Of a stretch of DNA of 59,390 bases, positions 1 through 59,390 are shown one piece after another (within the stretch, counting starts at the first letter, position 1; each line of letters starts with the position of its first letter). The translations under genes were made by a program, and so were the position numbers. The notes under the pieces were generated by a model. The model saw nothing but the letters and a program-made list of their open reading frames with translations. It was not told the DNA's origin and searched no databases. The DNA is taken from positions 1 through 59,390 of the forward strand of contig CATJXY010000036.1 of NCBI GenBank assembly GCA_949744505.1, given 5' to 3'. This DNA comes from an uncultured Erysipelotrichaceae bacterium. Lineage in GTDB: Bacteria > Bacillota_I > Bacilli_A > Erysipelotrichales > Erysipelotrichaceae.

Positions 1-38
1 ATTCAGAAAATTATATGAAATCCTTGATATAATACCCA

Positions 39-76
39 TTGACAATTGTTATATAGTGTTATACTATATATATAAC
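39..76 (+). promoter_or_regulatory. Promoter and overlapping GntR-type operator of the regulator-ABC operon
   Basis: A -35 box TTGACA (39-44) and -10 box TACTAT (62-67) are separated by 17 bases. The spacer and -10 lie inside dyad symmetry: TATATAGT (50-57) mirrors ACTATATA (63-70), and GTTATAT (48-54) mirrors ATATAAC (70-76). GT...AC ends are typical of GntR/YtrA operators, so autorepression by the downstream regulator is inferred. A strong SD AGGAGG sits at 81-86. Confidence 0.75.
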
Positions 77-90
77 AGTTAGGAGGAATT

Positions 91-471
91 ATGAAAATCA
101 TTATAAGCAACAGCAGTTCTGTTCCAATATATGAACAAATAAAAAATGCGATTATAACGCAAATAATGAATGGAGAACTTCAAGAAAATGAAATTCTTCC
201 CTCTATAAGATCACTAGCTCAAGATATAAGAATCAGTGTCATGACTATTAAAAAGGCTTATGATGAGTTAGAATCAGAAGGCTATATCATCACCAGACAA
301 GGAAAAGGTAGTTTTGTAGCTCCTAAGAATACCGAATTAGTTAAAGAACAAGCTCGTAAAGATATTGAAGAACATATCTCAAAGATACTATCGATTGCAA
401 ATAAATTTGATATCAGTAATAAAGAATTATTAGACCTATTCATATATTTATTGGAGGAAGATATAAAATGA
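91..471 (+). CDS. GntR family (YtrA subfamily) transcriptional regulator
   Basis: The 126-residue protein has the GntR winged helix-turn-helix at residues 8-75, with the family pattern PIYEQIKNAI followed by LPSIRSLAQDI and GYIITRQGKGSFV. Only a short helical tail of about 50 residues follows, which is the YtrA layout rather than the FadR or HutC layouts with ligand domains. It is first in an operon with an ABC ATPase (stop and start overlap by 4 bases) and its permease. YtrA-type regulators usually repress adjacent ABC exporters and respond to cell-wall-active compounds. The overlapping operator dyad at the promoter supports autoregulation. The inducer is not visible from sequence. Confidence 0.9.
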   Translation: MKIIISNSSSVPIYEQIKNAIITQIMNGELQENEILPSIRSLAQDIRISVMTIKKAYDELESEGYIITRQGKGSFVAPKNTELVKEQARKDIEEHISKILSIANKFDISNKELLDLFIYLLEEDIK

Positions 472-1334
472 AAAATGCTATTGAAATTAGAAATTTAACA
501 AAAAAATACGACTCTAAATTCCAATTGGGAGAAATCAATCTAAATATCCCAAGTGGTACAATTATTGGTTTAATTGGTGAAAATGGAGCAGGTAAAACGA
601 CTCTCATTAAATCAATTCTCAATATATTAAAAATAGACAAGGGAAGTATAAAAATTTTTGATAAAGATTATCAAAAAGAAGAAAGAAATATTAAAGAAGA
701 AATCGGTGTTGTATTGGATGATATGTTTTTACCTGAAAACTTATTTGTTAAAGATATCAATTCAATCATGAAACATGTTTATAAGCATTGGGATGAAGAA
801 CAGTATTTCAATTATTTACAAGAATTTGATATCAATAAAAATAAGCAAATCAAAGCACTCTCAAAAGGAATGAGGAAAAAATTAGAAATTGCCACTGCCT
901 TATCTCATCATCCGAAACTGTTAATTTTAGATGAGCCAACAAGTGGACTTGATCCAATCATCAGAAGTGAAGTGTTAGATATATTTTTAAAATTTATTTC
1001 CGATGAAGACCATACCATTCTTTTATCTACTCATATAACAAGTGATTTAGAGCATATTGCCGATAAGATTATCTTTATCGATCATGGTCAAATCATTTTG
1101 GAAGATAGCAGAGATGAAATCATGGACAACTATGGAATTCTAAAATGCAGTCTTGAATATTTTAATGAAATTGACAAGGAAGATATTATCGCTTACAAAA
1201 AGAACAGATATGATTATACTCTTTTAGTCAAAGATTTAGATAAAATCAGAAAAAAATATGATCAGTGCATATTAGATAAAATTACACTTGAAGATTTAAT
1301 GTTATTAATGATAAAAGGAGAAAAACAATGTTAG
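468..1334 (+). CDS. ABC transporter ATP-binding protein (YtrB-like)
   Basis: The 288-residue cytoplasmic ATPase has Walker A GENGAGKT (37-44), signature LSKGM (131-135), Walker B LLILDE (151-156) and a switch histidine in LLSTHIT. The C-terminal part of about 80 residues is a divergent accessory domain seen in ABC-2 exporter ATPases. It overlaps the GntR gene by 4 bases and the permease by 7, indicating translational coupling. The likely role is energising export, or sensing, of a membrane-active compound together with the following permease. The substrate is unknown. Confidence 0.9.
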   Translation: MKNAIEIRNLTKKYDSKFQLGEINLNIPSGTIIGLIGENGAGKTTLIKSILNILKIDKGSIKIFDKDYQKEERNIKEEIGVVLDDMFLPENLFVKDINSIMKHVYKHWDEEQYFNYLQEFDINKNKQIKALSKGMRKKLEIATALSHHPKLLILDEPTSGLDPIIRSEVLDIFLKFISDEDHTILLSTHITSDLEHIADKIIFIDHGQIILEDSRDEIMDNYGILKCSLEYFNEIDKEDIIAYKKNRYDYTLLVKDLDKIRKKYDQCILDKITLEDLMLLMIKGEKQC

Positions 1335-1960
1335 GTTTAATAAAAAAAGATTTATTGATGGTAAAAAGTAATTTAAAAATGATTTGTATCATTTTTGCAG
1401 TGTATTTGTTCATGACTTATAACGATAATACAAATTTCGCCTTTCTTCCGTCTTTTATCAGTATTGTCATCATGATGTCTACATTCAGTTATGATGAATT
1501 TAATAAAACCAATGCATATACTACAACTTGGCCAAATGGAAAAAGCAATACTGTAAAATCAAAATATATCACAACGATAGTAATCATGCTTGTATCCATG
1601 ATCATAACAATTCTTTGTTCTATATGTATCAGTATGATTAAAAATAATTTGAATATGGAAGAACTTTTATCAACAAGTATAGGATGTATTATCGCTGTAT
1701 CTCTAATACAAGCTATCCTCTATCCGTTTATTTTTAAATTCGGAGTAGAAAAAAGCAGAATCGCCCTATTCGCATTCTCATTTCTATTCGTAGGAGTTAT
1801 AACTCTTCTATCAAAAAGCGGAATCGCTTTTGATATTCCTGAGAGCATACTAAGTTTATTAGATAATTATTGGATGATAATTTTCCCTTTATCTGCGATT
1901 ATCCTCACCTCTATTTCTTATAAAATATCTGAAATCGTGTATCTAAAAAAAGAATTCTAA
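1328..1960 (+). CDS. ABC-2 type permease, small membrane subunit
   Basis: The 210-residue protein is strongly hydrophobic with about six predicted membrane segments, beginning with a short cytoplasmic stretch (MLGLIKKDLLMVKSN) typical of ABC-2 permeases next to YtrB-like ATPases. The start codon lies inside the end of the ATPase gene, preceded by AAAGGAG. It is the last gene of the three-gene operon and is followed by a hairpin terminator. Its pairing with the ATPase is clear; the transported molecule is not. Confidence 0.8.
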   Translation: MLGLIKKDLLMVKSNLKMICIIFAVYLFMTYNDNTNFAFLPSFISIVIMMSTFSYDEFNKTNAYTTTWPNGKSNTVKSKYITTIVIMLVSMIITILCSICISMIKNNLNMEELLSTSIGCIIAVSLIQAILYPFIFKFGVEKSRIALFAFSFLFVGVITLLSKSGIAFDIPESILSLLDNYWMIIFPLSAIILTSISYKISEIVYLKKEF

Positions 1961-1966
1961 ACTAAA

Positions 1967-2030
1967 AGCTGTAACCCACAGATAATTTCAACAGAATTGA
2001 AATTTATCTAAAAAAGTTACAGCTCTTTTT
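1967..2030. terminator. Intrinsic terminator between convergent genes
   Basis: AGCTGTAAC (1967-1975) pairs with GTTACAGCT (2016-2024), followed on the + strand by CTTTTT. It ends the GntR-ABC operon; on the - strand it also lies just past the VanZ-like gene. Confidence 0.7.
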
Positions 2031-2033
2031 ACC

Positions 2034-2528
2034 CTAATTTGCAAGACTCAACAGTATGATTAAACAACATGCACAAATTTCTATGCTTAATCCTATGAAG
2101 TTAATAATACAAATTGCCTTTTCTCTAAATTTAATCGAAAACAATTTATATAAACCAAGTCCTAATATAACACCAGTTATATTAGTGATAAGATCGGTAA
2201 TATCACTCCCACCTATTGCAAAAATATATTGTAAAAATTCCAATATAAAACTCACAAGGAAACCTACAAATATCTTTTTTCCAATCGATTCCTTTGACAT
2301 GTAAAATTGCAAATAAACACCCAAAGGGATAAAAGCAAGAATGTTATATATGATTTCTTTTAAATCTATTTTTCCATTTAAAATCACAGATTGACCGAAA
2401 GGAACAAGATTAATTCCTCTAAAATGCGGAATCATATCTACACTCGTAGCCAATTTAAACAATACAAGCCAAATTAATAAAATAAGATATCCTGCAAAAA
2501 CAAAATTGGTAAACTTATCTTTCTTCAT
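2034..2528 (-). CDS. VanZ-like family membrane protein
   Basis: About 164 residues with four to five hydrophobic segments match the VanZ-like family: NLVPFG near the N-terminal third, then NILAFIPLGVYL, an acidic FILEFLQYIF segment and SDITDLITNITGVILG. The ATG at 2528 is preferred over the one 12 bases upstream because AGAGG lies just before it. VanZ homologues are associated with low-level teicoplanin and lipopeptide resistance, but most chromosomal copies are uncharacterised. It is last in a run with a 56-aa membrane protein and a GNAT gene, about 2 kb downstream of the VanW-ligase-racemase genes. Confidence 0.85.
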   Translation of the reverse strand: MKKDKFTNFVFAGYLILLIWLVLFKLATSVDMIPHFRGINLVPFGQSVILNGKIDLKEIIYNILAFIPLGVYLQFYMSKESIGKKIFVGFLVSFILEFLQYIFAIGGSDITDLITNITGVILGLGLYKLFSIKFREKAICIINFIGLSIEICACCLIILLSLAN

Positions 2529-2551
2529 CAAACCTCTCATTCTAAATCATC

Positions 2552-2722
2552 TTAATATTTCAACATAAAATAAATAACATAAATCCAACTCAAAAGACCA
2601 TGAAAAATAGCCCATCCAACAGAGTGCCATGTTGTATAACTGATGACCATAGCTAAAGCACTCCCAAACGAAATTCCTTTTTTAACAGTATTACTGACAA
2701 TCTTCGTATTTTTCTCTTCCAT
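2552..2722 (-). CDS. Small conserved membrane protein (56 aa)
   Basis: A 57-codon frame on the minus strand starts at ATG 2722 and stops at 2552. The product begins MEEKNTKIVSNTVKKG and is followed by a hydrophobic stretch containing SALAMVISYTTWHSVGW and a C-terminal IYVIYFML. A ribosome binding site (TGAGGAAATGAAAT) precedes the ATG. The gene fits exactly between the GNAT gene (11-base gap) and the VanZ-like gene, all on the same strand. I recall similar very short Firmicutes membrane proteins with a tryptophan-histidine core, but no named function. One or two membrane segments are expected. Confidence 0.7.
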   Translation of the reverse strand: MEEKNTKIVSNTVKKGISFGSALAMVISYTTWHSVGWAIFHGLLSWIYVIYFMLKY

Positions 2723-2733
2723 ATTTCATTTCC

Positions 2734-3135
2734 TCACAATTTCTTCATTAATAAGATTTCCAATGGCTCATTTGGCAGAGTTAAACAACCACAATCCGAA
2801 TATCCTTTTTTTCTATAAAAGAATTGTCCTTGCTCATCAGATCTTGTCGAAGTCAATACCCATTCATAATTTTGAGATACCATTTCTTTCTCCCAAAAAT
2901 CAAGAATTTCACTTCCTTTATTTTTTCTTCGAGATTCTTCACATATGAATAACATATTCATAAACGGTATTTGATCCCAAAAAAGGTTATATCGTAACCA
3001 GCCTATAAAACGCTTTTCTTCTGAACAAATCAAGACATGCTTTTGGATGATACTGTTTTGTAATTCCTTTTCATCAATGTGTTTATCCCATTTTTTCAAT
3101 AATTCAAAATCATCTAATCCCGCATATCGAACCAT
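2734..3135 (-). CDS. GNAT family N-acetyltransferase
   Basis: The 133-residue single-domain protein shows the GNAT plan: an N-terminal FELLKKWDKHI helix, a strand FIGWLRYNLFW, acetyl-CoA-binding segment CEESRRKNKGSEILDFW with the basic R/K-rich loop, and a C-terminal FFYRKKGY strand-helix typical of RimI-like enzymes. The substrate cannot be inferred. It appears to head a three-gene run with the 56-aa membrane protein and the VanZ-like gene. A 66-base gap separates it from the racemase, containing a good TATAAT -10 but a weak -35. Confidence 0.85.
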   Translation of the reverse strand: MVRYAGLDDFELLKKWDKHIDEKELQNSIIQKHVLICSEEKRFIGWLRYNLFWDQIPFMNMLFICEESRRKNKGSEILDFWEKEMVSQNYEWVLTSTRSDEQGQFFYRKKGYSDCGCLTLPNEPLEILLMKKL

Positions 3136-3201
3136 ATATAAAACTCACTTTCAATTAGCTTATTTTATTATAACATCTTTTGAAAGAAAATATGATTATA
3201 A

Positions 3202-4317
3202 TTAAATATAAAATCGGTCCAAGCGACTTCCGAGACGCCCCATTATTTCAACCGGTATTGAATCACAAGCTTCCGCAACATCATAAATTGAAATCTCGTT
3301 ATCACCTTGTTTTCCGATTAACACTACTTCATCCGAACTCTTTACTTCATCTTTGATCTCGCTGATATCCACCAAAAGCTGATCCATACAAATTCTTCCG
3401 ACAATCGGGCATTTAATTCCATGAATCAAAACACTTCCTTTACCACAGGACAGAGCACGCGGTACCCCATCCACATACCCAATCGAACAAGTTGCTAAAA
3501 CACTTTTTTCTTTTGCTTCATACTGTAAATCATATCCGGCCAATTCACCTTTTTCCAAATGATGAATACCAGCCACTAATGATTTTAAGGTTAATACAGG
3601 TCTTAAACTCGGGGCTAATTCTTTTGCATCTTTTTTTGTTGCTAAAACGCCATAAAGTGCTGCCCCTACTCGTGCATAATCATAATGACATTCAGGAAAT
3701 TGAAAAATGCTGTAACTGCTTTGAATATGTGCTTTTTTTACATCAATTCCATCTGAAACTAATGCTAAAATAGCTTCATCAAATAATTGTAATTGATGCT
3801 GTGCATATTCATTATCTCGCTTCTTATTCAAGTCATTTGCACAAATATGGCTGTAAATACCTAAAATTTGAAGATATGAACACTCATAAATCTTTTTAAT
3901 TCCTTCTAAATCTTCTGCTCTTTCACCCAATCGATGCATTCCCGTATCGATTTTAATATGCACCTTTATCTTTAACTTCAAAGAATTTAATAATTGAGCA
4001 TACGACAAATCTACAACAGTTTGAATTAAATCGTAATGAATTACATCCTTGATTTGTTCAATAGGTGTATATCCCATAATTAAAATATCTTGTTTAAATC
4101 CTTCCTTTCGAAGTTCAATTGCTTCTTTTAAACAAGCAACACAAAACGCATGAACATCTAATTTATTCAGCATATTTGCCGTTTCTATTAAACCACATCC
4201 ATATCCATTTGCCTTAATGGCTGCCATGACTTCACATCCGCCTTGTAACTTTCCTTGAATCAATTTCAAATTATGTCCTAAATCTGCTTTGCTGCATTCA
4301 ACCCATGCTCTAACCAT
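3202..4317 (-). CDS. alr: Alanine racemase family (Alr; possibly VanT-like serine racemase), PLP enzyme
   Basis: The 371-residue protein is full length for fold-type III racemases. The PLP-binding lysine is K35 in AAIKANGYGCG, and the C-terminal beta domain carries the CMDQ motif (GRICMDQLLVD) and GYVDGVPRAL. It would interconvert L- and D-alanine in the cytoplasm for peptidoglycan. It follows the VanG-type ligase after 22 bases. Because that ligase has D-Ser-type residues, this enzyme could be, or also act as, a serine racemase. VanT serine racemases have an N-terminal membrane domain that is absent here. The C-terminal RLGSRLDR resembles many clostridial racemases and does not settle specificity. 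Confidence 0.93.
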   Translation of the reverse strand: MVRAWVECSKADLGHNLKLIQGKLQGGCEVMAAIKANGYGCGLIETANMLNKLDVHAFCVACLKEAIELRKEGFKQDILIMGYTPIEQIKDVIHYDLIQTVVDLSYAQLLNSLKLKIKVHIKIDTGMHRLGERAEDLEGIKKIYECSYLQILGIYSHICANDLNKKRDNEYAQHQLQLFDEAILALVSDGIDVKKAHIQSSYSIFQFPECHYDYARVGAALYGVLATKKDAKELAPSLRPVLTLKSLVAGIHHLEKGELAGYDLQYEAKEKSVLATCSIGYVDGVPRALSCGKGSVLIHGIKCPIVGRICMDQLLVDISEIKDEVKSSDEVVLIGKQGDNEISIYDVAEACDSIPVEIMGRLGSRLDRFYI

Positions 4318-4339
4318 GATTTTCCACCTCTTTCCATTA

Positions 4340-5377
4340 TTATTTATCCAATGCTAAATCTACTATCTTTTCAACCGTTTCTTCAAAAGAGATTCCTACT
4401 GCTTTCATCATATTTGGAAAGCGACTATGTGAAGTAAATCCCGGAATCGTATTGACCTCATTGAATACAATTTCCTTTTTAGGTGTATAAAACATATCAA
4501 TACGAGCATATCCACAACATCCTAAAGTGCGGTATATCAATTGCGCCGCTTTTCTAATTTTATCGGCTTCTTCACTTGTAATTCGAGCCGGAACATAAGT
4601 TTTTGATGTATTATTTACATATTTTTCTTCATAATCGAAGAAATCCGCTGTAAGCTCAATTTCATCTACTGCGCCAATTGTCAAATCTTCATTTCCGATA
4701 ATTGAACATCCAACCTCAAAACCCTCGATCATCTCTTCAATTACAACTTCATCATCATATCGGAATGCTCGTTCAATTGCAGAGCGAAGATTATCCGATT
4801 TATAAATCTTACTGATTCCATAAGAAGATCCCGCACAAACCGGCTTGACAAACACAGGATATCCAATATTTTCAACTTCTTTTTTTACTTCATCAAAATT
4901 CTTCAAATTCGTTATTACAATATTTTTCGCTGATCGAATTCCTTTAGCATTTACAAGTTCATGCGCTCTTACTTTATCCATACATAATGCTGATGCTAAC
5001 ACTTTACAGCCGGTATAAGGAATCCCTGATAATTCAAGTAACCCTTGTACAGTCCCATCTTCTCCGTTTTTCCCATGCAATACAGGAAATACGACATCAA
5101 CTGCTATGATATTTGTTTCTCCGATCAAACCATGAATAGATTTATCAGGGCTTAAAATAATCGGATTGCATAGTTCTTTATCTAACCATTTATCTTGTTC
5201 AATCAATTCAATATCTCCAATATATTGAAACCATTCACCTTTCTGACTGATTCCTACAGGAATTACATCATATTTATTTCTATCCAATGCTCGAATAATT
5301 GAAGTTGCCGATTGAAGAGATACACTATATTCCGGAGACTCTCCTCCAAATATAACCGCAATTGTCTTTTTATTCAT
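4340..5377 (-). CDS. vanG: D-alanine--D-serine (VanG-type) / D-Ala--D-Ala ligase
   Basis: The 345-residue ATP-grasp ligase joins D-Ala to a second D-residue in the cytoplasm for peptidoglycan precursors. The start at 5377 (MNKKTIAVIFGG) is chosen because upstream codons lie in the VanW gene and AGAAAGGA precedes it. The substrate loop reads FFDYEEKY (246-253). Common D-Ala-D-Ala ligases have FYDYxAKY, while VanC/VanG D-Ser ligases have FFD[FY]xEKY. D238, F247 and R319 (in HSRFP) match VanG D243, F252 and R324, recalled as D-Ser determinants. VanW lies 4 bases upstream and the racemase downstream. D-Ser specificity is inferred; a housekeeping D-Ala role is not excluded. Confidence 0.85.
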   Translation of the reverse strand: MNKKTIAVIFGGESPEYSVSLQSATSIIRALDRNKYDVIPVGISQKGEWFQYIGDIELIEQDKWLDKELCNPIILSPDKSIHGLIGETNIIAVDVVFPVLHGKNGEDGTVQGLLELSGIPYTGCKVLASALCMDKVRAHELVNAKGIRSAKNIVITNLKNFDEVKKEVENIGYPVFVKPVCAGSSYGISKIYKSDNLRSAIERAFRYDDEVVIEEMIEGFEVGCSIIGNEDLTIGAVDEIELTADFFDYEEKYVNNTSKTYVPARITSEEADKIRKAAQLIYRTLGCCGYARIDMFYTPKKEIVFNEVNTIPGFTSHSRFPNMMKAVGISFEETVEKIVDLALDK

Positions 5378-5381
5378 ACTC

Positions 5382-6200
5382 TCATTCCTTTCTGATTTGT
5401 GCCGATTCCGGTAACTCATAGCCAATTTCACAACAGTTCTCATAACAGAATTCTTCTTTTAAAATTTGTCCGTCATCTGAACGTTGTTGTTTATAAATAT
5501 CTAATTTTTCAAAAATTTTTCCATCCTTTTGTATATATCTTTCATTCTCCGCTTTAATTGTAACTACATAAGGTAATGCTTTATTGCTATATATTCTTCC
5601 AATCAATTCATCTTCGGTTATTTGAAGTTCAATTTGAAACGTCAAATTTGTTTCATTTTTAACTTTAAGATCTAGCCATCCCTGTGCAACTGTTGCATCA
5701 ACACCATCCGGTAATTGACTATCTGAATTGGGAAAATCTTTTACCTTATGAGTATGCCTTTCAACAATAGTTAACGGTGTATGAAGAAACATCCAGAATA
5801 AATGATTGCTTAAAAGGCATAATCCTCCACCCTTTACTGTTGTAAGTTGATCATTTACGACAACAAGCCCCTCCTTATAGGGTATTTCCTTATTTGCATA
5901 GCGCACACATTGCCAAAATGAAAATGTCTCATTTGGTTTGATTATCAGCTTATTCACTTTTTTTGCAGCCAATTTTAAATTAAATACTTTATTGTGCTGA
6001 TATACCATATCAAATCCGGTTTCTGTATTATATAAAGGTGTTGAAGATTCATAAATACAATACTTTAATAAATCACTTTGTAATTCAGATGCATATTTAT
6101 TCTTATCCAATGCCATTGCAGCATAGAAAAACATCGTTCTTTGCTTCTGCCTTATAGGAACCAGAGCCGGAAAAATCTGTGTAAGTCTTTTTCTTGTCAT
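5382..6200 (-). CDS. vanW: VanW family protein
   Basis: The 272-residue protein matches the VanW core: NETFSFWQCVRYA, YKEGLVVVNDQL, the glycine-rich GGGLCLLSNHLFWM and VDATVAQGWLDLKVKNET. There is no obvious signal peptide, and it is near the usual length of the short VanW form. The molecular function of VanW is unknown; it accompanies vanB and vanG clusters. Here it starts an apparent operon with the ligase (4-base gap) and racemase, the same relative order as vanW-vanG-vanT in vanG-type clusters. AGAAGGG lies 7 bases before the ATG. Confidence 0.85.
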   Translation of the reverse strand: MTRKRLTQIFPALVPIRQKQRTMFFYAAMALDKNKYASELQSDLLKYCIYESSTPLYNTETGFDMVYQHNKVFNLKLAAKKVNKLIIKPNETFSFWQCVRYANKEIPYKEGLVVVNDQLTTVKGGGLCLLSNHLFWMFLHTPLTIVERHTHKVKDFPNSDSQLPDGVDATVAQGWLDLKVKNETNLTFQIELQITEDELIGRIYSNKALPYVVTIKAENERYIQKDGKIFEKLDIYKQQRSDDGQILKEEFCYENCCEIGYELPESAQIRKE

Positions 6201-6310
6201 GTTTTAACCCTTCTTTCTTCTTTGGTGATTTTATTTTATCAAAAAAGAATTAATCTCAAATTAACGCTCTATTACATCTTTATTAATGATTGTTGAAAAT
6301 CTATAAAAAA

Positions 6311-6357
6311 ACATTAAGAATTCCTTAATGTAAAAAAAACAAGTGATATCTCACTTG
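6311..6357 (-). terminator. Tandem terminators downstream of aguB
   Basis: Read on the minus strand, CAAGTGA (6351-6357) pairs with TCACTTG (6340-6346) and runs into eight T. A second hairpin (arms 6311-6318 and 6324-6331) is followed by six T. Both lie between the polyamine operon and the VanW operon and separate them. Confidence 0.75.
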
Positions 6358-6371
6358 CTTTTTTATTTTAG

Positions 6372-7250
6372 TTATTTTTCGATAATTGATTTATACATGG
6401 ATGGTCGTCTATCTCTAAATAGTCCCCAACAATATCGATTCTCCTGTATTTCATCCAAATCATATTCATGAATCAAAATTTCTTCTTGATTTCGAGAGGC
6501 CGATTCAACAATTTCTCCCGTTTCATCACTCATAAAAGATGAACCATAGAAAATAAGGGATGAACTCTGGTAATTGTTTTCAACACATGGTTCAACTTTT
6601 TCTTCTCCAATTCGATTTGCTGCAATAACAGGAACTAAATTTGCTGCCGCATGGCCTTGCATACATCGACGCCAATGCAACATACTGTCACAATTCAAGA
6701 TAGGTTCCGAACCGATTGCAGTCGGATAAAAAATTAATTCTGCACCATTCAAAGCCAAACATCTCGCCGTTTCCGGGAACCACTGATCCCAACAAATTCC
6801 TACACCAATTTTACCATAGTCGGTATCAAACACTTTAAAGCCACTGTTTCCCGGAGTAAAGTAAAACTTTTCTTGATATGTATGATCATCCGGAATATGT
6901 GTCTTACGATAAACACCGCAATTCTCACCCTCTGTATTAATACAAGCCAAAGAATTATATAAAACATTTCCGTCCTTCTCATAAAAGCTGATCAACAAGA
7001 CTACATTTAGCTCTTTTGCTAATCGAATGCCCATTCTTACTGCCTGGTTTTCCTGAACAGAAGAAGCATACTTATAAAAATCATAACGTCTTTGTTGACA
7101 AAAGTATTCTCTTTCAAACAATTCCGGCAAAAGGATAATATTGGCACCTTTAGCTTGTGCTTCTCTGATTTTTTCTTCCGCTTTTCTCAGATTTTCATGT
7201 GGCATCATACTACATTGCATTTGAATTGCTGCAACTTTTACTTTTCTCAT
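6372..7250 (-). CDS. aguB: N-carbamoylputrescine amidase
   Basis: The 292-residue nitrilase-superfamily enzyme has the E43-K116-C153 triad in LPELFEREYF, YRKTHIPDD and GICWDQWFPE. The FEREYFCQ and DQWFPE motifs are those of AguB, which hydrolyses N-carbamoylputrescine to putrescine, CO2 and ammonia. Length is typical. It is the last gene of the polyamine operon, 31 bases after the aminotransferase, which agrees with the assignment. No agmatine deiminase lies in the window, so the source of carbamoylputrescine is unclear. Two terminators follow. Confidence 0.92.
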   Translation of the reverse strand: MRKVKVAAIQMQCSMMPHENLRKAEEKIREAQAKGANIILLPELFEREYFCQQRRYDFYKYASSVQENQAVRMGIRLAKELNVVLLISFYEKDGNVLYNSLACINTEGENCGVYRKTHIPDDHTYQEKFYFTPGNSGFKVFDTDYGKIGVGICWDQWFPETARCLALNGAELIFYPTAIGSEPILNCDSMLHWRRCMQGHAAANLVPVIAANRIGEEKVEPCVENNYQSSSLIFYGSSFMSDETGEIVESASRNQEEILIHEYDLDEIQENRYCWGLFRDRRPSMYKSIIEK

Positions 7251-7281
7251 AATTCCTCCAAGATTGATTCAGTAAGTTTCC

Positions 7282-8484
7282 CTATCTTTGTTGATATTTA
7301 ATCAATGCCTCTTTAATACGATATAATGCATCAACAACTTTTTCATCGTCACGATAAATGCCCAATACAATTCTAAGATGTCCTTCTCCGCCCGGCCCAT
7401 AGAAAGAGCCTTCATTACATGCTACTTTTGCTTCTTTTATCAAATACTGATAAATTTCATTAGAAGAACCGATTTTTGATACATCTACCCAACATAAGAA
7501 GCCGGATTCAGGTAAAAGCATATGAACATTCGGTATACTATTAATAATTTCAAATGCTTTTTTACGACGACGATCAAATGCTTCTTCAAAAATATTCATA
7601 AATGAAGTATCTTGATAAGCTTCTATCATAGCAATTTGTGCCATGGTATTTGTTGCTCCTAATACACTGACAGCAGCGGCCAACATTGCATCCATAAAGA
7701 CATCACTGCATACATTAAATCCAACTCTGAATCCACTGAATCCCATTCCCTTTGATGCAGAAAATACCGTAATCGTTCTCTCAAACATTCCCGGCAAAGA
7801 AGCAGGCGTAATCATTTCGTTTTCATACGTAAAGTCCTCAAAAGCCTGATCACAAACTAAAATCAAATCGTGATTAATTATAAATTGACTCAATGCTTCT
7901 AATGACTGGCGATTATATACTGTTGTCGTCGGATTATTCGGATGAGTTAAAATAACCATTTTTGTCTTATCACTAACATGCTTTTCAAACTCTTCCATAT
8001 CCAATTGATAACCGTTTTCTTCTTTTAAAAGAATCGGAACCAAAACACCATTATTTAAAGTAACATTTGTAAAGTTATTTGGATAACTTGGACTTGGAAC
8101 CAAAACTTCATCACCCGGTTCAATAAAAGGAAAAACCGCATAAAATAATCCAGAATCTGATCCCGGTGTAATCAAAATATTTCTCTTAGGATCTACTTTC
8201 AAATTATTTCTTTCTGCTAATCTTTCCGCAATAACTGCTTTAAGTTCTTCATTCCCACTTGGAGCTGTATAATGAGCCGCTAAAGGACCTTTTAAAACAT
8301 CAATTGCTTTATTTAGCACATGCTCCGGTAAAGAAAAATCCGGAGTAAAAGGGTCTGCCCACCCCATCAAATCAACACCATCTTTAGCTAGATCTGTATA
8401 ACTACTTCCAACATCTGCTTTATCACTTGCCTCAAACAATCCACCGCTTAAAGATTGAAATGCTTTCTTCATTTTTTCTTTCAT
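7282..8484 (-). CDS. Class I/II PLP-dependent aminotransferase
   Basis: The 400-residue fold-type I enzyme has HYTAPSGNEELK and PGSDSGLFYAVFPFIEPGDEVLVPSPSYP at the cofactor phosphate and substrate region, NNPTTTVY, and the PLP-lysine motif SASKGMGFSGFRVG. It is close to aspartate/aromatic-type enzymes. Its position between potD (17-base gap) and aguB suggests a role in polyamine or related amino acid metabolism, but the substrate cannot be read from sequence. AGAGGG precedes the ATG at 8484; a second in-frame ATG four codons on is possible. Confidence 0.88.
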   Translation of the reverse strand: MKEKMKKAFQSLSGGLFEASDKADVGSSYTDLAKDGVDLMGWADPFTPDFSLPEHVLNKAIDVLKGPLAAHYTAPSGNEELKAVIAERLAERNNLKVDPKRNILITPGSDSGLFYAVFPFIEPGDEVLVPSPSYPNNFTNVTLNNGVLVPILLKEENGYQLDMEEFEKHVSDKTKMVILTHPNNPTTTVYNRQSLEALSQFIINHDLILVCDQAFEDFTYENEMITPASLPGMFERTITVFSASKGMGFSGFRVGFNVCSDVFMDAMLAAAVSVLGATNTMAQIAMIEAYQDTSFMNIFEEAFDRRRKKAFEIINSIPNVHMLLPESGFLCWVDVSKIGSSNEIYQYLIKEAKVACNEGSFYGPGGEGHLRIVLGIYRDDEKVVDALYRIKEALIKYQQR

Positions 8485-8501
8485 GATTTTTCCCTCTTTT
8501 T

Positions 8502-9581
8502 CTAGCTAACTTTAATTTTGATCCATAATTCAGATAATTTCTTTTTTAAAACTTCATTGTGCTCGAATACTTCATCTTTATCATAGCCGGCACGTGGAAT
8601 ATAGGCTTCATTTCCATCATATTCTCCACCCGCACTGCTTAAATCTTCAAGAACATCTTTATTTGTACTGGTATACCCTACAGTTAAAGAACTATCCACT
8701 GCAGATTCATAACTTAAACTGAAATTAATAAATTCATGTGCCAAGTTTGCACAATTGGCATTAGCCGGAATTACCATGGCATCAGACCAGATATTCGTTC
8801 CTTGCTCAGGCATATAGAATGCCATGTTTTCATTTTCGGAAATGATATAAGCAGCAGCTCCACTGTAAACCACTGCCATAGCTTTTTCTTCATTGATCAT
8901 AGCATCGTTAACTTCATCTGTAACATACCCCGGTTTCATTGTACGATGTAAATCTAATAACCATTGATATGCTTCTTCGATCTCGTTCTCATCTTCTGTA
9001 TTCATGGAATATCCCAAAGCTTTAAAGGCAACCATAAAACTATCACGTTCAGAATCATACATAAAGATATTTCCCGCATACTCTGTATCTTTCAAAATAT
9101 CCCAACCCATTTTTTCTATTTTGGCCGGATCAATGATTTCTTTATTGTATATAATGCCTACAGAACCCCAAAAATATGGAACAGAATAAGTGTTTTCCGG
9201 ATCATATGGAAGATTTTTTACACCCTCTGTCAACAAATCCAATACATTCAATTTACTATGATCTAACGGTTGAAGACGTCCTTCTTCAATAAGGCGCTCA
9301 ATCATATAATCAGAAGGGACTAAAATATCATAAGCATTTCCTCCTAAAAGAGATGTGTACATTTGTTCGTTGGAATCAAATAAGGAATAATTTACTTTAA
9401 CATTATACTGTTTTTCAAAGTTATACAAAACATCTTCACCAATGTACTCTCCCCAATTGTAAACATTTAGAACATCACAACCATAAGCCTCAATCGGGTC
9501 AAAATCACTATTTCCTTTTGAAGAACACCCTGATGCAAGAAGCAAACCTAATACACAAATCAATTTAAACATTTTTTTCAT
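8502..9581 (-). CDS. potD: Spermidine/putrescine ABC transporter substrate-binding lipoprotein
   Basis: The 359-residue secreted lipoprotein has a signal peptide with lipobox LASGC (Cys19). It is a type II periplasmic-binding fold: NVYNWGEYIGEDVLYNFEKQ at the mature N-terminus, YDILVPSDYMIERL, and a polyamine-family YFWGSVGIIYN segment. It captures polyamine outside the membrane and delivers it to PotBC. It overlaps potC by 17 bases and is followed by the aminotransferase. AGAAGG lies 7 bases before the ATG. Confidence 0.94.
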   Translation of the reverse strand: MKKMFKLICVLGLLLASGCSSKGNSDFDPIEAYGCDVLNVYNWGEYIGEDVLYNFEKQYNVKVNYSLFDSNEQMYTSLLGGNAYDILVPSDYMIERLIEEGRLQPLDHSKLNVLDLLTEGVKNLPYDPENTYSVPYFWGSVGIIYNKEIIDPAKIEKMGWDILKDTEYAGNIFMYDSERDSFMVAFKALGYSMNTEDENEIEEAYQWLLDLHRTMKPGYVTDEVNDAMINEEKAMAVVYSGAAAYIISENENMAFYMPEQGTNIWSDAMVIPANANCANLAHEFINFSLSYESAVDSSLTVGYTSTNKDVLEDLSSAGGEYDGNEAYIPRAGYDKDEVFEHNEVLKKKLSELWIKIKVS

Positions 9582-10368
9582 ATTTAACCTTCTTTCTATC
9601 CTTTATCATCGGAACAACATTTACAAGTACAAGTACAAGCGTTACGATCAAAACAATAAGTGTTGACAACGCATTGATACTTGGATTAATTCGTTTAATA
9701 GATGCGTAAACATAAATCGCAATTGTATTTACTCCGGGGCCTGTTGTGAAGAATGAAATCACAAAATCATCAAATGACATCGTGAATGCAATTAATGCCC
9801 CTGATACAATTCCCGGCATAATTTGCGGAATAATTACCTTTGTCAATGCTTGAAGTGGCGTTGCACCAAGATCCAATGCAGCTTCAGCCAAATTATTATC
9901 TAATTGTCTAAGCTTTGGCATAATACTTAGGATCACATAAGGAATGCAAAAGGCAATGTGCGACAATAAAAGTGTCATAAATCCGGTGCGAACATTTAAA
10001 GATGTAAACAATAACATGATACCGATTGCCGTTACAATGTCCGGATTCATCATCGGTAAATCATTAATTTGCAGTACAATATCACGCATGATTCTTTTAG
10101 ATTTAGAAAGGCCGATTGCCGTCAAAGTACCAATTATCGTGGAAACGACAGTTGCGATTACCGCAATGAGAATCGTGTAATAGATTGCCTCCATGATTTG
10201 ATGATCGGCAAACATTTTTTCATACCATCGAAATGAAAAGCCGGTAAAATTGGTTAAACTTCTTGATTCATTAAAACTAAACACCATTACATAAATAATC
10301 GGAATATAGAAGAACAACAAAATCAAACCAAGATAACCATTTGAAATTAATTTTTTTATCTTGCTCAT
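9565..10368 (-). CDS. potC: Spermidine/putrescine ABC transporter permease PotC
   Basis: The 267-residue inner-membrane permease has six hydrophobic segments and the cytoplasmic EAA loop EAALDLGATPLQALTKVIIP that contacts PotA. The start codon overlaps the potB stop by 4 bases and GGGAGGGAGA precedes it. The C-terminus is rich in lysine (KDRKKVKYEKNV), as is usual for PotC. Order potA-potB-potC-potD is canonical. Confidence 0.94.
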   Translation of the reverse strand: MSKIKKLISNGYLGLILLFFYIPIIYVMVFSFNESRSLTNFTGFSFRWYEKMFADHQIMEAIYYTILIAVIATVVSTIIGTLTAIGLSKSKRIMRDIVLQINDLPMMNPDIVTAIGIMLLFTSLNVRTGFMTLLLSHIAFCIPYVILSIMPKLRQLDNNLAEAALDLGATPLQALTKVIIPQIMPGIVSGALIAFTMSFDDFVISFFTTGPGVNTIAIYVYASIKRINPSINALSTLIVLIVTLVLVLVNVVPMIKDRKKVKYEKNV

Positions 10369-11150
10369 TCATTCTCCCTCCCCACTTCTCGATCTAATTT
10401 CTTTGTCACAAACATGGAAACCATAATCACAAGAGCCATAATCAGTGAAATGGCACTACCGAAATTCCAGTCCCCCGTTGAAACAAAATAGTTTTCAATC
10501 AAATTACCAATTAATACATAATCTCCTCCCCCTAAAAGTTTCGGAATAAAGAAACTGGAAACTGCCGGAAGGAAAACCAATGTAATACCGGAAATAACTC
10601 CCGGCAATGACAATGGCAATGTAACTCGCAAGAAAGTTTGTAATTTATTTGCCCCCAAATCTTCTGCAGCAGTAATCAAGCTTCGATCCATCTTTGATAA
10701 AGAAGTATAAATCTGAATGATCATAAAAGGAACAAAATTGTAAACCATCCCTACAAACACTTTTATTTCCGAAGAAAAATCAAAATATCCTAAAATTCCT
10801 CGCCAAGCATAAGTACGAATGATCATATTAATCCACATTGGCAATGTTACTAGTAAGATAAACAAACCTTGTTTTTTCTCACTTAACTGTGCGATAAAAT
10901 ATGCCGCAGGATATCCAATCAAAATACAAAATACAGTCGTAAAAAACGCTATTTTAAGAGATCGCCACAATACGATAGGAAATACACTATCCGAAAAGAA
11001 ACGAGTGAAATTGTTCAACGTAAATTGTAAAGTCAGAACACTGTTTCCTTCCTTAGTAAAAGCATACATAATAATCAATGCCATCGGCAAAACGATAAAA
11101 GCACTTATCCAAGCGATATATGGCCATGAAAGTTTTGCAAACGATTTCAT
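10365..11150 (-). CDS. potB: Spermidine/putrescine ABC transporter permease PotB
   Basis: The 261-residue permease has six membrane segments and the EAA loop [20 protein letters not shown]. It pairs with PotC in the membrane. Its ATG overlaps the potA stop by 4 bases and the potC start overlaps its own stop by 4, so potABC are translationally coupled. Length is slightly short but normal for Firmicutes PotB. Confidence 0.94.
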
Positions 11151-12721
11151 CCATTACCTCCCATTTTACTCATCACATGAATGTCTCCAGGAGTAAAATT
11201 CAAATCAACTCTTTTTCCTTCTTCTTGAACATGAATAGTATGAACTTTAAACTCACGTCCCTTTGTCGCAAATGTTATTTTAAAATCCCCTTCTTCTATT
11301 GTTTCTTCATCGAAATCATAAATAACATCCTCGATTTCTATATTACTTCCATCTTCCAAATCCCAGGCTTCAGCTTTTGCCCAAATACATAAATCTGTAT
11401 CCAGGGCAATACTTTCTTTTAATTCATCTGCTGTCTTATAGAAATCAAAAGCGGTAATACCAACGCCTTGTTTATTATCCTCAACAAACTTTGGCTCTAA
11501 AACATTAATCTTAACCGTAATTTCCGTTCCTGCTGCCGTCTTGAATGTAACCGGATAAGTTCCGGGTTTATTTTTTACTTCATATTCTACTTTAGTTAAT
11601 GAAACAAGCTCATCGTCCCCATCCCAAGCCTGTGCATTAGCTCGAGCAATGACCTCACTATCACTTAAGTTTGCTACATCTTCCAAATCCATATAAAAGT
11701 CATTGGCGGAAATCTTTTCATTCGCTTCCTCATTCACTAAATCATGATTTGCAAGTACATGCATTGTTACGGTTTTAGACGTTCCCGAAACGGTTTGTAC
11801 TATCACTTCATAGTGAACGCCTTTAAATAAAACTGACTTAACAACTCCACTTAAAACACCTTTTCCTCTTTCCACGATTTCAATATCTTCCGGACGAATC
11901 ATGATATCAACAGATTCATTTGACTTAAATCCAAAATCAACACAATCATATGTCTTATCATCAAAAAATACTTTATAATCTTCTTTCATGATACCATCAA
12001 GAATATTACTTTCTCCAATAAAACGAGCCACATATTCATTTGCAGGTTCATTATAAATATCTGTAGGTGATCCGATTTGAACGATATGCCCATCTTTCAT
12101 AACAACAATCTTATCACTCATTGTCAAAGCTTCTTCCTGATCATGAGTTACAAAAATAAAAGTAATCCCTACTTCTTGTTGGATTCGCTTTAACTCATAT
12201 TGCATTTCCTTACGAAGTGATTTATCTAAAGCTCCTAAAGGCTCGTCCAATAACAAAACACTTGGTTCATTTACTAAAGCACGAGCAATTGCAACACGCT
12301 GCTGTTGTCCTCCGGAAAGAAGCGTCACGTTTCTATTTCCATATCCTTCAAGTCCAATCAAAGATAACATACGATTCACTTTCTGCTCAATGACATCTTT
12401 GCTTTGTTTCTTTATTTTTAATCCAAATGCAATGTTGTCATAAACATTCATATGAGGGAATAAGGCATATTTTTGAAACACTGTATTAATTTCCCTTTTA
12501 TATGCTGGCACATTGGATATTTCTTCTCCATCAAAAATGATTTCTCCTTTTGTCGGATCAAGAAATCCTCCTAAAATTCTCAACAGAGTTGTTTTTCCGC
12601 AACCTGACGGTCCAAGCAATGTCACAAACTCATTTTCATAAATATCCAAGTCAATTCCTTTTAAAACAAGATTTCCGTCAAATTCTTTGACAATGTTTTT
12701 AAATTGAATTAATTTTTTCAT
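11147..12721 (-). CDS. potA: Spermidine/putrescine ABC transporter ATPase PotA with two-repeat insertion in the TOBE domain
   Basis: The 524-residue ATPase energises polyamine import; PotA is usually about 350-380 residues. Residues 1-240 are a normal ABC domain: Walker A GPSGCGKT (37-44), signature LSGGQQQ (135-141), Walker B LLLLDE (about 155-160). TOBE starts near 271 ([18 protein letters not shown]), reaches [11 protein letters not shown] at 303-313, and resumes at about 489 with [13 protein letters not shown] and FTPGDIHVM. Residues about 314-488 are an insertion holding two similar Ig-like modules: repeat 1 has [20 protein letters not shown] and [11 protein letters not shown]; repeat 2 has [20 protein letters not shown] and [12 protein letters not shown]. 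The frame is open throughout, so no frameshift. Such modules are familiar from cell-surface proteins, so their presence in a cytosolic ATPase is odd. Confidence 0.93.
11258..11782 (-). repeat. Two tandem Ig-like modules inserted in PotA TOBE domain
   Basis: Codons 314-488 of potA encode two degenerate repeats of about 80 residues. Shared marks are [IV]xAxDFY at the start, an AxAxAWDxxD centre and a GT/GD-[YF]-x-[VI]-TF-x-T end. Each unit is followed by GT-xx-TV or GREFKV-type strands that lead back into TOBE sequence. The repeats differ enough that recent duplication is unlikely. Confidence 0.7.
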
Positions 12722-12737
12722 TTTCTCTCTCCTTCAA

Positions 12738-13277
12738 TTAAAATATAGGGGGTGTACAAATCCACAATACTCGAGCAAGTTGCGAGGAATCATTTTTCAA
12801 GAAATGCTGCCTATCTCCCCGTATGTAAAATGTTTGTCCTTTTTTCACTGTAAATCCTTTTTGTGTATCACTGAACACAAGCTTTATTCTTCCACTTAAC
12901 ACATAACCAAACTCTTCCCCTTCATGAGGCATAATTTCCTGCGATACTTTTTGAGGACCTAAATCCAACAAAATTGGTTCCATCTCATTTTTTTGAGCAT
13001 TTGGAACGATCCATGTAATTGTGTGATCCTCCCTTTCATCCACAAAGAAATCTTCTGTACCAAACACCATTTTCTCGTCTTCATCTTCTTTGAAAAAGTC
13101 ATACATATTCATTCCCAGTGCCTCAACAATATCTTCCAATGTCGAAATCGAGGGACTTGTCAAATTTCTTTCCAATTGTGATAAGAATCCTTTTGTTAAC
13201 TCACAACGGCTTGCCAATTCTTCCAATGTTAGATTATTTTTATTTCGTAACTGTCGTATTCGTTGCCCGATATCCAT
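12738..13277 (-). CDS. XRE-cupin transcriptional regulator of the polyamine operon (PuuR-like)
   Basis: The 179-residue protein has an N-terminal XRE helix-turn-helix (residues 6-60: RIRQLRNKNNLTLEELA, TKGFLSQLERN, PSISTLEDIVEAL) and a C-terminal cupin barrel (about 105-175: EIMPHEGEEFGYVLSG, GQTFYIRGDRQHFLKN). PuuR-type regulators of this architecture control putrescine uptake and use. The gene is first in the pot operon, 16 bases before potA, so it probably senses a polyamine and represses its own promoter. Confidence 0.88.
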   Translation of the reverse strand: MDIGQRIRQLRNKNNLTLEELASRCELTKGFLSQLERNLTSPSISTLEDIVEALGMNMYDFFKEDEDEKMVFGTEDFFVDEREDHTITWIVPNAQKNEMEPILLDLGPQKVSQEIMPHEGEEFGYVLSGRIKLVFSDTQKGFTVKKGQTFYIRGDRQHFLKNDSSQLARVLWICTPPIF

Positions 13278-13339
13278 AAAATCACCTCATTTGTTTAGCA
13301 TAATTAAACTTTTAAGATTATAACAATAAACACATAATT

Positions 13340-13367
13340 ATTATACACATTAAGACAAAAAACACAA
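13340..13367 (-). promoter_or_regulatory. Promoter of the polyamine operon
   Basis: On the minus strand, TTGTGT (13362-13367) and TATAAT (13340-13345) are separated by 16 bases. Several AAAAGT/ACTTTT-containing half-sites flank it (about 13300-13390) and could bind the XRE-cupin regulator. The operator itself is not clear. Confidence 0.55.
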
Positions 13368-13439
13368 GTACTTTTAAACAAAAAGTTTAGTATAGCTTAC
13401 CTTTTTTTATCCAAAAAAATTAATGAAATTGAAATTAAA

Positions 13440-13460
13440 AAAGACACGTTAATTCGTGCC
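13440..13460 (-). terminator. Terminator after trxA
   Basis: On the minus strand GGCACG (13455-13460) pairs with CGTGTC (13443-13448), followed by TTTTTTAATTT. It separates trxA from the downstream pot operon. Confidence 0.7.
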
Positions 13461-13488
13461 TTTATAAATAATTCTTTCCAACTGATTA

Positions 13489-13797
13489 TTATAAATTTTT
13501 TTCAATAAACTTTTGAACTGATGCCTTTGGTTGATAGCCCATGAAGCTTGAAATAACTTTACCTTCTTTGAAAATCATTACTGTCGGAATAGACATGATT
13601 CCAAACTTTTGAGCCACATTTGGACATTCATCCACATCCACTTTTACAAACTCTAATTTCCCTTCATATTCAGAAGAAAGCTCATCCAAAACAGGAGAAA
13701 GCATTTTACATGGCCCACACCATGTTGCAAAGAAATCAACCAAAACAGTTTTATTGGATGTAATTTCTACAAATTCTTGTTCATTTATTTTTTTCAT
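13489..13797 (-). CDS. trxA: Thioredoxin
   Basis: The 102-residue protein is a complete classical thioredoxin with active site WCGPC (C27, C30), the buried aspartate in VLVDFFATWC, the cis-proline SIPTVMIF and the C-terminal GKVISSFMGYQPKA. It reduces cytoplasmic disulfides using thioredoxin reductase, which is not in the window. It is a single-gene unit with its own promoters and terminator. Confidence 0.96.
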   Translation of the reverse strand: MKKINEQEFVEITSNKTVLVDFFATWCGPCKMLSPVLDELSSEYEGKLEFVKVDVDECPNVAQKFGIMSIPTVMIFKEGKVISSFMGYQPKASVQKFIEKNL

Positions 13798-13820
13798 ATA
13801 AATCTCCTTTCGATGTGTTT

Positions 13821-13870
13821 AGTATAACATATTCCCAATTATTATACCAAGCGAGATGCTCTTTAATCAA
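13821..13870 (-). promoter_or_regulatory. Tandem promoters of trxA
   Basis: Two candidate minus-strand promoters are nested: TTGATT (13865-13870) with TATAAT (13841-13846), spacing 18; and TTGGTA (13845-13850) with TATACT (13821-13826), spacing 18. The downstream -35 overlaps the upstream -10. Confidence 0.5.
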
Positions 13871-13871
13871 A

Positions 13872-13893
13872 AAAAGAGTATTTCTACTCTTTT
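13872..13893 (-). terminator. Terminator after nagB
   Basis: AAAAGAGTA (13872-13880) mirrors TACTCTTTT (13885-13893), with a T-run on either strand. On the minus strand it follows nagB directly. Confidence 0.7.
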
Positions 13894-14622
13894 TTATAGC
13901 TTAGAAGCTGCTGCTTTATCAACAATAACAACTACATCATCATGATTTTGTAATACACTGGCAGGACAATCTTCTGAAACAGGCCCTTTGATCAATCCAT
14001 AAATTGCATCAGCTTTGTTTTCACCATTTGCCACCAACAAAATCTTCTTTGCTTTCATAACAGTTGCAATTCCCATTGTAATTGCATGAGTCGGAACATC
14101 TTCTTCCAAATCCGTAAAGAAACGTGCATTATCTTGTCTTGTACGCTCTTTTAATTCAACGATATGAGTCAAAGAATCAAAGGATGTTCCCGGTTCATTA
14201 AATCCGATATGACCGTTTCCACCGATACCCAATAATTGAATGTCTACTTGATAATCGCTCATAGCTTGTTCATACTTGCGACATTCACCATCTAAATCTT
14301 CACTATCGCCAACCGGAATATGTACATTCTTTTCAGGAATCTCAATTCCTTCAAAAAGATTTTTGTGCATGAATGTATAATATGTTTCACGATGATTCTT
14401 TTTCAATCCTACATATTCATCCAAGTTGAATGTTGTGACATTTTCATAAGAAGTACCGTTTTCTTTATGATCTTGAATCATGTTCTTGTAAAGTCCGATT
14501 GGGCTTGATCCCGTTGCCAATCCTAATACAGGATGTGACTTAGAATCGATAACTTCTTTCATCACTTTAAATGCTTCTCTACTTAATTCTTCGTAGTTTT
14601 CTACAACGATCAATTTAATCAT
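13894..14622 (-). CDS. nagB: Glucosamine-6-phosphate deaminase
   Basis: The 242-residue enzyme converts glucosamine 6-phosphate to fructose 6-phosphate and ammonia. Motifs present are LATGSSPIGLY (phosphate binding), FNLDEYVGL with the catalytic D68, and GIGGNGHIGFNEPG with H138. It is the short Gram-positive form without the allosteric C-terminal extension of E. coli. NagA activity is encoded about 14 kb away in the Nudix fusion (28048-29577). A cre-like palindrome lies upstream of its promoter. Confidence 0.96.
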   Translation of the reverse strand: MIKLIVVENYEELSREAFKVMKEVIDSKSHPVLGLATGSSPIGLYKNMIQDHKENGTSYENVTTFNLDEYVGLKKNHRETYYTFMHKNLFEGIEIPEKNVHIPVGDSEDLDGECRKYEQAMSDYQVDIQLLGIGGNGHIGFNEPGTSFDSLTHIVELKERTRQDNARFFTDLEEDVPTHAITMGIATVMKAKKILLVANGENKADAIYGLIKGPVSEDCPASVLQNHDDVVVIVDKAAASKL

Positions 14623-14646
14623 ACGTTGCCTCCCTCTTCATTTAAT

Positions 14647-14697
14647 ACAATACCACAAAGCTCCCTAAATCTCAAGTAAAATTGGAAGCGCTTCATT
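14647..14697 (-). promoter_or_regulatory. nagB promoter with upstream cre-like palindrome
   Basis: On the minus strand TTGAGA (14670-14675) and TATTGT (14647-14652) have 17-base spacing. Just upstream, GAAGCGCTTC (14685-14694) is a perfect palindrome within TGGAAGCGCTTCA. It resembles a catabolite-responsive element but is about one base short of the consensus, so a NagR-type site is also possible. Confidence 0.5.
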
Positions 14698-15540
14698 TTA
14701 AAATACTTCAATTTTATAAGAAGTTACAAATGTTCTTCCCGGTTCTAGCTTTAAAGTACCTTCACGGTCTGCAAATTCAATACATTCTGTTTTTTCATTG
14801 AAATCCCCATGAGAATGCCATGGTTCAATACACAAATAGGGTGCATTTTTCTTTGTCCAAAAAGCCAGCCAACGATATCCTTCTACCATCACTTTGACAC
14901 CATGTTTTCCGTTTGTCAAAGTAACATACGGACTTTTAACATTTTCAAAACAATAAGTAGGAATTTCATCAAAAATAGAATAATCTAAGTTAAATTCTCT
15001 TCCTTCAAAAGTATAATTTCCTTTAGGAAATTGATTCAATTTTTCCGGACATGCAAATTCCACTTTATAATCAAAAAAGTTCTCTTCCTCACTTAAAGGA
15101 CATTTAAATGCCGGATGAAGACCAAAATTAAAAGGCATAACTTTATTGCTTCTGTTTTCAATAAAATAAACAATTGACAATTCTCTTCCAGTTAACCGAT
15201 ACTGAACAGATAACTTAAATTCAAAAGGATATTGTTTCAAAGTTTCTTCACTGCTTTCAAGACTTAAAACAAGTTTATTTTCGCTTAGCTCTTCAACAGT
15301 AAAATCACTATTTCTGCAAAACCCATGATTCCCCATATGATAAACTTGACCATCAATGATGATTTCTTTATTCCAGGTACTTCCTACGATAGGAAAAAGG
15401 ATTGGATTTCTTCCCGTCCAAAATTTCGGATTTCCATCATACATATACTCTAATCCTGTTTCCTTATTATAAAAACTTGTAATTTCCGCTGCGTGTGTTT
15501 TAAATTCGACACATGCAAATTCATTTTCAATTTTCAACAT
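14698..15540 (-). CDS. Aldose 1-epimerase family protein (GalM-like)
   Basis: The 280-residue galactose-mutarotase-fold protein starts at ATG 15540 (MLKIENEFACVEF) with AAAGGAG seven bases upstream; the longer frame lacks a ribosome binding site. Family motifs include NPILFPIVGSTWN, the histidine-rich MGNHGFCRNS, FNFGLHPAFKCPL and CIEPWHSHGDF. It resembles the LacX/YeaD-like subgroup that acts on sugar or sugar-phosphate anomers. The exact sugar is unknown. Its neighbour nagB suggests carbohydrate use, but nagB has its own promoter. Confidence 0.85.
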   Translation of the reverse strand: MLKIENEFACVEFKTHAAEITSFYNKETGLEYMYDGNPKFWTGRNPILFPIVGSTWNKEIIIDGQVYHMGNHGFCRNSDFTVEELSENKLVLSLESSEETLKQYPFEFKLSVQYRLTGRELSIVYFIENRSNKVMPFNFGLHPAFKCPLSEEENFFDYKVEFACPEKLNQFPKGNYTFEGREFNLDYSIFDEIPTYCFENVKSPYVTLTNGKHGVKVMVEGYRWLAFWTKKNAPYLCIEPWHSHGDFNEKTECIEFADREGTLKLEPGRTFVTSYKIEVF

Positions 15541-15829
15541 TATCTTTCTCCTTTTCTTTTTAATTATTATATCATATTCATATTTCTTAATCTTCCAAAA
15601 TTTAAAAAGAGAATTCAATAAAATAGACAATTGCTAGACAATAAAAACAGAATGCTTGTTTTCTTTTAATATAACTTCATTTTCTTTTTAATAAACCAAT
15701 TTAATTATCTCACTTCTTAAAAGAAAATAGAAATCGTTTTTCCTTATTATTACTTGTAATAATCAAAATAAGAAAAAATGCATCTTTTCTCATTACGAGA
15801 TTTGATACATTTCAAACTGTTACCAATAT

Positions 15830-17659
15830 TTATTCCTCTGTTTTATTTGCCAAACGATTGGCATAACGTCTCTCCAAATTTGTTAAATATTTCTTTCTTA
15901 AACGAATATGATTTGGCGTCACTTCCATATATTCATCATCATTAATGAACTCTAACCCTTCTTCCAAAGTCATAATTTTTGCAGGAACCAGTTTCATAGC
16001 TTCATCATTTCCTGTTGAGCGCACTGCCGTCATATGTTTATTCTTAATTGGATTGACTTCCATATCTAAATTTCGCGCTGAAACACCGATAATCATTCCT
16101 TCATATACTTCTGTTTGTGGGGTTACAAACAATTTACCTCTTTCTTGGATATTCCATAAAGCATAGGTCATTGCCTTTCCTGTTTCAGTCGAAATTAATG
16201 CGCCGTTTGCACGTTGTGGAATATCTCCTTTATATGGTTCATAATCATAAAATTGACGAACTAATGTTCCTTCACCATGTGTATCATTAATAAACTCGCT
16301 ACGATATCCCAACAAACCACGAGTCGGACATAGATATTCGATCCTTGTATAAGAACCGGTTTCTTCCATATCTTTCATTAACCCTTTTCGTAAATTCAAC
16401 TTATTAATTACGGTTCCGGCATACTCATTCGGAACATTCGCAATAACTGTTTCAATCGGCTCTAAAATAGTGTCTTCCGTCTTCTTGAAAATAACCTGAG
16501 GCTTTGATACCGCAACTTCATAGCCTTCTCTGCGCATATTTTCCAACAAAATAGTCAAATGAAGTTCTCCACGACCAGATACTTTAAAACAATCGGTCGA
16601 ATCTGTCTCTTCCACTTTCAATCCGACATTAACTTCCAATTCTTTCATCAAGCGATCACGAATATTACGACTTGTAACATATTTACCATCTTTACCGGCA
16701 AATGGAGAATTATTGACAATAAAATTCATACTTAATGTCGGCTCTTCAATTTTAATGGATGGGAGTGGGATAATTTGTTCCGGATTACATAATGTATCTC
16801 CGATCGAAATCTTGGAAATTCCGGAAATCATAACAATTTCCCCACTTCTTGCCTCAGGAACAGAAACTCGATTTAATCCCTGATAAATAAAAATCTGGTT
16901 TACTTTTTGCTTTGTTACATTTCCATCCGCATCACTGACTGCAACAATACTGTTTTCTTTAAGGACTCCCTGATAAACACGTCCGATTCCAAGTCTTCCG
17001 ATATAATCGTCATAAGCCAATGCTGAAACTTGCATTTGCAAAGGTTCTTCATCCAAATCCGGGTAAGCTTCTACATGATGAATAATTGTTTCAAATAATG
17101 GTGTGATATCCGTATTTGTATCTTCTATGTTATAGCGTACAAACCCTTGTCTTGCTACACCATAAAGAATAGGAAAATCCAGCTGTTCATCATTCGCATT
17201 TAAATCCAAGAATAACTCATAAACTTCATCCACTACCTCTTCAGGTCTAGCATCTTTTTTATCAATTTTATTAATCAGAAGAATCGGACGAAGACCGATT
17301 TCCAAACTCTTACTTAAAACAAAACGCGTCTGTGGCATCGGCCCCTCACTGGAATCTACCAATAAAATAACCGTATCTACTGTCTTAATGATTCTCTCTA
17401 CTTCACTGGAAAAATCCGCATGTCCCGGAGTATCCACAATATTAATTTTATAGTCTTTATAGTTAACGGAACAGTTTTTAGAATAAATCGTAATTCCTCT
17501 TTCACGTTCCAAATCATTGCTATCCATGACGCAATCGACAATTTCTTCATTGTCTCTGAATACATGACTTTGATTTAAAAAGGCATCAACCAAAGTTGAT
17601 TTTCCTGCATCGACATGGGCAATCACCGCTATATTTATAATTTTCTGTTTATCTGCCAT
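15830..17659 (-). CDS. typA: Translational GTPase TypA/BipA
   Basis: The 609-residue ribosome-binding GTPase has G1 AHVDAGKST, the RERGITI switch, G3 DTPGHADF, G4 [10 protein letters not shown], then the EF-G-like domains and the TypA-specific C-terminal region with GLLGYRSEF and [17 protein letters not shown]. Start at 17659 (MADKQKIIN) is preferred over the upstream ATG because AGAGGGAAG precedes it. TypA acts in ribosome assembly and stress adaptation. The 289 bases downstream (15541-15829) hold the promoter region of the epimerase gene and nothing else I can identify. Confidence 0.97.
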
Positions 17660-17685
17660 GAACTTCCCTCTTTTCATACTCGGCA

Positions 17686-17714
17686 ATTATAATCTAAAAA
17701 GAATAAAAACTCAA
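17686..17714 (-). promoter_or_regulatory. typA promoter
   Basis: On the minus strand TTGAGT (17709-17714) and TATAAT (17686-17691) are separated by 17 bases. It lies about 30 bases upstream of the chosen typA start. Confidence 0.7.
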
Positions 17715-17785
17715 GAATATTCTACCAAAAGCTCTATACATTTAACCGACTTTAAGCTAAAATACAGATTGGAAGGTGATTTTAG

Positions 17786-18160
17786 ATGAAACGACTTCTA
17801 TTATGTGTTTTAATTTGCTTTTGTCTACTTGGATGTTCTTCTTCAAATTCATCCGGTAGCAGTATAACAAAAGATGAAACAGTAGATGAAATGGCAATTT
17901 CTAATTTTGAAGCTTTAGTCAATGATGATATTAATGTTTTCCTCGATTTAAAATCTTCATTAAGAAAAAAAGATGAAATTGATTGGTCTGAGATCGTAGA
18001 AGAAATCAATGAAAGAATGGATCTTTTTGATGTCTATTACAATTCAATCATCAATAAAAGTATGACCTCAGAACAAAAACAGAAAATTAAAGAACTTGCC
18101 GATAATTATTATGTTTATTTAAATTTACTATTAGATGCAATTGAAAGCAAAACAAAATAA
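17786..18160 (+). CDS. Small lipoprotein of unknown function
   Basis: The 124-residue protein has a lipoprotein signal peptide (LLLCVLICFCLLGC, Cys17) followed by a serine-rich linker and about 90 mostly helical, charged residues. GGAAGGTGATTTTAG precedes the ATG. It lies 11 bases upstream of exonuclease III on the same strand and so is probably co-transcribed. I do not recognise a domain. Confidence 0.75.
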   Translation: MKRLLLCVLICFCLLGCSSSNSSGSSITKDETVDEMAISNFEALVNDDINVFLDLKSSLRKKDEIDWSEIVEEINERMDLFDVYYNSIINKSMTSEQKQKIKELADNYYVYLNLLLDAIESKTK

Positions 18161-18171
18161 GAGGAAACACA

Positions 18172-18927
18172 ATGAAATTAATTTCATGGAATGTCAACGG
18201 TCTTAGAGCTTGTTGTAACAAAGGATTTATCGAATATTTTATGAAAATGGATGCAGATTTATTTTGTGTACAAGAAACGAAAATGCAACCGGAACAATGG
18301 GAATATCAGTTTGACGGCTATCATCAATATTTCTATAGTGCAGAAAAAAAAGGATATTCGGGAACTGCCGTTTTTTCAAAAATAGAACCGATCAATGTAT
18401 CATATGGTTTAAATATCGAAGAACACGATCATGAAGGCCGAGTCATTACGTTAGAATTTGATTCATTTTATCTTGTTAATGTCTATGTTCCCAATTCTAA
18501 AGATAAATTATTAAGATTAGATTACCGAATGCAATGGGAGGATGCCTTTAAAACGTACTGCGTTTCTCTTGATCAAAAGAAACCGGTCTTAATTTGCGGA
18601 GATATGAATGTTGCTCATCAAGAAATTGATATTAAAAACCCAACCTCAAATCGACAAAATCCCGGTTTCACAGATCAGGAAAGAGAAAAAATGACCGCAT
18701 TGATCAATGCCGGATTTACAGATTCCTTCCGCTATCTCTATCCAAATCAAAAAGATATGTACTCTTGGTGGAGCTATCGTTTTAAAGCACGAGAAAGAAA
18801 TGCAGGGTGGCGCATTGACTATTGGCTCGCAAGCAATCGCCTTAAAAATCAAATAAAAGACAGTCAAATAGCATTCGATATCATGGGAAGTGACCATTGT
18901 CCTGTCATATTAGAAATAGATTTATAA
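18172..18927 (+). CDS. xth: Exodeoxyribonuclease III (AP endonuclease)
   Basis: The 251-residue enzyme of the exonuclease-endonuclease-phosphatase family cleaves at abasic sites and degrades 3' ends. Motifs are SWNVNGLRA, QETKMQPEQW (metal-binding Glu), GDMNVAHQEID, GWRIDYWL and GSDHCPV with the catalytic histidine. Full length for the ExoA type. It is the last gene of a short two-gene unit; AGAGGAAACACA precedes the start. Confidence 0.95.
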   Translation: MKLISWNVNGLRACCNKGFIEYFMKMDADLFCVQETKMQPEQWEYQFDGYHQYFYSAEKKGYSGTAVFSKIEPINVSYGLNIEEHDHEGRVITLEFDSFYLVNVYVPNSKDKLLRLDYRMQWEDAFKTYCVSLDQKKPVLICGDMNVAHQEIDIKNPTSNRQNPGFTDQEREKMTALINAGFTDSFRYLYPNQKDMYSWWSYRFKARERNAGWRIDYWLASNRLKNQIKDSQIAFDIMGSDHCPVILEIDL

Positions 18928-18960
18928 AAAGTCTGATCATCACGACCAGACTTTATTTTT
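18928..18960. terminator. Bidirectional terminator between xth and sufB
   Basis: AAAGTCTG (18928-18935) pairs with CAGACTTT (18947-18954), with T-rich tails on both sides. It serves the convergent xth and suf units. Confidence 0.75.
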
Positions 18961-20362
18961 ATCCAATAGATCCTTCCATATCCAATTTCAATAATTGATT
19001 TAATTCTACTGCATATTCCATCGGTAATTCTCTTGTAAATGGTTCAAGAAATCCCATAACAATCATCTCTGTTGCTTGTCCCTTTGTAAGACCCCGGCTC
19101 ATCAAATAGAACAATTGTTCTTCTGAAATTTTAGATACAGTTGCTTCATGTTCAATAGTAGATGTATTTGTTTCATTTCGATTGGTCGGAATCGTATCAC
19201 TTCTTGATATTTTATCTAATATCAATGTATCACATTCAACTTTAGACTTAGCATACTGAGCGTTAGGTCCATGATGAACAATTCCACGATAGTTTACTTC
19301 TCCGCCATTTCTGGATACTGATTTAGATATAATTGTTGAGTTTGTATGTGGTGCCAAATGAATCATCTTAGCTCCTGCATCCTGAATTTGTGTTGCACCT
19401 GCCACCGCAATCGAAATACACATGCCTCTTGCATATTCACCTACAAGTACACATGCCGGATATTTCATATTGATGTGACTTCCAACATTTCCATCGATCC
19501 ATTCCATTGCTCCATGTGCTTCTACTTTCGCTCTTTTTGTAACAAGATTTAAAATATTGCTACTCCAGTTTTGAACTGTGGAATAACGACATTTTCCTCC
19601 TTCTTTGATAATAATTTCAACGACTGCTGCATGAAGGGAATCCTTTGAATATGTAGGTGCCGTACATCCTTCAATATAATGAACATCCGCCCCTTCATCA
19701 ACAATGATCAAGGTTCTTTCAAATTGTCCCATCTGTTCCGAGTTAATGCGAAAATAAGACTGTAATGGCTTATCAAGATGAACTCCTTTTGGAACATAGA
19801 TAAAACTTCCCCCTGACCAAACTGCACTGTTTAATGCCGAAAATTTATTATCGCCGATAGGAACCACTGTGGAAAAATATTCCTTGAATAAATCAGGATA
19901 TTGTTTCAAAGCACTATCCGTGTCCAAAAAGATAATTCCCTTTTCTTCAACTTCTTGAAGCATATTGTGATAAACAGCTTCAGAATCATATTGCGTGGTC
20001 ACTCCGGCAAGATATTTTTGCTCCGCCTCCGGTATTCCCAACTTATCAAAGGTATTCTTAATTGTTTCCGGTACTTCTTCCCAGCTTTTTTCTGTTTTGT
20101 CACTTGGACGAATATAATATGTGTAATCATCAAAATTGACTTCATCTAAGTTCGGTCCCCAAGTTGGCATTGGCATTTTTTCAAACTGCTCAAATGCTTT
20201 TAATCTAAAATCAAGCATCCACTGTGGTTCTTGCTTGATTTTAGAAATCTCATAGATGGTTTCTTTACTCAATCCTTTATTTGTCTTATAGACACTAACA
20301 TCTTTATCTTGAAATCCGTATTTATATTCTTCTTGATTATGAAGGATATCTTGGTTACTCAT
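18959..20362 (-). CDS. sufB: Fe-S cluster assembly protein SufB
   Basis: The 467-residue SufB subunit of the SufBCD scaffold has the typical long N-terminal part, [27 protein letters not shown] and the C-terminal [13 protein letters not shown]-like helix. It builds and transfers Fe-S clusters with SufC and SufD. Its start overlaps sufU by 8 bases. It is last in the canonical Gram-positive order sufC-sufD-sufS-sufU-sufB. Confidence 0.97.
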
Positions 20363-20807
20363 TCACTTCTCCCTCACTTTCCTGAAGCATTTCACGAATC
20401 GCTTTCCATCCTATTGTAGCGCATTTAATACGATTTGCTTGCTTGGAAACATTTTGAAATGCAATCGCTTCTTCTAATAAATCTTCGTCATAGTCTTTCT
20501 CTTCTACCATATTAAAATAATTCTCCACAAGTTTCATAGCTTCTTGAACATCTTTTCCAATCAGCATTTCACTCATAATTGAAGTAGAAGATGTCGCAAT
20601 CGTACATGCAACTCCATCAAAACAGATATCTTTCACAATACCGTCTTCAATCTTTGACTGCACAGTAATATCATCAATGCAAGAATCAGATGCCATATGA
20701 CGCTTCTTATAAGAATCATCTTCTGTCAATTTATGATTTCTCGGATATTGATAGTGATCCATAATAATTTCTCTTAACACCGCAGGATTTTTTAACATTT
20801 CATTCAT
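20355..20807 (-). CDS. sufU: Fe-S assembly sulfurtransferase SufU
   Basis: The 150-residue zinc protein accepts sulfur from SufS. The expected ligands are present: C43-x-D45 (in DSCIDD), C68 (GVACTI) and C129 (IKCATIG). AGGAGG precedes the ATG by 8 bases. It lies between sufS and sufB, as in Bacillus. Confidence 0.95.
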
Positions 20808-20819
20808 AAACCATTCCTC

Positions 20820-22040
20820 CTAAAAGAATATATCGATACACTTTTCTAATGTAATTTCGCTGCATACTTGTACAAAACGATCAATTTCTTCTTTTGTGTT
20901 ATAAAAATATAAACTAGCTCGAATTGTATCCGATGTCTTCAATATATCAACTAACATTTTCGCACAATGCAATCCTGTTCGTACAGCAATATGCTTACTA
21001 TTAAGATATCCGGCCGCATCTTGGGCAAAAACATCTTTAATATTGAATGTAATGATTCCTGTTTCCGCATCTGGATTATACAGAATAATATTATCAAGTT
21101 TAGACAATTGTTCAATTGCATAACGTTTAAGCTCTGCTTCTCTTGTTTGAATCTCATCTAATCCAATTTTTTCCAAATAATCAATGGCAGCATCTAATCC
21201 AATGGTTGCTTCAATTGCCGGAGTACCGGATTCAAAGCGGTATGGAATTTCACGAAGTAACAAATTTCCACACATATCAAATCGTGCATTGCTTCCTCCA
21301 CCCATCATATAAGAGTCAGTTTTCTCAAGAATATCTTTTTTTCCATATAAAACCCCAATTCCACTTGGTGCAAGCATCTTATGCCCGGAAAAAGACATAA
21401 AATCAACATTCAATTCTTTAACATCTACTTTCATATGAGGAACCGCTTGGGCTGCATCCAAAAAAACAACAGCATTCATTTCATGTGCAATCTCGGTTAT
21501 ATCTTTAATTGGATTAATATATCCCAAAACATTTGAAACATAAGAAATCGCTACAACTTTCACTTTCTCATGCATTGCTTTCTTAAAATTTTCAACTGTT
21601 AATTCCCCTTTTTCATTTAAAGAAATGTATTCAATTTTAGAATGAGTCATTTCACTTACTTTAAACCATGGCAAAATATTAGATGCATGCTCTGCTTCTG
21701 TAGATAAAATAACATCTCCTTCACGAAGATTAGTAAGCCCATATCCATAAGCAGCCATATTTAAAGATGCACTGGCACCACTTGTAAAAATAATTTCATC
21801 CTCTTCTGCATTTAGAAATGATGCCACATGAGTGCGTGTCTGATCATATGCAGTCGAGATGCGATGTGATAAATCATAATCACCTCGATGAATATTAGAT
21901 GTCATCTGAGTGTAAACTCCTGTAACAGCATCAATAACACATTGAGGTTTAAAAGTCGTTGCCGCATTATCAAGATATACTAAATCAGGATTATTTGAAA
22001 ACATCGGAAAGTCTTTACGGATTTCTTTTACATTGACCAT
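20820..22040 (-). CDS. sufS: Cysteine desulfurase SufS
   Basis: The 406-residue PLP enzyme removes sulfur from cysteine and passes it to SufU. It has the PLP lysine in FSGHKMLAPSGIGVLYG, VVFLDAAQAVPHM, and the active-site cysteine loop RTGLHCAKM. It overlaps sufD by 13 bases and is followed by sufU after a 12-base gap. Confidence 0.97.
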   Translation of the reverse strand: MVNVKEIRKDFPMFSNNPDLVYLDNAATTFKPQCVIDAVTGVYTQMTSNIHRGDYDLSHRISTAYDQTRTHVASFLNAEEDEIIFTSGASASLNMAAYGYGLTNLREGDVILSTEAEHASNILPWFKVSEMTHSKIEYISLNEKGELTVENFKKAMHEKVKVVAISYVSNVLGYINPIKDITEIAHEMNAVVFLDAAQAVPHMKVDVKELNVDFMSFSGHKMLAPSGIGVLYGKKDILEKTDSYMMGGGSNARFDMCGNLLLREIPYRFESGTPAIEATIGLDAAIDYLEKIGLDEIQTREAELKRYAIEQLSKLDNIILYNPDAETGIITFNIKDVFAQDAAGYLNSKHIAVRTGLHCAKMLVDILKTSDTIRASLYFYNTKEEIDRFVQVCSEITLEKCIDIFF

Positions 22041-22852
22041 AATTCTTTCACCTTCTGTTCTATCTGCCTTTCAAGAATTTCTCTCAACTCATCATTTTGT
22101 AGCTTTGAGGCAATTGGTAATAAATAACCTAGTGTGATCAATTCCATTGCATTTTGACGGGATAAACCACGACTTTGCATATAATATAACTGATTTTCAT
22201 CCGGTTGACCTAAACTTGTTGCATGGCTTGCCTCAACATCATTTTCATCAATCAAAAGCATAGGAAGAACAATTGCATCTTGCTTTTTATCAAATGTCAA
22301 AATACGAGTTGATTGGTGGCTCTTGCTTGATGAAGCACCTTTATCTATTTTCCCGACTGCTTCAATTTTAAATTGACCACCTTTTAAAATAATTCCATAA
22401 TGCTCCATCTCTCCTGAAGAATTTTGTGCATGATGAGCAATTTCAATATATGATTTTTTCACATTTCCACAAACTGTCGCACTGAAAACATGAGCAGTGG
22501 CACCTTTTTCATCTAAATGAATAATGCTATTCCGTTCCATATTTCCGCTAGATAGTTCTCCATAAGAAACAAGAAGATTTCCATCTGATTTTACATGATA
22601 TTCTTCTGTAACCTTCAATTGCTTATCACTGTTATTCCAAAGCAGAATCTTACATGTCGCCCCGCTTAATATATTTGTATTCAATTTAACTACCGATACA
22701 TCCTTCATTTGCACATAGACAGTTGCCTCTGCCCTCTCTTCGCACATAATTTCAACTTCAATTTCATTTCCTTCAAGCAAAATTTGTGCAAAATCTCCGT
22801 TTTTTACATGTAAACGACTATTTGTATCAAAGCGATATTCTTTACTATTCAT
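22028..22852 (-). CDS. sufD: Fe-S cluster assembly protein SufD
   Basis: The 274-residue protein is homologous to the SufB core and shows the end signature YMQSRGLSRQNAMELITLGYL and SHATSLGQPDENQLYY. It is short for SufD (often over 400 residues); the N-terminal part is reduced. Start at ATG 22852 is one base past the sufC stop, with GGAG upstream inside sufC. Confidence 0.93.
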   Translation of the reverse strand: MNSKEYRFDTNSRLHVKNGDFAQILLEGNEIEVEIMCEERAEATVYVQMKDVSVVKLNTNILSGATCKILLWNNSDKQLKVTEEYHVKSDGNLLVSYGELSSGNMERNSIIHLDEKGATAHVFSATVCGNVKKSYIEIAHHAQNSSGEMEHYGIILKGGQFKIEAVGKIDKGASSSKSHQSTRILTFDKKQDAIVLPMLLIDENDVEASHATSLGQPDENQLYYMQSRGLSRQNAMELITLGYLLPIASKLQNDELREILERQIEQKVKELWSM

Positions 22853-22853
22853 A

Positions 22854-23672
22854 TTATTTACTCCGTACTGCAGCAGCACAACTTCCTAAACTTACTGCCG
22901 GTTTGGACTCTTCTTTTTTCAAAGTGATATTTAATTCTTTCAATAACCAATCATATCCTTCTTGATCAATCTTCGTTACCAAATCTATAGATCCGCTTTT
23001 AACTATTTTTCCATCAATAAGAACATGTGCATGTGTAGGTTGAAGAAGTTGATAAAAACGTTCATAATGCGAAACTACAATTAACCCAAGATGAGTTTCA
23101 TTTTGCATTTCAACTACGCTTGATGCAACAAGCTTTAATGCATCCACATCCAATCCACTGTCAATTTCATCCAACATCGCAATCGCCGGTTTCAACATTT
23201 TCATTTGAACAATTTCATTTCTCTTTTTTTCCCCACCACTAAATCCTTCATTTAAAAAGCGATGCGCAAGATCCGGCTTCATTTCCATCGCAGCTATTGT
23301 ATTTTCCATCTCTTTAATAAACTTAAATAAAGAAATCGGTGTGTCTCTTCTGGCATTTATACATGCACGCAAAAAATCAGAATTAGTTACACCAGGAACC
23401 TCTTGTGGATACTGCATACCCAAAAACAATCCGGCTCTTGATCTTTCATCCACGCTCATTTCTAAAACATTTTTCCCATCAAAGGTAATGCTTCCTTCTG
23501 TGACTTCATATTTAGGATGCCCCATAATTGCCGCTAACAAAGTCGATTTTCCATTTCCATTCGGCCCCATCAACGCATGAATTTCATTTTCTTTTACAAT
23601 AAGATCAATTCCCTTCAATATTTCTTTTCCTTCCACACTTACATGAAGATTTTCAATTATTAATTGACTCAT
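22854..23672 (-). CDS. sufC: Fe-S cluster assembly ATPase SufC
   Basis: The 272-residue ABC-type ATPase of the SufBCD complex has Walker A GPNGNGKST, FSGGEKKRNEI signature and Walker B AIAMLDEIDSGLD. The start at 23672 is preferred to the ATG nine bases upstream, because that one abuts the AGGAAGG ribosome binding site. It is the first gene of the suf operon. Confidence 0.96.
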   Translation of the reverse strand: MSQLIIENLHVSVEGKEILKGIDLIVKENEIHALMGPNGNGKSTLLAAIMGHPKYEVTEGSITFDGKNVLEMSVDERSRAGLFLGMQYPQEVPGVTNSDFLRACINARRDTPISLFKFIKEMENTIAAMEMKPDLAHRFLNEGFSGGEKKRNEIVQMKMLKPAIAMLDEIDSGLDVDALKLVASSVVEMQNETHLGLIVVSHYERFYQLLQPTHAHVLIDGKIVKSGSIDLVTKIDQEGYDWLLKELNITLKKEESKPAVSLGSCAAAVRSK

Positions 23673-23711
23673 TTCATTCATCCTTCCTATCTATAAATAC
23701 TATAATATCTA

Positions 23712-23774
23712 TAACCATATAGTTAATATTTCCTAAACACTATGATTATAACATAAGTTTCTTTTGAATGTCGG
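23712..23774 (-). promoter_or_regulatory. suf operon promoter with near-palindrome
   Basis: On the minus strand CCGACA (23769-23774) and TATAAT (23745-23750) are 18 bases apart. A 14-base near-palindrome TAACCATATAGTTA (23712-23725) lies about 15 bases into the transcript. It is a candidate site for an Rrf2/IscR-type regulator; none is encoded in the window. Confidence 0.5.
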
Positions 23775-23815
23775 AAATATTATCTGAATTTCATGTGAAT
23801 TTATTTGAAGCTTCC

Positions 23816-23844
23816 TTGCAAAGAATGCTGAAATACCCTATAAT
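23816..23844 (+). promoter_or_regulatory. Promoter of the PrsA-like operon
   Basis: TTGCAA (23816-23821) and TATAAT (23839-23844) have 17-base spacing. AGGAGG precedes the start codon at 23878. Confidence 0.75.
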
Positions 23845-23877
23845 ATACTAGCTAGTTTTTTATAATAGGAGGTCACT

Positions 23878-24852
23878 ATGGGTGAATTTTTAAAAAAACA
23901 ATGGGCTGTCTGTATTGTTGCACTCGTTTTCATTGCAATGATTTTATATGTAGCTCAAGATACAAACAAACAAAAACTACCATCAAAAAAAGTTGGTAAT
24001 CAAGATGTTGTTTTTTCAATTTCCGATCAAAATATCACTGCGGATGCATTATATGAAAATATGTTTTCAAAAGATTCCACAGGAATTGCGGCAATTTGCC
24101 AACAAATTCAAAAAGCAGTCATTGAACAATCGGTGGAAACAACAGATGACATTCGATCAGAAGCTCAAATTCAAGCTGACTATACCATCAGCCAATATAA
24201 AAACCAATATGGAGATGACTATGTTGAGTATTTAGATCGTCAACTAAAAGGAATGGGATATGAATCTGCAGATGATTTAACCAATTACTTTATCTTTTAT
24301 TTGAAAAGCCAAGATTTCTTAAAAAATTACATCAACGAAAACTTGGATAAGTATGCTTCTTCTTATATTGAAGAAAAAAATCCTTGTATCGTTTCTCATA
24401 TCTTGATTAAAATGGATGATCCTGAAAATCCTACTGATGAAGATAAGGCTAGAATGAAAGAAGTTGACGACTTGCTTGCAAAAGGAACAGAGTTTAAAGA
24501 TATCGCTTATGAACACTCAGATGATAGTAGTGCCAGCAATTATGGTGTATTGGGTTATGCGGACAAAGATACTAATTTCGTAACTGAATTTCTAAATACA
24601 ATGCTTGATACAAAAGAGGGAGAAATCAGTGAATGGTTCATGTCTCAATACGGTTATCATCGTATTTATATTAATTCAAGAAATGTCGAAGATTTCAAAG
24701 AATATGATGAATTCTACAATGCTTTACAGAAATATACTCCAACACTTTCTCCGGAAGCAATTTGGAATACAGCTCAAGAACTTGGAATAACATTTACAGA
24801 TGAAGATCTTCAATCGCGTGTATTAAATTACATGGGACTAGGTGAGAAATAG
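23878..24852 (+). CDS. PrsA-like peptidyl-prolyl isomerase (parvulin type), membrane anchored
   Basis: The 324-residue protein has one N-terminal membrane segment (WAVCIVALVFIAMILYV) and no lipobox, so it is an anchored rather than a lipid-modified foldase. A SurA-like N-domain is followed by a parvulin rotamase domain at about 170-275 (IVSHILIKMDD, FKDIAYEHSDDSSASNYGVLGYADKD, ISEWFMSQYGYHRIYI). It would help fold secreted proteins outside the membrane. It is followed after 12 bases by a related lipoprotein. Confidence 0.85.
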   Translation: MGEFLKKQWAVCIVALVFIAMILYVAQDTNKQKLPSKKVGNQDVVFSISDQNITADALYENMFSKDSTGIAAICQQIQKAVIEQSVETTDDIRSEAQIQADYTISQYKNQYGDDYVEYLDRQLKGMGYESADDLTNYFIFYLKSQDFLKNYINENLDKYASSYIEEKNPCIVSHILIKMDDPENPTDEDKARMKEVDDLLAKGTEFKDIAYEHSDDSSASNYGVLGYADKDTNFVTEFLNTMLDTKEGEISEWFMSQYGYHRIYINSRNVEDFKEYDEFYNALQKYTPTLSPEAIWNTAQELGITFTDEDLQSRVLNYMGLGEK

Positions 24853-24864
24853 GAGGAATGGCAG

Positions 24865-25737
24865 ATGAAAAAATTAACTATACTTATTATCAGTTGCATC
24901 CTCTTACTAAGCGGATGCAGTGCTAAAGACAAAAATGCAGAAATCAGTTCCGGCAAAGATATTCTTGTCACTGTCGGAAATCAGCAAATTACAAAATCAA
25001 CTCTTTATAACATTATGCTGAACAATAGTGGTATTAATGAAATACTATTAGAAGCAGAAAACTTCATTCTTGATAGAGAAATCGAAATCACTTCAGAAAT
25101 GGAAGAGGAAGCCAAAGAGTCTCTTGAGAACTTGTCTTCTATGTATGGTGATTATTTTGCAGATATGGTTCAATATTATGGATATGCCAATGAAGATGAT
25201 TTCTATCAAAATGCATTGTTATTTAATATCCGTGTAGACCATCTTATTAAAAAGCATATCAGTGAAAATTTAGCGGAATTTAAAGAAACTTATACACCAA
25301 AGAAAATCAATGTACTGATTTTTAGTGGAATTGAAGATGCCAGCAATGCTCATGCTGCAATTGAAAAAGGAACAAGTTTTGAAGAAGCCGCCGAAACATT
25401 CCATGCTACCACTTCATATTTTGACAAAGTTATTACATCTAGTAATACATTCTTTGACAGCAATGTAGTTAATTATGTCAGTGGTGTTACAGAGCCTGCC
25501 TATTCCGGAACAATTTTAAGTAGTAAAGATTCGACTTGCTTCCTTATTCAAGTAACCAGTGTTGATTCAACAGAATACGAAGAAGAGGCTATTGAAGCAA
25601 TCGCTACTGATGTTTCAAGCCTTTCTACAGATGTTCTGATTCATTATTTAGATCAATACAATTTTACAATTTATGATAAAGGAATATACGATTCATTTAA
25701 AACTGAATTACCAAATTACCTTGTTCAATCAAAATAG
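24865..25737 (+). CDS. PrsA/SurA-like lipoprotein with degenerate rotamase region
   Basis: The 290-residue protein has a lipobox LLLSGC (Cys19), then TVGNQQITKSTLYNIML, which matches the opening of the PrsA/SurA chaperone domain. The central region (KKINVLIFSGIEDASNAHAAIEKGTSFEEAAETF) aligns with the start of a parvulin domain but lacks the later rotamase signature GxLGx..., so catalytic activity is doubtful. It probably works with the preceding foldase. A hairpin terminator follows. Confidence 0.75.
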   Translation: MKKLTILIISCILLLSGCSAKDKNAEISSGKDILVTVGNQQITKSTLYNIMLNNSGINEILLEAENFILDREIEITSEMEEEAKESLENLSSMYGDYFADMVQYYGYANEDDFYQNALLFNIRVDHLIKKHISENLAEFKETYTPKKINVLIFSGIEDASNAHAAIEKGTSFEEAAETFHATTSYFDKVITSSNTFFDSNVVNYVSGVTEPAYSGTILSSKDSTCFLIQVTSVDSTEYEEEAIEAIATDVSSLSTDVLIHYLDQYNFTIYDKGIYDSFKTELPNYLVQSK

Positions 25738-25743
25738 TTTTTT

Positions 25744-25771
25744 AAGGGATCTTAAAAGATCCTTTTATTTT
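25744..25771 (+). terminator. Terminator after the PrsA-like pair
   Basis: AGGGATCTT (25745-25753) pairs with AAGATCCTT (25756-25764), followed by TTATTTT. Confidence 0.75.
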
Positions 25772-25792
25772 AACTTGCTATATCAAAAAATA

Positions 25793-25821
25793 TTGACTCA
25801 TCATTTTGATTTAGGTTAAAA
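25793..25821 (+). promoter_or_regulatory. Promoter of the HIT gene
   Basis: TTGACT (25793-25798) and TTAAAA (25816-25821) have 17-base spacing and lie 25 bases upstream of the start codon. Confidence 0.55.
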
Positions 25822-25845
25822 TAACGATAGAAATGGAGAATATTT

Positions 25846-26241
25846 ATGAACTGTATTTTTTGTAAAATTATTAACAACGAGATTCCATCTTATAAGATAT
25901 ACGAAGATGAATTGGTTATTGCATTTTTAGATATCAGTCAAGCTACAAAAGGCCATACCTTAGTTGTTTGTAAAGAACATTATGAAACACTTTTTGACAT
26001 TCCGGAAAAAACTTTTCTACACTTAATGAATATCGTAAAAAAACTTGCAAAAGATATATACGAAAAAACCGATGCGAACGGAATAAATATTTTACAAAAT
26101 AATTATCTTGCAGCTGGTCAAACCGTTCATCACTTTCATGTACATATCATTCCAAGATATGATGAACAAGATGGATTTAATCCAACATTTAAAGAAAATG
26201 AAAATCCAAATTTAGACGAAGTATTTAATCTTCTCAAGTAA
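25846..26241 (+). CDS. HIT family nucleotide-binding hydrolase
   Basis: The 131-residue protein begins CIFCKIINNEIPSYKIYED and ends with the histidine triad HHFHVHIIPRY. Cys3 and Cys6 form the zinc pair of bacterial Hit proteins. Members hydrolyse adenosine phosphoramidates or dinucleoside polyphosphates. It is a single-gene unit with its own promoter and a downstream hairpin. Confidence 0.94.
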   Translation: MNCIFCKIINNEIPSYKIYEDELVIAFLDISQATKGHTLVVCKEHYETLFDIPEKTFLHLMNIVKKLAKDIYEKTDANGINILQNNYLAAGQTVHHFHVHIIPRYDEQDGFNPTFKENENPNLDEVFNLLK

Positions 26242-26278
26242 GTTTTATCATTAAACTATCTTTGCCATTAATAACAAA

Positions 26279-26310
26279 AAAGCTCGATGTTATAAACACC
26301 GGGCTTTTTT
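26279..26310. terminator. Bidirectional terminator between hit and the CaCA exchanger
   Basis: AGCTCGATGT (26281-26290) pairs imperfectly with ACACCGGGCT (26296-26305), flanked by A5 and T6. Confidence 0.75.
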
Positions 26311-26322
26311 GATTATCTGAGT

Positions 26323-27288
26323 TTATATGATAAATTGTAGGATACAGAAAGCTGTATATATCAATAAAAGCATAATTCCTTGCCATCGATACAGTCTTCC
26401 CTTAATAAAAGGTGGGATAGTAAGAAGCCCCATTACCAATAACATTACCGGAATATCAATTATCAAAGATGAATTAATTCCAAAAACCATTGAATTCTGC
26501 GGTATTGCAAAAGGTGCGAGTGTCACTGAAGCCCCCATTACAAGAACCAAATTAAATAGATTCGCACCAATCACATTCCCTAATGAAAGAGCTCCATGTC
26601 CTTTCATTAAAGAAGTAATGGCTGTTACCAACTCCGGCAAAGATGTTCCCAATGCAACAAATGTTAAGGCAATAACCGATTCCGGCACTCCCAGTGCCTC
26701 AGCAATCAAAATACCGTTGTTTACCAAAAGATCTGCCCCCCAAGCAATGAGCACTGCCCCCAAAACAAGAAGAAATAAATTTTTATATAATGGCTTTTCT
26801 TCCTCTTCAACCGTTTCTTCATTTTTTTCCTGCGGCAATTTCCTCATTTGCAAAACAGTTACACTCATATAAATCAAAAATAAACTCAACAAAACAATGC
26901 CTGAAATTCTACTAAATCCTCCAAATACATAAACATTTAACAAACAAAAAAGTGAAGCAGTAAAAAAGAATAAAACCGGATTTTTTAAGGATGCTTTTTC
27001 TATTTTTCCAGGCTTTATTGCAATCGTAATTGCGGCAATCAATGCTGTATTACAAATAATAGAACCAATTGCATTTCCATATGCAATTTCTCCATGTCCT
27101 CCGATTGCGGATGTTGCTGAAACCATAACCTCCGGTAATGTTGTGCCAATTGAAACTACTGTTGCCCCAATCAAAATTTCAGGTATGTGAAAACGATGTG
27201 CAATTCCTGTTGCTCCATCTACAAACCAATCTCCCCCTTTAATTAAAAGTACTAATCCAAAAATAAAATATAAAACTGTTGTTATCAT
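26323..27288 (-). CDS. CaCA family cation exchanger (YrbG-like), probably a Mn2+/Ca2+ exporter
   Basis: The 321-residue protein has ten hydrophobic segments in two halves, each with the alpha-repeat motif of Na+/Ca2+ exchangers: VSIGTTLPEVMVSATSA and VALGTSLPELVTAITS. A hydrophilic loop rich in glutamate (PQEKNEETVEEEEKP) joins the halves. Start at 27288 is supported by AGGAG six bases upstream. The leader is a yybP-ykoY-type Mn2+ riboswitch with terminator, so manganese export is the best inference for substrate; calcium/proton or sodium exchange is the general family activity. Confidence 0.88.
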   Translation of the reverse strand: MITTVLYFIFGLVLLIKGGDWFVDGATGIAHRFHIPEILIGATVVSIGTTLPEVMVSATSAIGGHGEIAYGNAIGSIICNTALIAAITIAIKPGKIEKASLKNPVLFFFTASLFCLLNVYVFGGFSRISGIVLLSLFLIYMSVTVLQMRKLPQEKNEETVEEEEKPLYKNLFLLVLGAVLIAWGADLLVNNGILIAEALGVPESVIALTFVALGTSLPELVTAITSLMKGHGALSLGNVIGANLFNLVLVMGASVTLAPFAIPQNSMVFGINSSLIIDIPVMLLVMGLLTIPPFIKGRLYRWQGIMLLLIYTAFCILQFII

Positions 27289-27392
27289 TTTAATCTCCTT
27301 AAGCTTTCTAGATATTTCATTCATTAATATGTAACAGATTATGAGTCATAATTCCAAATCTATGTTGATGTGTCCAAAAGTACATCCCCTTT

Positions 27393-27457
27393 CTAAAACA
27401 AAAGACCCACGAGTATATCTTCAAGCATTAAATGCTTTTGCAGATATACGTGAGTCT
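27393..27457 (-). terminator. Riboswitch-controlled terminator in the exchanger leader
   Basis: On the minus strand the arm at 27442-27456 (5' GACTCACGTATATCT) pairs with 27404-27420 and is followed by TTTTGTTTTA. The upstream arm shares GACTCAC with the 3' strand of aptamer helix P1, so the two folds exclude each other. Confidence 0.75.
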
Positions 27458-27540
27458 CGTAATTTAAAACAAGCCAGACTTTTTTACAGCCAGGATGTTG
27501 ACTTGCTACACATCACTTTGCGCTTACTACTCCCTCACAG
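27450..27540 (-). promoter_or_regulatory. yybP-ykoY (Mn2+) riboswitch aptamer
   Basis: Read on the minus strand, helix P1 GTGAG (27534-27538) pairs with CTCAC (27450-27454). Directly inside P1 lie the two conserved loops: GGAGTAG (27527-27533) on the 5' side and CGAGA (27455-27459) on the 3' side, as in the B. subtilis yybP aptamer (GGAGUAG and CAAGA). These loops form the Mn2+ site in known structures. The terminator competes with P1, so the switch should turn expression on when Mn2+ is bound. Confidence 0.82.
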
Positions 27541-27557
27541 GATTTTTCAACAAAGTA

Positions 27558-27585
27558 ATTATATCATTTTTTTTGTATATTTCAA
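27558..27585 (-). promoter_or_regulatory. Promoter of the riboswitch-exchanger transcript
   Basis: On the minus strand TTGAAA (27580-27585) and TATAAT (27558-27563) are separated by 16 bases; transcription would start near 27551, about ten bases before the aptamer. Confidence 0.65.
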
Positions 27586-27611
27586 TCTCATTCTTACTTT
27601 TTATATTATCT

Positions 27612-27917
27612 TTATCCCTCAAGAGCTTCAAGATATAAATGATATGTATCGATTCCTTCTTGAAGAAACGATTCAATATCAATATTTTCGATCAAATCAA
27701 ACAACCCATTCTTTTTTTGTGAATCAATCTTTGCTTTTATCTTCTTAATACAAATCTGAATATCTTCTTGCGGTTGTGATAACCAATATTCCAAATAACA
27801 ATTATAGTTATCTTTTTCTAAAATCTCACTCATAATTGAAATATGCCAATCCTCTTCTCCTTTTTTTAATTTGATCATTGTCATATCCATATGCTTTAAT
27901 AATTTTTCACAACTCAT
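27612..27917 (-). CDS. Hypothetical protein (101 aa)
   Basis: The 101-residue protein is soluble, charged and probably helical, with no signal peptide. AAAGGA lies about 10 bases before the ATG. Coding potential is reasonable (ordered acidic/basic helices, for example IKKIKAKIDSQKKNG), but I do not recognise a family. It precedes the riboswitch promoter on the same strand and is probably a separate unit. Confidence 0.55.
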   Translation of the reverse strand: MSCEKLLKHMDMTMIKLKKGEEDWHISIMSEILEKDNYNCYLEYWLSQPQEDIQICIKKIKAKIDSQKKNGLFDLIENIDIESFLQEGIDTYHLYLEALEG

Positions 27918-28047
27918 ACTATCTTTTTCCTTTCTGCCCTTATTTTATCAAAAGCAGTTTGTCGAATCGTGGCTTTTTATGTCATATTATAGAGATTTAT
28001 GAAAAAATTTTGTCAAAGATTGTATTTCTATTTGTTAACTTGTCAAA

Positions 28048-29577
28048 TTATATACTTTTATAAACAATTCTTCCTTCTACTATTGTTAAAACACAATTAA
28101 ACTGTTCATCAAGAATGCACAAATCAGCATCAAATCCTTGTCTTAATGTCCCTTTATGTTCTTCTAAATGTAGAATTTTTGCCGGATTAACACATGCCAT
28201 TTCAACTAATTCACATAAATTAGCATGGCATATATCATGCATATTTCTTAGTCCTTCATTTAAACTCATGGTACTACCGGCTAATCGTCCTGTCTGTGGA
28301 ACATATGCTTTTCCCTCTTTCTTTTCAATCAATAAATCAGAAAAATTATATTGCCCATCCGGCAAAGATTTAGCATTCATAGCGTCAGTAACTAAAATTA
28401 TTCTTTCAGATCCGATTGAATTAAAAGTCATCTTCATGACTTGCGGATCTAAATGAACTGTATCTGTGATCATTTCACAATATCCATTTGAATTAAATGC
28501 CGCTGTCACACATCCCGGATTACGATGAGTATGTTGACTCATTGCATTGTACAGATGTGTATATCCGGATGCTCCATTATCAATCGCAGTCATTGCGCAT
28601 GCACAAGATGCATTTGTATGACCAATCATCATTGCAATTCCCATTTTTTTACCTTTTTCAAGAAGGATATCAGCTCCTTCCTGATTAGGACAAAATGTCA
28701 TGGATTTGATTAATCCCGGCTTTACTTCTGTCATCTCTTCAAATTCTTTTTCATCATATGCCTTAATATAGAGAGGATTCATAACTGCCTTGTATTCTTT
28801 TGAAAGATACGGTCCCTCACTATGAATTCCTAAAAAACAAGCTCCTTCCGCACAAGGATGACATTCTTTATAACTATTTAATATCTTCATCATTCGGTTA
28901 TGTTCAACAACAGTGAGGCTACCTAAAAAACCTGTCACACCATCCTTAATCAAGTCTTTGGAAACTGCATCAATTGTTTCTTGTGTTCCATCTGTAAAGT
29001 CGTGACCCATTGCACCATGAATATGGGTATCAATCATTCCAGGAATAACTATTTGTCCTTTCGCATCAATAACTTCTGAACAATTACAATCAATATTTTC
29101 CGCAATTTCTTCAATTTTCCCATTTTTAATTAAAATCGATCCACATTGTAATTCTGTTTTTTCATCCACTATAATATGTGCATTTTTAATCAAAATAGTA
29201 TGATCATAAATTAAAGAAAGCATTTTTAAAATCGGCTTATCGGCATCAGAAAATGCATAATTTTCTAATTCATCTACACTAACCCATTTCATTTCACTAT
29301 GTGCATTTAAACGAATATTTCCACCTTCAATTTCACAAAGATACGCATGAACTTGAATCTCTTCTTGATCAAAATCAGTGATACTTGTTAGATATTTTAT
29401 TACTTTTACATCTAACTCTAATTCTTCTTTGATTTCTCGGATAACCGCATCTTCATTCGTTTCACCGATTTCCACTTTTCCCCCGGGAAACTCCCATACT
29501 CCCTCATGAGAGCCTTTTCCTCTTTTTGCGATTAAAAATTGTTCATCTTTTTTTATAACACCACATATAACTTTCAT
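28048..29577 (-). CDS. nagA: Nudix hydrolase - N-acetylglucosamine-6-phosphate deacetylase fusion
   Basis: The 509-residue protein joins two complete enzymes. Residues 1-123 are a MutT-like Nudix domain with box G33-x5-E39-x7-REIKEELEL (the usual glycine near the end is E54) and FPGGKVEIGE. Residues about 124-509 are a full NagA amidohydrolase: DTHIHG (H185, H187), IHSEGPYLS (E254), GHTNAS, THLYNAM and LVTDAMNA. NagA deacetylates GlcNAc-6-phosphate; nagB, about 13 kb away, completes the route. No stop or frameshift separates the domains. An internal ATG at codon 119 could allow separate NagA synthesis. Confidence 0.92.
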   Translation of the reverse strand: MKVICGVIKKDEQFLIAKRGKGSHEGVWEFPGGKVEIGETNEDAVIREIKEELELDVKVIKYLTSITDFDQEEIQVHAYLCEIEGGNIRLNAHSEMKWVSVDELENYAFSDADKPILKMLSLIYDHTILIKNAHIIVDEKTELQCGSILIKNGKIEEIAENIDCNCSEVIDAKGQIVIPGMIDTHIHGAMGHDFTDGTQETIDAVSKDLIKDGVTGFLGSLTVVEHNRMMKILNSYKECHPCAEGACFLGIHSEGPYLSKEYKAVMNPLYIKAYDEKEFEEMTEVKPGLIKSMTFCPNQEGADILLEKGKKMGIAMMIGHTNASCACAMTAIDNGASGYTHLYNAMSQHTHRNPGCVTAAFNSNGYCEMITDTVHLDPQVMKMTFNSIGSERIILVTDAMNAKSLPDGQYNFSDLLIEKKEGKAYVPQTGRLAGSTMSLNEGLRNMHDICHANLCELVEMACVNPAKILHLEEHKGTLRQGFDADLCILDEQFNCVLTIVEGRIVYKSI

Positions 29578-29611
29578 ATCTCTCTTTTAAAAGAAAATGC
29601 ACTTACGTGCA

Positions 29612-29941
29612 TTATTCTTCCTCTTCCTCCTCTTTTTCTTTTTTCATTTCCCAATGGCTAAGGATCGCTAATGCAATTCGCATAACAATTATACCTAAAA
29701 CTAATTGTACATCCTGCCAGCTTTTAATTGTAATTGTTTTTAAGATTTCTCCCCCCAAAAGAAATGTCAATCCCAAAGACAATCCATGTAAAAGCATATA
29801 GCTCGTACGACGATTTCTCTTTATGAGATCCATAACACCTCTAATACCGGAACAAATAATAATTAAAACTCCCGCAAACTCAAAGGATATAATTGCCCCT
29901 TCTATAAGTAATAATAATAATTCTTCAAACATTTCAAACAT
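29612..29941 (-). CDS. DUF1622 family membrane protein
   Basis: The 109-residue protein has two to three membrane segments and the family pattern of DUF1622: an N-terminal IISFEFAGVLIIICSGIRG helix, a basic loop, then HGLSLGLTFLLGGEILKTI and GIIVMRIALAILSHWE. The C-terminus is a run of lysine and glutamate (KKEKEEEEEE). Function unknown. It lies 34 bases upstream of the Nudix-NagA gene on the same strand. Confidence 0.85.
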   Translation of the reverse strand: MFEMFEELLLLLIEGAIISFEFAGVLIIICSGIRGVMDLIKRNRRTSYMLLHGLSLGLTFLLGGEILKTITIKSWQDVQLVLGIIVMRIALAILSHWEMKKEKEEEEEE

Positions 29942-30090
29942 AATCTTTTCTCCTAAATCCTACATAAGTATAGCATACTCCTATATTCGTTTCCAGTCTT
30001 AGTTGTTACAAAATCATTTAATAAAAATACAATAGATTGCACAGTATTTTCATATAATCAGTGATATAATATGTGCAAAGGAGCGTTAAT

Positions 30091-30633
30091 ATGAAAAAAA
30101 GAAATGAAGAAATCATTTTATTTATTCTCTTGGAACTCGTTTCTTTTTTTCTATTTACCAAGGGGTCTTGGTTTGTTGATAATTTATCAACTATCGGTAA
30201 TATGCCGGAATATCGTCTAACCTTTTTCTTTTGGGCATTTTTATATACCTTGTGTTTTTTTATTCCTCTTATAAAGATTATTCATTCTTCTTTTTTATAT
30301 CAAACACTAACAAAAACCTCATTATTAACTTTTTGGCTTAGTATATTCATTCCATTCGATGTAAATTCAACTGATTTTCCATCTGTTCTCCATGTTCCTT
30401 TTGCTTCAATATCTTTGATTTGTATTTTTTTATCACTCTTATATATTATTAATTATTTAAAAGAAAGCTATCCCCAATATTATTTTCATTTAATTAAACA
30501 AATACAAATATTGATTATAATCATCGCACTTCCAATTTTGATCTTCTCACAAATAAACAGTATCGTCGAATTACTTTTTATTACCCTAATCATACCGCTT
30601 ATTAACAATATAGTATCTATAATAAAATCATAA
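30091..30633 (+). CDS. Integral membrane protein of unknown function
   Basis: The 180-residue protein is strongly hydrophobic with about six predicted membrane segments and short basic loops. The start at 30091 (MKKRNEEIIL) is chosen because AAAGGAG (30077-30083) precedes it; a longer frame begins 18 bases earlier without one. A -10-like TATAAT occurs twice upstream (30053-30058 and 30065-30070). I do not recognise a family. It stands alone, with a terminator after it. Confidence 0.7.
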   Translation: MKKRNEEIILFILLELVSFFLFTKGSWFVDNLSTIGNMPEYRLTFFFWAFLYTLCFFIPLIKIIHSSFLYQTLTKTSLLTFWLSIFIPFDVNSTDFPSVLHVPFASISLICIFLSLLYIINYLKESYPQYYFHLIKQIQILIIIIALPILIFSQINSIVELLFITLIIPLINNIVSIIKS

Positions 30634-30700
30634 ATGAACTAAAAAATGCAGTAACCTGTATCATCTATAATATAAATTAATATTTAATTTCGATAAGAAA

Positions 30701-30743
30701 AAAGTAATTGTATATATATTCAAAATACAATTACTTTTTTTCA
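30701..30743. terminator. Bidirectional terminator
   Basis: AAAGTAATTGTAT (30701-30713) pairs exactly with ATACAATTACTTT (30725-30737), with A- and T-runs outside. It lies between the membrane protein gene (+) and the antiporter gene (-). Confidence 0.8.
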
Positions 30744-30768
30744 TTAAGAGATAATCAATACATACTTT

Positions 30769-31938
30769 TTACATAATTTCCTTAGCTTTTTTCAAAGCTA
30801 CCTTTGTCATGAGCGGTCCGATTAATTCATAAATAACTGTTCCGCATAAAATAATTGTTTTAATTTGCTGTCCATATTCCGGCACCACACTCATCGTAGT
30901 ACCGGCAAGACCAATCGCAACACCGGCTTGCGGAATTAAGGTTAATCCTAAATATTTTTGTACTTTATCTTCAACTTTGCAAAGCTTACCACCAAGATAA
31001 GCTCCGAAAACTTTTCCGAAAACACGAAAAATAATATAAATTAAACCAATCATTCCTACACTTTGTAACACAGAAATATTTAGTTCTGCACCACTCAAAA
31101 AGAAAAAAAGCATAAAAATTGGTGCGCTCATCCGATCAGTCAATTCAAAAACTTGCTCATACTGATTGCTTAAGTTCACAAATACAGCGGACATCATCAT
31201 ACAACATAATAAATTTGATATTTGTAATTCATCACAAATTCCTAAACTAGCAAATACCATCGCAATTGCAATACATAAACGATTATCACGTGAATGAAAG
31301 CATTTAACTAACCAAGAAAAAGCAAGCCCTAATACAATCCCAACACCAAATGCTTCAATAATCTCTATAAGTGGTTTCAATAAGGATAAAAATAACGAAG
31401 TTGTATTTGGATCTTGTATTGATTTAGCCAATGAGATACTTAAACCAAATGCTATCAATGCTACGGCATCATCAATGGCAACTACCGGTAAAAGTGTACT
31501 TGTCAAAGGTCCTTTTGCTTTGTATTGTTTAACCACCATTAATGTTGCAGCAGGTGCTGTTGCCGCAGCGATTGAACCTAAACATAGTGAAAAAGCAACA
31601 TCATTTCCAGAAAGTATCAAAACAATATCTACAGCAAAAACAGCCATCAGCCCCTCTAAAAATGCAATGACAACAGGTGTCTTTCCAACTTCTTTCAAAT
31701 AAGAGAGCTTAAATTCTGCTCCAATTGACAGAGCAATAAATCCCAAGGCCGCTTCTGGGATAAGACTCAATTGTACCAGATTATCTTCCGTTAACAAACC
31801 AAGACAATAAGGACCCGCTATAAGCCCTACAATTAAATAGCCCGTTACATTAGGAAGTTTAATCAATTTTGCAATTCTTCCCGCCAACATTGACAATAAA
31901 ATACAACAAGTTAATGTTGTAAAAACATTTAGTGACAT
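30769..31938 (-). CDS. CPA2-type cation:proton antiporter
   Basis: The 389-residue protein has about twelve membrane segments and the Na+/H+ exchanger fold (GRIAKLIKLPNVTGYLIVGLIAGP near the N-terminus, AAATAPAATLMVVKQ and the central VVAIDDAVALIAFGL with two aspartates typical of the CPA2 ion site). It ends without RCK/TrkA-N domains. Its start overlaps the PII-like gene by 10 bases, suggesting that this small protein replaces the regulatory domain. The cation (Na+ or K+) is unknown. Confidence 0.88.
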   Translation of the reverse strand: MSLNVFTTLTCCILLSMLAGRIAKLIKLPNVTGYLIVGLIAGPYCLGLLTEDNLVQLSLIPEAALGFIALSIGAEFKLSYLKEVGKTPVVIAFLEGLMAVFAVDIVLILSGNDVAFSLCLGSIAAATAPAATLMVVKQYKAKGPLTSTLLPVVAIDDAVALIAFGLSISLAKSIQDPNTTSLFLSLLKPLIEIIEAFGVGIVLGLAFSWLVKCFHSRDNRLCIAIAMVFASLGICDELQISNLLCCMMMSAVFVNLSNQYEQVFELTDRMSAPIFMLFFFLSGAELNISVLQSVGMIGLIYIIFRVFGKVFGAYLGGKLCKVEDKVQKYLGLTLIPQAGVAIGLAGTTMSVVPEYGQQIKTIILCGTVIYELIGPLMTKVALKKAKEIM

Positions 31939-32276
31939 TCTTCACCAACCAGCCCTTCACAATAATAGACAGGCACACTCAATAAAATCCCTGTATTTGG
32001 TTTTGAAAGATCACCAACAACACTTTTTATGACACCCGTAGTCTTGATAATTTCATCATCTTTTACAGCCATAAGCATTACTTTACTAGGCTGATGATAG
32101 CTTGTCATCATTGCCCGAAGTGCACCAAACATCGGTACATCTTCCATATTTGCAAGTGATTCTCCCATTCCATGACCATCTAAAATCGTACAGCCATGAA
32201 TTCCATTTTCCGCTAATGTTTTTAAAAGTTTTTCAATTAATTCTGCTTGTTTTAAAATTAAAATCAAAAGTTGCAT
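31929..32276 (-). CDS. PII-like signalling protein paired with the antiporter
   Basis: The 115-residue protein has the PII ferredoxin-like fold order: MQLLILILKQAELIEKLLKTLAENG, then GHGMGESLANMEDVPMFGALRAM in place of a T-loop, then VMLMAVKDDEIIKTTGVIKSVVGDL. The canonical T-loop tyrosine is absent, so it is a PII-like protein rather than GlnB. The start at 32276 follows GAAGGAAGAG. Genetic coupling to the antiporter suggests control of transport by a nucleotide or anion ligand. Confidence 0.78.
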   Translation of the reverse strand: MQLLILILKQAELIEKLLKTLAENGIHGCTILDGHGMGESLANMEDVPMFGALRAMMTSYHQPSKVMLMAVKDDEIIKTTGVIKSVVGDLSKPNTGILLSVPVYYCEGLVGEECH

Positions 32277-32424
32277 ACTCTTCCTTCTTTCCAACGAAAA
32301 ACTATTATACTCTTTTTTCATTTCGATTCAATATTTTTATAAAAAATGATACCCTTATTTTCATAATTTCTTTTATCAACATTAAAAAAAGTAAGCACTC
32401 TTTTTATGCCTACTTTAATCATAT

Positions 32425-33222
32425 TTATAAACTATAAATCGCAACATCTAAATTTTCAAAACATTTTGTCGCAATATCCACTGCAACATCACCTTTAAAG
32501 AAAAGCATTGTACAATTTCCGACTTTTTCTTTGTTGACAATATTGTTATTTTCTAGAATTTTACCTATTTCAGTAAAATCACCACTATCCAAATCAATAT
32601 CAAGATATTTCTTCCATTGTGGCTTATCATTGACTAACATACAGGATCCTTGTAAGATAACCGGTCTAATACCACTTCGGTATTCTGCAAGATGCAATAA
32701 AGTACAATTATCATATCCAACACCCAAAAGTAGCACATGCCCTCGCAGTTCATACAATCTTGCAAGTGGTGATTCTTCAGAAAGTGAAAAATGCAATGAT
32801 TGATGATTACATAACAATTTTGCATATTTTCCCCAAGCAACAAAGGCACAACAAGGATGATTAGAAATAACAACCCCTTCTCTTCTTCTCAAATTGTCTA
32901 CAATAGCCCCCATATGAAATGTATCTACACTTTTCTTATCATAAGCAGGCATATTTGCTCGAATTTCATCAAAAAGTTCTCTTTTTGCAGGTGGGTTTTC
33001 CCACGAAGATGGTTCAGTATTATTGGAAGCCTGCATTGGCATAAGTAAAGTTCCTTCATAACCTACAGCTTCAATCAATGCATCCACTACTGTTTGTGCA
33101 CCACCTACAACATATCCAAAAGAACTTAAAGAACTATGCACTTCAAGAATCATTCCTTCCTGAACCCCGATTTCTTTAAAATGTGTAAGTAAATCTGTTT
33201 TTGTCACTATTTGTTCAATCAT
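32425..33222 (-). CDS. AAC(3) family N-acetyltransferase
   Basis: The 265-residue protein matches the aminoglycoside 3-N-acetyltransferase family: LEVHSSLSSFGYVVGGAQTVVDALIEAVG, GTLLMPMQASN and HPCCAFVAWGKYA, then GHVLLLGVGYDNCTLLHLAE. Many chromosomal homologues (YokD-like) do not confer resistance and their substrate is unknown. The start overlaps the thioredoxin-like lipoprotein gene by 4 bases, placing it at the end of the pseudouridine operon. Confidence 0.85.
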   Translation of the reverse strand: MIEQIVTKTDLLTHFKEIGVQEGMILEVHSSLSSFGYVVGGAQTVVDALIEAVGYEGTLLMPMQASNNTEPSSWENPPAKRELFDEIRANMPAYDKKSVDTFHMGAIVDNLRRREGVVISNHPCCAFVAWGKYAKLLCNHQSLHFSLSEESPLARLYELRGHVLLLGVGYDNCTLLHLAEYRSGIRPVILQGSCMLVNDKPQWKKYLDIDLDSGDFTEIGKILENNNIVNKEKVGNCTMLFFKGDVAVDIATKCFENLDVAIYSL

Positions 33223-33644
33223 TTTAATACTCCTGTTTCACTTAACCATTCTTTAAACTTTCGATATGATGTGTTACTGACAACACGAAATTCTGTTATC
33301 TCACCGTCAATTACAACAAAAGCAGTCGGTGTATAAAGTAGCTTAGGTGTATATTTTTCCTTAAAGGAAGTAAATTCATTTTCATCTTCCGTATCCATTT
33401 CCAAATAATAAATATTCATTTCATTACTTTTAGCAAACTGCTCTGCAATCGGTCTGAATTCTTTACAGGAAGCACAAGTAGTTTGCCCTATATAAAAGAT
33501 AAATGTTTGATTTTCATCCATCAGCTGAATAATTTCTTTAATAGAACTATGAATAACCTTCCCTTCAGTATTTTTCTTATCTCGACAGCCACCTAACAAT
33601 ACTAAGAAAAGAAGACAACATAAAATAAAGTATTTCTTTTTCAT
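33219..33644 (-). CDS. Thioredoxin-like lipoprotein
   Basis: The 141-residue protein has a lipoprotein signal (LLFLVLLGGC, Cys20) and a thioredoxin fold with CASC (in GQTTCASCKEF), FYIGQTTC strand and a TPTAFVVIDGE strand with cis-proline. It would act on disulfides at the outer membrane face. It sits between psuG and the AAC(3)-like gene in the same direction; its link to pseudouridine salvage is unclear. Confidence 0.8.
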   Translation of the reverse strand: MKKKYFILCCLLFLVLLGGCRDKKNTEGKVIHSSIKEIIQLMDENQTFIFYIGQTTCASCKEFRPIAEQFAKSNEMNIYYLEMDTEDENEFTSFKEKYTPKLLYTPTAFVVIDGEITEFRVVSNTSYRKFKEWLSETGVLK

Positions 33645-33659
33645 AGATATTCCAAGAGT

Positions 33660-34580
33660 CTATCTAATCTCTTTATTCTTGCAAATTTCAGTAGCAATTG
33701 CTGTTCCGACAATTGCATTGTTAAAGACAAGTTGAATATTACTTGCAAGAGATTTTCCTTCAGTTGCATCGGCAATTGTTTTCAACAAGAACGGTGTACA
33801 GTCTTTTCCTTTAACTCCGGATTTCTTCATTTCAATCAATGCATTATCAATATAGCTATTAATTACTTTCGGATCCATCGCATATTCTTCTGGAATCGGA
33901 TTAGAAATAATCACTCCGCCATTTAGCCCAAGAGATCTTTTAACAGTGATTGCATCAGCAATTTCCTTTGCATCTTTCATATTATAATCAACTTTTAGTC
34001 CAGAAGTACGACTATAGAACGCAGCCAACTCATCACTTTGATATCCTAATACAGGAACACCAAAAGTTTCCAAATATTCCAGGGTAAGAGGCAAATCTAA
34101 AATAGCCTTTGCTCCAGCACAAACAACGGTTACATTGGTATGAGCTAATTCCTGTAAATCTGCTGAAATATCAAATGTTTGCTGAGCCTCACGATGAACT
34201 CCACCGATTCCTCCTGTAACAAACACTTCAATACCTGCCTGAGCAGCCAAAATCATCGTTGTTGCTACAGTTGTAGCACCCCATTGTTTTTTTGCCATAA
34301 TTACCGGCAGATCACGACGAGATACTTTAGCGATGCTCATCCCACGTTTTCCAAATTCTTCAATTTCTTCCGGACTCATTCCAACTACACCAACACCCTC
34401 AATAATACCAATCGTAGCAGGAATACCTCCATGATCACGAACAATCTTCTCAACCTGCAATGCCGTCTCAACATTTTGAGGATATGGCATACCGTGGGAG
34501 ATAATAGTAGACTCCAAGGCAATTACCGGTTTATTTGCAGCTAAAGCCGCCTTCACTTCTTCACTTACTCGAATGTACAT
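33660..34580 (-). CDS. psuG: Pseudouridine-5'-phosphate glycosidase
   Basis: The 306-residue enzyme splits pseudouridine 5'-phosphate into uracil and ribose 5-phosphate. Motifs include ALESTIISHGMPYPQN, TIGIIEGVGVVG, the lysine region RDLPVIMAKKQWGATTVATTM, and FVTGGIGGVHR. Length is typical. Its start overlaps psuK by 16 bases. Confidence 0.96.
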   Translation of the reverse strand: MYIRVSEEVKAALAANKPVIALESTIISHGMPYPQNVETALQVEKIVRDHGGIPATIGIIEGVGVVGMSPEEIEEFGKRGMSIAKVSRRDLPVIMAKKQWGATTVATTMILAAQAGIEVFVTGGIGGVHREAQQTFDISADLQELAHTNVTVVCAGAKAILDLPLTLEYLETFGVPVLGYQSDELAAFYSRTSGLKVDYNMKDAKEIADAITVKRSLGLNGGVIISNPIPEEYAMDPKVINSYIDNALIEMKKSGVKGKDCTPFLLKTIADATEGKSLASNIQLVFNNAIVGTAIATEICKNKEIR

Positions 34581-35509
34581 AATATTTTCCTTTCTAATCT
34601 TTGTTTTTTTCTCATTTCTTGAATTTTTTCAAAACTCAAATCACTAACAACCGTATCTTCACTGCTGATTGTAATCATAGATGCAATCACTGCATTTTCG
34701 GCACTTTCTTCTACTGGAAGTCCCATGTTTCGATAAGAAACATACGTTGCTAAAAAACAATCTCCAGCACCGGTTGTATTTACTGCTTCTATTTTATCAT
34801 GTTTTATTGCAAAAATCTTCTCTGAATTCCCAATCAAGACACCTTTTTCTCCACGTGTAAGTAAAACCTCACTTACTCCTTTTTTCAGCATGATATTTAC
34901 TGCTTCGAGGGCACTTGCATCATCGATTACATCAAAACCACAATAGCAAGAGGCCTCTAATTCATTTGGTTTAATAATATTCAACTGAGATAAATAATCT
35001 GTAGCCTTAATTGCTTTTGAAGTAGAAATCGGATCTAATACAATTTTACAATTTGAATGTTGAATGATCTTACCAATTATTTCTTTTGAAAGATTTGTAT
35101 CTAGGATAAGATAATCATTCGAATCAAGTTCTTGTAATGCTCTTAAAATCCAAGATATGTCAAGATGTTTTAAGATATTCATATCACTGATGGCAACACT
35201 TAAGTCATGATTTTCATCCATAATTGCCATGTAAGTTGATGACATTTCGTCTACTTCTTTTAAATAACGAATATCCATTCCTTTGTTTTCACAATCTTTT
35301 TTTAGCATTTGACCATTGGCATCGTTTCCAATAACACTGACAAATATTGTATTTTGTTTCAAGTTACAGCAATTCTCAGCAATATTTCTTCCTACTCCAC
35401 CAAATGTTACATGAATTTTCCCGGGATTAGAATCTTTTGAAATCAAATGATGACTGCTAATTCCTAATATATCAATATTTGCTCCACCAATAACTAAAAT
35501 TTTTCCCAT
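34565..35509 (-). CDS. psuK: Pseudouridine kinase (PfkB family)
   Basis: The 314-residue PfkB kinase phosphorylates pseudouridine before PsuG cleavage. It has VTFGGVGRNIAENC at the substrate site and the ATP/catalytic motif NTTGAGDCFLATY. Position directly upstream of psuG with overlap identifies it among PfkB kinases. It follows the phosphodiesterase gene by 9 bases. Confidence 0.93.
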   Translation of the reverse strand: MGKILVIGGANIDILGISSHHLISKDSNPGKIHVTFGGVGRNIAENCCNLKQNTIFVSVIGNDANGQMLKKDCENKGMDIRYLKEVDEMSSTYMAIMDENHDLSVAISDMNILKHLDISWILRALQELDSNDYLILDTNLSKEIIGKIIQHSNCKIVLDPISTSKAIKATDYLSQLNIIKPNELEASCYCGFDVIDDASALEAVNIMLKKGVSEVLLTRGEKGVLIGNSEKIFAIKHDKIEAVNTTGAGDCFLATYVSYRNMGLPVEESAENAVIASMITISSEDTVVSDLSFEKIQEMRKKQRLERKILCTFE

Positions 35510-35518
35510 ATTCGCAAC

Positions 35519-36631
35519 CTAGTTTTTACTAAAGCAAATAAGTGGGATCATCATTTCAGCCTCCGTCATCCCTGCATGATTTCCAATCATATCAACATCT
35601 CTGCTTTCACTGTAAAATAAAGCAACATCACTGATTGCACATGCGATGAAATCACCGATAAATCGAAGTCCAGCGGCATTCTCTTTATAGGTTCCAAATA
35701 AATTCTTTTCAAGAACTTCTTCTTTTGTATAAAGAATAAATGCATCTCCATAAATTCTATTAAACATTTCTTTAAATTTATTATGATATTCTGATTTAAT
35801 TTTAAAATTAATCGTTCTCGGCTCAATGCTCGGTAACAATTCAAACATTTCACATAATTCAGGATAATCATTCATATAACAAATTTTTGTATCAATTTGA
35901 CTGTGATCCGCAATCACAATAACTCCAACATCTTCTGCCAACTCAGCTTCAAGTTTAGCAAGTTGATCATCAATATCATGCAATGCTTCCACTGTTTCTT
36001 TAACATCTACACCAATGTTGTGCATTAAAGAATCAAATTTATCCCAATATGCATAAAGATAACGTAATTCTTTATCTTTACTTAGCTCTATTAAGCGCGT
36101 ACACATTTCTGCAAAACTCTTACAACCATCCGGACGAAATGCCGGGTAAACTTCTGTAGCCTTGATTCCTTTTTCTTGTAATTCTGCCTGTATCGTACCA
36201 GTCGGTATAACTTTATATGCATAATCAGGTGTAGCAATCGTTTCACCTGTATAATAATCTTTATTTAAAAAAGGAATTAAATAGTGATCAATTTCATTGA
36301 AATATTGTTGCCATCCTAACCATCCGGTTTGAAGTGGAGTCATACCACATTGAATTGCCGTAGTTGCCGCAACTGTCGTTGGTGGATAAACTGTTTCAAC
36401 TTCGCGAATAAGATATTTTTTTAAAAATCCATTCTCTTTCGCATGTCTTGCAATCAGATCTGCCCCCATTCCATCCACAAGCACCAATTGAATCTGTCTG
36501 AATTGATGTTTGTTAAACCAATTTAAAATCTCCTCATCTACGTCCATATAAGTGTTAAGTCCTTCATATTTTCTGATTGAATTAATCACTTTCAAAATAT
36601 TATTTTGATATGTAGGAAAATGTATTTTCAT
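35519..36631 (-). CDS. Alkaline phosphatase superfamily nucleotide pyrophosphatase/phosphodiesterase
   Basis: The 370-residue protein has LVLVDGMGADLI (metal Asp), YPPTTVAATTAIQCG with the nucleophile threonine, VIVIADHSQID and NHAGMTEAEMMIPLI with metal-binding histidines. This is the NPP/phosphodiesterase branch of the superfamily. No signal peptide, so cytoplasmic. Start at 36631 (MKIHFPTY) is set by GGAGGG upstream. As first gene of the psu operon it may release pseudouridine from a nucleotide; this is inference. Confidence 0.85.
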   Translation of the reverse strand: MKIHFPTYQNNILKVINSIRKYEGLNTYMDVDEEILNWFNKHQFRQIQLVLVDGMGADLIARHAKENGFLKKYLIREVETVYPPTTVAATTAIQCGMTPLQTGWLGWQQYFNEIDHYLIPFLNKDYYTGETIATPDYAYKVIPTGTIQAELQEKGIKATEVYPAFRPDGCKSFAEMCTRLIELSKDKELRYLYAYWDKFDSLMHNIGVDVKETVEALHDIDDQLAKLEAELAEDVGVIVIADHSQIDTKICYMNDYPELCEMFELLPSIEPRTINFKIKSEYHNKFKEMFNRIYGDAFILYTKEEVLEKNLFGTYKENAAGLRFIGDFIACAISDVALFYSESRDVDMIGNHAGMTEAEMMIPLICFSKN

Positions 36632-36661
36632 AAGTGTCTCCCTCCTTCTATTTAAGAAATT

Positions 36662-36690
36662 ATTATATCGTATCTCAATTTTATTGACAA
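36662..36690 (-). promoter_or_regulatory. Promoter of the pseudouridine operon
   Basis: On the minus strand TTGTCA (36685-36690) and TATAAT (36662-36667) are separated by 17 bases. Confidence 0.75.
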
Positions 36691-36723
36691 GAAAATAGTT
36701 GTGCAAAAAACACAACTATTTTC
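36691..36723 (-). terminator. Terminator after the 2-oxoacid oxidoreductase
   Basis: AAAATAGTTGTG (36692-36703) mirrors CACAACTATTTT (36711-36722), a 12-bp perfect stem immediately after the gene at 36732. Confidence 0.7.
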
Positions 36724-36731
36724 CAACAACT

Positions 36732-38945
36732 CTAGTCAAGACTTTCTAACTTTTTTAGTCTTTCCCATCTTCTATCTACCTCTTTTTGAATTTCTTCTAC
36801 AATATTTTGATATTTTTCATCACAAAGATGTTTTGTTCTCCCCATCTTTTTCAAGTATTCAATAACGGATACTTTTTCTTTTGGTTTATATGTGATATTA
36901 ACTTTCCCATTTTCAATCTCATAAAGAGGAAAATAACAGCTTTCAACCGCAGCTTGGATAACTTGAGGTTCGGATGAGGGATCATCATTCCAGTTTAAAG
37001 GACAAGCTGATAAAGTTTTAAAATAAACAAACCCTTCTTCTGATGCTATTTTTTGTGCCTTTGCGGCTTTACTCATAAAATCTAGTGGTTGACTTTCAGA
37101 TGCAGATACAACATACGGCACATTACAAGCAGCCATAATTGCACAAGTATCTTTATGTAAAAATGGTTTTCCAAAGTGATTTTTTCCCACATGACTGGTT
37201 GAACTCTTCGATCCAAGGGGTGTTGTATAACTGTATTGATACCCCGTATTCATATAACCGCCATTATCTAATTCCAACAAAATAAAGTGTTCATTACGAA
37301 GGGCTGCTGCAATTGCACAGCCCATTCCGATATCCATTCCTCCATCTCCACTTACCATAATAAATGTAATCGGATCACTTGAAATCTGATTCCTTTTTTG
37401 AAGCTGATGATATCCGGCAATAATTCCGGATATCGTTGCCGCACCATTTTGAAATAGATTATGAACGAAGGGAACACGATAAGAAGTAAATGGATATGGG
37501 GCAGATACAACCATCGAACACCCGGTCTGAAACAAAAGAACTACATTTCCCTTAATGGCACGAAGCAAAAGATTTAAATTGACAAATAATCCACACCCGG
37601 GACAAGCACCATGCCCAGGCACCATTCGTTTCTTTTTCCCGCATGTTTCATTCATATTCAAGCCTCTTACTTGATAACATTGCGCTTTCGTATCATATTC
37701 AACATGAAGAGAAGGTAAATCACTATCACTGAGCGTAACCGGTTCAAAGTACTTTTTAAATGAATATGTTAAATTTCCTTCATTTTTCCCGATAAAATCG
37801 AACGATTTTGCATCTTCTTTCATTCCTTCTTCAAAGAAATGAATTGCATCTTCAACAAAGAAATCCTTACCACCTAATCCATAAATTCGTGTCAAGACAT
37901 CAACTGAATGTTCCATTTTTAAAAGTGCAGCTTTTATTTCCAAACTCATATTTCCACCTTCACATCCATAGGATACTTGACGATCTAAAATAAGTACTTT
38001 TTTGGCACTTTTACAATAATTACAAATTTCATCAAAGAAAGATGGACGAAGCACATTAATAGTAAATGCACCCGCTTTAATTCCTTTATTTCGAAGATCT
38101 TCAACAGCTTTTTTTACTGTACTATAACTTGATCCCAATGCAAACATAACTACTTCACAATCTTCAGTATAAAAACCTTCACTCACTTGTAATTCTCTTC
38201 CGCATACTGTTTTGTATTCGTCAAAAACATCTTGAATCACTTGCTTTGCTTCATCCATAGCAAGGCATAGTTGTACTTTATTATTAATAAAATCCGGTTC
38301 ATTCATATAAGCGCCAATGGTAATTGGCTCTTTTGTATTCAAGATTGAAAACTCAGGTTTATTGCTTCCAACAAAGCGAGCAACTGCTGCTTTTTCTTCA
38401 AAAATTTCAACTCTTTTTTTCTGATGGCTCGTAAAAAATCCATCATAGCCAACAATAACAGGAAGCTTTACTTTCTCTGCAATTTTAATTGCACATAAAT
38501 TCATATCATAAACCTTTTGCGCATCTTGTGCATAGAGAATAATCCATCCGGTATTTAAGGCATACATAATATCAGAATGATCCCCTTTGATTGACAACGG
38601 TCCGGAAACACTACGGCAAGCCACATTCAAGACCATCGGCATTCTTGTCCCTGATTGAACGGGAAGTTGCTCAATCGAATATAAAAGACCATTGGCACTT
38701 GTTGCGTTTAAAACTCTTGCCCCGGTAAGGCTCGCCCCATAACAAAGACCGGCAGCACTATGTTCCCCTTCTGCCTCAATTAAAACTGTATCACATTCCT
38801 CTTTTGCACACATCAAATCTAAATTCTCTGCCACTTGAGTGCTTGGTGTGATCGGATAATAGCCCATTACATGATAATTGATTTGTGAAGCAGCTAGTGC
38901 AGCCAATTCATTTCCGCTTTTAAATGTGAGTATTTGTTTTTCCAT
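36732..38945 (-). CDS. 2-oxoacid:ferredoxin oxidoreductase, fused alpha-beta subunits
   Basis: The 737-residue protein carries an alpha part (about 1-440: MGYYPITPSTQVAEN, EAEGEHSAAGLCYGASL) and a beta part (about 450-737: GHGACPGCGLFVN with CPGC cluster ligands, FQTGCS, TPP-binding GDGGMDIGMG). It oxidatively decarboxylates a 2-oxoacid and reduces ferredoxin in anaerobic metabolism. Start at 38945 follows AAGGAG; it overlaps the gamma-delta gene by 26 bases. Substrate (pyruvate, 2-ketoisovalerate or 2-oxoglutarate) is not determined. Confidence 0.9.
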   Translation of the reverse strand: MEKQILTFKSGNELAALAASQINYHVMGYYPITPSTQVAENLDLMCAKEECDTVLIEAEGEHSAAGLCYGASLTGARVLNATSANGLLYSIEQLPVQSGTRMPMVLNVACRSVSGPLSIKGDHSDIMYALNTGWIILYAQDAQKVYDMNLCAIKIAEKVKLPVIVGYDGFFTSHQKKRVEIFEEKAAVARFVGSNKPEFSILNTKEPITIGAYMNEPDFINNKVQLCLAMDEAKQVIQDVFDEYKTVCGRELQVSEGFYTEDCEVVMFALGSSYSTVKKAVEDLRNKGIKAGAFTINVLRPSFFDEICNYCKSAKKVLILDRQVSYGCEGGNMSLEIKAALLKMEHSVDVLTRIYGLGGKDFFVEDAIHFFEEGMKEDAKSFDFIGKNEGNLTYSFKKYFEPVTLSDSDLPSLHVEYDTKAQCYQVRGLNMNETCGKKKRMVPGHGACPGCGLFVNLNLLLRAIKGNVVLLFQTGCSMVVSAPYPFTSYRVPFVHNLFQNGAATISGIIAGYHQLQKRNQISSDPITFIMVSGDGGMDIGMGCAIAAALRNEHFILLELDNGGYMNTGYQYSYTTPLGSKSSTSHVGKNHFGKPFLHKDTCAIMAACNVPYVVSASESQPLDFMSKAAKAQKIASEEGFVYFKTLSACPLNWNDDPSSEPQVIQAAVESCYFPLYEIENGKVNITYKPKEKVSVIEYLKKMGRTKHLCDEKYQNIVEEIQKEVDRRWERLKKLESLD

Positions 38946-39999
38946 TTTCATTCTCCTTATAAATATTTTTTTCAACAAATTCCGATTCACCGCTTACCCA
39001 TGTATTGCTACCTGAATATTCAAGAATTGGATCTTCAATTAAGCAATCTCTATTTTTTCTGATTGTACGTTTATCCAACTCGTTTTCTTTTACCGCTACC
39101 AAAGCTTTTGTCGGACAGATTTGTACACATCGCATGCATCCTTTACAATGTGCGATATCCATTCCCTTATTAAGCATTCTTTCTAATCCTTTATATTCAC
39201 CCAATTCAAATTGGAAAACCATATCCGGGCATGTTATATCACATAAACCACAATGGATGCATTTATCATAATTTAGCATTGGAACTAATCCATTTCGTGA
39301 AGCACTCAAATCATGGGTGATCATATTTCCGATTTCGGTAATAACACCACCAAGAGGCATATTTAAATATCCAAGCTGTTGTGGATTAGATGAATAAACT
39401 TTTCCATCTAATTTTCCGTCTTGTATTTTCACTTTGTCATATCCTGCTTCAAAAGTTTCTAAATTTCCCTTAAGTAAAGCCGGGGATTTTTTACCTAATG
39501 TTTCTGTTATTAAATCTTTTCCGAATTCTTTATCAATTTCCAGTGCTTTAAAAATAGCTGCTAACATAACCATATTGATTTTCCCATTTGTATTTAATGC
39601 AATAGAAGTTGCATCTACCGATAAGATTTTTTTTGAGCGAACAGAAATATCTTTAACAACCTCATCCGAAGCATTAACAATCAGAACTGTCTTTTCATTT
39701 ATTCCCTGAAGTACCTGAGGATTTCTTAATAATATCGGATGGAATAAAACTAAAATGTCTGGGTTCAAGATTGGAGTATTTTCTTTTATCTCTTCGTGCT
39801 TTGAGCATATTCGAATATGAGATCTTACTAAAGACCCACGTTTTTCAGATCCATAACTTGCAAAGCTAGATGCATTGAGATGAAAAAAAGATACTGCCAT
39901 CTCACCAAGAAGATTTCCAATCAAATTTGCACCTAATCCACCAATGCTTTCTAATCTGATTGAAATTTGTTTTTGTGAAGTTTCATCAAAAAGATTCAT
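38920..39999 (-). CDS. 2-oxoacid:ferredoxin oxidoreductase, fused gamma-delta subunits
   Basis: The 359-residue protein starts with the gamma domain (IRLESIGGLGANLIGNLLGEM, NASSFASYGSEKRGS) and ends with a two-[4Fe-4S] ferredoxin domain: CIHCGLCDITCPD and CKGCMRCVQICPT. It passes electrons from the TPP subunit to ferredoxin. The ATG at 39999 is preferred over that at 40014 because the SD GGAGG lies between them. It is the first gene of the two-gene unit. Confidence 0.9.
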   Translation of the reverse strand: MNLFDETSQKQISIRLESIGGLGANLIGNLLGEMAVSFFHLNASSFASYGSEKRGSLVRSHIRICSKHEEIKENTPILNPDILVLFHPILLRNPQVLQGINEKTVLIVNASDEVVKDISVRSKKILSVDATSIALNTNGKINMVMLAAIFKALEIDKEFGKDLITETLGKKSPALLKGNLETFEAGYDKVKIQDGKLDGKVYSSNPQQLGYLNMPLGGVITEIGNMITHDLSASRNGLVPMLNYDKCIHCGLCDITCPDMVFQFELGEYKGLERMLNKGMDIAHCKGCMRCVQICPTKALVAVKENELDKRTIRKNRDCLIEDPILEYSGSNTWVSGESEFVEKNIYKENENGKTNTHI

Positions 40000-40054
40000 A
40001 CTAATATCCTCCATATTCTTCTTGTAGTATTGCCCATTTTCTTCTTATACAAAC

Positions 40055-40080
40055 AAAAAAGCAGGTTATTTCCTGCTTTC
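40055..40080 (-). terminator. Terminator after the DUF4358-SGNH pair
   Basis: AAAGCAGG (40058-40065) pairs with CCTGCTTT (40072-40079); on the minus strand a T6 run follows. Confidence 0.75.
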
Positions 40081-40107
40081 CTTCCTCTTTCAAATTTTAA
40101 TAAGATC

Positions 40108-40566
40108 TTATTTTTTTATATAAGATTGAATGCATTCTTCAATTACTTGATAATCTGAACTCACACAATATATCAAAGTATTCTCTGTGATAATTTCTAA
40201 TACAGCATTTTTAAGCTTAACCACTTCATCAGGATTATAAGAAGAATAACTTTCCTGTAAAGATTTATTTTCTTTTTTTAATCGTTCTGAGATTGTTTGA
40301 AGTACTTCTTTATCTGCCTTAATCAAAATAATTTTTTCACTCAAAGCTCCACTATCTACATATAGAATGATTTCATCCAATTCAAAATCGGTTAGTTTAG
40401 CCAATTTTTTTGCATTTTCATCTGTATACTTGTTCAAGTCACCTTCAAAAACAGAAGTTTCAATTAAATCATTTCCTAAATCGGCCAATACAATTTCTTT
40501 CTCAGAAGATTTACCACATGAAAAAAGAAATAAACTCACACATAAACAGCACAAAATCTTTCTCAT
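40108..40566 (-). CDS. DUF4358-like lipoprotein
   Basis: The 152-residue protein has a lipoprotein signal (LCVSLFLFSC, Cys17) and a soluble domain matching DUF4358 proteins of Firmicutes: EIILYVDSGALSEKIILIKADKEVLQTI and a closing IITENTLIYCVSSDYQVIEECI. Function unknown. It overlaps the upstream SGNH lipoprotein by 4 bases; that protein has a similar domain at its N-terminus. Confidence 0.75.
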   Translation of the reverse strand: MRKILCCLCVSLFLFSCGKSSEKEIVLADLGNDLIETSVFEGDLNKYTDENAKKLAKLTDFELDEIILYVDSGALSEKIILIKADKEVLQTISERLKKENKSLQESYSSYNPDEVVKLKNAVLEIITENTLIYCVSSDYQVIEECIQSYIKK

Positions 40567-41561
40567 AGTTTAGCATTCTCCTTCATATACTGCACAATCT
40601 TTTCTAATTCATCATTTTTCGGATGTACTCCATCATAACTTGCTTTATCAGGGAGCATTCCATTCTCATCGGCCAAAACTGAATAAATGTCCAAATAATA
40701 CAAATTCTCTTCCTCACACATTTTTTTCAATAGCTCATTAAAAATCAAAATATTCTCTTTAGTTACCCCAAACTTACCTTTTTCATCTATCTTTTTTGAT
40801 ACCGGAAAAATCGACATGATATAAATACTGGCATTTGATTGACGAGATTGTATCTCATGAATCAATTTCTTATAATCTTCGATAAATTCCTCGGGATACG
40901 CCCAACCCAATTCATTATCCCCAAACATAAGAAATACTTTATTGTATTCACGGTAATTCACTTTATCAATTAACAGTTCTTCACTCACTTCATCCGTTTC
41001 AGTGAATGCTTTCGCTACGTTCCAACCAACTTTACATATATAATCTGCTTCCAATATCAATCCGCTATTCATCAAACCCTCAATTTTTGAATTTCCCAAA
41101 AAAACAGAATTCGAAAAATCTGCTTCCGGAAGCTCTTCGTAAGATATCTCATGCAATAAATAGTTTCCTATTGAGTCTCTATCTAACTGAATGGTTTCGC
41201 CATCATTATAACTCACATGCCCTACATTCTTTAACGAAATACAGTTTCCTTCTTCAAGGCTACAATAATAATCATTTATAATCTGATTTTCTTTCAAAAA
41301 AATCAAATGTACATCTGCCAGTTCCTCTTTTTCCGATTGCTTTTTATAAGAAATATTAATTAATTCGGAAATAGCATTCTCATCCAAATCAAGCCCTACT
41401 TGAAAACACTCATCATATTCAAACGGAATTAATTCATTGAAAAAAATTGTTTCTTTTTCAATCTGAGAAATTGCCTCTTTCAATGGATTCCCTTCTCTTT
41501 TTTCTTGGCATCCACTTAACACAAACAAAATAAATATTCCTAGTGCAACAATTTTTTTCAT
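40563..41561 (-). CDS. Lipoprotein with DUF4358-like and SGNH hydrolase domains
   Basis: The 332-residue protein has a lipobox (FILFVLSGC) and an N-terminal 110-residue region resembling the neighbouring DUF4358 protein (ADVHLIFLKENQ). An SGNH/GDSL-like domain follows (about 145-332): SVFLGNSKIEGLMNSG carries the nucleophile serine block, FLMFGDNELGW the third block with Asn, and SYDGVHPKNDEL the Asp-His block. It may deacylate a cell-surface polymer. ATG at 41561 follows GGGGTGG; the upstream GTG is not needed. Confidence 0.78.
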   Translation of the reverse strand: MKKIVALGIFILFVLSGCQEKREGNPLKEAISQIEKETIFFNELIPFEYDECFQVGLDLDENAISELINISYKKQSEKEELADVHLIFLKENQIINDYYCSLEEGNCISLKNVGHVSYNDGETIQLDRDSIGNYLLHEISYEELPEADFSNSVFLGNSKIEGLMNSGLILEADYICKVGWNVAKAFTETDEVSEELLIDKVNYREYNKVFLMFGDNELGWAYPEEFIEDYKKLIHEIQSRQSNASIYIMSIFPVSKKIDEKGKFGVTKENILIFNELLKKMCEEENLYYLDIYSVLADENGMLPDKASYDGVHPKNDELEKIVQYMKENAKL

Positions 41562-41625
41562 AAAAACCACCCCGTGCAGATATAATTATAATCCTGATTT
41601 TACAATTCGTCGATGGAAAAAAGTA

Positions 41626-42375
41626 CTATTCATAAAATTTTAATATACTACTCGTTGGAAGTACTTTTGAAGCCAAATGTACAAATTTCATAGGTAATCC
41701 ATAGACACTCACAGCTTTATTTTTCTTCGCATCTAAATATGCTTTATAAACCACATCTTTACTATGAACATAAAATGCTTTTTTATAATCAGCAAAATGT
41801 CCCGTCTGCTCAGCAATATCAAAAAACTCTGTTCTTACAGGTCCCGGACATACTGATGTTACACAAATTTTCTTTGTTGAGACCTCTTTGCGCAAAGCTC
41901 TTGAAAAACTTAACACATATGATTTCGTAGCAGCATATACTGCAAAATTCGGTTGCGGAAGAAATGCAGCCGATGATGATAAATGAACAATTCTTGAACC
42001 TTCTTTCATAAAAGGAAGACAAATAGAAGCCAATCTGGTCAAAGCAAGCACATTCAAATGAATCATATCCTCACTTTCCTCAAGGGGAATATCTTCAAAT
42101 CGTCCTACCTTTCCAAACCCGGCACTGCTAATCAACCATTTAACTGTTACATTACTTCTTTTTAAATTTGATTGAAGAACATCAAATATATGTTTTTCTT
42201 TTAAATCTCCCACAAAGATCCGACATGCCACCTTTAATTCTTTTTGTAATTCTTTTAATCGATTTTCTCTTCTGGCTATTAACCAACATTCATCTATTTC
42301 TTTCTTTTCCGCTAAAAGTCGGGCAAAATCTCTTCCCATTCCACTTGAAGCTCCACTGATAATCGCAATATTCAT
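41626..42375 (-). CDS. Short-chain dehydrogenase/reductase
   Basis: The 249-residue SDR has the nucleotide-binding IISGASSGMGRDFARLLAEK, the catalytic serine in HLSSSAAFLPQPNFAVYAATKSY with Tyr and Lys, and a C-terminal hydrophobic tail as in YqjQ/DltE-like SDRs. The substrate is not predictable. It stands alone on the minus strand between the SGNH gene and the SdpI gene. Confidence 0.92.
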   Translation of the reverse strand: MNIAIISGASSGMGRDFARLLAEKKEIDECWLIARRENRLKELQKELKVACRIFVGDLKEKHIFDVLQSNLKRSNVTVKWLISSAGFGKVGRFEDIPLEESEDMIHLNVLALTRLASICLPFMKEGSRIVHLSSSAAFLPQPNFAVYAATKSYVLSFSRALRKEVSTKKICVTSVCPGPVRTEFFDIAEQTGHFADYKKAFYVHSKDVVYKAYLDAKKNKAVSVYGLPMKFVHLASKVLPTSSILKFYE

Positions 42376-42411
42376 TTACATCACTCCTTACAGTCACGAT
42401 TTATTTTAACA

Positions 42412-42436
42412 CAAAAACTCCTACTGTTGCAGTAGT
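42412..42436 (-). terminator. Terminator after sdpI
   Basis: CTACTG (42421-42426) and CAGTAG (42430-42435) form a short hairpin followed on the minus strand by GAGTTTTTG. Confidence 0.5.
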
Positions 42437-42447
42437 TCATCATTTTT

Positions 42448-43095
42448 TCATTTTTTATTTAATACTAATTTTTTATAGCAGTAATAAGAATACGCATAAC
42501 AGAACAATGTTCCGCCCAAAATAGAAAGAAACAAAAAGATAATTTTAAATTCTTGTGGGATCCATATTCCAAAAATCATTAAAATTCCCATAAAAACAAA
42601 TACGATTCCACTTATTCGATGTGTTTTTTTCCATACATTTTTATCCGCAAGGGTCCACGGTGTTCGGATTCCCAAAAAATAATTTTCTTTTACCAATGGC
42701 AAATAATTTCCGACACATATCATTAAAATTCCAATCAAAATAGGACATGCTACAGCAACATTGACTCCAAATCCCATTGCTATCAGAAAAAACACCCAAT
42801 TTAACAATAGAAACGCAAATGCCCATAAGTTAATAAAAAACCAATAAACATTTCCCTGTAAAGGATACTTTTTCTTTTTTGAATCAATTTTCATCAAAAA
42901 ATTGCTTCCCAATATAATAGTCATAGGAATAAATGTGAATAAAAGGTAAAAGATTTTATTTCCATATCTGTCAGCATGCCCAACTACATTCCAATGAATG
43001 GCAATTTCATCCGGTATTTGTTTCCATATAATAAGAAATACCAAAATAGAAATAATAGACAAAAGCACAATTATCTTACTGCATGTGTTCTTCAT
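42448..43095 (-). CDS. sdpI: SdpI family immunity/membrane protein
   Basis: The 215-residue protein has six hydrophobic segments, the DUF1648 opening IPDEIAIHWNVVGHADRYG and the SdpI core GNYLPLVKENYFLGIRTPWTLADKNVWKKTHRISG. SdpI protects Bacillus from the SdpC toxin and binds SdpR at the membrane. Start at 43095 (MKNTCSK) overlaps sdpR by 20 bases. No sdpC-like toxin is nearby, so it may defend against an external peptide. Confidence 0.9.
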   Translation of the reverse strand: MKNTCSKIIVLLSIISILVFLIIWKQIPDEIAIHWNVVGHADRYGNKIFYLLFTFIPMTIILGSNFLMKIDSKKKKYPLQGNVYWFFINLWAFAFLLLNWVFFLIAMGFGVNVAVACPILIGILMICVGNYLPLVKENYFLGIRTPWTLADKNVWKKTHRISGIVFVFMGILMIFGIWIPQEFKIIFLFLSILGGTLFCYAYSYYCYKKLVLNKK

Positions 43096-43378
43096 AAATC
43101 GTATTCTCTTTTTGTTTTCTTGTACGTTCTGACAAATCAAAGAACCATTTAACACATTCATCAAATACAGTCATATTTATAGAATAAAGTAACTTTTGAC
43201 CTTGTCTTTCATCTTGAATCAAACCTGTATTTTTCAAAATTGTTAAATGATGTGAAATAGATGGCTTAGAAATATCGAAACACTCCGCAATTTCCCCGGC
43301 ATTCATATCCTTTTCCATTAAAAGTTCAAGAATTCGTCTTCTTGTCGGATCAGAGAGAGCTTTAAAAATATCATTCAT
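43076..43378 (-). CDS. sdpR: ArsR family (SdpR-like) regulator
   Basis: The 100-residue winged-helix repressor has ALSDPTRRRILELLMEKDMNAGEIAECF and SKPSISHHLTILKNTGLIQ, the SdpR signature, without metal-binding cysteines. Start at 43378 is set by GGAGGG six bases upstream. It overlaps sdpI and follows the ABC permease by 16 bases. It likely binds the palindrome at 45675-45702. Confidence 0.92.
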   Translation of the reverse strand: MNDIFKALSDPTRRRILELLMEKDMNAGEIAECFDISKPSISHHLTILKNTGLIQDERQGQKLLYSINMTVFDECVKWFFDLSERTRKQKENTIYEEHMQ

Positions 43379-43394
43379 CAATATCCCTCCTTTT

Positions 43395-44948
43395 TTAAAA
43401 ACAATGATTCATTGTAATCGGGATCAGAATTAAAGTCCCTACAAAAAGCACAAACCCGCACGATAAATAAAATATTAGTGATGAAATACTTGGATTTAAA
43501 AGACAGAAGAAAATTAATGCTATCGGAACAATTCCTCCCAGTAAAAGTGTTATCGTCATTGCTAACCCTCGTTTTACCACTTCTGCTTCACTCTTCCAAT
43601 TATAATTTACAAAAAGCTGATTCATCTTTAATCCCAAAAGTCCCATAAATATAGACATTAAAATCGGCAATAAAAGTATCCAAATAAAAGAAGTAAAAGG
43701 TAAACTTAGTCCTAGCATCAAAAGAATTGCACTAATTAAACATACCGGTAATGTTTGTACCAATTGAACCATTAATTTTGCAGAATAAATTTGCCACGTC
43801 GAAATCGGAAGAGTTTTTATGATCCAAACATTTTTTCCTTCAATCGACAAGCTTGCAGAGGTAGTCACACTCAATCCCATAAAGATCATACCGATAAAAG
43901 GAAGAATCTGAATTATCTGATTGTTTTCAAGCATCAATCCCATTGATTCGACTATCTCAGTTAAATCAATAAAATGGGTTGAAATGGCAAACACAAGATA
44001 CAACAATGACCCTACGATAGTATTCACAACATAAATACTGCTCGAAAAATAACGCTTAAGATCCTTTTTAAATAACGCCGAAAAGATAGATCCGGTATGA
44101 TATTTCACTTGTTTGTTAGATTTTCCGATCACATATTGATCTGATGAAAGCTGATAATAAAATTTACTTGTAATATAAATATAGATAATAAGTGAACCCA
44201 CCGAAACTAGCAGGAACTTAGTAATTCCCCATATATCTCCGTTTAATGCTTCAGTTAACCAAGATGCCAAGAAAAACTTGTGTCCAATCGATGTTGCCAT
44301 ATTTTGAATATATAAAAGCAATTCCTGTTCGTCTATTTGATTAACATTCATCATAAATGCAAAATATACAATTAAAAATGCTAATGTTAAAGCAATCGTA
44401 ATGATATTCTTATATTTAAATCTTCCGGCCACTTTAGCAATCAATGACTGAATCAATCCGGCAATAGCTAAAGGTAAAAGCGGAAAGAAAAAGCTTAGAA
44501 CAAAGTAGCCCATACTTTGTATGTTAAAACCACTGTCTAATAAAAGAATGATGAAAGCCGGAATCACAGTTAACCAACTTAACAAAAGTGAAATAATATA
44601 AATGAAACTAATTCTTGCCGAAACAATCTGGCTCATTTTAAACGGTAAAGCCAAAATCATATTATCTTCCTTGTTATTAAAGCAAAACCCCGGCATCAGA
44701 AAGAAAAAGTTTAATATAAAGACTAGAGCAAATACACTAATCAAAGAGAATCCCGGTATTAAAAATGCAAGATTCATCTGCTTTAATCCAAAAAACATAA
44801 GAAATGAGTAAAAACTGATCAATCCAAGCAAAAGTATGAAGACCATTGACATCAATATCGCTTTAATTGCTTCTTTTCTATTTGGATTATGACAAATTTT
44901 ATTAAGTTTGAACTGCTCAATAAAATATATTTTCACAAGTTTATTCAT
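43395..44948 (-). CDS. ABC-2 type exporter permease
   Basis: The 517-residue protein has about twelve membrane segments. Its N-terminal region (MNKLVKIYFIEQFKLNK) and internal YQLSSDQYVIGKSNKQV loop are like large exporter permeases of the YthQ/EcsB type. It overlaps the ATPase gene by 8 bases. Probably exports a peptide or lipid; the association with SdpRI suggests a defence role. Confidence 0.82.
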   Translation of the reverse strand: MNKLVKIYFIEQFKLNKICHNPNRKEAIKAILMSMVFILLLGLISFYSFLMFFGLKQMNLAFLIPGFSLISVFALVFILNFFFLMPGFCFNNKEDNMILALPFKMSQIVSARISFIYIISLLLSWLTVIPAFIILLLDSGFNIQSMGYFVLSFFFPLLPLAIAGLIQSLIAKVAGRFKYKNIITIALTLAFLIVYFAFMMNVNQIDEQELLLYIQNMATSIGHKFFLASWLTEALNGDIWGITKFLLVSVGSLIIYIYITSKFYYQLSSDQYVIGKSNKQVKYHTGSIFSALFKKDLKRYFSSSIYVVNTIVGSLLYLVFAISTHFIDLTEIVESMGLMLENNQIIQILPFIGMIFMGLSVTTSASLSIEGKNVWIIKTLPISTWQIYSAKLMVQLVQTLPVCLISAILLMLGLSLPFTSFIWILLLPILMSIFMGLLGLKMNQLFVNYNWKSEAEVVKRGLAMTITLLLGGIVPIALIFFCLLNPSISSLIFYLSCGFVLFVGTLILIPITMNHCF

Positions 44949-45654
44949 TGTCTAAAATCTCCATAAAGACTTCTTCCAAGCTTTCTTGTCCACGTATTTC
45001 TTCCATAGAACCGCTGACCACGATCTTTCCGCTTTTTATAATAGCAACACTGTTACATAATTTCTCCGCAACATCTAAAACATGAGTGGAAAAGAAAACT
45101 GCCCCACCTTTTTTACAATGTTCTCTCATGATATTTTTAACAGTTAAAGCAGCTTTTGGATCTAAGCCGACAAAGGGTTCATCCAAAATCAATAATTTTG
45201 GTTCATGAATTAAAGCACTGATAATAACAAGTTTTTGTTTCATTCCATGAGAATAAGATGAAATTATATCATTCAGTGCATTCTTAATTTCGAATTCTTC
45301 GGCAAAATAATCAATCTCTTTTTTTCTCTTTTCTTCAGATATTTCAAATATATCTGCAATAAAATTCAAGTATTGTATTCCTGTCAAATTTTCATATATA
45401 TCAGGATTGTCCGGAATATATGCAAAGTCCTTCTTACAAAGAAGTGCTTCTTTTTGAATGGAATGCCCATTTACATAAATTTCTCCTTCATCGAATTCTA
45501 AAATTCCCGCAACGGCCTTTAAAGTCGTTGTTTTCCCGGCACCATTATGCCCGATAAAACCATATAAATCTCCTGGCTTTACATGAATTGTACAGTCTTC
45601 CACAGCCTTTTTTCCATTAGGATATGTTTTACTGAAATGATTGATTTTTAACAT
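44941..45654 (-). CDS. ABC exporter ATP-binding protein
   Basis: The 237-residue ATPase has Walker A GHNGAGKTT, signature SYSHGMKQKL, Walker B LLILDEPFVGLD and FFSTHVLDVAE. ATG at 45654 (MLKINHFSKTY) is chosen since GGAGG lies just upstream; an upstream in-frame TTG overlaps it. It is the first gene of the ABC-sdpR-sdpI operon. Confidence 0.92.
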   Translation of the reverse strand: MLKINHFSKTYPNGKKAVEDCTIHVKPGDLYGFIGHNGAGKTTTLKAVAGILEFDEGEIYVNGHSIQKEALLCKKDFAYIPDNPDIYENLTGIQYLNFIADIFEISEEKRKKEIDYFAEEFEIKNALNDIISSYSHGMKQKLVIISALIHEPKLLILDEPFVGLDPKAALTVKNIMREHCKKGGAVFFSTHVLDVAEKLCNSVAIIKSGKIVVSGSMEEIRGQESLEEVFMEILDNE

Positions 45655-45674
45655 ATTATTTTTATCCTCCAACC

Positions 45675-45702
45675 AGATATTTAGATAATTATCTAAATAT
45701 CT
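45675..45702. promoter_or_regulatory. 28-bp perfect palindrome, probable SdpR/ArsR operator
   Basis: AGATATTTAGATAA (45675-45688) is followed directly by its exact reverse complement (45689-45702). It lies at the expected transcription start of the ABC-sdpRI operon, and ArsR-type operators often have this AT-rich TTAGATAA..TTATCTAA form. Confidence 0.75.
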
Positions 45703-45708
45703 AAATTA

Positions 45709-45737
45709 ATATTATTATGTTCTCTTTCTTTTGTCAA
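45709..45737 (-). promoter_or_regulatory. Promoter of the ABC-sdpRI operon
   Basis: On the minus strand TTGACA (45732-45737) and TAATAT (45709-45714) have 17-base spacing. The palindrome begins 6 bases downstream. Confidence 0.75.
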
Positions 45738-45765
45738 TAAAAAAGATCCTATTACTAGGATCTAC
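45738..45765 (-). terminator. Terminator after rpiB
   Basis: AGATCCTA (45744-45751) pairs with TAGGATCT (45756-45763); on the minus strand T6 follows. It lies directly upstream of the ABC operon -35 box. Confidence 0.75.
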
Positions 45766-45767
45766 TT

Positions 45768-46208
45768 TCATTGCTCTTCTATTTCGCTGATCATATCAAT
45801 GCGAGTTTGATGTCTTCCTCCTTGATATTTTGCATTTAACCAGCTATCAACAATAGCTTTTGCCATTTCAACACCAACAATTCTAGCACCGAACGCAATA
45901 ATGTTAGAATTATTATGTTCTTTCGATAGTCTAGCTGATACCGGTTCTGAGCAAACACAGGCTCTTATTCCTTTTACTTTATTCGCAGCAATACTAATTC
46001 CTACACCGGTACCACAAATTAAGATACCGCAATCCACCTCTTTATTCACAATCGCATCTGCTACTTTTTTAGCAGAAACAGGATATGGGAAACTTTCCAA
46101 ACTATCTGTACCATAGTTCACAACTTCATACCCCTTCTCTTGCAAATAAGCAACAATTTGATTTTTCATTTCTGTTGCCGCATGATCGTTTCCAATGCCA
46201 ATTTTCAT
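45768..46208 (-). CDS. rpiB: Ribose-5-phosphate isomerase B / sugar phosphate isomerase
   Basis: The 146-residue RpiB/LacAB-family enzyme has GNDHAATEMK, GTDSLESFPYPVSA, CGTGVGISIAANKVKGIRA (active-site cysteine) and EHNNSNIIAFGARIVG. It interconverts ribose and ribulose 5-phosphate. It is 25 bases after the aldo/keto reductase on the same strand and may be co-transcribed. Confidence 0.95.
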   Translation of the reverse strand: MKIGIGNDHAATEMKNQIVAYLQEKGYEVVNYGTDSLESFPYPVSAKKVADAIVNKEVDCGILICGTGVGISIAANKVKGIRACVCSEPVSARLSKEHNNSNIIAFGARIVGVEMAKAIVDSWLNAKYQGGRHQTRIDMISEIEEQ

Positions 46209-46233
46209 CTTTTCTATTTCCTTTCCAACATTA

Positions 46234-47355
46234 TTATTTCCAATATTCTTGAACTATCTTACTTAAATCTTCACGAATTGATAAATGTTGTGGGCACATT
46301 GCTTCACATTTTCCGCACTTTCTGCATTGATCAGCACGCTCTTGTTCATTCAACTGTTCCATCATCTTTATTGCCTCTTTTTGATCAATTCCATACATTG
46401 AAATCTTGTTCCACATCCTGAAATTTCCCGGAATGTTGACTCCAAATGGGCATGGCATACAATATTCACATCCTGTACATCCATTTTTTTGTCTTGCTCT
46501 CACAGCAGAAACCACTTCATCAATCAAACGGAAATCCTCTTCTTCAAATGGCACATAATTATTAAAAGTATTCAAATTATCTTCGACATGTTCCATACTG
46601 GACATCCCACTTAATATTACCTTTACTCCTTCATGCGCCGCCACAAAACGCAAAGCCCAACTTGCAAGACTTGCATGAGGTGCACGCTTATTCAAATTTT
46701 CGACTACGTCTTGTGGTAATCGGGAAAGGGCTCCCCCTTTAATCGGTTCCATAATAACCAAAGGAATTCCTAATTTTTCGCATAATGAAACCCCTTTGTC
46801 CCCGGCTTGTATATTTCTATCCATAAAATTATATTGTATTTGGCAGAAATCCCAAGCCCGATATGTAGCAATTTCTTCAAAAACCTCATAATTATCATGA
46901 AATGAAAAACCAATAAATCTTATCTTTCCTTCTGATCGTTTTTTCTCCAATATATCAAGAATGTTAAATGCTTTAACAGTCTCCCATTTTTCTTTATCCA
47001 AGGCATGCAGTAAATAAAAGTCAATTCGATCTACTTGCAGTCTTTTCAATTGTGATTCAAATATTTCATCTGCATCTTCCGGCTTCTTTAATTGCCAAAT
47101 AGGTAATTTTGTTGCTAAAAAGAATTTGTCTCGATCATATTTCTTTAAAACTTTCCCTACAAAAGGCTCACTATTTCCTTCATGATACGGATAAGCCGTA
47201 TCAATATAAGTTACTCCTTTACGAATTGCCAAGTCCAACATTTTTTCTGCTTCTTCCTCGTTGATTTGTCCATTTTCCAAAGTTGGAAAACGCATGCAAC
47301 CAAAGCCCAAAAGGCTTGGACTCACGCCTAAGTCATTCATTTTTCTATATTCCAT
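46234..47355 (-). CDS. Aldo/keto reductase with C-terminal 4Fe-4S domain
   Basis: The 373-residue protein has an N-terminal aldo/keto reductase barrel (LGFGCMRFPT, YIDTAYPYHEGNSE with catalytic Tyr, IDFYLLHALD) and a C-terminal ferredoxin-like region with CTGCEYCMPCPFGVNIP and CRKCGKCEAMCPQHLSI. This architecture is common in anaerobes; the substrate is unknown. It precedes rpiB. Confidence 0.92.
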   Translation of the reverse strand: MEYRKMNDLGVSPSLLGFGCMRFPTLENGQINEEEAEKMLDLAIRKGVTYIDTAYPYHEGNSEPFVGKVLKKYDRDKFFLATKLPIWQLKKPEDADEIFESQLKRLQVDRIDFYLLHALDKEKWETVKAFNILDILEKKRSEGKIRFIGFSFHDNYEVFEEIATYRAWDFCQIQYNFMDRNIQAGDKGVSLCEKLGIPLVIMEPIKGGALSRLPQDVVENLNKRAPHASLASWALRFVAAHEGVKVILSGMSSMEHVEDNLNTFNNYVPFEEEDFRLIDEVVSAVRARQKNGCTGCEYCMPCPFGVNIPGNFRMWNKISMYGIDQKEAIKMMEQLNEQERADQCRKCGKCEAMCPQHLSIREDLSKIVQEYWK

Positions 47356-47408
47356 AAGCCCCTCTCTTTCTTATATTTAATTATACATCAATTTATTAAG
47401 AAATTCAT

Positions 47409-48227
47409 TTACTTTAATTTAATCAAAAAGTCATCCAGTATGCCTTGAAGACATGCATCAATTGCTTTAGATACCCCTCTTTCATTATTGGAACAAGTCA
47501 TATATCGACATACTTCTTTTAATTTTGGATATGCATTTTCCATTGCCACACTGTAAGCAGCATATTTCATCATCTCATAATCATTCATGTAATCTCCAAA
47601 AACCATTGTTTCTTCAGCTGATATTCCAAAATGATCTTGGATTTTTTTTACAGCTATACCTTTATTTACATCTTTTTGATTGATATCCATCCAAATATCA
47701 CCCGCAATCTTTACTTGATAATCTGTTTGATACTTTTTATATTTTTCATATGTACATTTTTCAACATCTTTCAAATCGCAAATACTGACGCTGAGTATAT
47801 CATCCTCCATCATTTTATCAAGATAGTCTTCACTATTGATATAGCACTCATAATATTCATCAAAGCATTTAATAAATCGCTCCTCTTCAGTGTAACAGTA
47901 TCCTGCTTTAGCGCCTGAAAGAATAGGTTTTGAATCCGGAAGCTTTTCGCATTCTATCACCCATTTCTTAACTTCATCTTTTGGAAGAGGATTTAACGAA
48001 AGTATTTCATTATTTATACGAATATGAGACCCATTCTGTGCAATAAATATCATTTTATCTTTAACCGGTTCAAAACATTTTGCTAAATATTGATATTGTC
48101 TCCCACTTGCAATACCGAATTTTATCCCCATTTTATCTAGTTGATTTATCTGTTTAAAAATGTCTTCAGGAAGTTCTTTATTATCATTTAATAAAGTTCC
48201 ATCCATATCTGCTAAGATCAATTTCAC
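47409..48227 (-). CDS. HAD superfamily hydrolase, Cof type
   Basis: The 272-residue phosphatase has VKLILADMDGTLLND (nucleophile Asp), GIASGRQYQY, and the C-terminal VFGDYMNDYEMMKYA. The GTG at 48227 is chosen because AGAGG precedes it and because a TATAAT at 48260-48265 would place the transcript start after the ATG at 48257. Cof-type enzymes act on sugar phosphates or flavin phosphate. Confidence 0.9.
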   Translation of the reverse strand: MKLILADMDGTLLNDNKELPEDIFKQINQLDKMGIKFGIASGRQYQYLAKCFEPVKDKMIFIAQNGSHIRINNEILSLNPLPKDEVKKWVIECEKLPDSKPILSGAKAGYCYTEEERFIKCFDEYYECYINSEDYLDKMMEDDILSVSICDLKDVEKCTYEKYKKYQTDYQVKIAGDIWMDINQKDVNKGIAVKKIQDHFGISAEETMVFGDYMNDYEMMKYAAYSVAMENAYPKLKEVCRYMTCSNNERGVSKAIDACLQGILDDFLIKLK

Positions 48228-48362
48228 CTTTTTATTCCTCTGTTTCTTTCTTAACATTTATTATACACAATACGACAAAAAATTGAAAAGAAAACGATGA
48301 TTTTAACATTTCATTTTATCAAATCGTCCTCTTCCGATTCTCGTCGCTTTGTGAATTTTCTC

Positions 48363-48391
48363 TTGACATTCTTTATGTTCATGAGTAAAAT
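48363..48391 (+). promoter_or_regulatory. Promoter of tRNA-Gln
   Basis: TTGACA (48363-48368) and TAAAAT (48386-48391) have 17-base spacing; the tRNA begins 13 bases downstream. Confidence 0.75.
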
Positions 48392-48403
48392 GTATACGTA
48401 CAT

Positions 48404-48478
48404 TGGGGCATAGCCAAGCGGTAAGGCTGTGGACTCTGAATCCACCATGCGAAGGTTCGAATCCTTCTGCCCCAGCCA
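48404..48478 (+). tRNA. tRNA-Gln (CTG anticodon)
   Basis: A cloverleaf of 75 bases includes the encoded CCA. Acceptor TGGGGCA pairs with TGCCCCA; the anticodon stem GTGGA/TCCAC encloses loop CTCTGAA (anticodon CTG); the T arm is GAAGGTTCGAATCCTTC. It has its own promoter and terminator. Confidence 0.9.
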
Positions 48479-48488
48479 TATTCAAATT

Positions 48489-48513
48489 CCATCGGTTTTC
48501 CGATGTTTTTTTA
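48489..48513 (+). terminator. Terminator after tRNA-Gln
   Basis: CATCGG (48490-48495) pairs with CCGATG (48500-48505), followed by T7. Confidence 0.8.
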
Positions 48514-48531
48514 TTTTATAATTAACAAAAT

Positions 48532-48560
48532 CAAAAAAAGCCATAGCATACCCATGGCTT
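48532..48560 (-). terminator. Terminator of the FMN-binding-fold protein gene
   Basis: AAGCCAT (48538-48544) pairs with ATGGCTT (48554-48560), with a T-run on the minus strand. Confidence 0.7.
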
Positions 48561-48569
48561 ATATTTTTG

Positions 48570-49169
48570 TTATAAAATATGTGTTTTACCACTAAAGAAT
48601 TCCGGTTTCAATTCAAAAATAAATGTACGAAGTGGCATTTCATCATTATAAGGATGCTGTGGCGCAATATGTTCAACAAGCTGTAATAAAACCTTCTTTT
48701 TCATATCAAAATCAGTTATTTCAGCTAATTCCCCCATTATATAAACAGATTGATAATTGTATGTTCCGATTGGCGCAACCCCTAAATCTTCTACGACAGT
48801 ATATGCAGCTCTTTGACCAATACCATTTAATTTATATCCTTGTTTACCACAATGAAAAAATACTCTACCCTCTACAATAATATGATTGATTCCTACACTG
48901 TAAGGAATGTCACCTATCATGAAACTTAATACTCCATGATTGATACGATTCATTACCTCTGCTATCTGATCCATGTCTAATATAAAATTGACCTTATTTG
49001 TCTTTTTCGGAATCGAATAAACTACTAGAGATTCAAAATCTTCACCAAAAGTCATAACTTTACTGTTAGGCAGATCTACACAAACATTTTCATCTCTAAC
49101 AACTACTAAATTATCTTCCACTAAACTTTTACACTGCTCTTTTTTAAATATATGCAATACATCCTTCAT
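48570..49169 (-). CDS. Pyridoxamine 5'-phosphate oxidase-like FMN-binding protein (NimA-like)
   Basis: The 199-residue protein includes a split-barrel flavin fold with the NimA-type stretch VLSFMIGDIPYSVGINHIIVEG, FFHCGKQGYKLNGIGQRAAYTVVEDLG and YQSVYIMGELAEIT. An N-terminal extension of about 70 residues is unlike NimA. Members reduce nitro compounds or bind flavin; the exact role is unknown. Confidence 0.78.
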   Translation of the reverse strand: MKDVLHIFKKEQCKSLVEDNLVVVRDENVCVDLPNSKVMTFGEDFESLVVYSIPKKTNKVNFILDMDQIAEVMNRINHGVLSFMIGDIPYSVGINHIIVEGRVFFHCGKQGYKLNGIGQRAAYTVVEDLGVAPIGTYNYQSVYIMGELAEITDFDMKKKVLLQLVEHIAPQHPYNDEMPLRTFIFELKPEFFSGKTHIL

Positions 49170-49228
49170 TTTGAATCTCCTTTTAAAATTAATTTTATTT
49201 TACACTCTAATTAATTTGGATTCAATAA

Positions 49229-49876
49229 TTATAATTTTTTTATTTTTCGATATAATTTTTTATTTTTGATATCATCCCACACTCCATGAGAAGAATTTAA
49301 ACTCCTTGATAATCTTTCTACAATATCTTCATTGTATTCTTTCACTAGCTCCTTATTCCCATCATATTTTTTCGATGCAAAGTTTTTATAAATTTTTTTT
49401 ATTCTTTTTAGTAACTTTAAATATACATCTTTATCATTTATAATCTTTTCATGACATCTTTTTCTCCATAATTCTTTTGTTACCCATCCACTATATAAAT
49501 CATTAAGTTCAGGAACTAAAAAAATAAATATTCCTGAAGAACCCAATCCTCTTGACTCAGAAGGTTCTTCTGTATCTTTTTCTACAATCAAAATATGTAA
49601 AAATAAATGTTCCAGCAAATCACAATAAACTAAATTTTCTGCCATCTGCCACTCATAAGGATTTTCTATTGCATTTGCTTTATGTGATAAAGCAATAGCA
49701 TGATCCTCAAATTTATGATGGACATATAACCCTTCAGATGTCCTTGTCACTTTCTTATTCTTGACCCAATTTTCTGTCATATAATTACATAACCCAATAC
49801 CATATTTTTCTTGTAAATAATTACAATATTCCTCATAAGTATACTTTTCTACCTTCTTGTACTCTGAATTATTCAT
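49229..49876 (-). CDS. Hypothetical protein with HNH-like motif
   Basis: The 215-residue basic protein contains YVHHKFEDHAIAL (H53, H54) followed after about 25 residues by NLVYCDLLEHLFLH (N81, H90, H94), the spacing of HNH nucleases. The N-terminal part (YEEYCNYLQEKYGIG) and the lysine-rich C-terminal part are unrecognised. It lies between two tRNAs and has no clear partner. Nuclease activity is inference. Confidence 0.55.
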   Translation of the reverse strand: MNNSEYKKVEKYTYEEYCNYLQEKYGIGLCNYMTENWVKNKKVTRTSEGLYVHHKFEDHAIALSHKANAIENPYEWQMAENLVYCDLLEHLFLHILIVEKDTEEPSESRGLGSSGIFIFLVPELNDLYSGWVTKELWRKRCHEKIINDKDVYLKLLKRIKKIYKNFASKKYDGNKELVKEYNEDIVERLSRSLNSSHGVWDDIKNKKLYRKIKKL

Positions 49877-49997
49877 AACACTCTCCCATTAAATATCTTA
49901 AATTATATCAAATTAAGAATACCTATTTGTTTATTACTAATATAAATTCTGATAAGTTATTTCATCATTTCTCTTCTATCTAATTTTCATAATCTGC

Positions 49998-50025
49998 TTG
50001 TATTTTCGAAAAAAACATGTATAAT
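49998..50025 (+). promoter_or_regulatory. Promoter of tRNA-Glu
   Basis: TTGTAT (49998-50003) and TATAAT (50020-50025), spacing 16, lie 16 bases before the tRNA. Confidence 0.65.
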
Positions 50026-50040
50026 AATTTAAGAATAAAT

Positions 50041-50117
50041 GGCACATTGGTGAAGTGGCTCAACACATTGCCCTCTCAAGGCAACATTCACGGGTTCGAA
50101 CCCCGTATGTGTCACCA
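50041..50117 (+). tRNA. tRNA-Glu (CTC anticodon)
   Basis: The 77-base cloverleaf includes CCA. Acceptor GGCACAT pairs with ATGTGTC; the anticodon stem TTGCC/GGCAA holds loop CTCTCAA (anticodon CTC); the T arm is ACGGGTTCGAACCCCGT. Confidence 0.88.
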
Positions 50118-50127
50118 TATAAAAGAT

Positions 50128-50163
50128 AAAAGAGTTGAATTTTTCTATTCAACTCTTTTTTAT
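50128..50163. terminator. Bidirectional terminator between tRNA-Glu and pyrG
   Basis: AAAAGAGTTGAAT (50128-50140) pairs with ATTCAACTCTTTT (50147-50159). Confidence 0.8.
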
Positions 50164-50170
50164 AGTTTAA

Positions 50171-51760
50171 TTATTTTAAACAAGATTTTATAAATTCCCG
50201 GAATAATGGATGTGCATGATTTGGTCTTGACTTGAATTCTGGATGATATTGTACAGCAACATGAAATTTATTTTCCTCAATTTCAATTGCTTCTACCAAG
50301 TTCCCATCTGGAGATAACCCACCAAATCTTAAACCATGATCTAAACATTCATTCCTGTAAATATTGTTAAATTCATAACGATGACGATGACGCTCTTGTA
50401 TTAATTCCTGCCCGTAAATTTCTTTTAAGCGACTTCCCTCTTGACAAATGCATGGATAAGCTCCCAAACGCATTGTTCCACCTAAATTTTCTTGATTCTT
50501 TTGGTCAATCATTAAGTCAATAACACTATGTTCATTTTGAACAAATTCACTTGAATTTGCATCTGAATATCCTAAAACATTTCTAGCAAATTCAATTACC
50601 GAAATTTGCATTCCTAAACAAATTCCAAGATATGGAATATTATTTTCTCGTGCAAAGCGACATGCTTCAATCATCCCTTCCACACCCCGATATCCGAATC
50701 CTCCCGGAACAATTATTCCATCCATATCTTTTAGTTTTTCTGCTACATTCAACTTATTTAATTCTTCAGATTCAATCCATGAAACCTTTATTTTAGCCCC
50801 ATTCTCATATCCACCATGATTCAGTGCTTCAATAACACTTAAATAAGCATCGTGTAAACGAACATACTTTCCAACCAAAGCAATCTTTACAACTTGATCA
50901 CAATTATGAACCCTTTGTAACATTTCTTCCCATTCAGTCATATTCGTTTGTTGACATTTAAGATTTAATTCACGAACAATAATATCAGAAATATGACTTT
51001 TTTCTAACATAATTGGAGCTTCATATAATACGGGTAATGTACGATTTTCAATAACACAATCCGGCTTAACATTACAAAATAAAGAAATCTTTTTCTTAAC
51101 ATCTTCTTCTAACGGCTCATCTACACGACAGACAATAATGTCCGGATGAACTCCAAAAGACTGTAATTCTTTTACCGAATGCTGTGTCGGTTTAGATTTG
51201 TGTTCATTGCTTCCGGCAATATAAGGAACTAATGTAACATGAATAAATAAACAGTTCTCTTTTCCTTTTTCTAATGCCACTTGACGTATTGCCTCTATAA
51301 AGGGCTGACTTTCAATATCCCCCACCGTTCCTCCAATCTCCGTAATAACAACATCTGCTTCACTAATTTTACCGACATTATAAATGAAATTCTTTATTTC
51401 ATTAGTTATGTGAGGAATAATTTGTACTGTTTCACCCAAATATTCTCCTCTTCTCTCTTTCATTAATACATTCCAATACGTCTTTCCTGTTGTTAAATTT
51501 GAATATTTATTCAAATCTTCATCAATAAAACGCTCATAATGCCCTAAATCCAAATCGGTTTCGGTGCCATCTTCAGTAACAAATACTTCCCCATGCTGAG
51601 TTGGGCTCATTGTTCCGGGATCAACATTAATATACGGATCCAACTTTTGAGAAGCAACTTTTAATCCACGTGATTTTAAAAGACGACCGATTGATGCAGC
51701 AGTTATTCCTTTTCCCAATCCAGAAACAACGCCACCTGTAACGAAAATAAACTTACTCAC
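50171..51760 (-). CDS. pyrG: CTP synthase
   Basis: The 529-residue enzyme makes CTP from UTP and glutamine. The synthetase domain (1-270) has [20 protein letters not shown] and the glutamine amidotransferase domain (about 295-529) has [15 protein letters not shown] (nucleophile Cys) and a catalytic [13 protein letters not shown]. Start at GTG 51760 gives the conserved [11 protein letters not shown]-terminus and follows AAGGGG. A promoter and attenuator precede it. Confidence 0.97.
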
Positions 51761-51788
51761 AAGAACCCCTTCTTCCTTGAAAAAACCC

Positions 51789-51842
51789 AAAAAAAAAGGA
51801 CATTAAAACCTGTCAAAACCTCAACTTTTTTCAATGTACCTT
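51789..51842 (-). terminator. Attenuator hairpin in the pyrG leader
   Basis: On the minus strand AAGGTACATT (51842-51833) pairs with AATGTCCTT (51804-51796), one bulged base, followed by T9. It starts about 5 bases after the expected transcript start and ends before the pyrG start, so it should terminate early transcripts. Confidence 0.7.
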
Positions 51843-51853
51843 AGGTCTTTTAT

Positions 51854-51882
51854 ATTATAACGCACCTTTTTTTCTCATTCAA
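51854..51882 (-). promoter_or_regulatory. pyrG promoter
   Basis: On the minus strand TTGAAT (51877-51882) and TATAAT (51854-51859) have 17-base spacing. Confidence 0.75.
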
Positions 51883-51899
51883 TAATTTTTTTTATTTTT

Positions 51900-53102
51900 T
51901 TAATATCCAACTTCATTCAAGAAAATTTCACTTAAATATTCTTCGCTGATTGCCCCTTGGATATATCCTAAAAACTTTCCTTCTCTATCAATGATGAAGC
52001 TGGTTGGAAATGCAGATACATAATATTTATAGAAAACCGTATCTTCGCTGTCAAACAAAACCGGATAACTATATCCCCAATTTTGCATGCGCTCGCTTAC
52101 CTCTTCCTCTGTCACTTCTTGACCATCATTCGGATGAACAATAGACAGTATCACCAAATCTTTTTCATTATAACCATATTGTTCATACATCTTTTGAATT
52201 ACCGGCATTTCACTTTGACAAGGACCACACCAAGTACCAAAAAAGTTTAAGAAAATCACTTTTCCTTTAAAGTCCGATAAGGTTATTTCATTTCCATTTT
52301 GATCTTTTAATGTAAAATCATAATCTTCAATTGTCGCAACATATTCTTCTTCGTTATTTGTAGAATTAGTAGGAGGTGCTGTTTGCTCAGATTTCACACT
52401 CAATGCTTTAAATCCGTCTTGAATCATATAAACTCCCATGACCATCAACAAAATAGCCATAATTTTAGAAGTAAACTGAACAATATTCTTTTTCTCTTTA
52501 ATAAAATTTAAGATCTGAGCTGTGAATAATCCTAACAATAAAAATGGAACAACAAAACCAAAAGCATATAATAAAATATAAAGATATCCCATAGATGAAG
52601 AAGATGCCAAAATCAGCACAGATGCCAATGTCGGTCCCACACAGGGTGTCCATGCAAAACTGAAACAAAAGCCCAAAATAAAAGCCGCAAAAGGTGACAT
52701 TTTATCATGTTTAATATTCAATTTAAATTGCCTGCTCAGCCAATTGCTTTTTATAATTCCCAACTGATATAAACCAAATAAGACAATGATCACGCCACCT
52801 CCGATTGAAAATTCACTTCCGAATTTTGTAATCAAAGAGGCTACTTTATTAGCGGATGCCGCCATCAATACATAAACACTACATATTCCCAAGATAAAAC
52901 ATAAAGTATAGAAAAAAACAGATGATTGTTTATAAACCTCTTTTCCATTTTCATCAATTTTTTTTGCCCCTGAAGATAATGCACTCATATATAATGGAAT
53001 TAATGGCAGAACACATGGCGAGAAAAATGAAAGTCCACCCTCCGCAAAAACTAATATTAAATTTAAATTTTCCTGTATCGCTGTATTTATCATGGTTAAC
53101 AT
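51900..53102 (-). CDS. CcdA-TlpA fusion: thiol-disulfide transporter with extracytoplasmic thioredoxin domain
   Basis: The 400-residue protein has a CcdA/DsbD-type domain of six membrane segments (GGLSFFSPCVLPLIPLY and FSFAWTPCVGPTLAS with the paired cysteines) and then a linker (about 225-260) and a TlpA/ResA-like thioredoxin domain with NFFGTWCGPCQSEMP. It passes reducing power from cytoplasmic thioredoxin to the outside. Start is either ATG 53102 or ATG 53093; no strong ribosome binding site decides. Confidence 0.9.
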   Translation of the reverse strand: MLTMINTAIQENLNLILVFAEGGLSFFSPCVLPLIPLYMSALSSGAKKIDENGKEVYKQSSVFFYTLCFILGICSVYVLMAASANKVASLITKFGSEFSIGGGVIIVLFGLYQLGIIKSNWLSRQFKLNIKHDKMSPFAAFILGFCFSFAWTPCVGPTLASVLILASSSSMGYLYILLYAFGFVVPFLLLGLFTAQILNFIKEKKNIVQFTSKIMAILLMVMGVYMIQDGFKALSVKSEQTAPPTNSTNNEEEYVATIEDYDFTLKDQNGNEITLSDFKGKVIFLNFFGTWCGPCQSEMPVIQKMYEQYGYNEKDLVILSIVHPNDGQEVTEEEVSERMQNWGYSYPVLFDSEDTVFYKYYVSAFPTSFIIDREGKFLGYIQGAISEEYLSEIFLNEVGY

Positions 53103-53267
53103 TATATCATATTTTATTCATCCTTCAACATTTTAAATATTTCTTTAATCTTTTTTAGTAACAATCTTCAATCTAATATGATATTTCACAAAAACAATTA
53201 CCATTTCTATTTTTTGTTTGCATTTACTTATAAAATTCAGTATCATAGTGAACAGAGAGTGATAATT

Positions 53268-54107
53268 ATGGATCAACAACAAATAGAAAGAAGTATTGTA
53301 AAAAGATTTAGAAAAGAAATATGGGCACGATTTGTACGTGGCGTGAATACCTATGAAATGATACAACCTAACGATAAAATTGCAGTGTGTATTTCTGGAG
53401 GAAAAGATTCTATGCTATTAGCTAAATGTATGCAAGAACTAAAAAAGCATGGAAAAATTCCATTTGAACTAGAATTCATTTCCATGAACCCCGGTTATAA
53501 TCAAGCTAATTATGATAGAATCATTGAGAACTCCAAAAATTTAGGAATTCCTTTGCATATATTTAACACACCTATTTTTGAAATCGTTGAAGCTCAAACT
53601 GAGTCACCGTGTTATCTGTGTGCTCGTATGAGAAGAGGTTATCTCTATGCCAAAGCCAAAGAACTCGGATGTAACAAAATTGCTTTAGGACATCATTTCG
53701 ATGATGTCATTGAAACAATCTTGATGAGCATGTTATATGGTGCACAAATAAAAACGATGATGCCTAAATTGCATAGTGATAATTTTGAAGGAATAGAACT
53801 TATTCGCCCCTTGTATTTAGTAAAAGAAGCCGATATTCTTCATTGGTGTCGTTATTGTGATTTAACATTTATAGCATGCGCTTGCCGATTCACTGAAAAT
53901 CTTGAAGCTCATCAAGACAATATCTCTTCAAAACGAGCAGAAATGAAAGAACTAATAAAAAAATTCAGAGAAACAAACCCATATATTGATATCAATATAT
54001 TCAGAAGTGTCGAGAATGTAAACCTGAACACTTTGATTGGTTATCAAAAAGATGGACATCATGTAAATTTCTTAGATAATTATAAGAAAGAACCAATAAA
54101 AGAATAA
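53268..54107 (+). CDS. TtcA-like PP-loop tRNA thiolation enzyme
   Basis: The 279-residue protein has the PP-loop ISGGKDSMLLAKCMQEL, the ESPCYLCARMRRGYLY cysteine pair, ALGHHFDDVIETILMSML and CRYCDLTFIACACRF. This is the TtcA family, which thiolates cytidine-32 of tRNA using an Fe-S cluster. ATG at 53268 is preferred over the longer frame, with GAGAGTG upstream. Confidence 0.9.
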   Translation: MDQQQIERSIVKRFRKEIWARFVRGVNTYEMIQPNDKIAVCISGGKDSMLLAKCMQELKKHGKIPFELEFISMNPGYNQANYDRIIENSKNLGIPLHIFNTPIFEIVEAQTESPCYLCARMRRGYLYAKAKELGCNKIALGHHFDDVIETILMSMLYGAQIKTMMPKLHSDNFEGIELIRPLYLVKEADILHWCRYCDLTFIACACRFTENLEAHQDNISSKRAEMKELIKKFRETNPYIDINIFRSVENVNLNTLIGYQKDGHHVNFLDNYKKEPIKE

Positions 54108-54159
54108 ATGAACTATTTCATACTTCTTTTATCACTAAAAATAGTAATCTTTAAACAAA

Positions 54160-54200
54160 AAAACAGTGAGTAATAAGATTTCTTATCTGCTCACTGTTTT
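54160..54200. terminator. Bidirectional terminator
   Basis: AAAACAGTGAG (54160-54170) pairs with CTCACTGTTTT (54190-54200), with a further internal pairing of AATAAGA and TCTTATC. It lies between convergent genes. Confidence 0.8.
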
Positions 54201-54732
54201 AACTTATAATTGAATCCGCAATTTTTCCCATCATATATATTTTAGAATTTTCTAATTCTTTTTTTACTAAATTCAATCCATCAAGATATCCTTGATATTC
54301 TTTATCTCTTCCATCTCGCCTGTTTCTTCTTACCAATCTGATTTCTCTAAGAACATTTCGTTCTAAAACACTTAAATCGGTTGGATTATTCTTAGCCATT
54401 TGAATATATTTATCAATAGCTTCTTGATGAGCTTCTCTGTAATAGCCACGATATTGATATCCATAAGAAACATTAATGAGGGCATTGATAAAATAATCAA
54501 AACGGTTTTGAGCATATCGTCCACGCGAGCGACTATGAACTTTACCATGAGAAGAATTCCCAATTCCGCCTAATATCAAATCCGAAAAATCATCATACCC
54601 ATTTTTTTTCATTTCTTCATTGACCCGATTTTTAATCATATCTCCGAAATCATTTACAGATTGACTTCCACTTGTTTCGAGTTCATCAAATAATTCATCT
54701 AGAAAATCAAAATCATTTTTATTTTTCGCCAT
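54199..54732 (-). CDS. Hypothetical protein partnered with XpaC-like protein
   Basis: The 177-residue soluble protein is acidic at the N-terminus (FDFLDELFDELETSG) and helical and basic later (VLREIRLVRRNRRDGRD). I do not recognise a family. It begins 5 bases after the XpaC-like gene, so they form an operon. A terminator follows. Confidence 0.75.
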   Translation of the reverse strand: MAKNKNDFDFLDELFDELETSGSQSVNDFGDMIKNRVNEEMKKNGYDDFSDLILGGIGNSSHGKVHSRSRGRYAQNRFDYFINALINVSYGYQYRGYYREAHQEAIDKYIQMAKNNPTDLSVLERNVLREIRLVRRNRRDGRDKEYQGYLDGLNLVKKELENSKIYMMGKIADSIIS

Positions 54733-54737
54733 GTATT

Positions 54738-55694
54738 CTACCCCCTATCTCTTTGAACAGACTTAAGTGTTCCTTCTTCCACTAATCCATCTGACTTTAA
54801 AATATTTTCAAGTGTAGACATGTTTGCGTTTAAATCCATAAATTCATCTTGACATAAAGTAGCTGTCATCGTTTTCAATGCTTCGTTGATTAAAATTATT
54901 GTTTTATTTAATTTATTCTCCGCATCTTTTAATTCTTGTAATGACTTATGATGGCTTTTTTGCAAATCAGAATATTTGCGTAAAATTTCAACTAAAATCG
55001 GAAGATAATATTGATATAATTTATGAATCTTTTCTTCTGTTTCCGGGAATTTGTCTTGAATCATCGAAATTTGAGAAAGCATTGAACAAGTCAAATACAA
55101 TCCATTACTTATCTCTTCATTTGGAATATCATCATTTAATCCATTAATGATGTCAATAAATTCTTGTGTTTTGTTTTCTTCAACAACTTTATTTTCTTTC
55201 TTTTCAAAGCTTGGAGATGATTCTACTTTTGACTCTCTGTAAATCGGTTGTTTTTTATCATACAAAGACATCTGATATAACAAATCATATACCTCTTGAT
55301 ATGAACTCGGATAATACTTTTTTAATTCTCTCAACTTTCCGATTTTCTCATCCGCATAATATAAACAACAATCATCCGCATCGGTAAATCTTCCTTCTGA
55401 TTTCAAAGTAACATTTTCTCCAATTTCAATTGAATCTGTATCCAAAAAAGTATCTTCTAAATAATTATTAATATCACGAAATTTACTTTTCTTCATTCCT
55501 GATTTTTTTATTGCGATTGAATCTTCCAGACTTTTTCTGGCAGCCTTACTGATTATAAAAATAAGAAAAACAATGAAGGGATTCCATGTAGTTACAAAAG
55601 TGATAAATGCAATGACCGGAGTCCATCTTTTCAAAATCGAAATTTTTCTCTGATTGTCTGACTCATTTCTGTATTCGTCTCTTGAATATCTCAT
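54738..55694 (-). CDS. XpaC-like 5-bromo-4-chloroindolyl phosphate hydrolysis protein
   Basis: The 318-residue protein has two membrane segments near the N-terminus (VIAFITFVTTWNPFIVFLIFIIS) and a C-terminal helical region with KLYQYYLPILVEILRKYSDLQ, the XpaC family mark. XpaC proteins usually lie next to TelA; no telA is seen here. Function unknown; link to envelope stress is known only by association. Start at 55694 follows AAGGGG. Confidence 0.78.
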   Translation of the reverse strand: MRYSRDEYRNESDNQRKISILKRWTPVIAFITFVTTWNPFIVFLIFIISKAARKSLEDSIAIKKSGMKKSKFRDINNYLEDTFLDTDSIEIGENVTLKSEGRFTDADDCCLYYADEKIGKLRELKKYYPSSYQEVYDLLYQMSLYDKKQPIYRESKVESSPSFEKKENKVVEENKTQEFIDIINGLNDDIPNEEISNGLYLTCSMLSQISMIQDKFPETEEKIHKLYQYYLPILVEILRKYSDLQKSHHKSLQELKDAENKLNKTIILINEALKTMTATLCQDEFMDLNANMSTLENILKSDGLVEEGTLKSVQRDRG

Positions 55695-55805
55695 TTTTTC
55701 CCCTTCTTTCAATTCCGCTCATTATTATATCATATTTAATCCACCTTGTGCATAATCAACATAAAATCAATACTAAATTTTTTTATAGAATAATTAATCA
55801 CTTTG

Positions 55806-56702
55806 TTATTGAAAAAAACATGTTATTAATCCCATCAGCACTCCCAAGACTCCACCTAAATACACAAGAGTTTTTAACTCTTTATTGACAATCAAGATAA
55901 TCATTTTTTCTAATTGAACAACATCAAAAGATTTTATTCTTTCCTCAATTATTTTTTCAATATCTAATGTATAGTAAATACGAGATAAATTTTCATTAAT
56001 ACATTCATTATATTTCTCCAAAATAAAAGATTTGAACATCGGGAACTTTTTTTCCAGAAGACTCATCAATTTACTAACTTTTAGGTCTAATATTTTATCA
56101 AACTCTTCATCAACAACTTTACTGACAATTGCATGTGCATTGGAAGATACCGCCTTATTTAAAATTTTCCCCAACGATTTTGATAAAGCAGATATCATTT
56201 TTTCATCCATAAGGCGACTCATCAATCCTTTTTCTTCCTCAAAATGTTGAACCAGAGCTTGTTTAACAAACCTTTCTCCGAAATCGAACTCTGTCAACTG
56301 TTTTTCAATTAATTTTTCAACCTTCTCTTTTAAATCAGAAATTAAACTTTCTGAATCCATTTCCGAAAACAAATTATTTAATTCTTCCTTTACTGTCAAT
56401 TCACTTTTTTGATACTTTGCAATTATACGATCTATTATAAGAAGTATTTTATCTTGAATCACTTGGCTTTTTAAGGCATTCGCAATAACCCCTTCATTTA
56501 AAAGCTGTTTTGAAATCACAGTTCCCATTGATTTCGCAATACGGTCTTTTTCCTTTGGAATTAATCCCGGAGTAAAAGGAACTGTAAACTTACCGAAATG
56601 TATCGGATTTAATGGCCAAAAAAGCATTTTTAATGCAATTCCATTTGTAATTAAACCAATAATTCCGCCCATTAGAGGGAGATAAATCCATTTCAAATCC
56701 AT
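55806..56702 (-). CDS. DUF445 family membrane protein
   Basis: The 298-residue protein begins MDLKWIYLPLMGGIIGLITNGIALKMLFWPLNPI and has the DUF445 motif PFTPGLIPKEKDRIAKSMG, followed by a long helical region and a C-terminal membrane helix (YLGGVLGVLMGLITCFFQ). Function unknown; it is widespread in Firmicutes (YheB-like). Start at 56702 follows AAGGTGA. Confidence 0.85.
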   Translation of the reverse strand: MDLKWIYLPLMGGIIGLITNGIALKMLFWPLNPIHFGKFTVPFTPGLIPKEKDRIAKSMGTVISKQLLNEGVIANALKSQVIQDKILLIIDRIIAKYQKSELTVKEELNNLFSEMDSESLISDLKEKVEKLIEKQLTEFDFGERFVKQALVQHFEEEKGLMSRLMDEKMISALSKSLGKILNKAVSSNAHAIVSKVVDEEFDKILDLKVSKLMSLLEKKFPMFKSFILEKYNECINENLSRIYYTLDIEKIIEERIKSFDVVQLEKMIILIVNKELKTLVYLGGVLGVLMGLITCFFQ

Positions 56703-56734
56703 ATAAATCACCTTATATATTAGTATAGCATACT

Positions 56735-57442
56735 TCATGATGAAATCATATTTACCAATAAAACCACTACGATACCCGTACAAAGTGCAGGAGCATATGG
56801 AATATGAGAATTTCTATCCGCTTTTTTTGACACTATTAAATATATGGCATAAAAGCCGGTAATCATGTTTGCCAAAACCCAAGCACAAAATATCTTTTTT
56901 GCTCCTAATAAACTTCCGCATAAGGCCATTAAATAAATATCTCCTTCACCAAAGGATTCCGGAAACAAAATATTTGTCAAAAACAATATTGAACTGACAG
57001 AAAGCATCCCTATCAATATAGAAACATCTAATTTCCTCATCATTAATTGACAACTAATTAAAAGAAATAAAATACTCAGCCATAAAATATCAATTTCCAT
57101 TGTCTTATAGTCAAGATAAGCAATAAGAAATAAAACCGCAATCATAAAAAAATCAAGCATTCCGGTTTCTCGTTTAAAATAAAAACAAAATACCGCAATC
57201 AATCCAAAGAATAATTCAGTCAAAAAATAAGAAAAAGGAATTTTTCCGTGACAAAATGTGCATTTTCCTTTTTGAATCATCCAGCTGATAAGAGGTATCA
57301 TTGATATCCATTTTAATTTCATCCCACAATGAAAACAATAACTTCGCTTAAATATCCATGATTCTTCTCTTAAATAACGATCTGCAACTAATCGGACAAA
57401 ACTTCCCATACTACATCCGAAGATAAAAACAAATATTTCCAT
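56735..57442 (-). CDS. Prepilin peptidase (A24 family)
   Basis: The 235-residue membrane protein has GSFVRLVADRYL, a four-cysteine zinc site (C36, C39, C61, C64) and the two catalytic aspartates in AYLDYKTMEID (D111) and GEGDIY (D168). It cleaves and may methylate type IV prepilin-like leaders. No pilin, com or type II secretion gene occurs in the window. The 235 bases upstream (57443-57677) hold no recognised feature. Confidence 0.9.
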   Translation of the reverse strand: MEIFVFIFGCSMGSFVRLVADRYLREESWIFKRSYCFHCGMKLKWISMIPLISWMIQKGKCTFCHGKIPFSYFLTELFFGLIAVFCFYFKRETGMLDFFMIAVLFLIAYLDYKTMEIDILWLSILFLLISCQLMMRKLDVSILIGMLSVSSILFLTNILFPESFGEGDIYLMALCGSLLGAKKIFCAWVLANMITGFYAIYLIVSKKADRNSHIPYAPALCTGIVVVLLVNMISS

Positions 57443-57677
57443 TTTCTATCACTCCTATATTATTTTTCTAGAAAATGAAAAAAATCCTAAGTATTTACCT
57501 AATAATAATACGATTATTATGTAAAATCTTAAGATAAAAAGAACTAATTATTAGCCAACTGTTTTTGATAAAATGTATCGTATTAGATACATCCTATTTC
57601 CATTATTTAATAAAATAAAAAACTTTATTATATAGTATTCATTTAATTTATAGAAATATCTTGTTTCTCAAATATTA

Positions 57678-58214
57678 TTAATTCATCTTATAAATAGCCT
57701 TTTCACAATAAACTATACCCTTTCCTGCATTCATATACATTTTATTAAATTCCAATTGAGAATCTAAATTATCATTAAACTTCATTTTTTCTCTTCTAAT
57801 CAAATCTCCATCATACACTTTTCCTCTAATTTCATTCCAGTGATCTTCTATACTTTCTTCAATATTTTTAGTAATAATCAATTTATTTTTACTAATTAAT
57901 ACTTTTTTGCAGCACTCATGAAGATAGTGGTTATCATAGATTTCATCTTCTTGTACAAAAAAGAGATATCTTCCTTTACTTGCACTTATCGCAAGATTTC
58001 TTGCAGAATTAATGTTAGAATTTTCCATAAATACAATTTTCATATCACTGCGATGCGAAAATTCTTCCAATATAGTTGAATATTTTTCCGGTTCATCACT
58101 AACCAATATTATTTCATAATTAAAAAATCTTTGTTCAACGATACTTTTTAAACACTCGACTAATTTTTCTTCATTTTGTATTCTCGAAACTAAAATACTG
58201 AACAATTTATTCAT
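57678..58214 (-). CDS. Short glycosyltransferase family 2-like protein
   Basis: The 178-residue protein starts MNKLFSILVSRIQNEEKLVECLKSI and has FNYEIILVSDEPEKY, then NSARNLAISASKGRYLFFVQEDE, which matches the N-terminal half of a GT2 domain. The usual DxD is replaced by QEDE and the acceptor half is missing, so it is truncated or degenerate. ATG at 58214 is better spaced from AAGGAG than the one 6 bases upstream. Confidence 0.7.
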   Translation of the reverse strand: MNKLFSILVSRIQNEEKLVECLKSIVEQRFFNYEIILVSDEPEKYSTILEEFSHRSDMKIVFMENSNINSARNLAISASKGRYLFFVQEDEIYDNHYLHECCKKVLISKNKLIITKNIEESIEDHWNEIRGKVYDGDLIRREKMKFNDNLDSQLEFNKMYMNAGKGIVYCEKAIYKMN

Positions 58215-58279
58215 GCACATCGCTCCTTAATCCACTTCCTTAATTCTATGCAATTTAAAAGATTTTATGAATGAAAATA

Positions 58280-58310
58280 AAAAATTTCCATTATAATAAC
58301 GGAAATTTTT
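58280..58310 (-). terminator. Terminator after PTS EIIC gene
   Basis: AAAAATTTCC (58280-58289) pairs with GGAAATTTTT (58301-58310), with a T-rich tail on the minus strand. Confidence 0.7.
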
Positions 58311-58315
58311 TAATG

Positions 58316-59390
58316 TTATCCTTTTCTTGATGTTTTCATGATAATTCTTGTTGCAAGATAAGATACAACTATTCCAATAAGTGCTGTAATAATTCCGATG
58401 AAAACATATCGCAATGATCCGGAATTATCAATAAAGAATACAAATGTCAGTAAACCGGGACAGCCTCCTTGAACATAGGCTCTAAGTCCAAATACAGCTG
58501 CAAAGAGACCTGAAACAAGTGCACCAATCGCAGTTCCTTTTAATGCATCGGGTCTATTGATCAAGGCTCCGTAAAATGCAGGTTCTGTTACACCACATAA
58601 AGCTGTAACGGCAAACGAATTATAAAGACCCTTTTGAGAAATATCTTTTTCTTCTTTGGCAACTGCCAATGTTGTTGCACCAATACAAATATTACTGACA
58701 AAACCCATAACCGCTGTAATCGGATTATAACCAACCGTTGCGATAAGCTGAATTCCGATTGGAGATAAAGCCTTATCTAAGCCAAGCATAACCATATAAG
58801 GATAAACAGCACATAAAATAGGAATCGCAACAAATCCGACTGTATTATACAACCACAATATTCCATCTGCCACATAGGCCGATAATGTATTTCCAATCGG
58901 CCCTAAAACAATTAAAGTAATCGGTGCTGTTATTAACATTACAAGCAATGGTTTTAAAAAGAACTTTAAAATTTCCGGAATAACTTTATCTAAAACTTTA
59001 TCCACATAATACATAAAGATAACACCAAATATAACCGGCATAATACTTGAAGCATAACTTACTTGCGGCACTCCGATCCCAATAAATTCCGTAATCACAC
59101 CACTTTTATAAGTATCGGATATCAATAATGCACCAAGCATCATACCCAAAACCGGTGGTAATTTTAATTGTAAACAAGTCGAATATCCCAAATAAACCGG
59201 TAAAAAAGTAAATCCTGCTTCAAACAATCCCACCATCAGTTTTGCAGTACCACTATCCATGGATACTCCAAAATAATTAATTAAAAGATTTCGAATTGCT
59301 AAGATTAATCCACCTACAACTAAAGCAGGTATAATTGGAAAGAAAATCGGTGCCACGAAATTACCAAATTTTTGAACATAATATTTCACA
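58316..59390 (-). CDS. PTS EIIC component, beta-glucoside/sucrose family (partial, 5' end outside window)
   Basis: At least 358 residues of the membrane transporter domain are present. The frame is open to the window edge, where a GTG codon is probably internal. Motifs of the glucose/sucrose-type EIIC are present: FVAPIFFPIIPALVVGG, GVTEPAFYGALI and a C-terminal IIMKTSRKG. The EIIB part probably lies beyond the edge, and EIIA is not in this fragment. The sugar is not determined. Confidence 0.88.
   Translation of the reverse strand, partial: VKYYVQKFGNFVAPIFFPIIPALVVGGLILAIRNLLINYFGVSMDSGTAKLMVGLFEAGFTFLPVYLGYSTCLQLKLPPVLGMMLGALLISDTYKSGVITEFIGIGVPQVSYASSIMPVIFGVIFMYYVDKVLDKVIPEILKFFLKPLLVMLITAPITLIVLGPIGNTLSAYVADGILWLYNTVGFVAIPILCAVYPYMVMLGLDKALSPIGIQLIATVGYNPITAVMGFVSNICIGATTLAVAKEEKDISQKGLYNSFAVTALCGVTEPAFYGALINRPDALKGTAIGALVSGLFAAVFGLRAYVQGGCPGLLTFVFFIDNSGSLRYVFIGIITALIGIVVSYLATRIIMKTSRKG

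Follow-up and report, generated by a model that had tools for sequence, protein, structure and literature searches.

The window analysed here, a stretch of 59,390 nucleotides, represents contig C36 of a 1.85 Mb assembly (98% complete, 70 contigs) from a gut-type Firmicute whose relatives within the Erysipelotrichaceae appear to include Holdemania and Longicatena. On its minus strand, at 28048..29577, lies an open reading frame of 509 aa, beginning with ATG and recognised by Pfam and NCBIfam models of two enzyme families. The N-terminal part (residues 1-122; 29212..29577, minus strand) is a Nudix domain and the C-terminal part (residues 127-509; 28048..29199, minus strand) a NagA domain. Codons 123-126 (I Y D H; 29200..29211, minus strand) form the junction, where the C-terminal helix of the Nudix domain ends and a joint of 2-3 residues follows. 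No stop interrupts the 509 codons that run from the ATG to the terminal stop and both families are matched far above chance, in agreement with the sequence-only reading, which had described two complete enzymes in one open frame. GC and GC3 are similar in the two halves.

A ribosome-binding site of modest strength (AGAGAG, -4.9 kcal/mol; 29578..29588, minus strand) precedes the frame, and a terminator-like hairpin with a T-rich tail (29596..29613, minus strand) lies between it and the upstream DUF1622 gene. The only copy of nagB (glucosamine-6-phosphate deaminase) found in the genome maps to 13894..14622 (minus strand), 13 kb from the fusion gene. An internal ATG, put forward earlier as a possible source of separate products, is indeed present at codon 119 (29221..29223, minus strand), but without a ribosome-binding site: Shine-Dalgarno pairing there amounts to -0.7 kcal/mol, compared with a random-site median of -2.2 and with -4.9 at the start of the frame. 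Codons 129 and 137, at +0.6 and +1.7 kcal/mol against the same median, likewise have no such site. All three were ruled out as starts of a separate NagA on these grounds, and a separate NagA product is thus unlikely.

The Nudix and NagA halves

The N-terminal half belongs to the Nudix superfamily, with PF00293 matching residues 7-117 at 74.1 bits (Pfam gathering cut-off 21.1), and an AlphaFold2 model built with the Nudix alignment gives block-mean pLDDT values of 86-98 over residues 1-120. Its Nudix box spans residues 33-55, GKVEIGETNEDAVIREIKEELEL. Compared with the pattern GX5EX7REUXEEXGU, the box is intact at E39, R47, E48, E51 and E52, the sole departure being G to E at position 54, which is also variable among orthologs. 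At the group-invariant columns the half departs in 2 of 33, as its relatives do. The top-scoring models are those of pyrimidine-(d)NTP diphosphatases and MutT, each under its cut-off: the NudG-type model NF007834 yields 91.9 bits (cut-off 156) and TIGR00586, the MutT 8-oxo-dGTP diphosphatase model, 77.9 bits (equivalog cut-off 97.9). Because of these scores we call the half MutT/NudG-like only. The nearest structures are those of MutT and CTP pyrophosphohydrolase proteins (5X1X, 3HHJ, 3GWY, 2RRK). From its sequence, the half is best described as a putative MutT/NudG-like house-cleaning pyrophosphatase. Six other Nudix genes occur in the genome, the nearest to the fused one being 28-31% identical, and the latter appears to be the sole member of its ortholog group there.

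The C-terminal half is matched by TIGR00221 (nagA) over residues 128-502 with 295.1 bits, above the NCBIfam equivalog cut-off of 225.65, and by the Pfam model Amidohydro_1 over residues 176-505. Among the residues kept in invariant columns are H185 and H187 (HxH), E254, H320, H341, R352, H375 and D398. The metal and catalytic motif of NagA consists of HxH, E, H, H and D, together with an Arg that binds the substrate phosphate (PMC6016474). By family membership, it is a safe inference that this half is a GlcNAc-6-P deacetylase.

Among 82 columns invariant in 13 clade relatives the NagA half differs at 11, other members doing so at 0-5, which raised the question of decay. The tree places it near the base, in an unsettled position, of a fully supported clade centred on the Erysipelotrichaceae, its branch measuring 0.59 against a median of 0.47. 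Since this branch is of ordinary length there is no sign of decay, and the basal position is sufficient reason for the 11 departures; decay was therefore set aside. The genome encodes four further NagA paralogs, each above the TIGR00221 cut-off and together forming a separate clade, so that, with the fused copy, there are five candidates for the deacetylation of GlcNAc-6-P. Within these 1.85 Mb the five paralogs are distributed over C59 (two in tandem), C43, C40 and the window (28048-29577). C40 and C59 are equally long, yet they are not duplicates.

The joint between the halves

Aligned separately, the two halves meet almost residue to residue. In-frame homology to stand-alone Nudix proteins reaches about residue 124-126, and homology to stand-alone NagA resumes at 127-128. 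The Nudix orthologs end in ILEKLNHTYKK-stop or ILNALKKYENII-stop where the fusion reads ILKMLSLIYDH, while stand-alone NagA orthologs start with MKTLIKNAHVI or similar where the fusion continues as TILIKNAHII. In the two AlphaFold2 models a helix (111-123/124) is followed, after a joint of 2-3 residues, by a strand (127-136), and with the NagA alignment pLDDT is mostly above 90 from residue 131; each model is confident in one half only and gives no relative placing of the domains. The boundary proposed from the letters (Nudix 1-123, NagA from about 124) is therefore recovered to within 3-4 residues as an end-to-end joint.

The two alternative frames stop exactly at this joint, with a TGA overlapping codons 124/125, and ATGATCATACTATTTTGA. 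The fused state consequently hinges on the joint being free of indel error, and a one-base error around codons 124-128 is the main technical doubt on the fusion. Adjacent or overlapping Nudix and NagA genes, in that order, could have been merged if a one-base indel in the sequence or assembly removed a stop; a single indel at the joint would split the frame, and the 70-contig assembly offers no second copy for comparison. Against such an artefact, both flanking homologies stay in frame up to 3 residues or less from the joint, where a long homopolymer is absent, and the internal starts have no ribosome-binding site. Furthermore, in no examined relative are both genes adjacent and in the same direction, so that an overlapping ancestral pair is unsupported. 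We consider an artefact unlikely.

Fused and separate genes among relatives

The fusion is known from one assembly, and its genus is represented by this single species. Searches of 195 relatives and 273 family genomes (overlapping sets) yielded no further Nudix-NagA frame, nor did the strong matches from the class sample (395 genomes) and the phylum sample (392 genomes), which overlap with the former sets and in which a convergent fusion of distant origin could escape notice. Among GTDB candidate loci (the best 80 of 577) and in the plasmids and phages searched there was also no second case, and a GTDB scan with the single protein as query returned no match. A recurrent (selected) fusion would be recognised by several species sharing the domain order, and no such sharing was observed in the sets searched. 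The literature searched likewise contained no description of a Nudix-NagA fusion. The architecture, which the sequence-only reading had suspected to be uncommon, is on present data new within everything searched and restricted to one species.

The orthologs of both halves are separate genes. On the Nudix side the best ones (53-57% identical) stand alone in five other genera, and on the NagA side the clade orthologs (up to 47%) are also stand-alone, often adjoining deoC; both kinds are found within a single family. In one relative (G038) a single contig carries both orthologs, separated by 180 kb, and in another (G043) they lie on different contigs. The only neighbour case (L024/L049), considered as an ancestral Nudix-NagA gene pair, was rejected: the genes are convergent and more than 500 bases apart, with an intervening gene, and the Nudix gene is a more distant homolog (39%). 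It had been anticipated that relatives keeping two separate genes at this place would speak against the fusion. Separate genes they do keep, yet the two lie apart and unlinked in the genome; this points to a young fusion and does not speak against a fusion in this assembly. As a side observation, the NagA matches of four loci (L025, L062 and L063 of genus g27, and L035) contain one in-frame TGA inside the matched stretch, which may reflect read-through in the start region or a disrupted gene.

The neighbourhoods of five stand-alone Nudix orthologs (L094-L098) contain a Gfo/Idh-like oxidoreductase, so named by reading its sequence, in five of five, and an HD-domain protein (HD + HD_assoc_2, dNTPase-like) in four of five. 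The HD neighbours fit a nucleotide-pool role for the Nudix half. A search of the window's genome for the HD protein, run without a positive control, gave no match.

Interpretation of the fusion

We favour as probable a real, young and lineage-restricted in-frame fusion, giving rise to a bifunctional protein in which two complete enzymes would fold independently and operate without substrate channelling. A deletion or rearrangement probably brought the MutT/NudG-like gene and the NagA gene together, with loss of the stop of the former and the start of the latter. A single mRNA with a single start site would then be translated into the 509-residue protein. Its N-terminal half may use Mg2+ or Mn2+ to hydrolyse (d)NTPs that are damaged or in surplus, and its C-terminal half, presumably dimerising as other NagA proteins do, would convert GlcNAc-6-P to GlcN-6-P and so supply NagB. 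The fusion would hold the halves at a constant 1:1 ratio and add dimerisation, with probably no coupling of the reactions. The most economical account is that the fusion is incidental, with both activities kept and co-expression forced. An accidental gene fusion, which had been offered beforehand as an alternative, is thus the best fit. The single assembly, with no congener beside it, and the 11 deviating columns of the NagA half, though its basal position can account for these, count against this explanation.

A functional coupling would be a different matter. The Nudix half could act on a nucleotide sugar, or on another nucleotide linked to amino sugars, with its reaction tied to GlcNAc-6-P deacetylation. 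Fusions commonly signal linked functions, and the lone nagB of the genome resides on the same contig. Nevertheless, the Nudix half is matched best by models of pyrimidine-(d)NTP diphosphatases and MutT and not by those of sugar-nucleotide hydrolases, none of the ortholog neighbours named above is an amino-sugar gene, as far as the loci read show, and the fusion does not recur in the other lineages searched. We regard such a coupling as quite unlikely, and the earlier suggestion of UDP-GlcNAc or nucleotide-sugar turnover finds no support here, given MutT-type models, orthologs beside an HD dNTPase-like gene and NagA orthologs located elsewhere.

A regulatory role, in which nucleotide binding by the Nudix domain would gate NagA with no need for catalysis, can also be envisaged. 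Nudix domains in some transcription factors act as regulators, the short passage from helix to strand in the models could transmit motion, and the four other NagA paralogs would leave this copy free to specialise. Yet regulatory Nudix domains often have no intact Nudix box, whereas all five of the Glu and Arg residues listed above are retained here, and an intermediate state is absent among relatives. This role seems highly improbable. That the protein is the first bifunctional Nudix-NagA enzyme with linked activities, whether through hydrolysis of amino-sugar nucleotides or through nucleotide gating of NagA, is likewise very doubtful. If the linkage were true, amino-sugar salvage would respond to the nucleotide pool. 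The coupled reading would be the one of greater consequence, but it has no support here so far.

If confirmed by reads, the fusion would provide a clean case of unrelated enzymes joined without a linker and with full active sites in both, arising in a lineage that has five NagA paralogs. It would also advise caution in reading pathway linkage, in the 'Rosetta stone' manner, from a fusion seen in one species.

With MutT/NudG-type Nudix hydrolases the N-terminal half shares a full-length domain, an intact Nudix box and the Nudix fold; it differs from them in scoring under the equivalog cut-offs, in being joined to NagA and in the replacement of the box Gly by Glu. The C-terminal half resembles NagA (TIGR00221), of which the B. 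subtilis protein (2VHL) is the closest solved structure by sequence, in its full-length match, in its HxH metal motif of binuclear type and in keeping the remaining metal and catalytic residues. Unlike in ordinary NagA, a whole Nudix enzyme replaces the usual start.

A second enzyme-like region is found in the same NagA clade and family, in the NagA-ManA-like fusion of G034 and G077. A 710-aa ORF (L047, at 1529-3661 of contig C41 in G034; L048 and L143 in G077) encodes NagA followed by a region resembling class I mannose-6-phosphate isomerase, so named by reading the sequence, Pfam having reported no PMI domain. A second ManA-like gene lies downstream of this ORF, and in G038 (L106) a similar ManA-like gene is separate, adjoining nagA and convergent with it. 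In contrast to Nudix-NagA, this fusion has a C-terminal partner from sugar-phosphate metabolism and is common to two species.

Nudix is likewise one half of a two-domain protein in NF006530/PRK08999, whose partner we take to be a thiamine-phosphate-synthase-like protein. Fusions involving Nudix domains are known, thiamine enzymes being one kind of partner, and Tnr3/Nudix is listed among functional ones (PMC4921024). In the thiamine-type Nudix fusions the partner belongs to thiamine metabolism, whereas here it is NagA, in one species.
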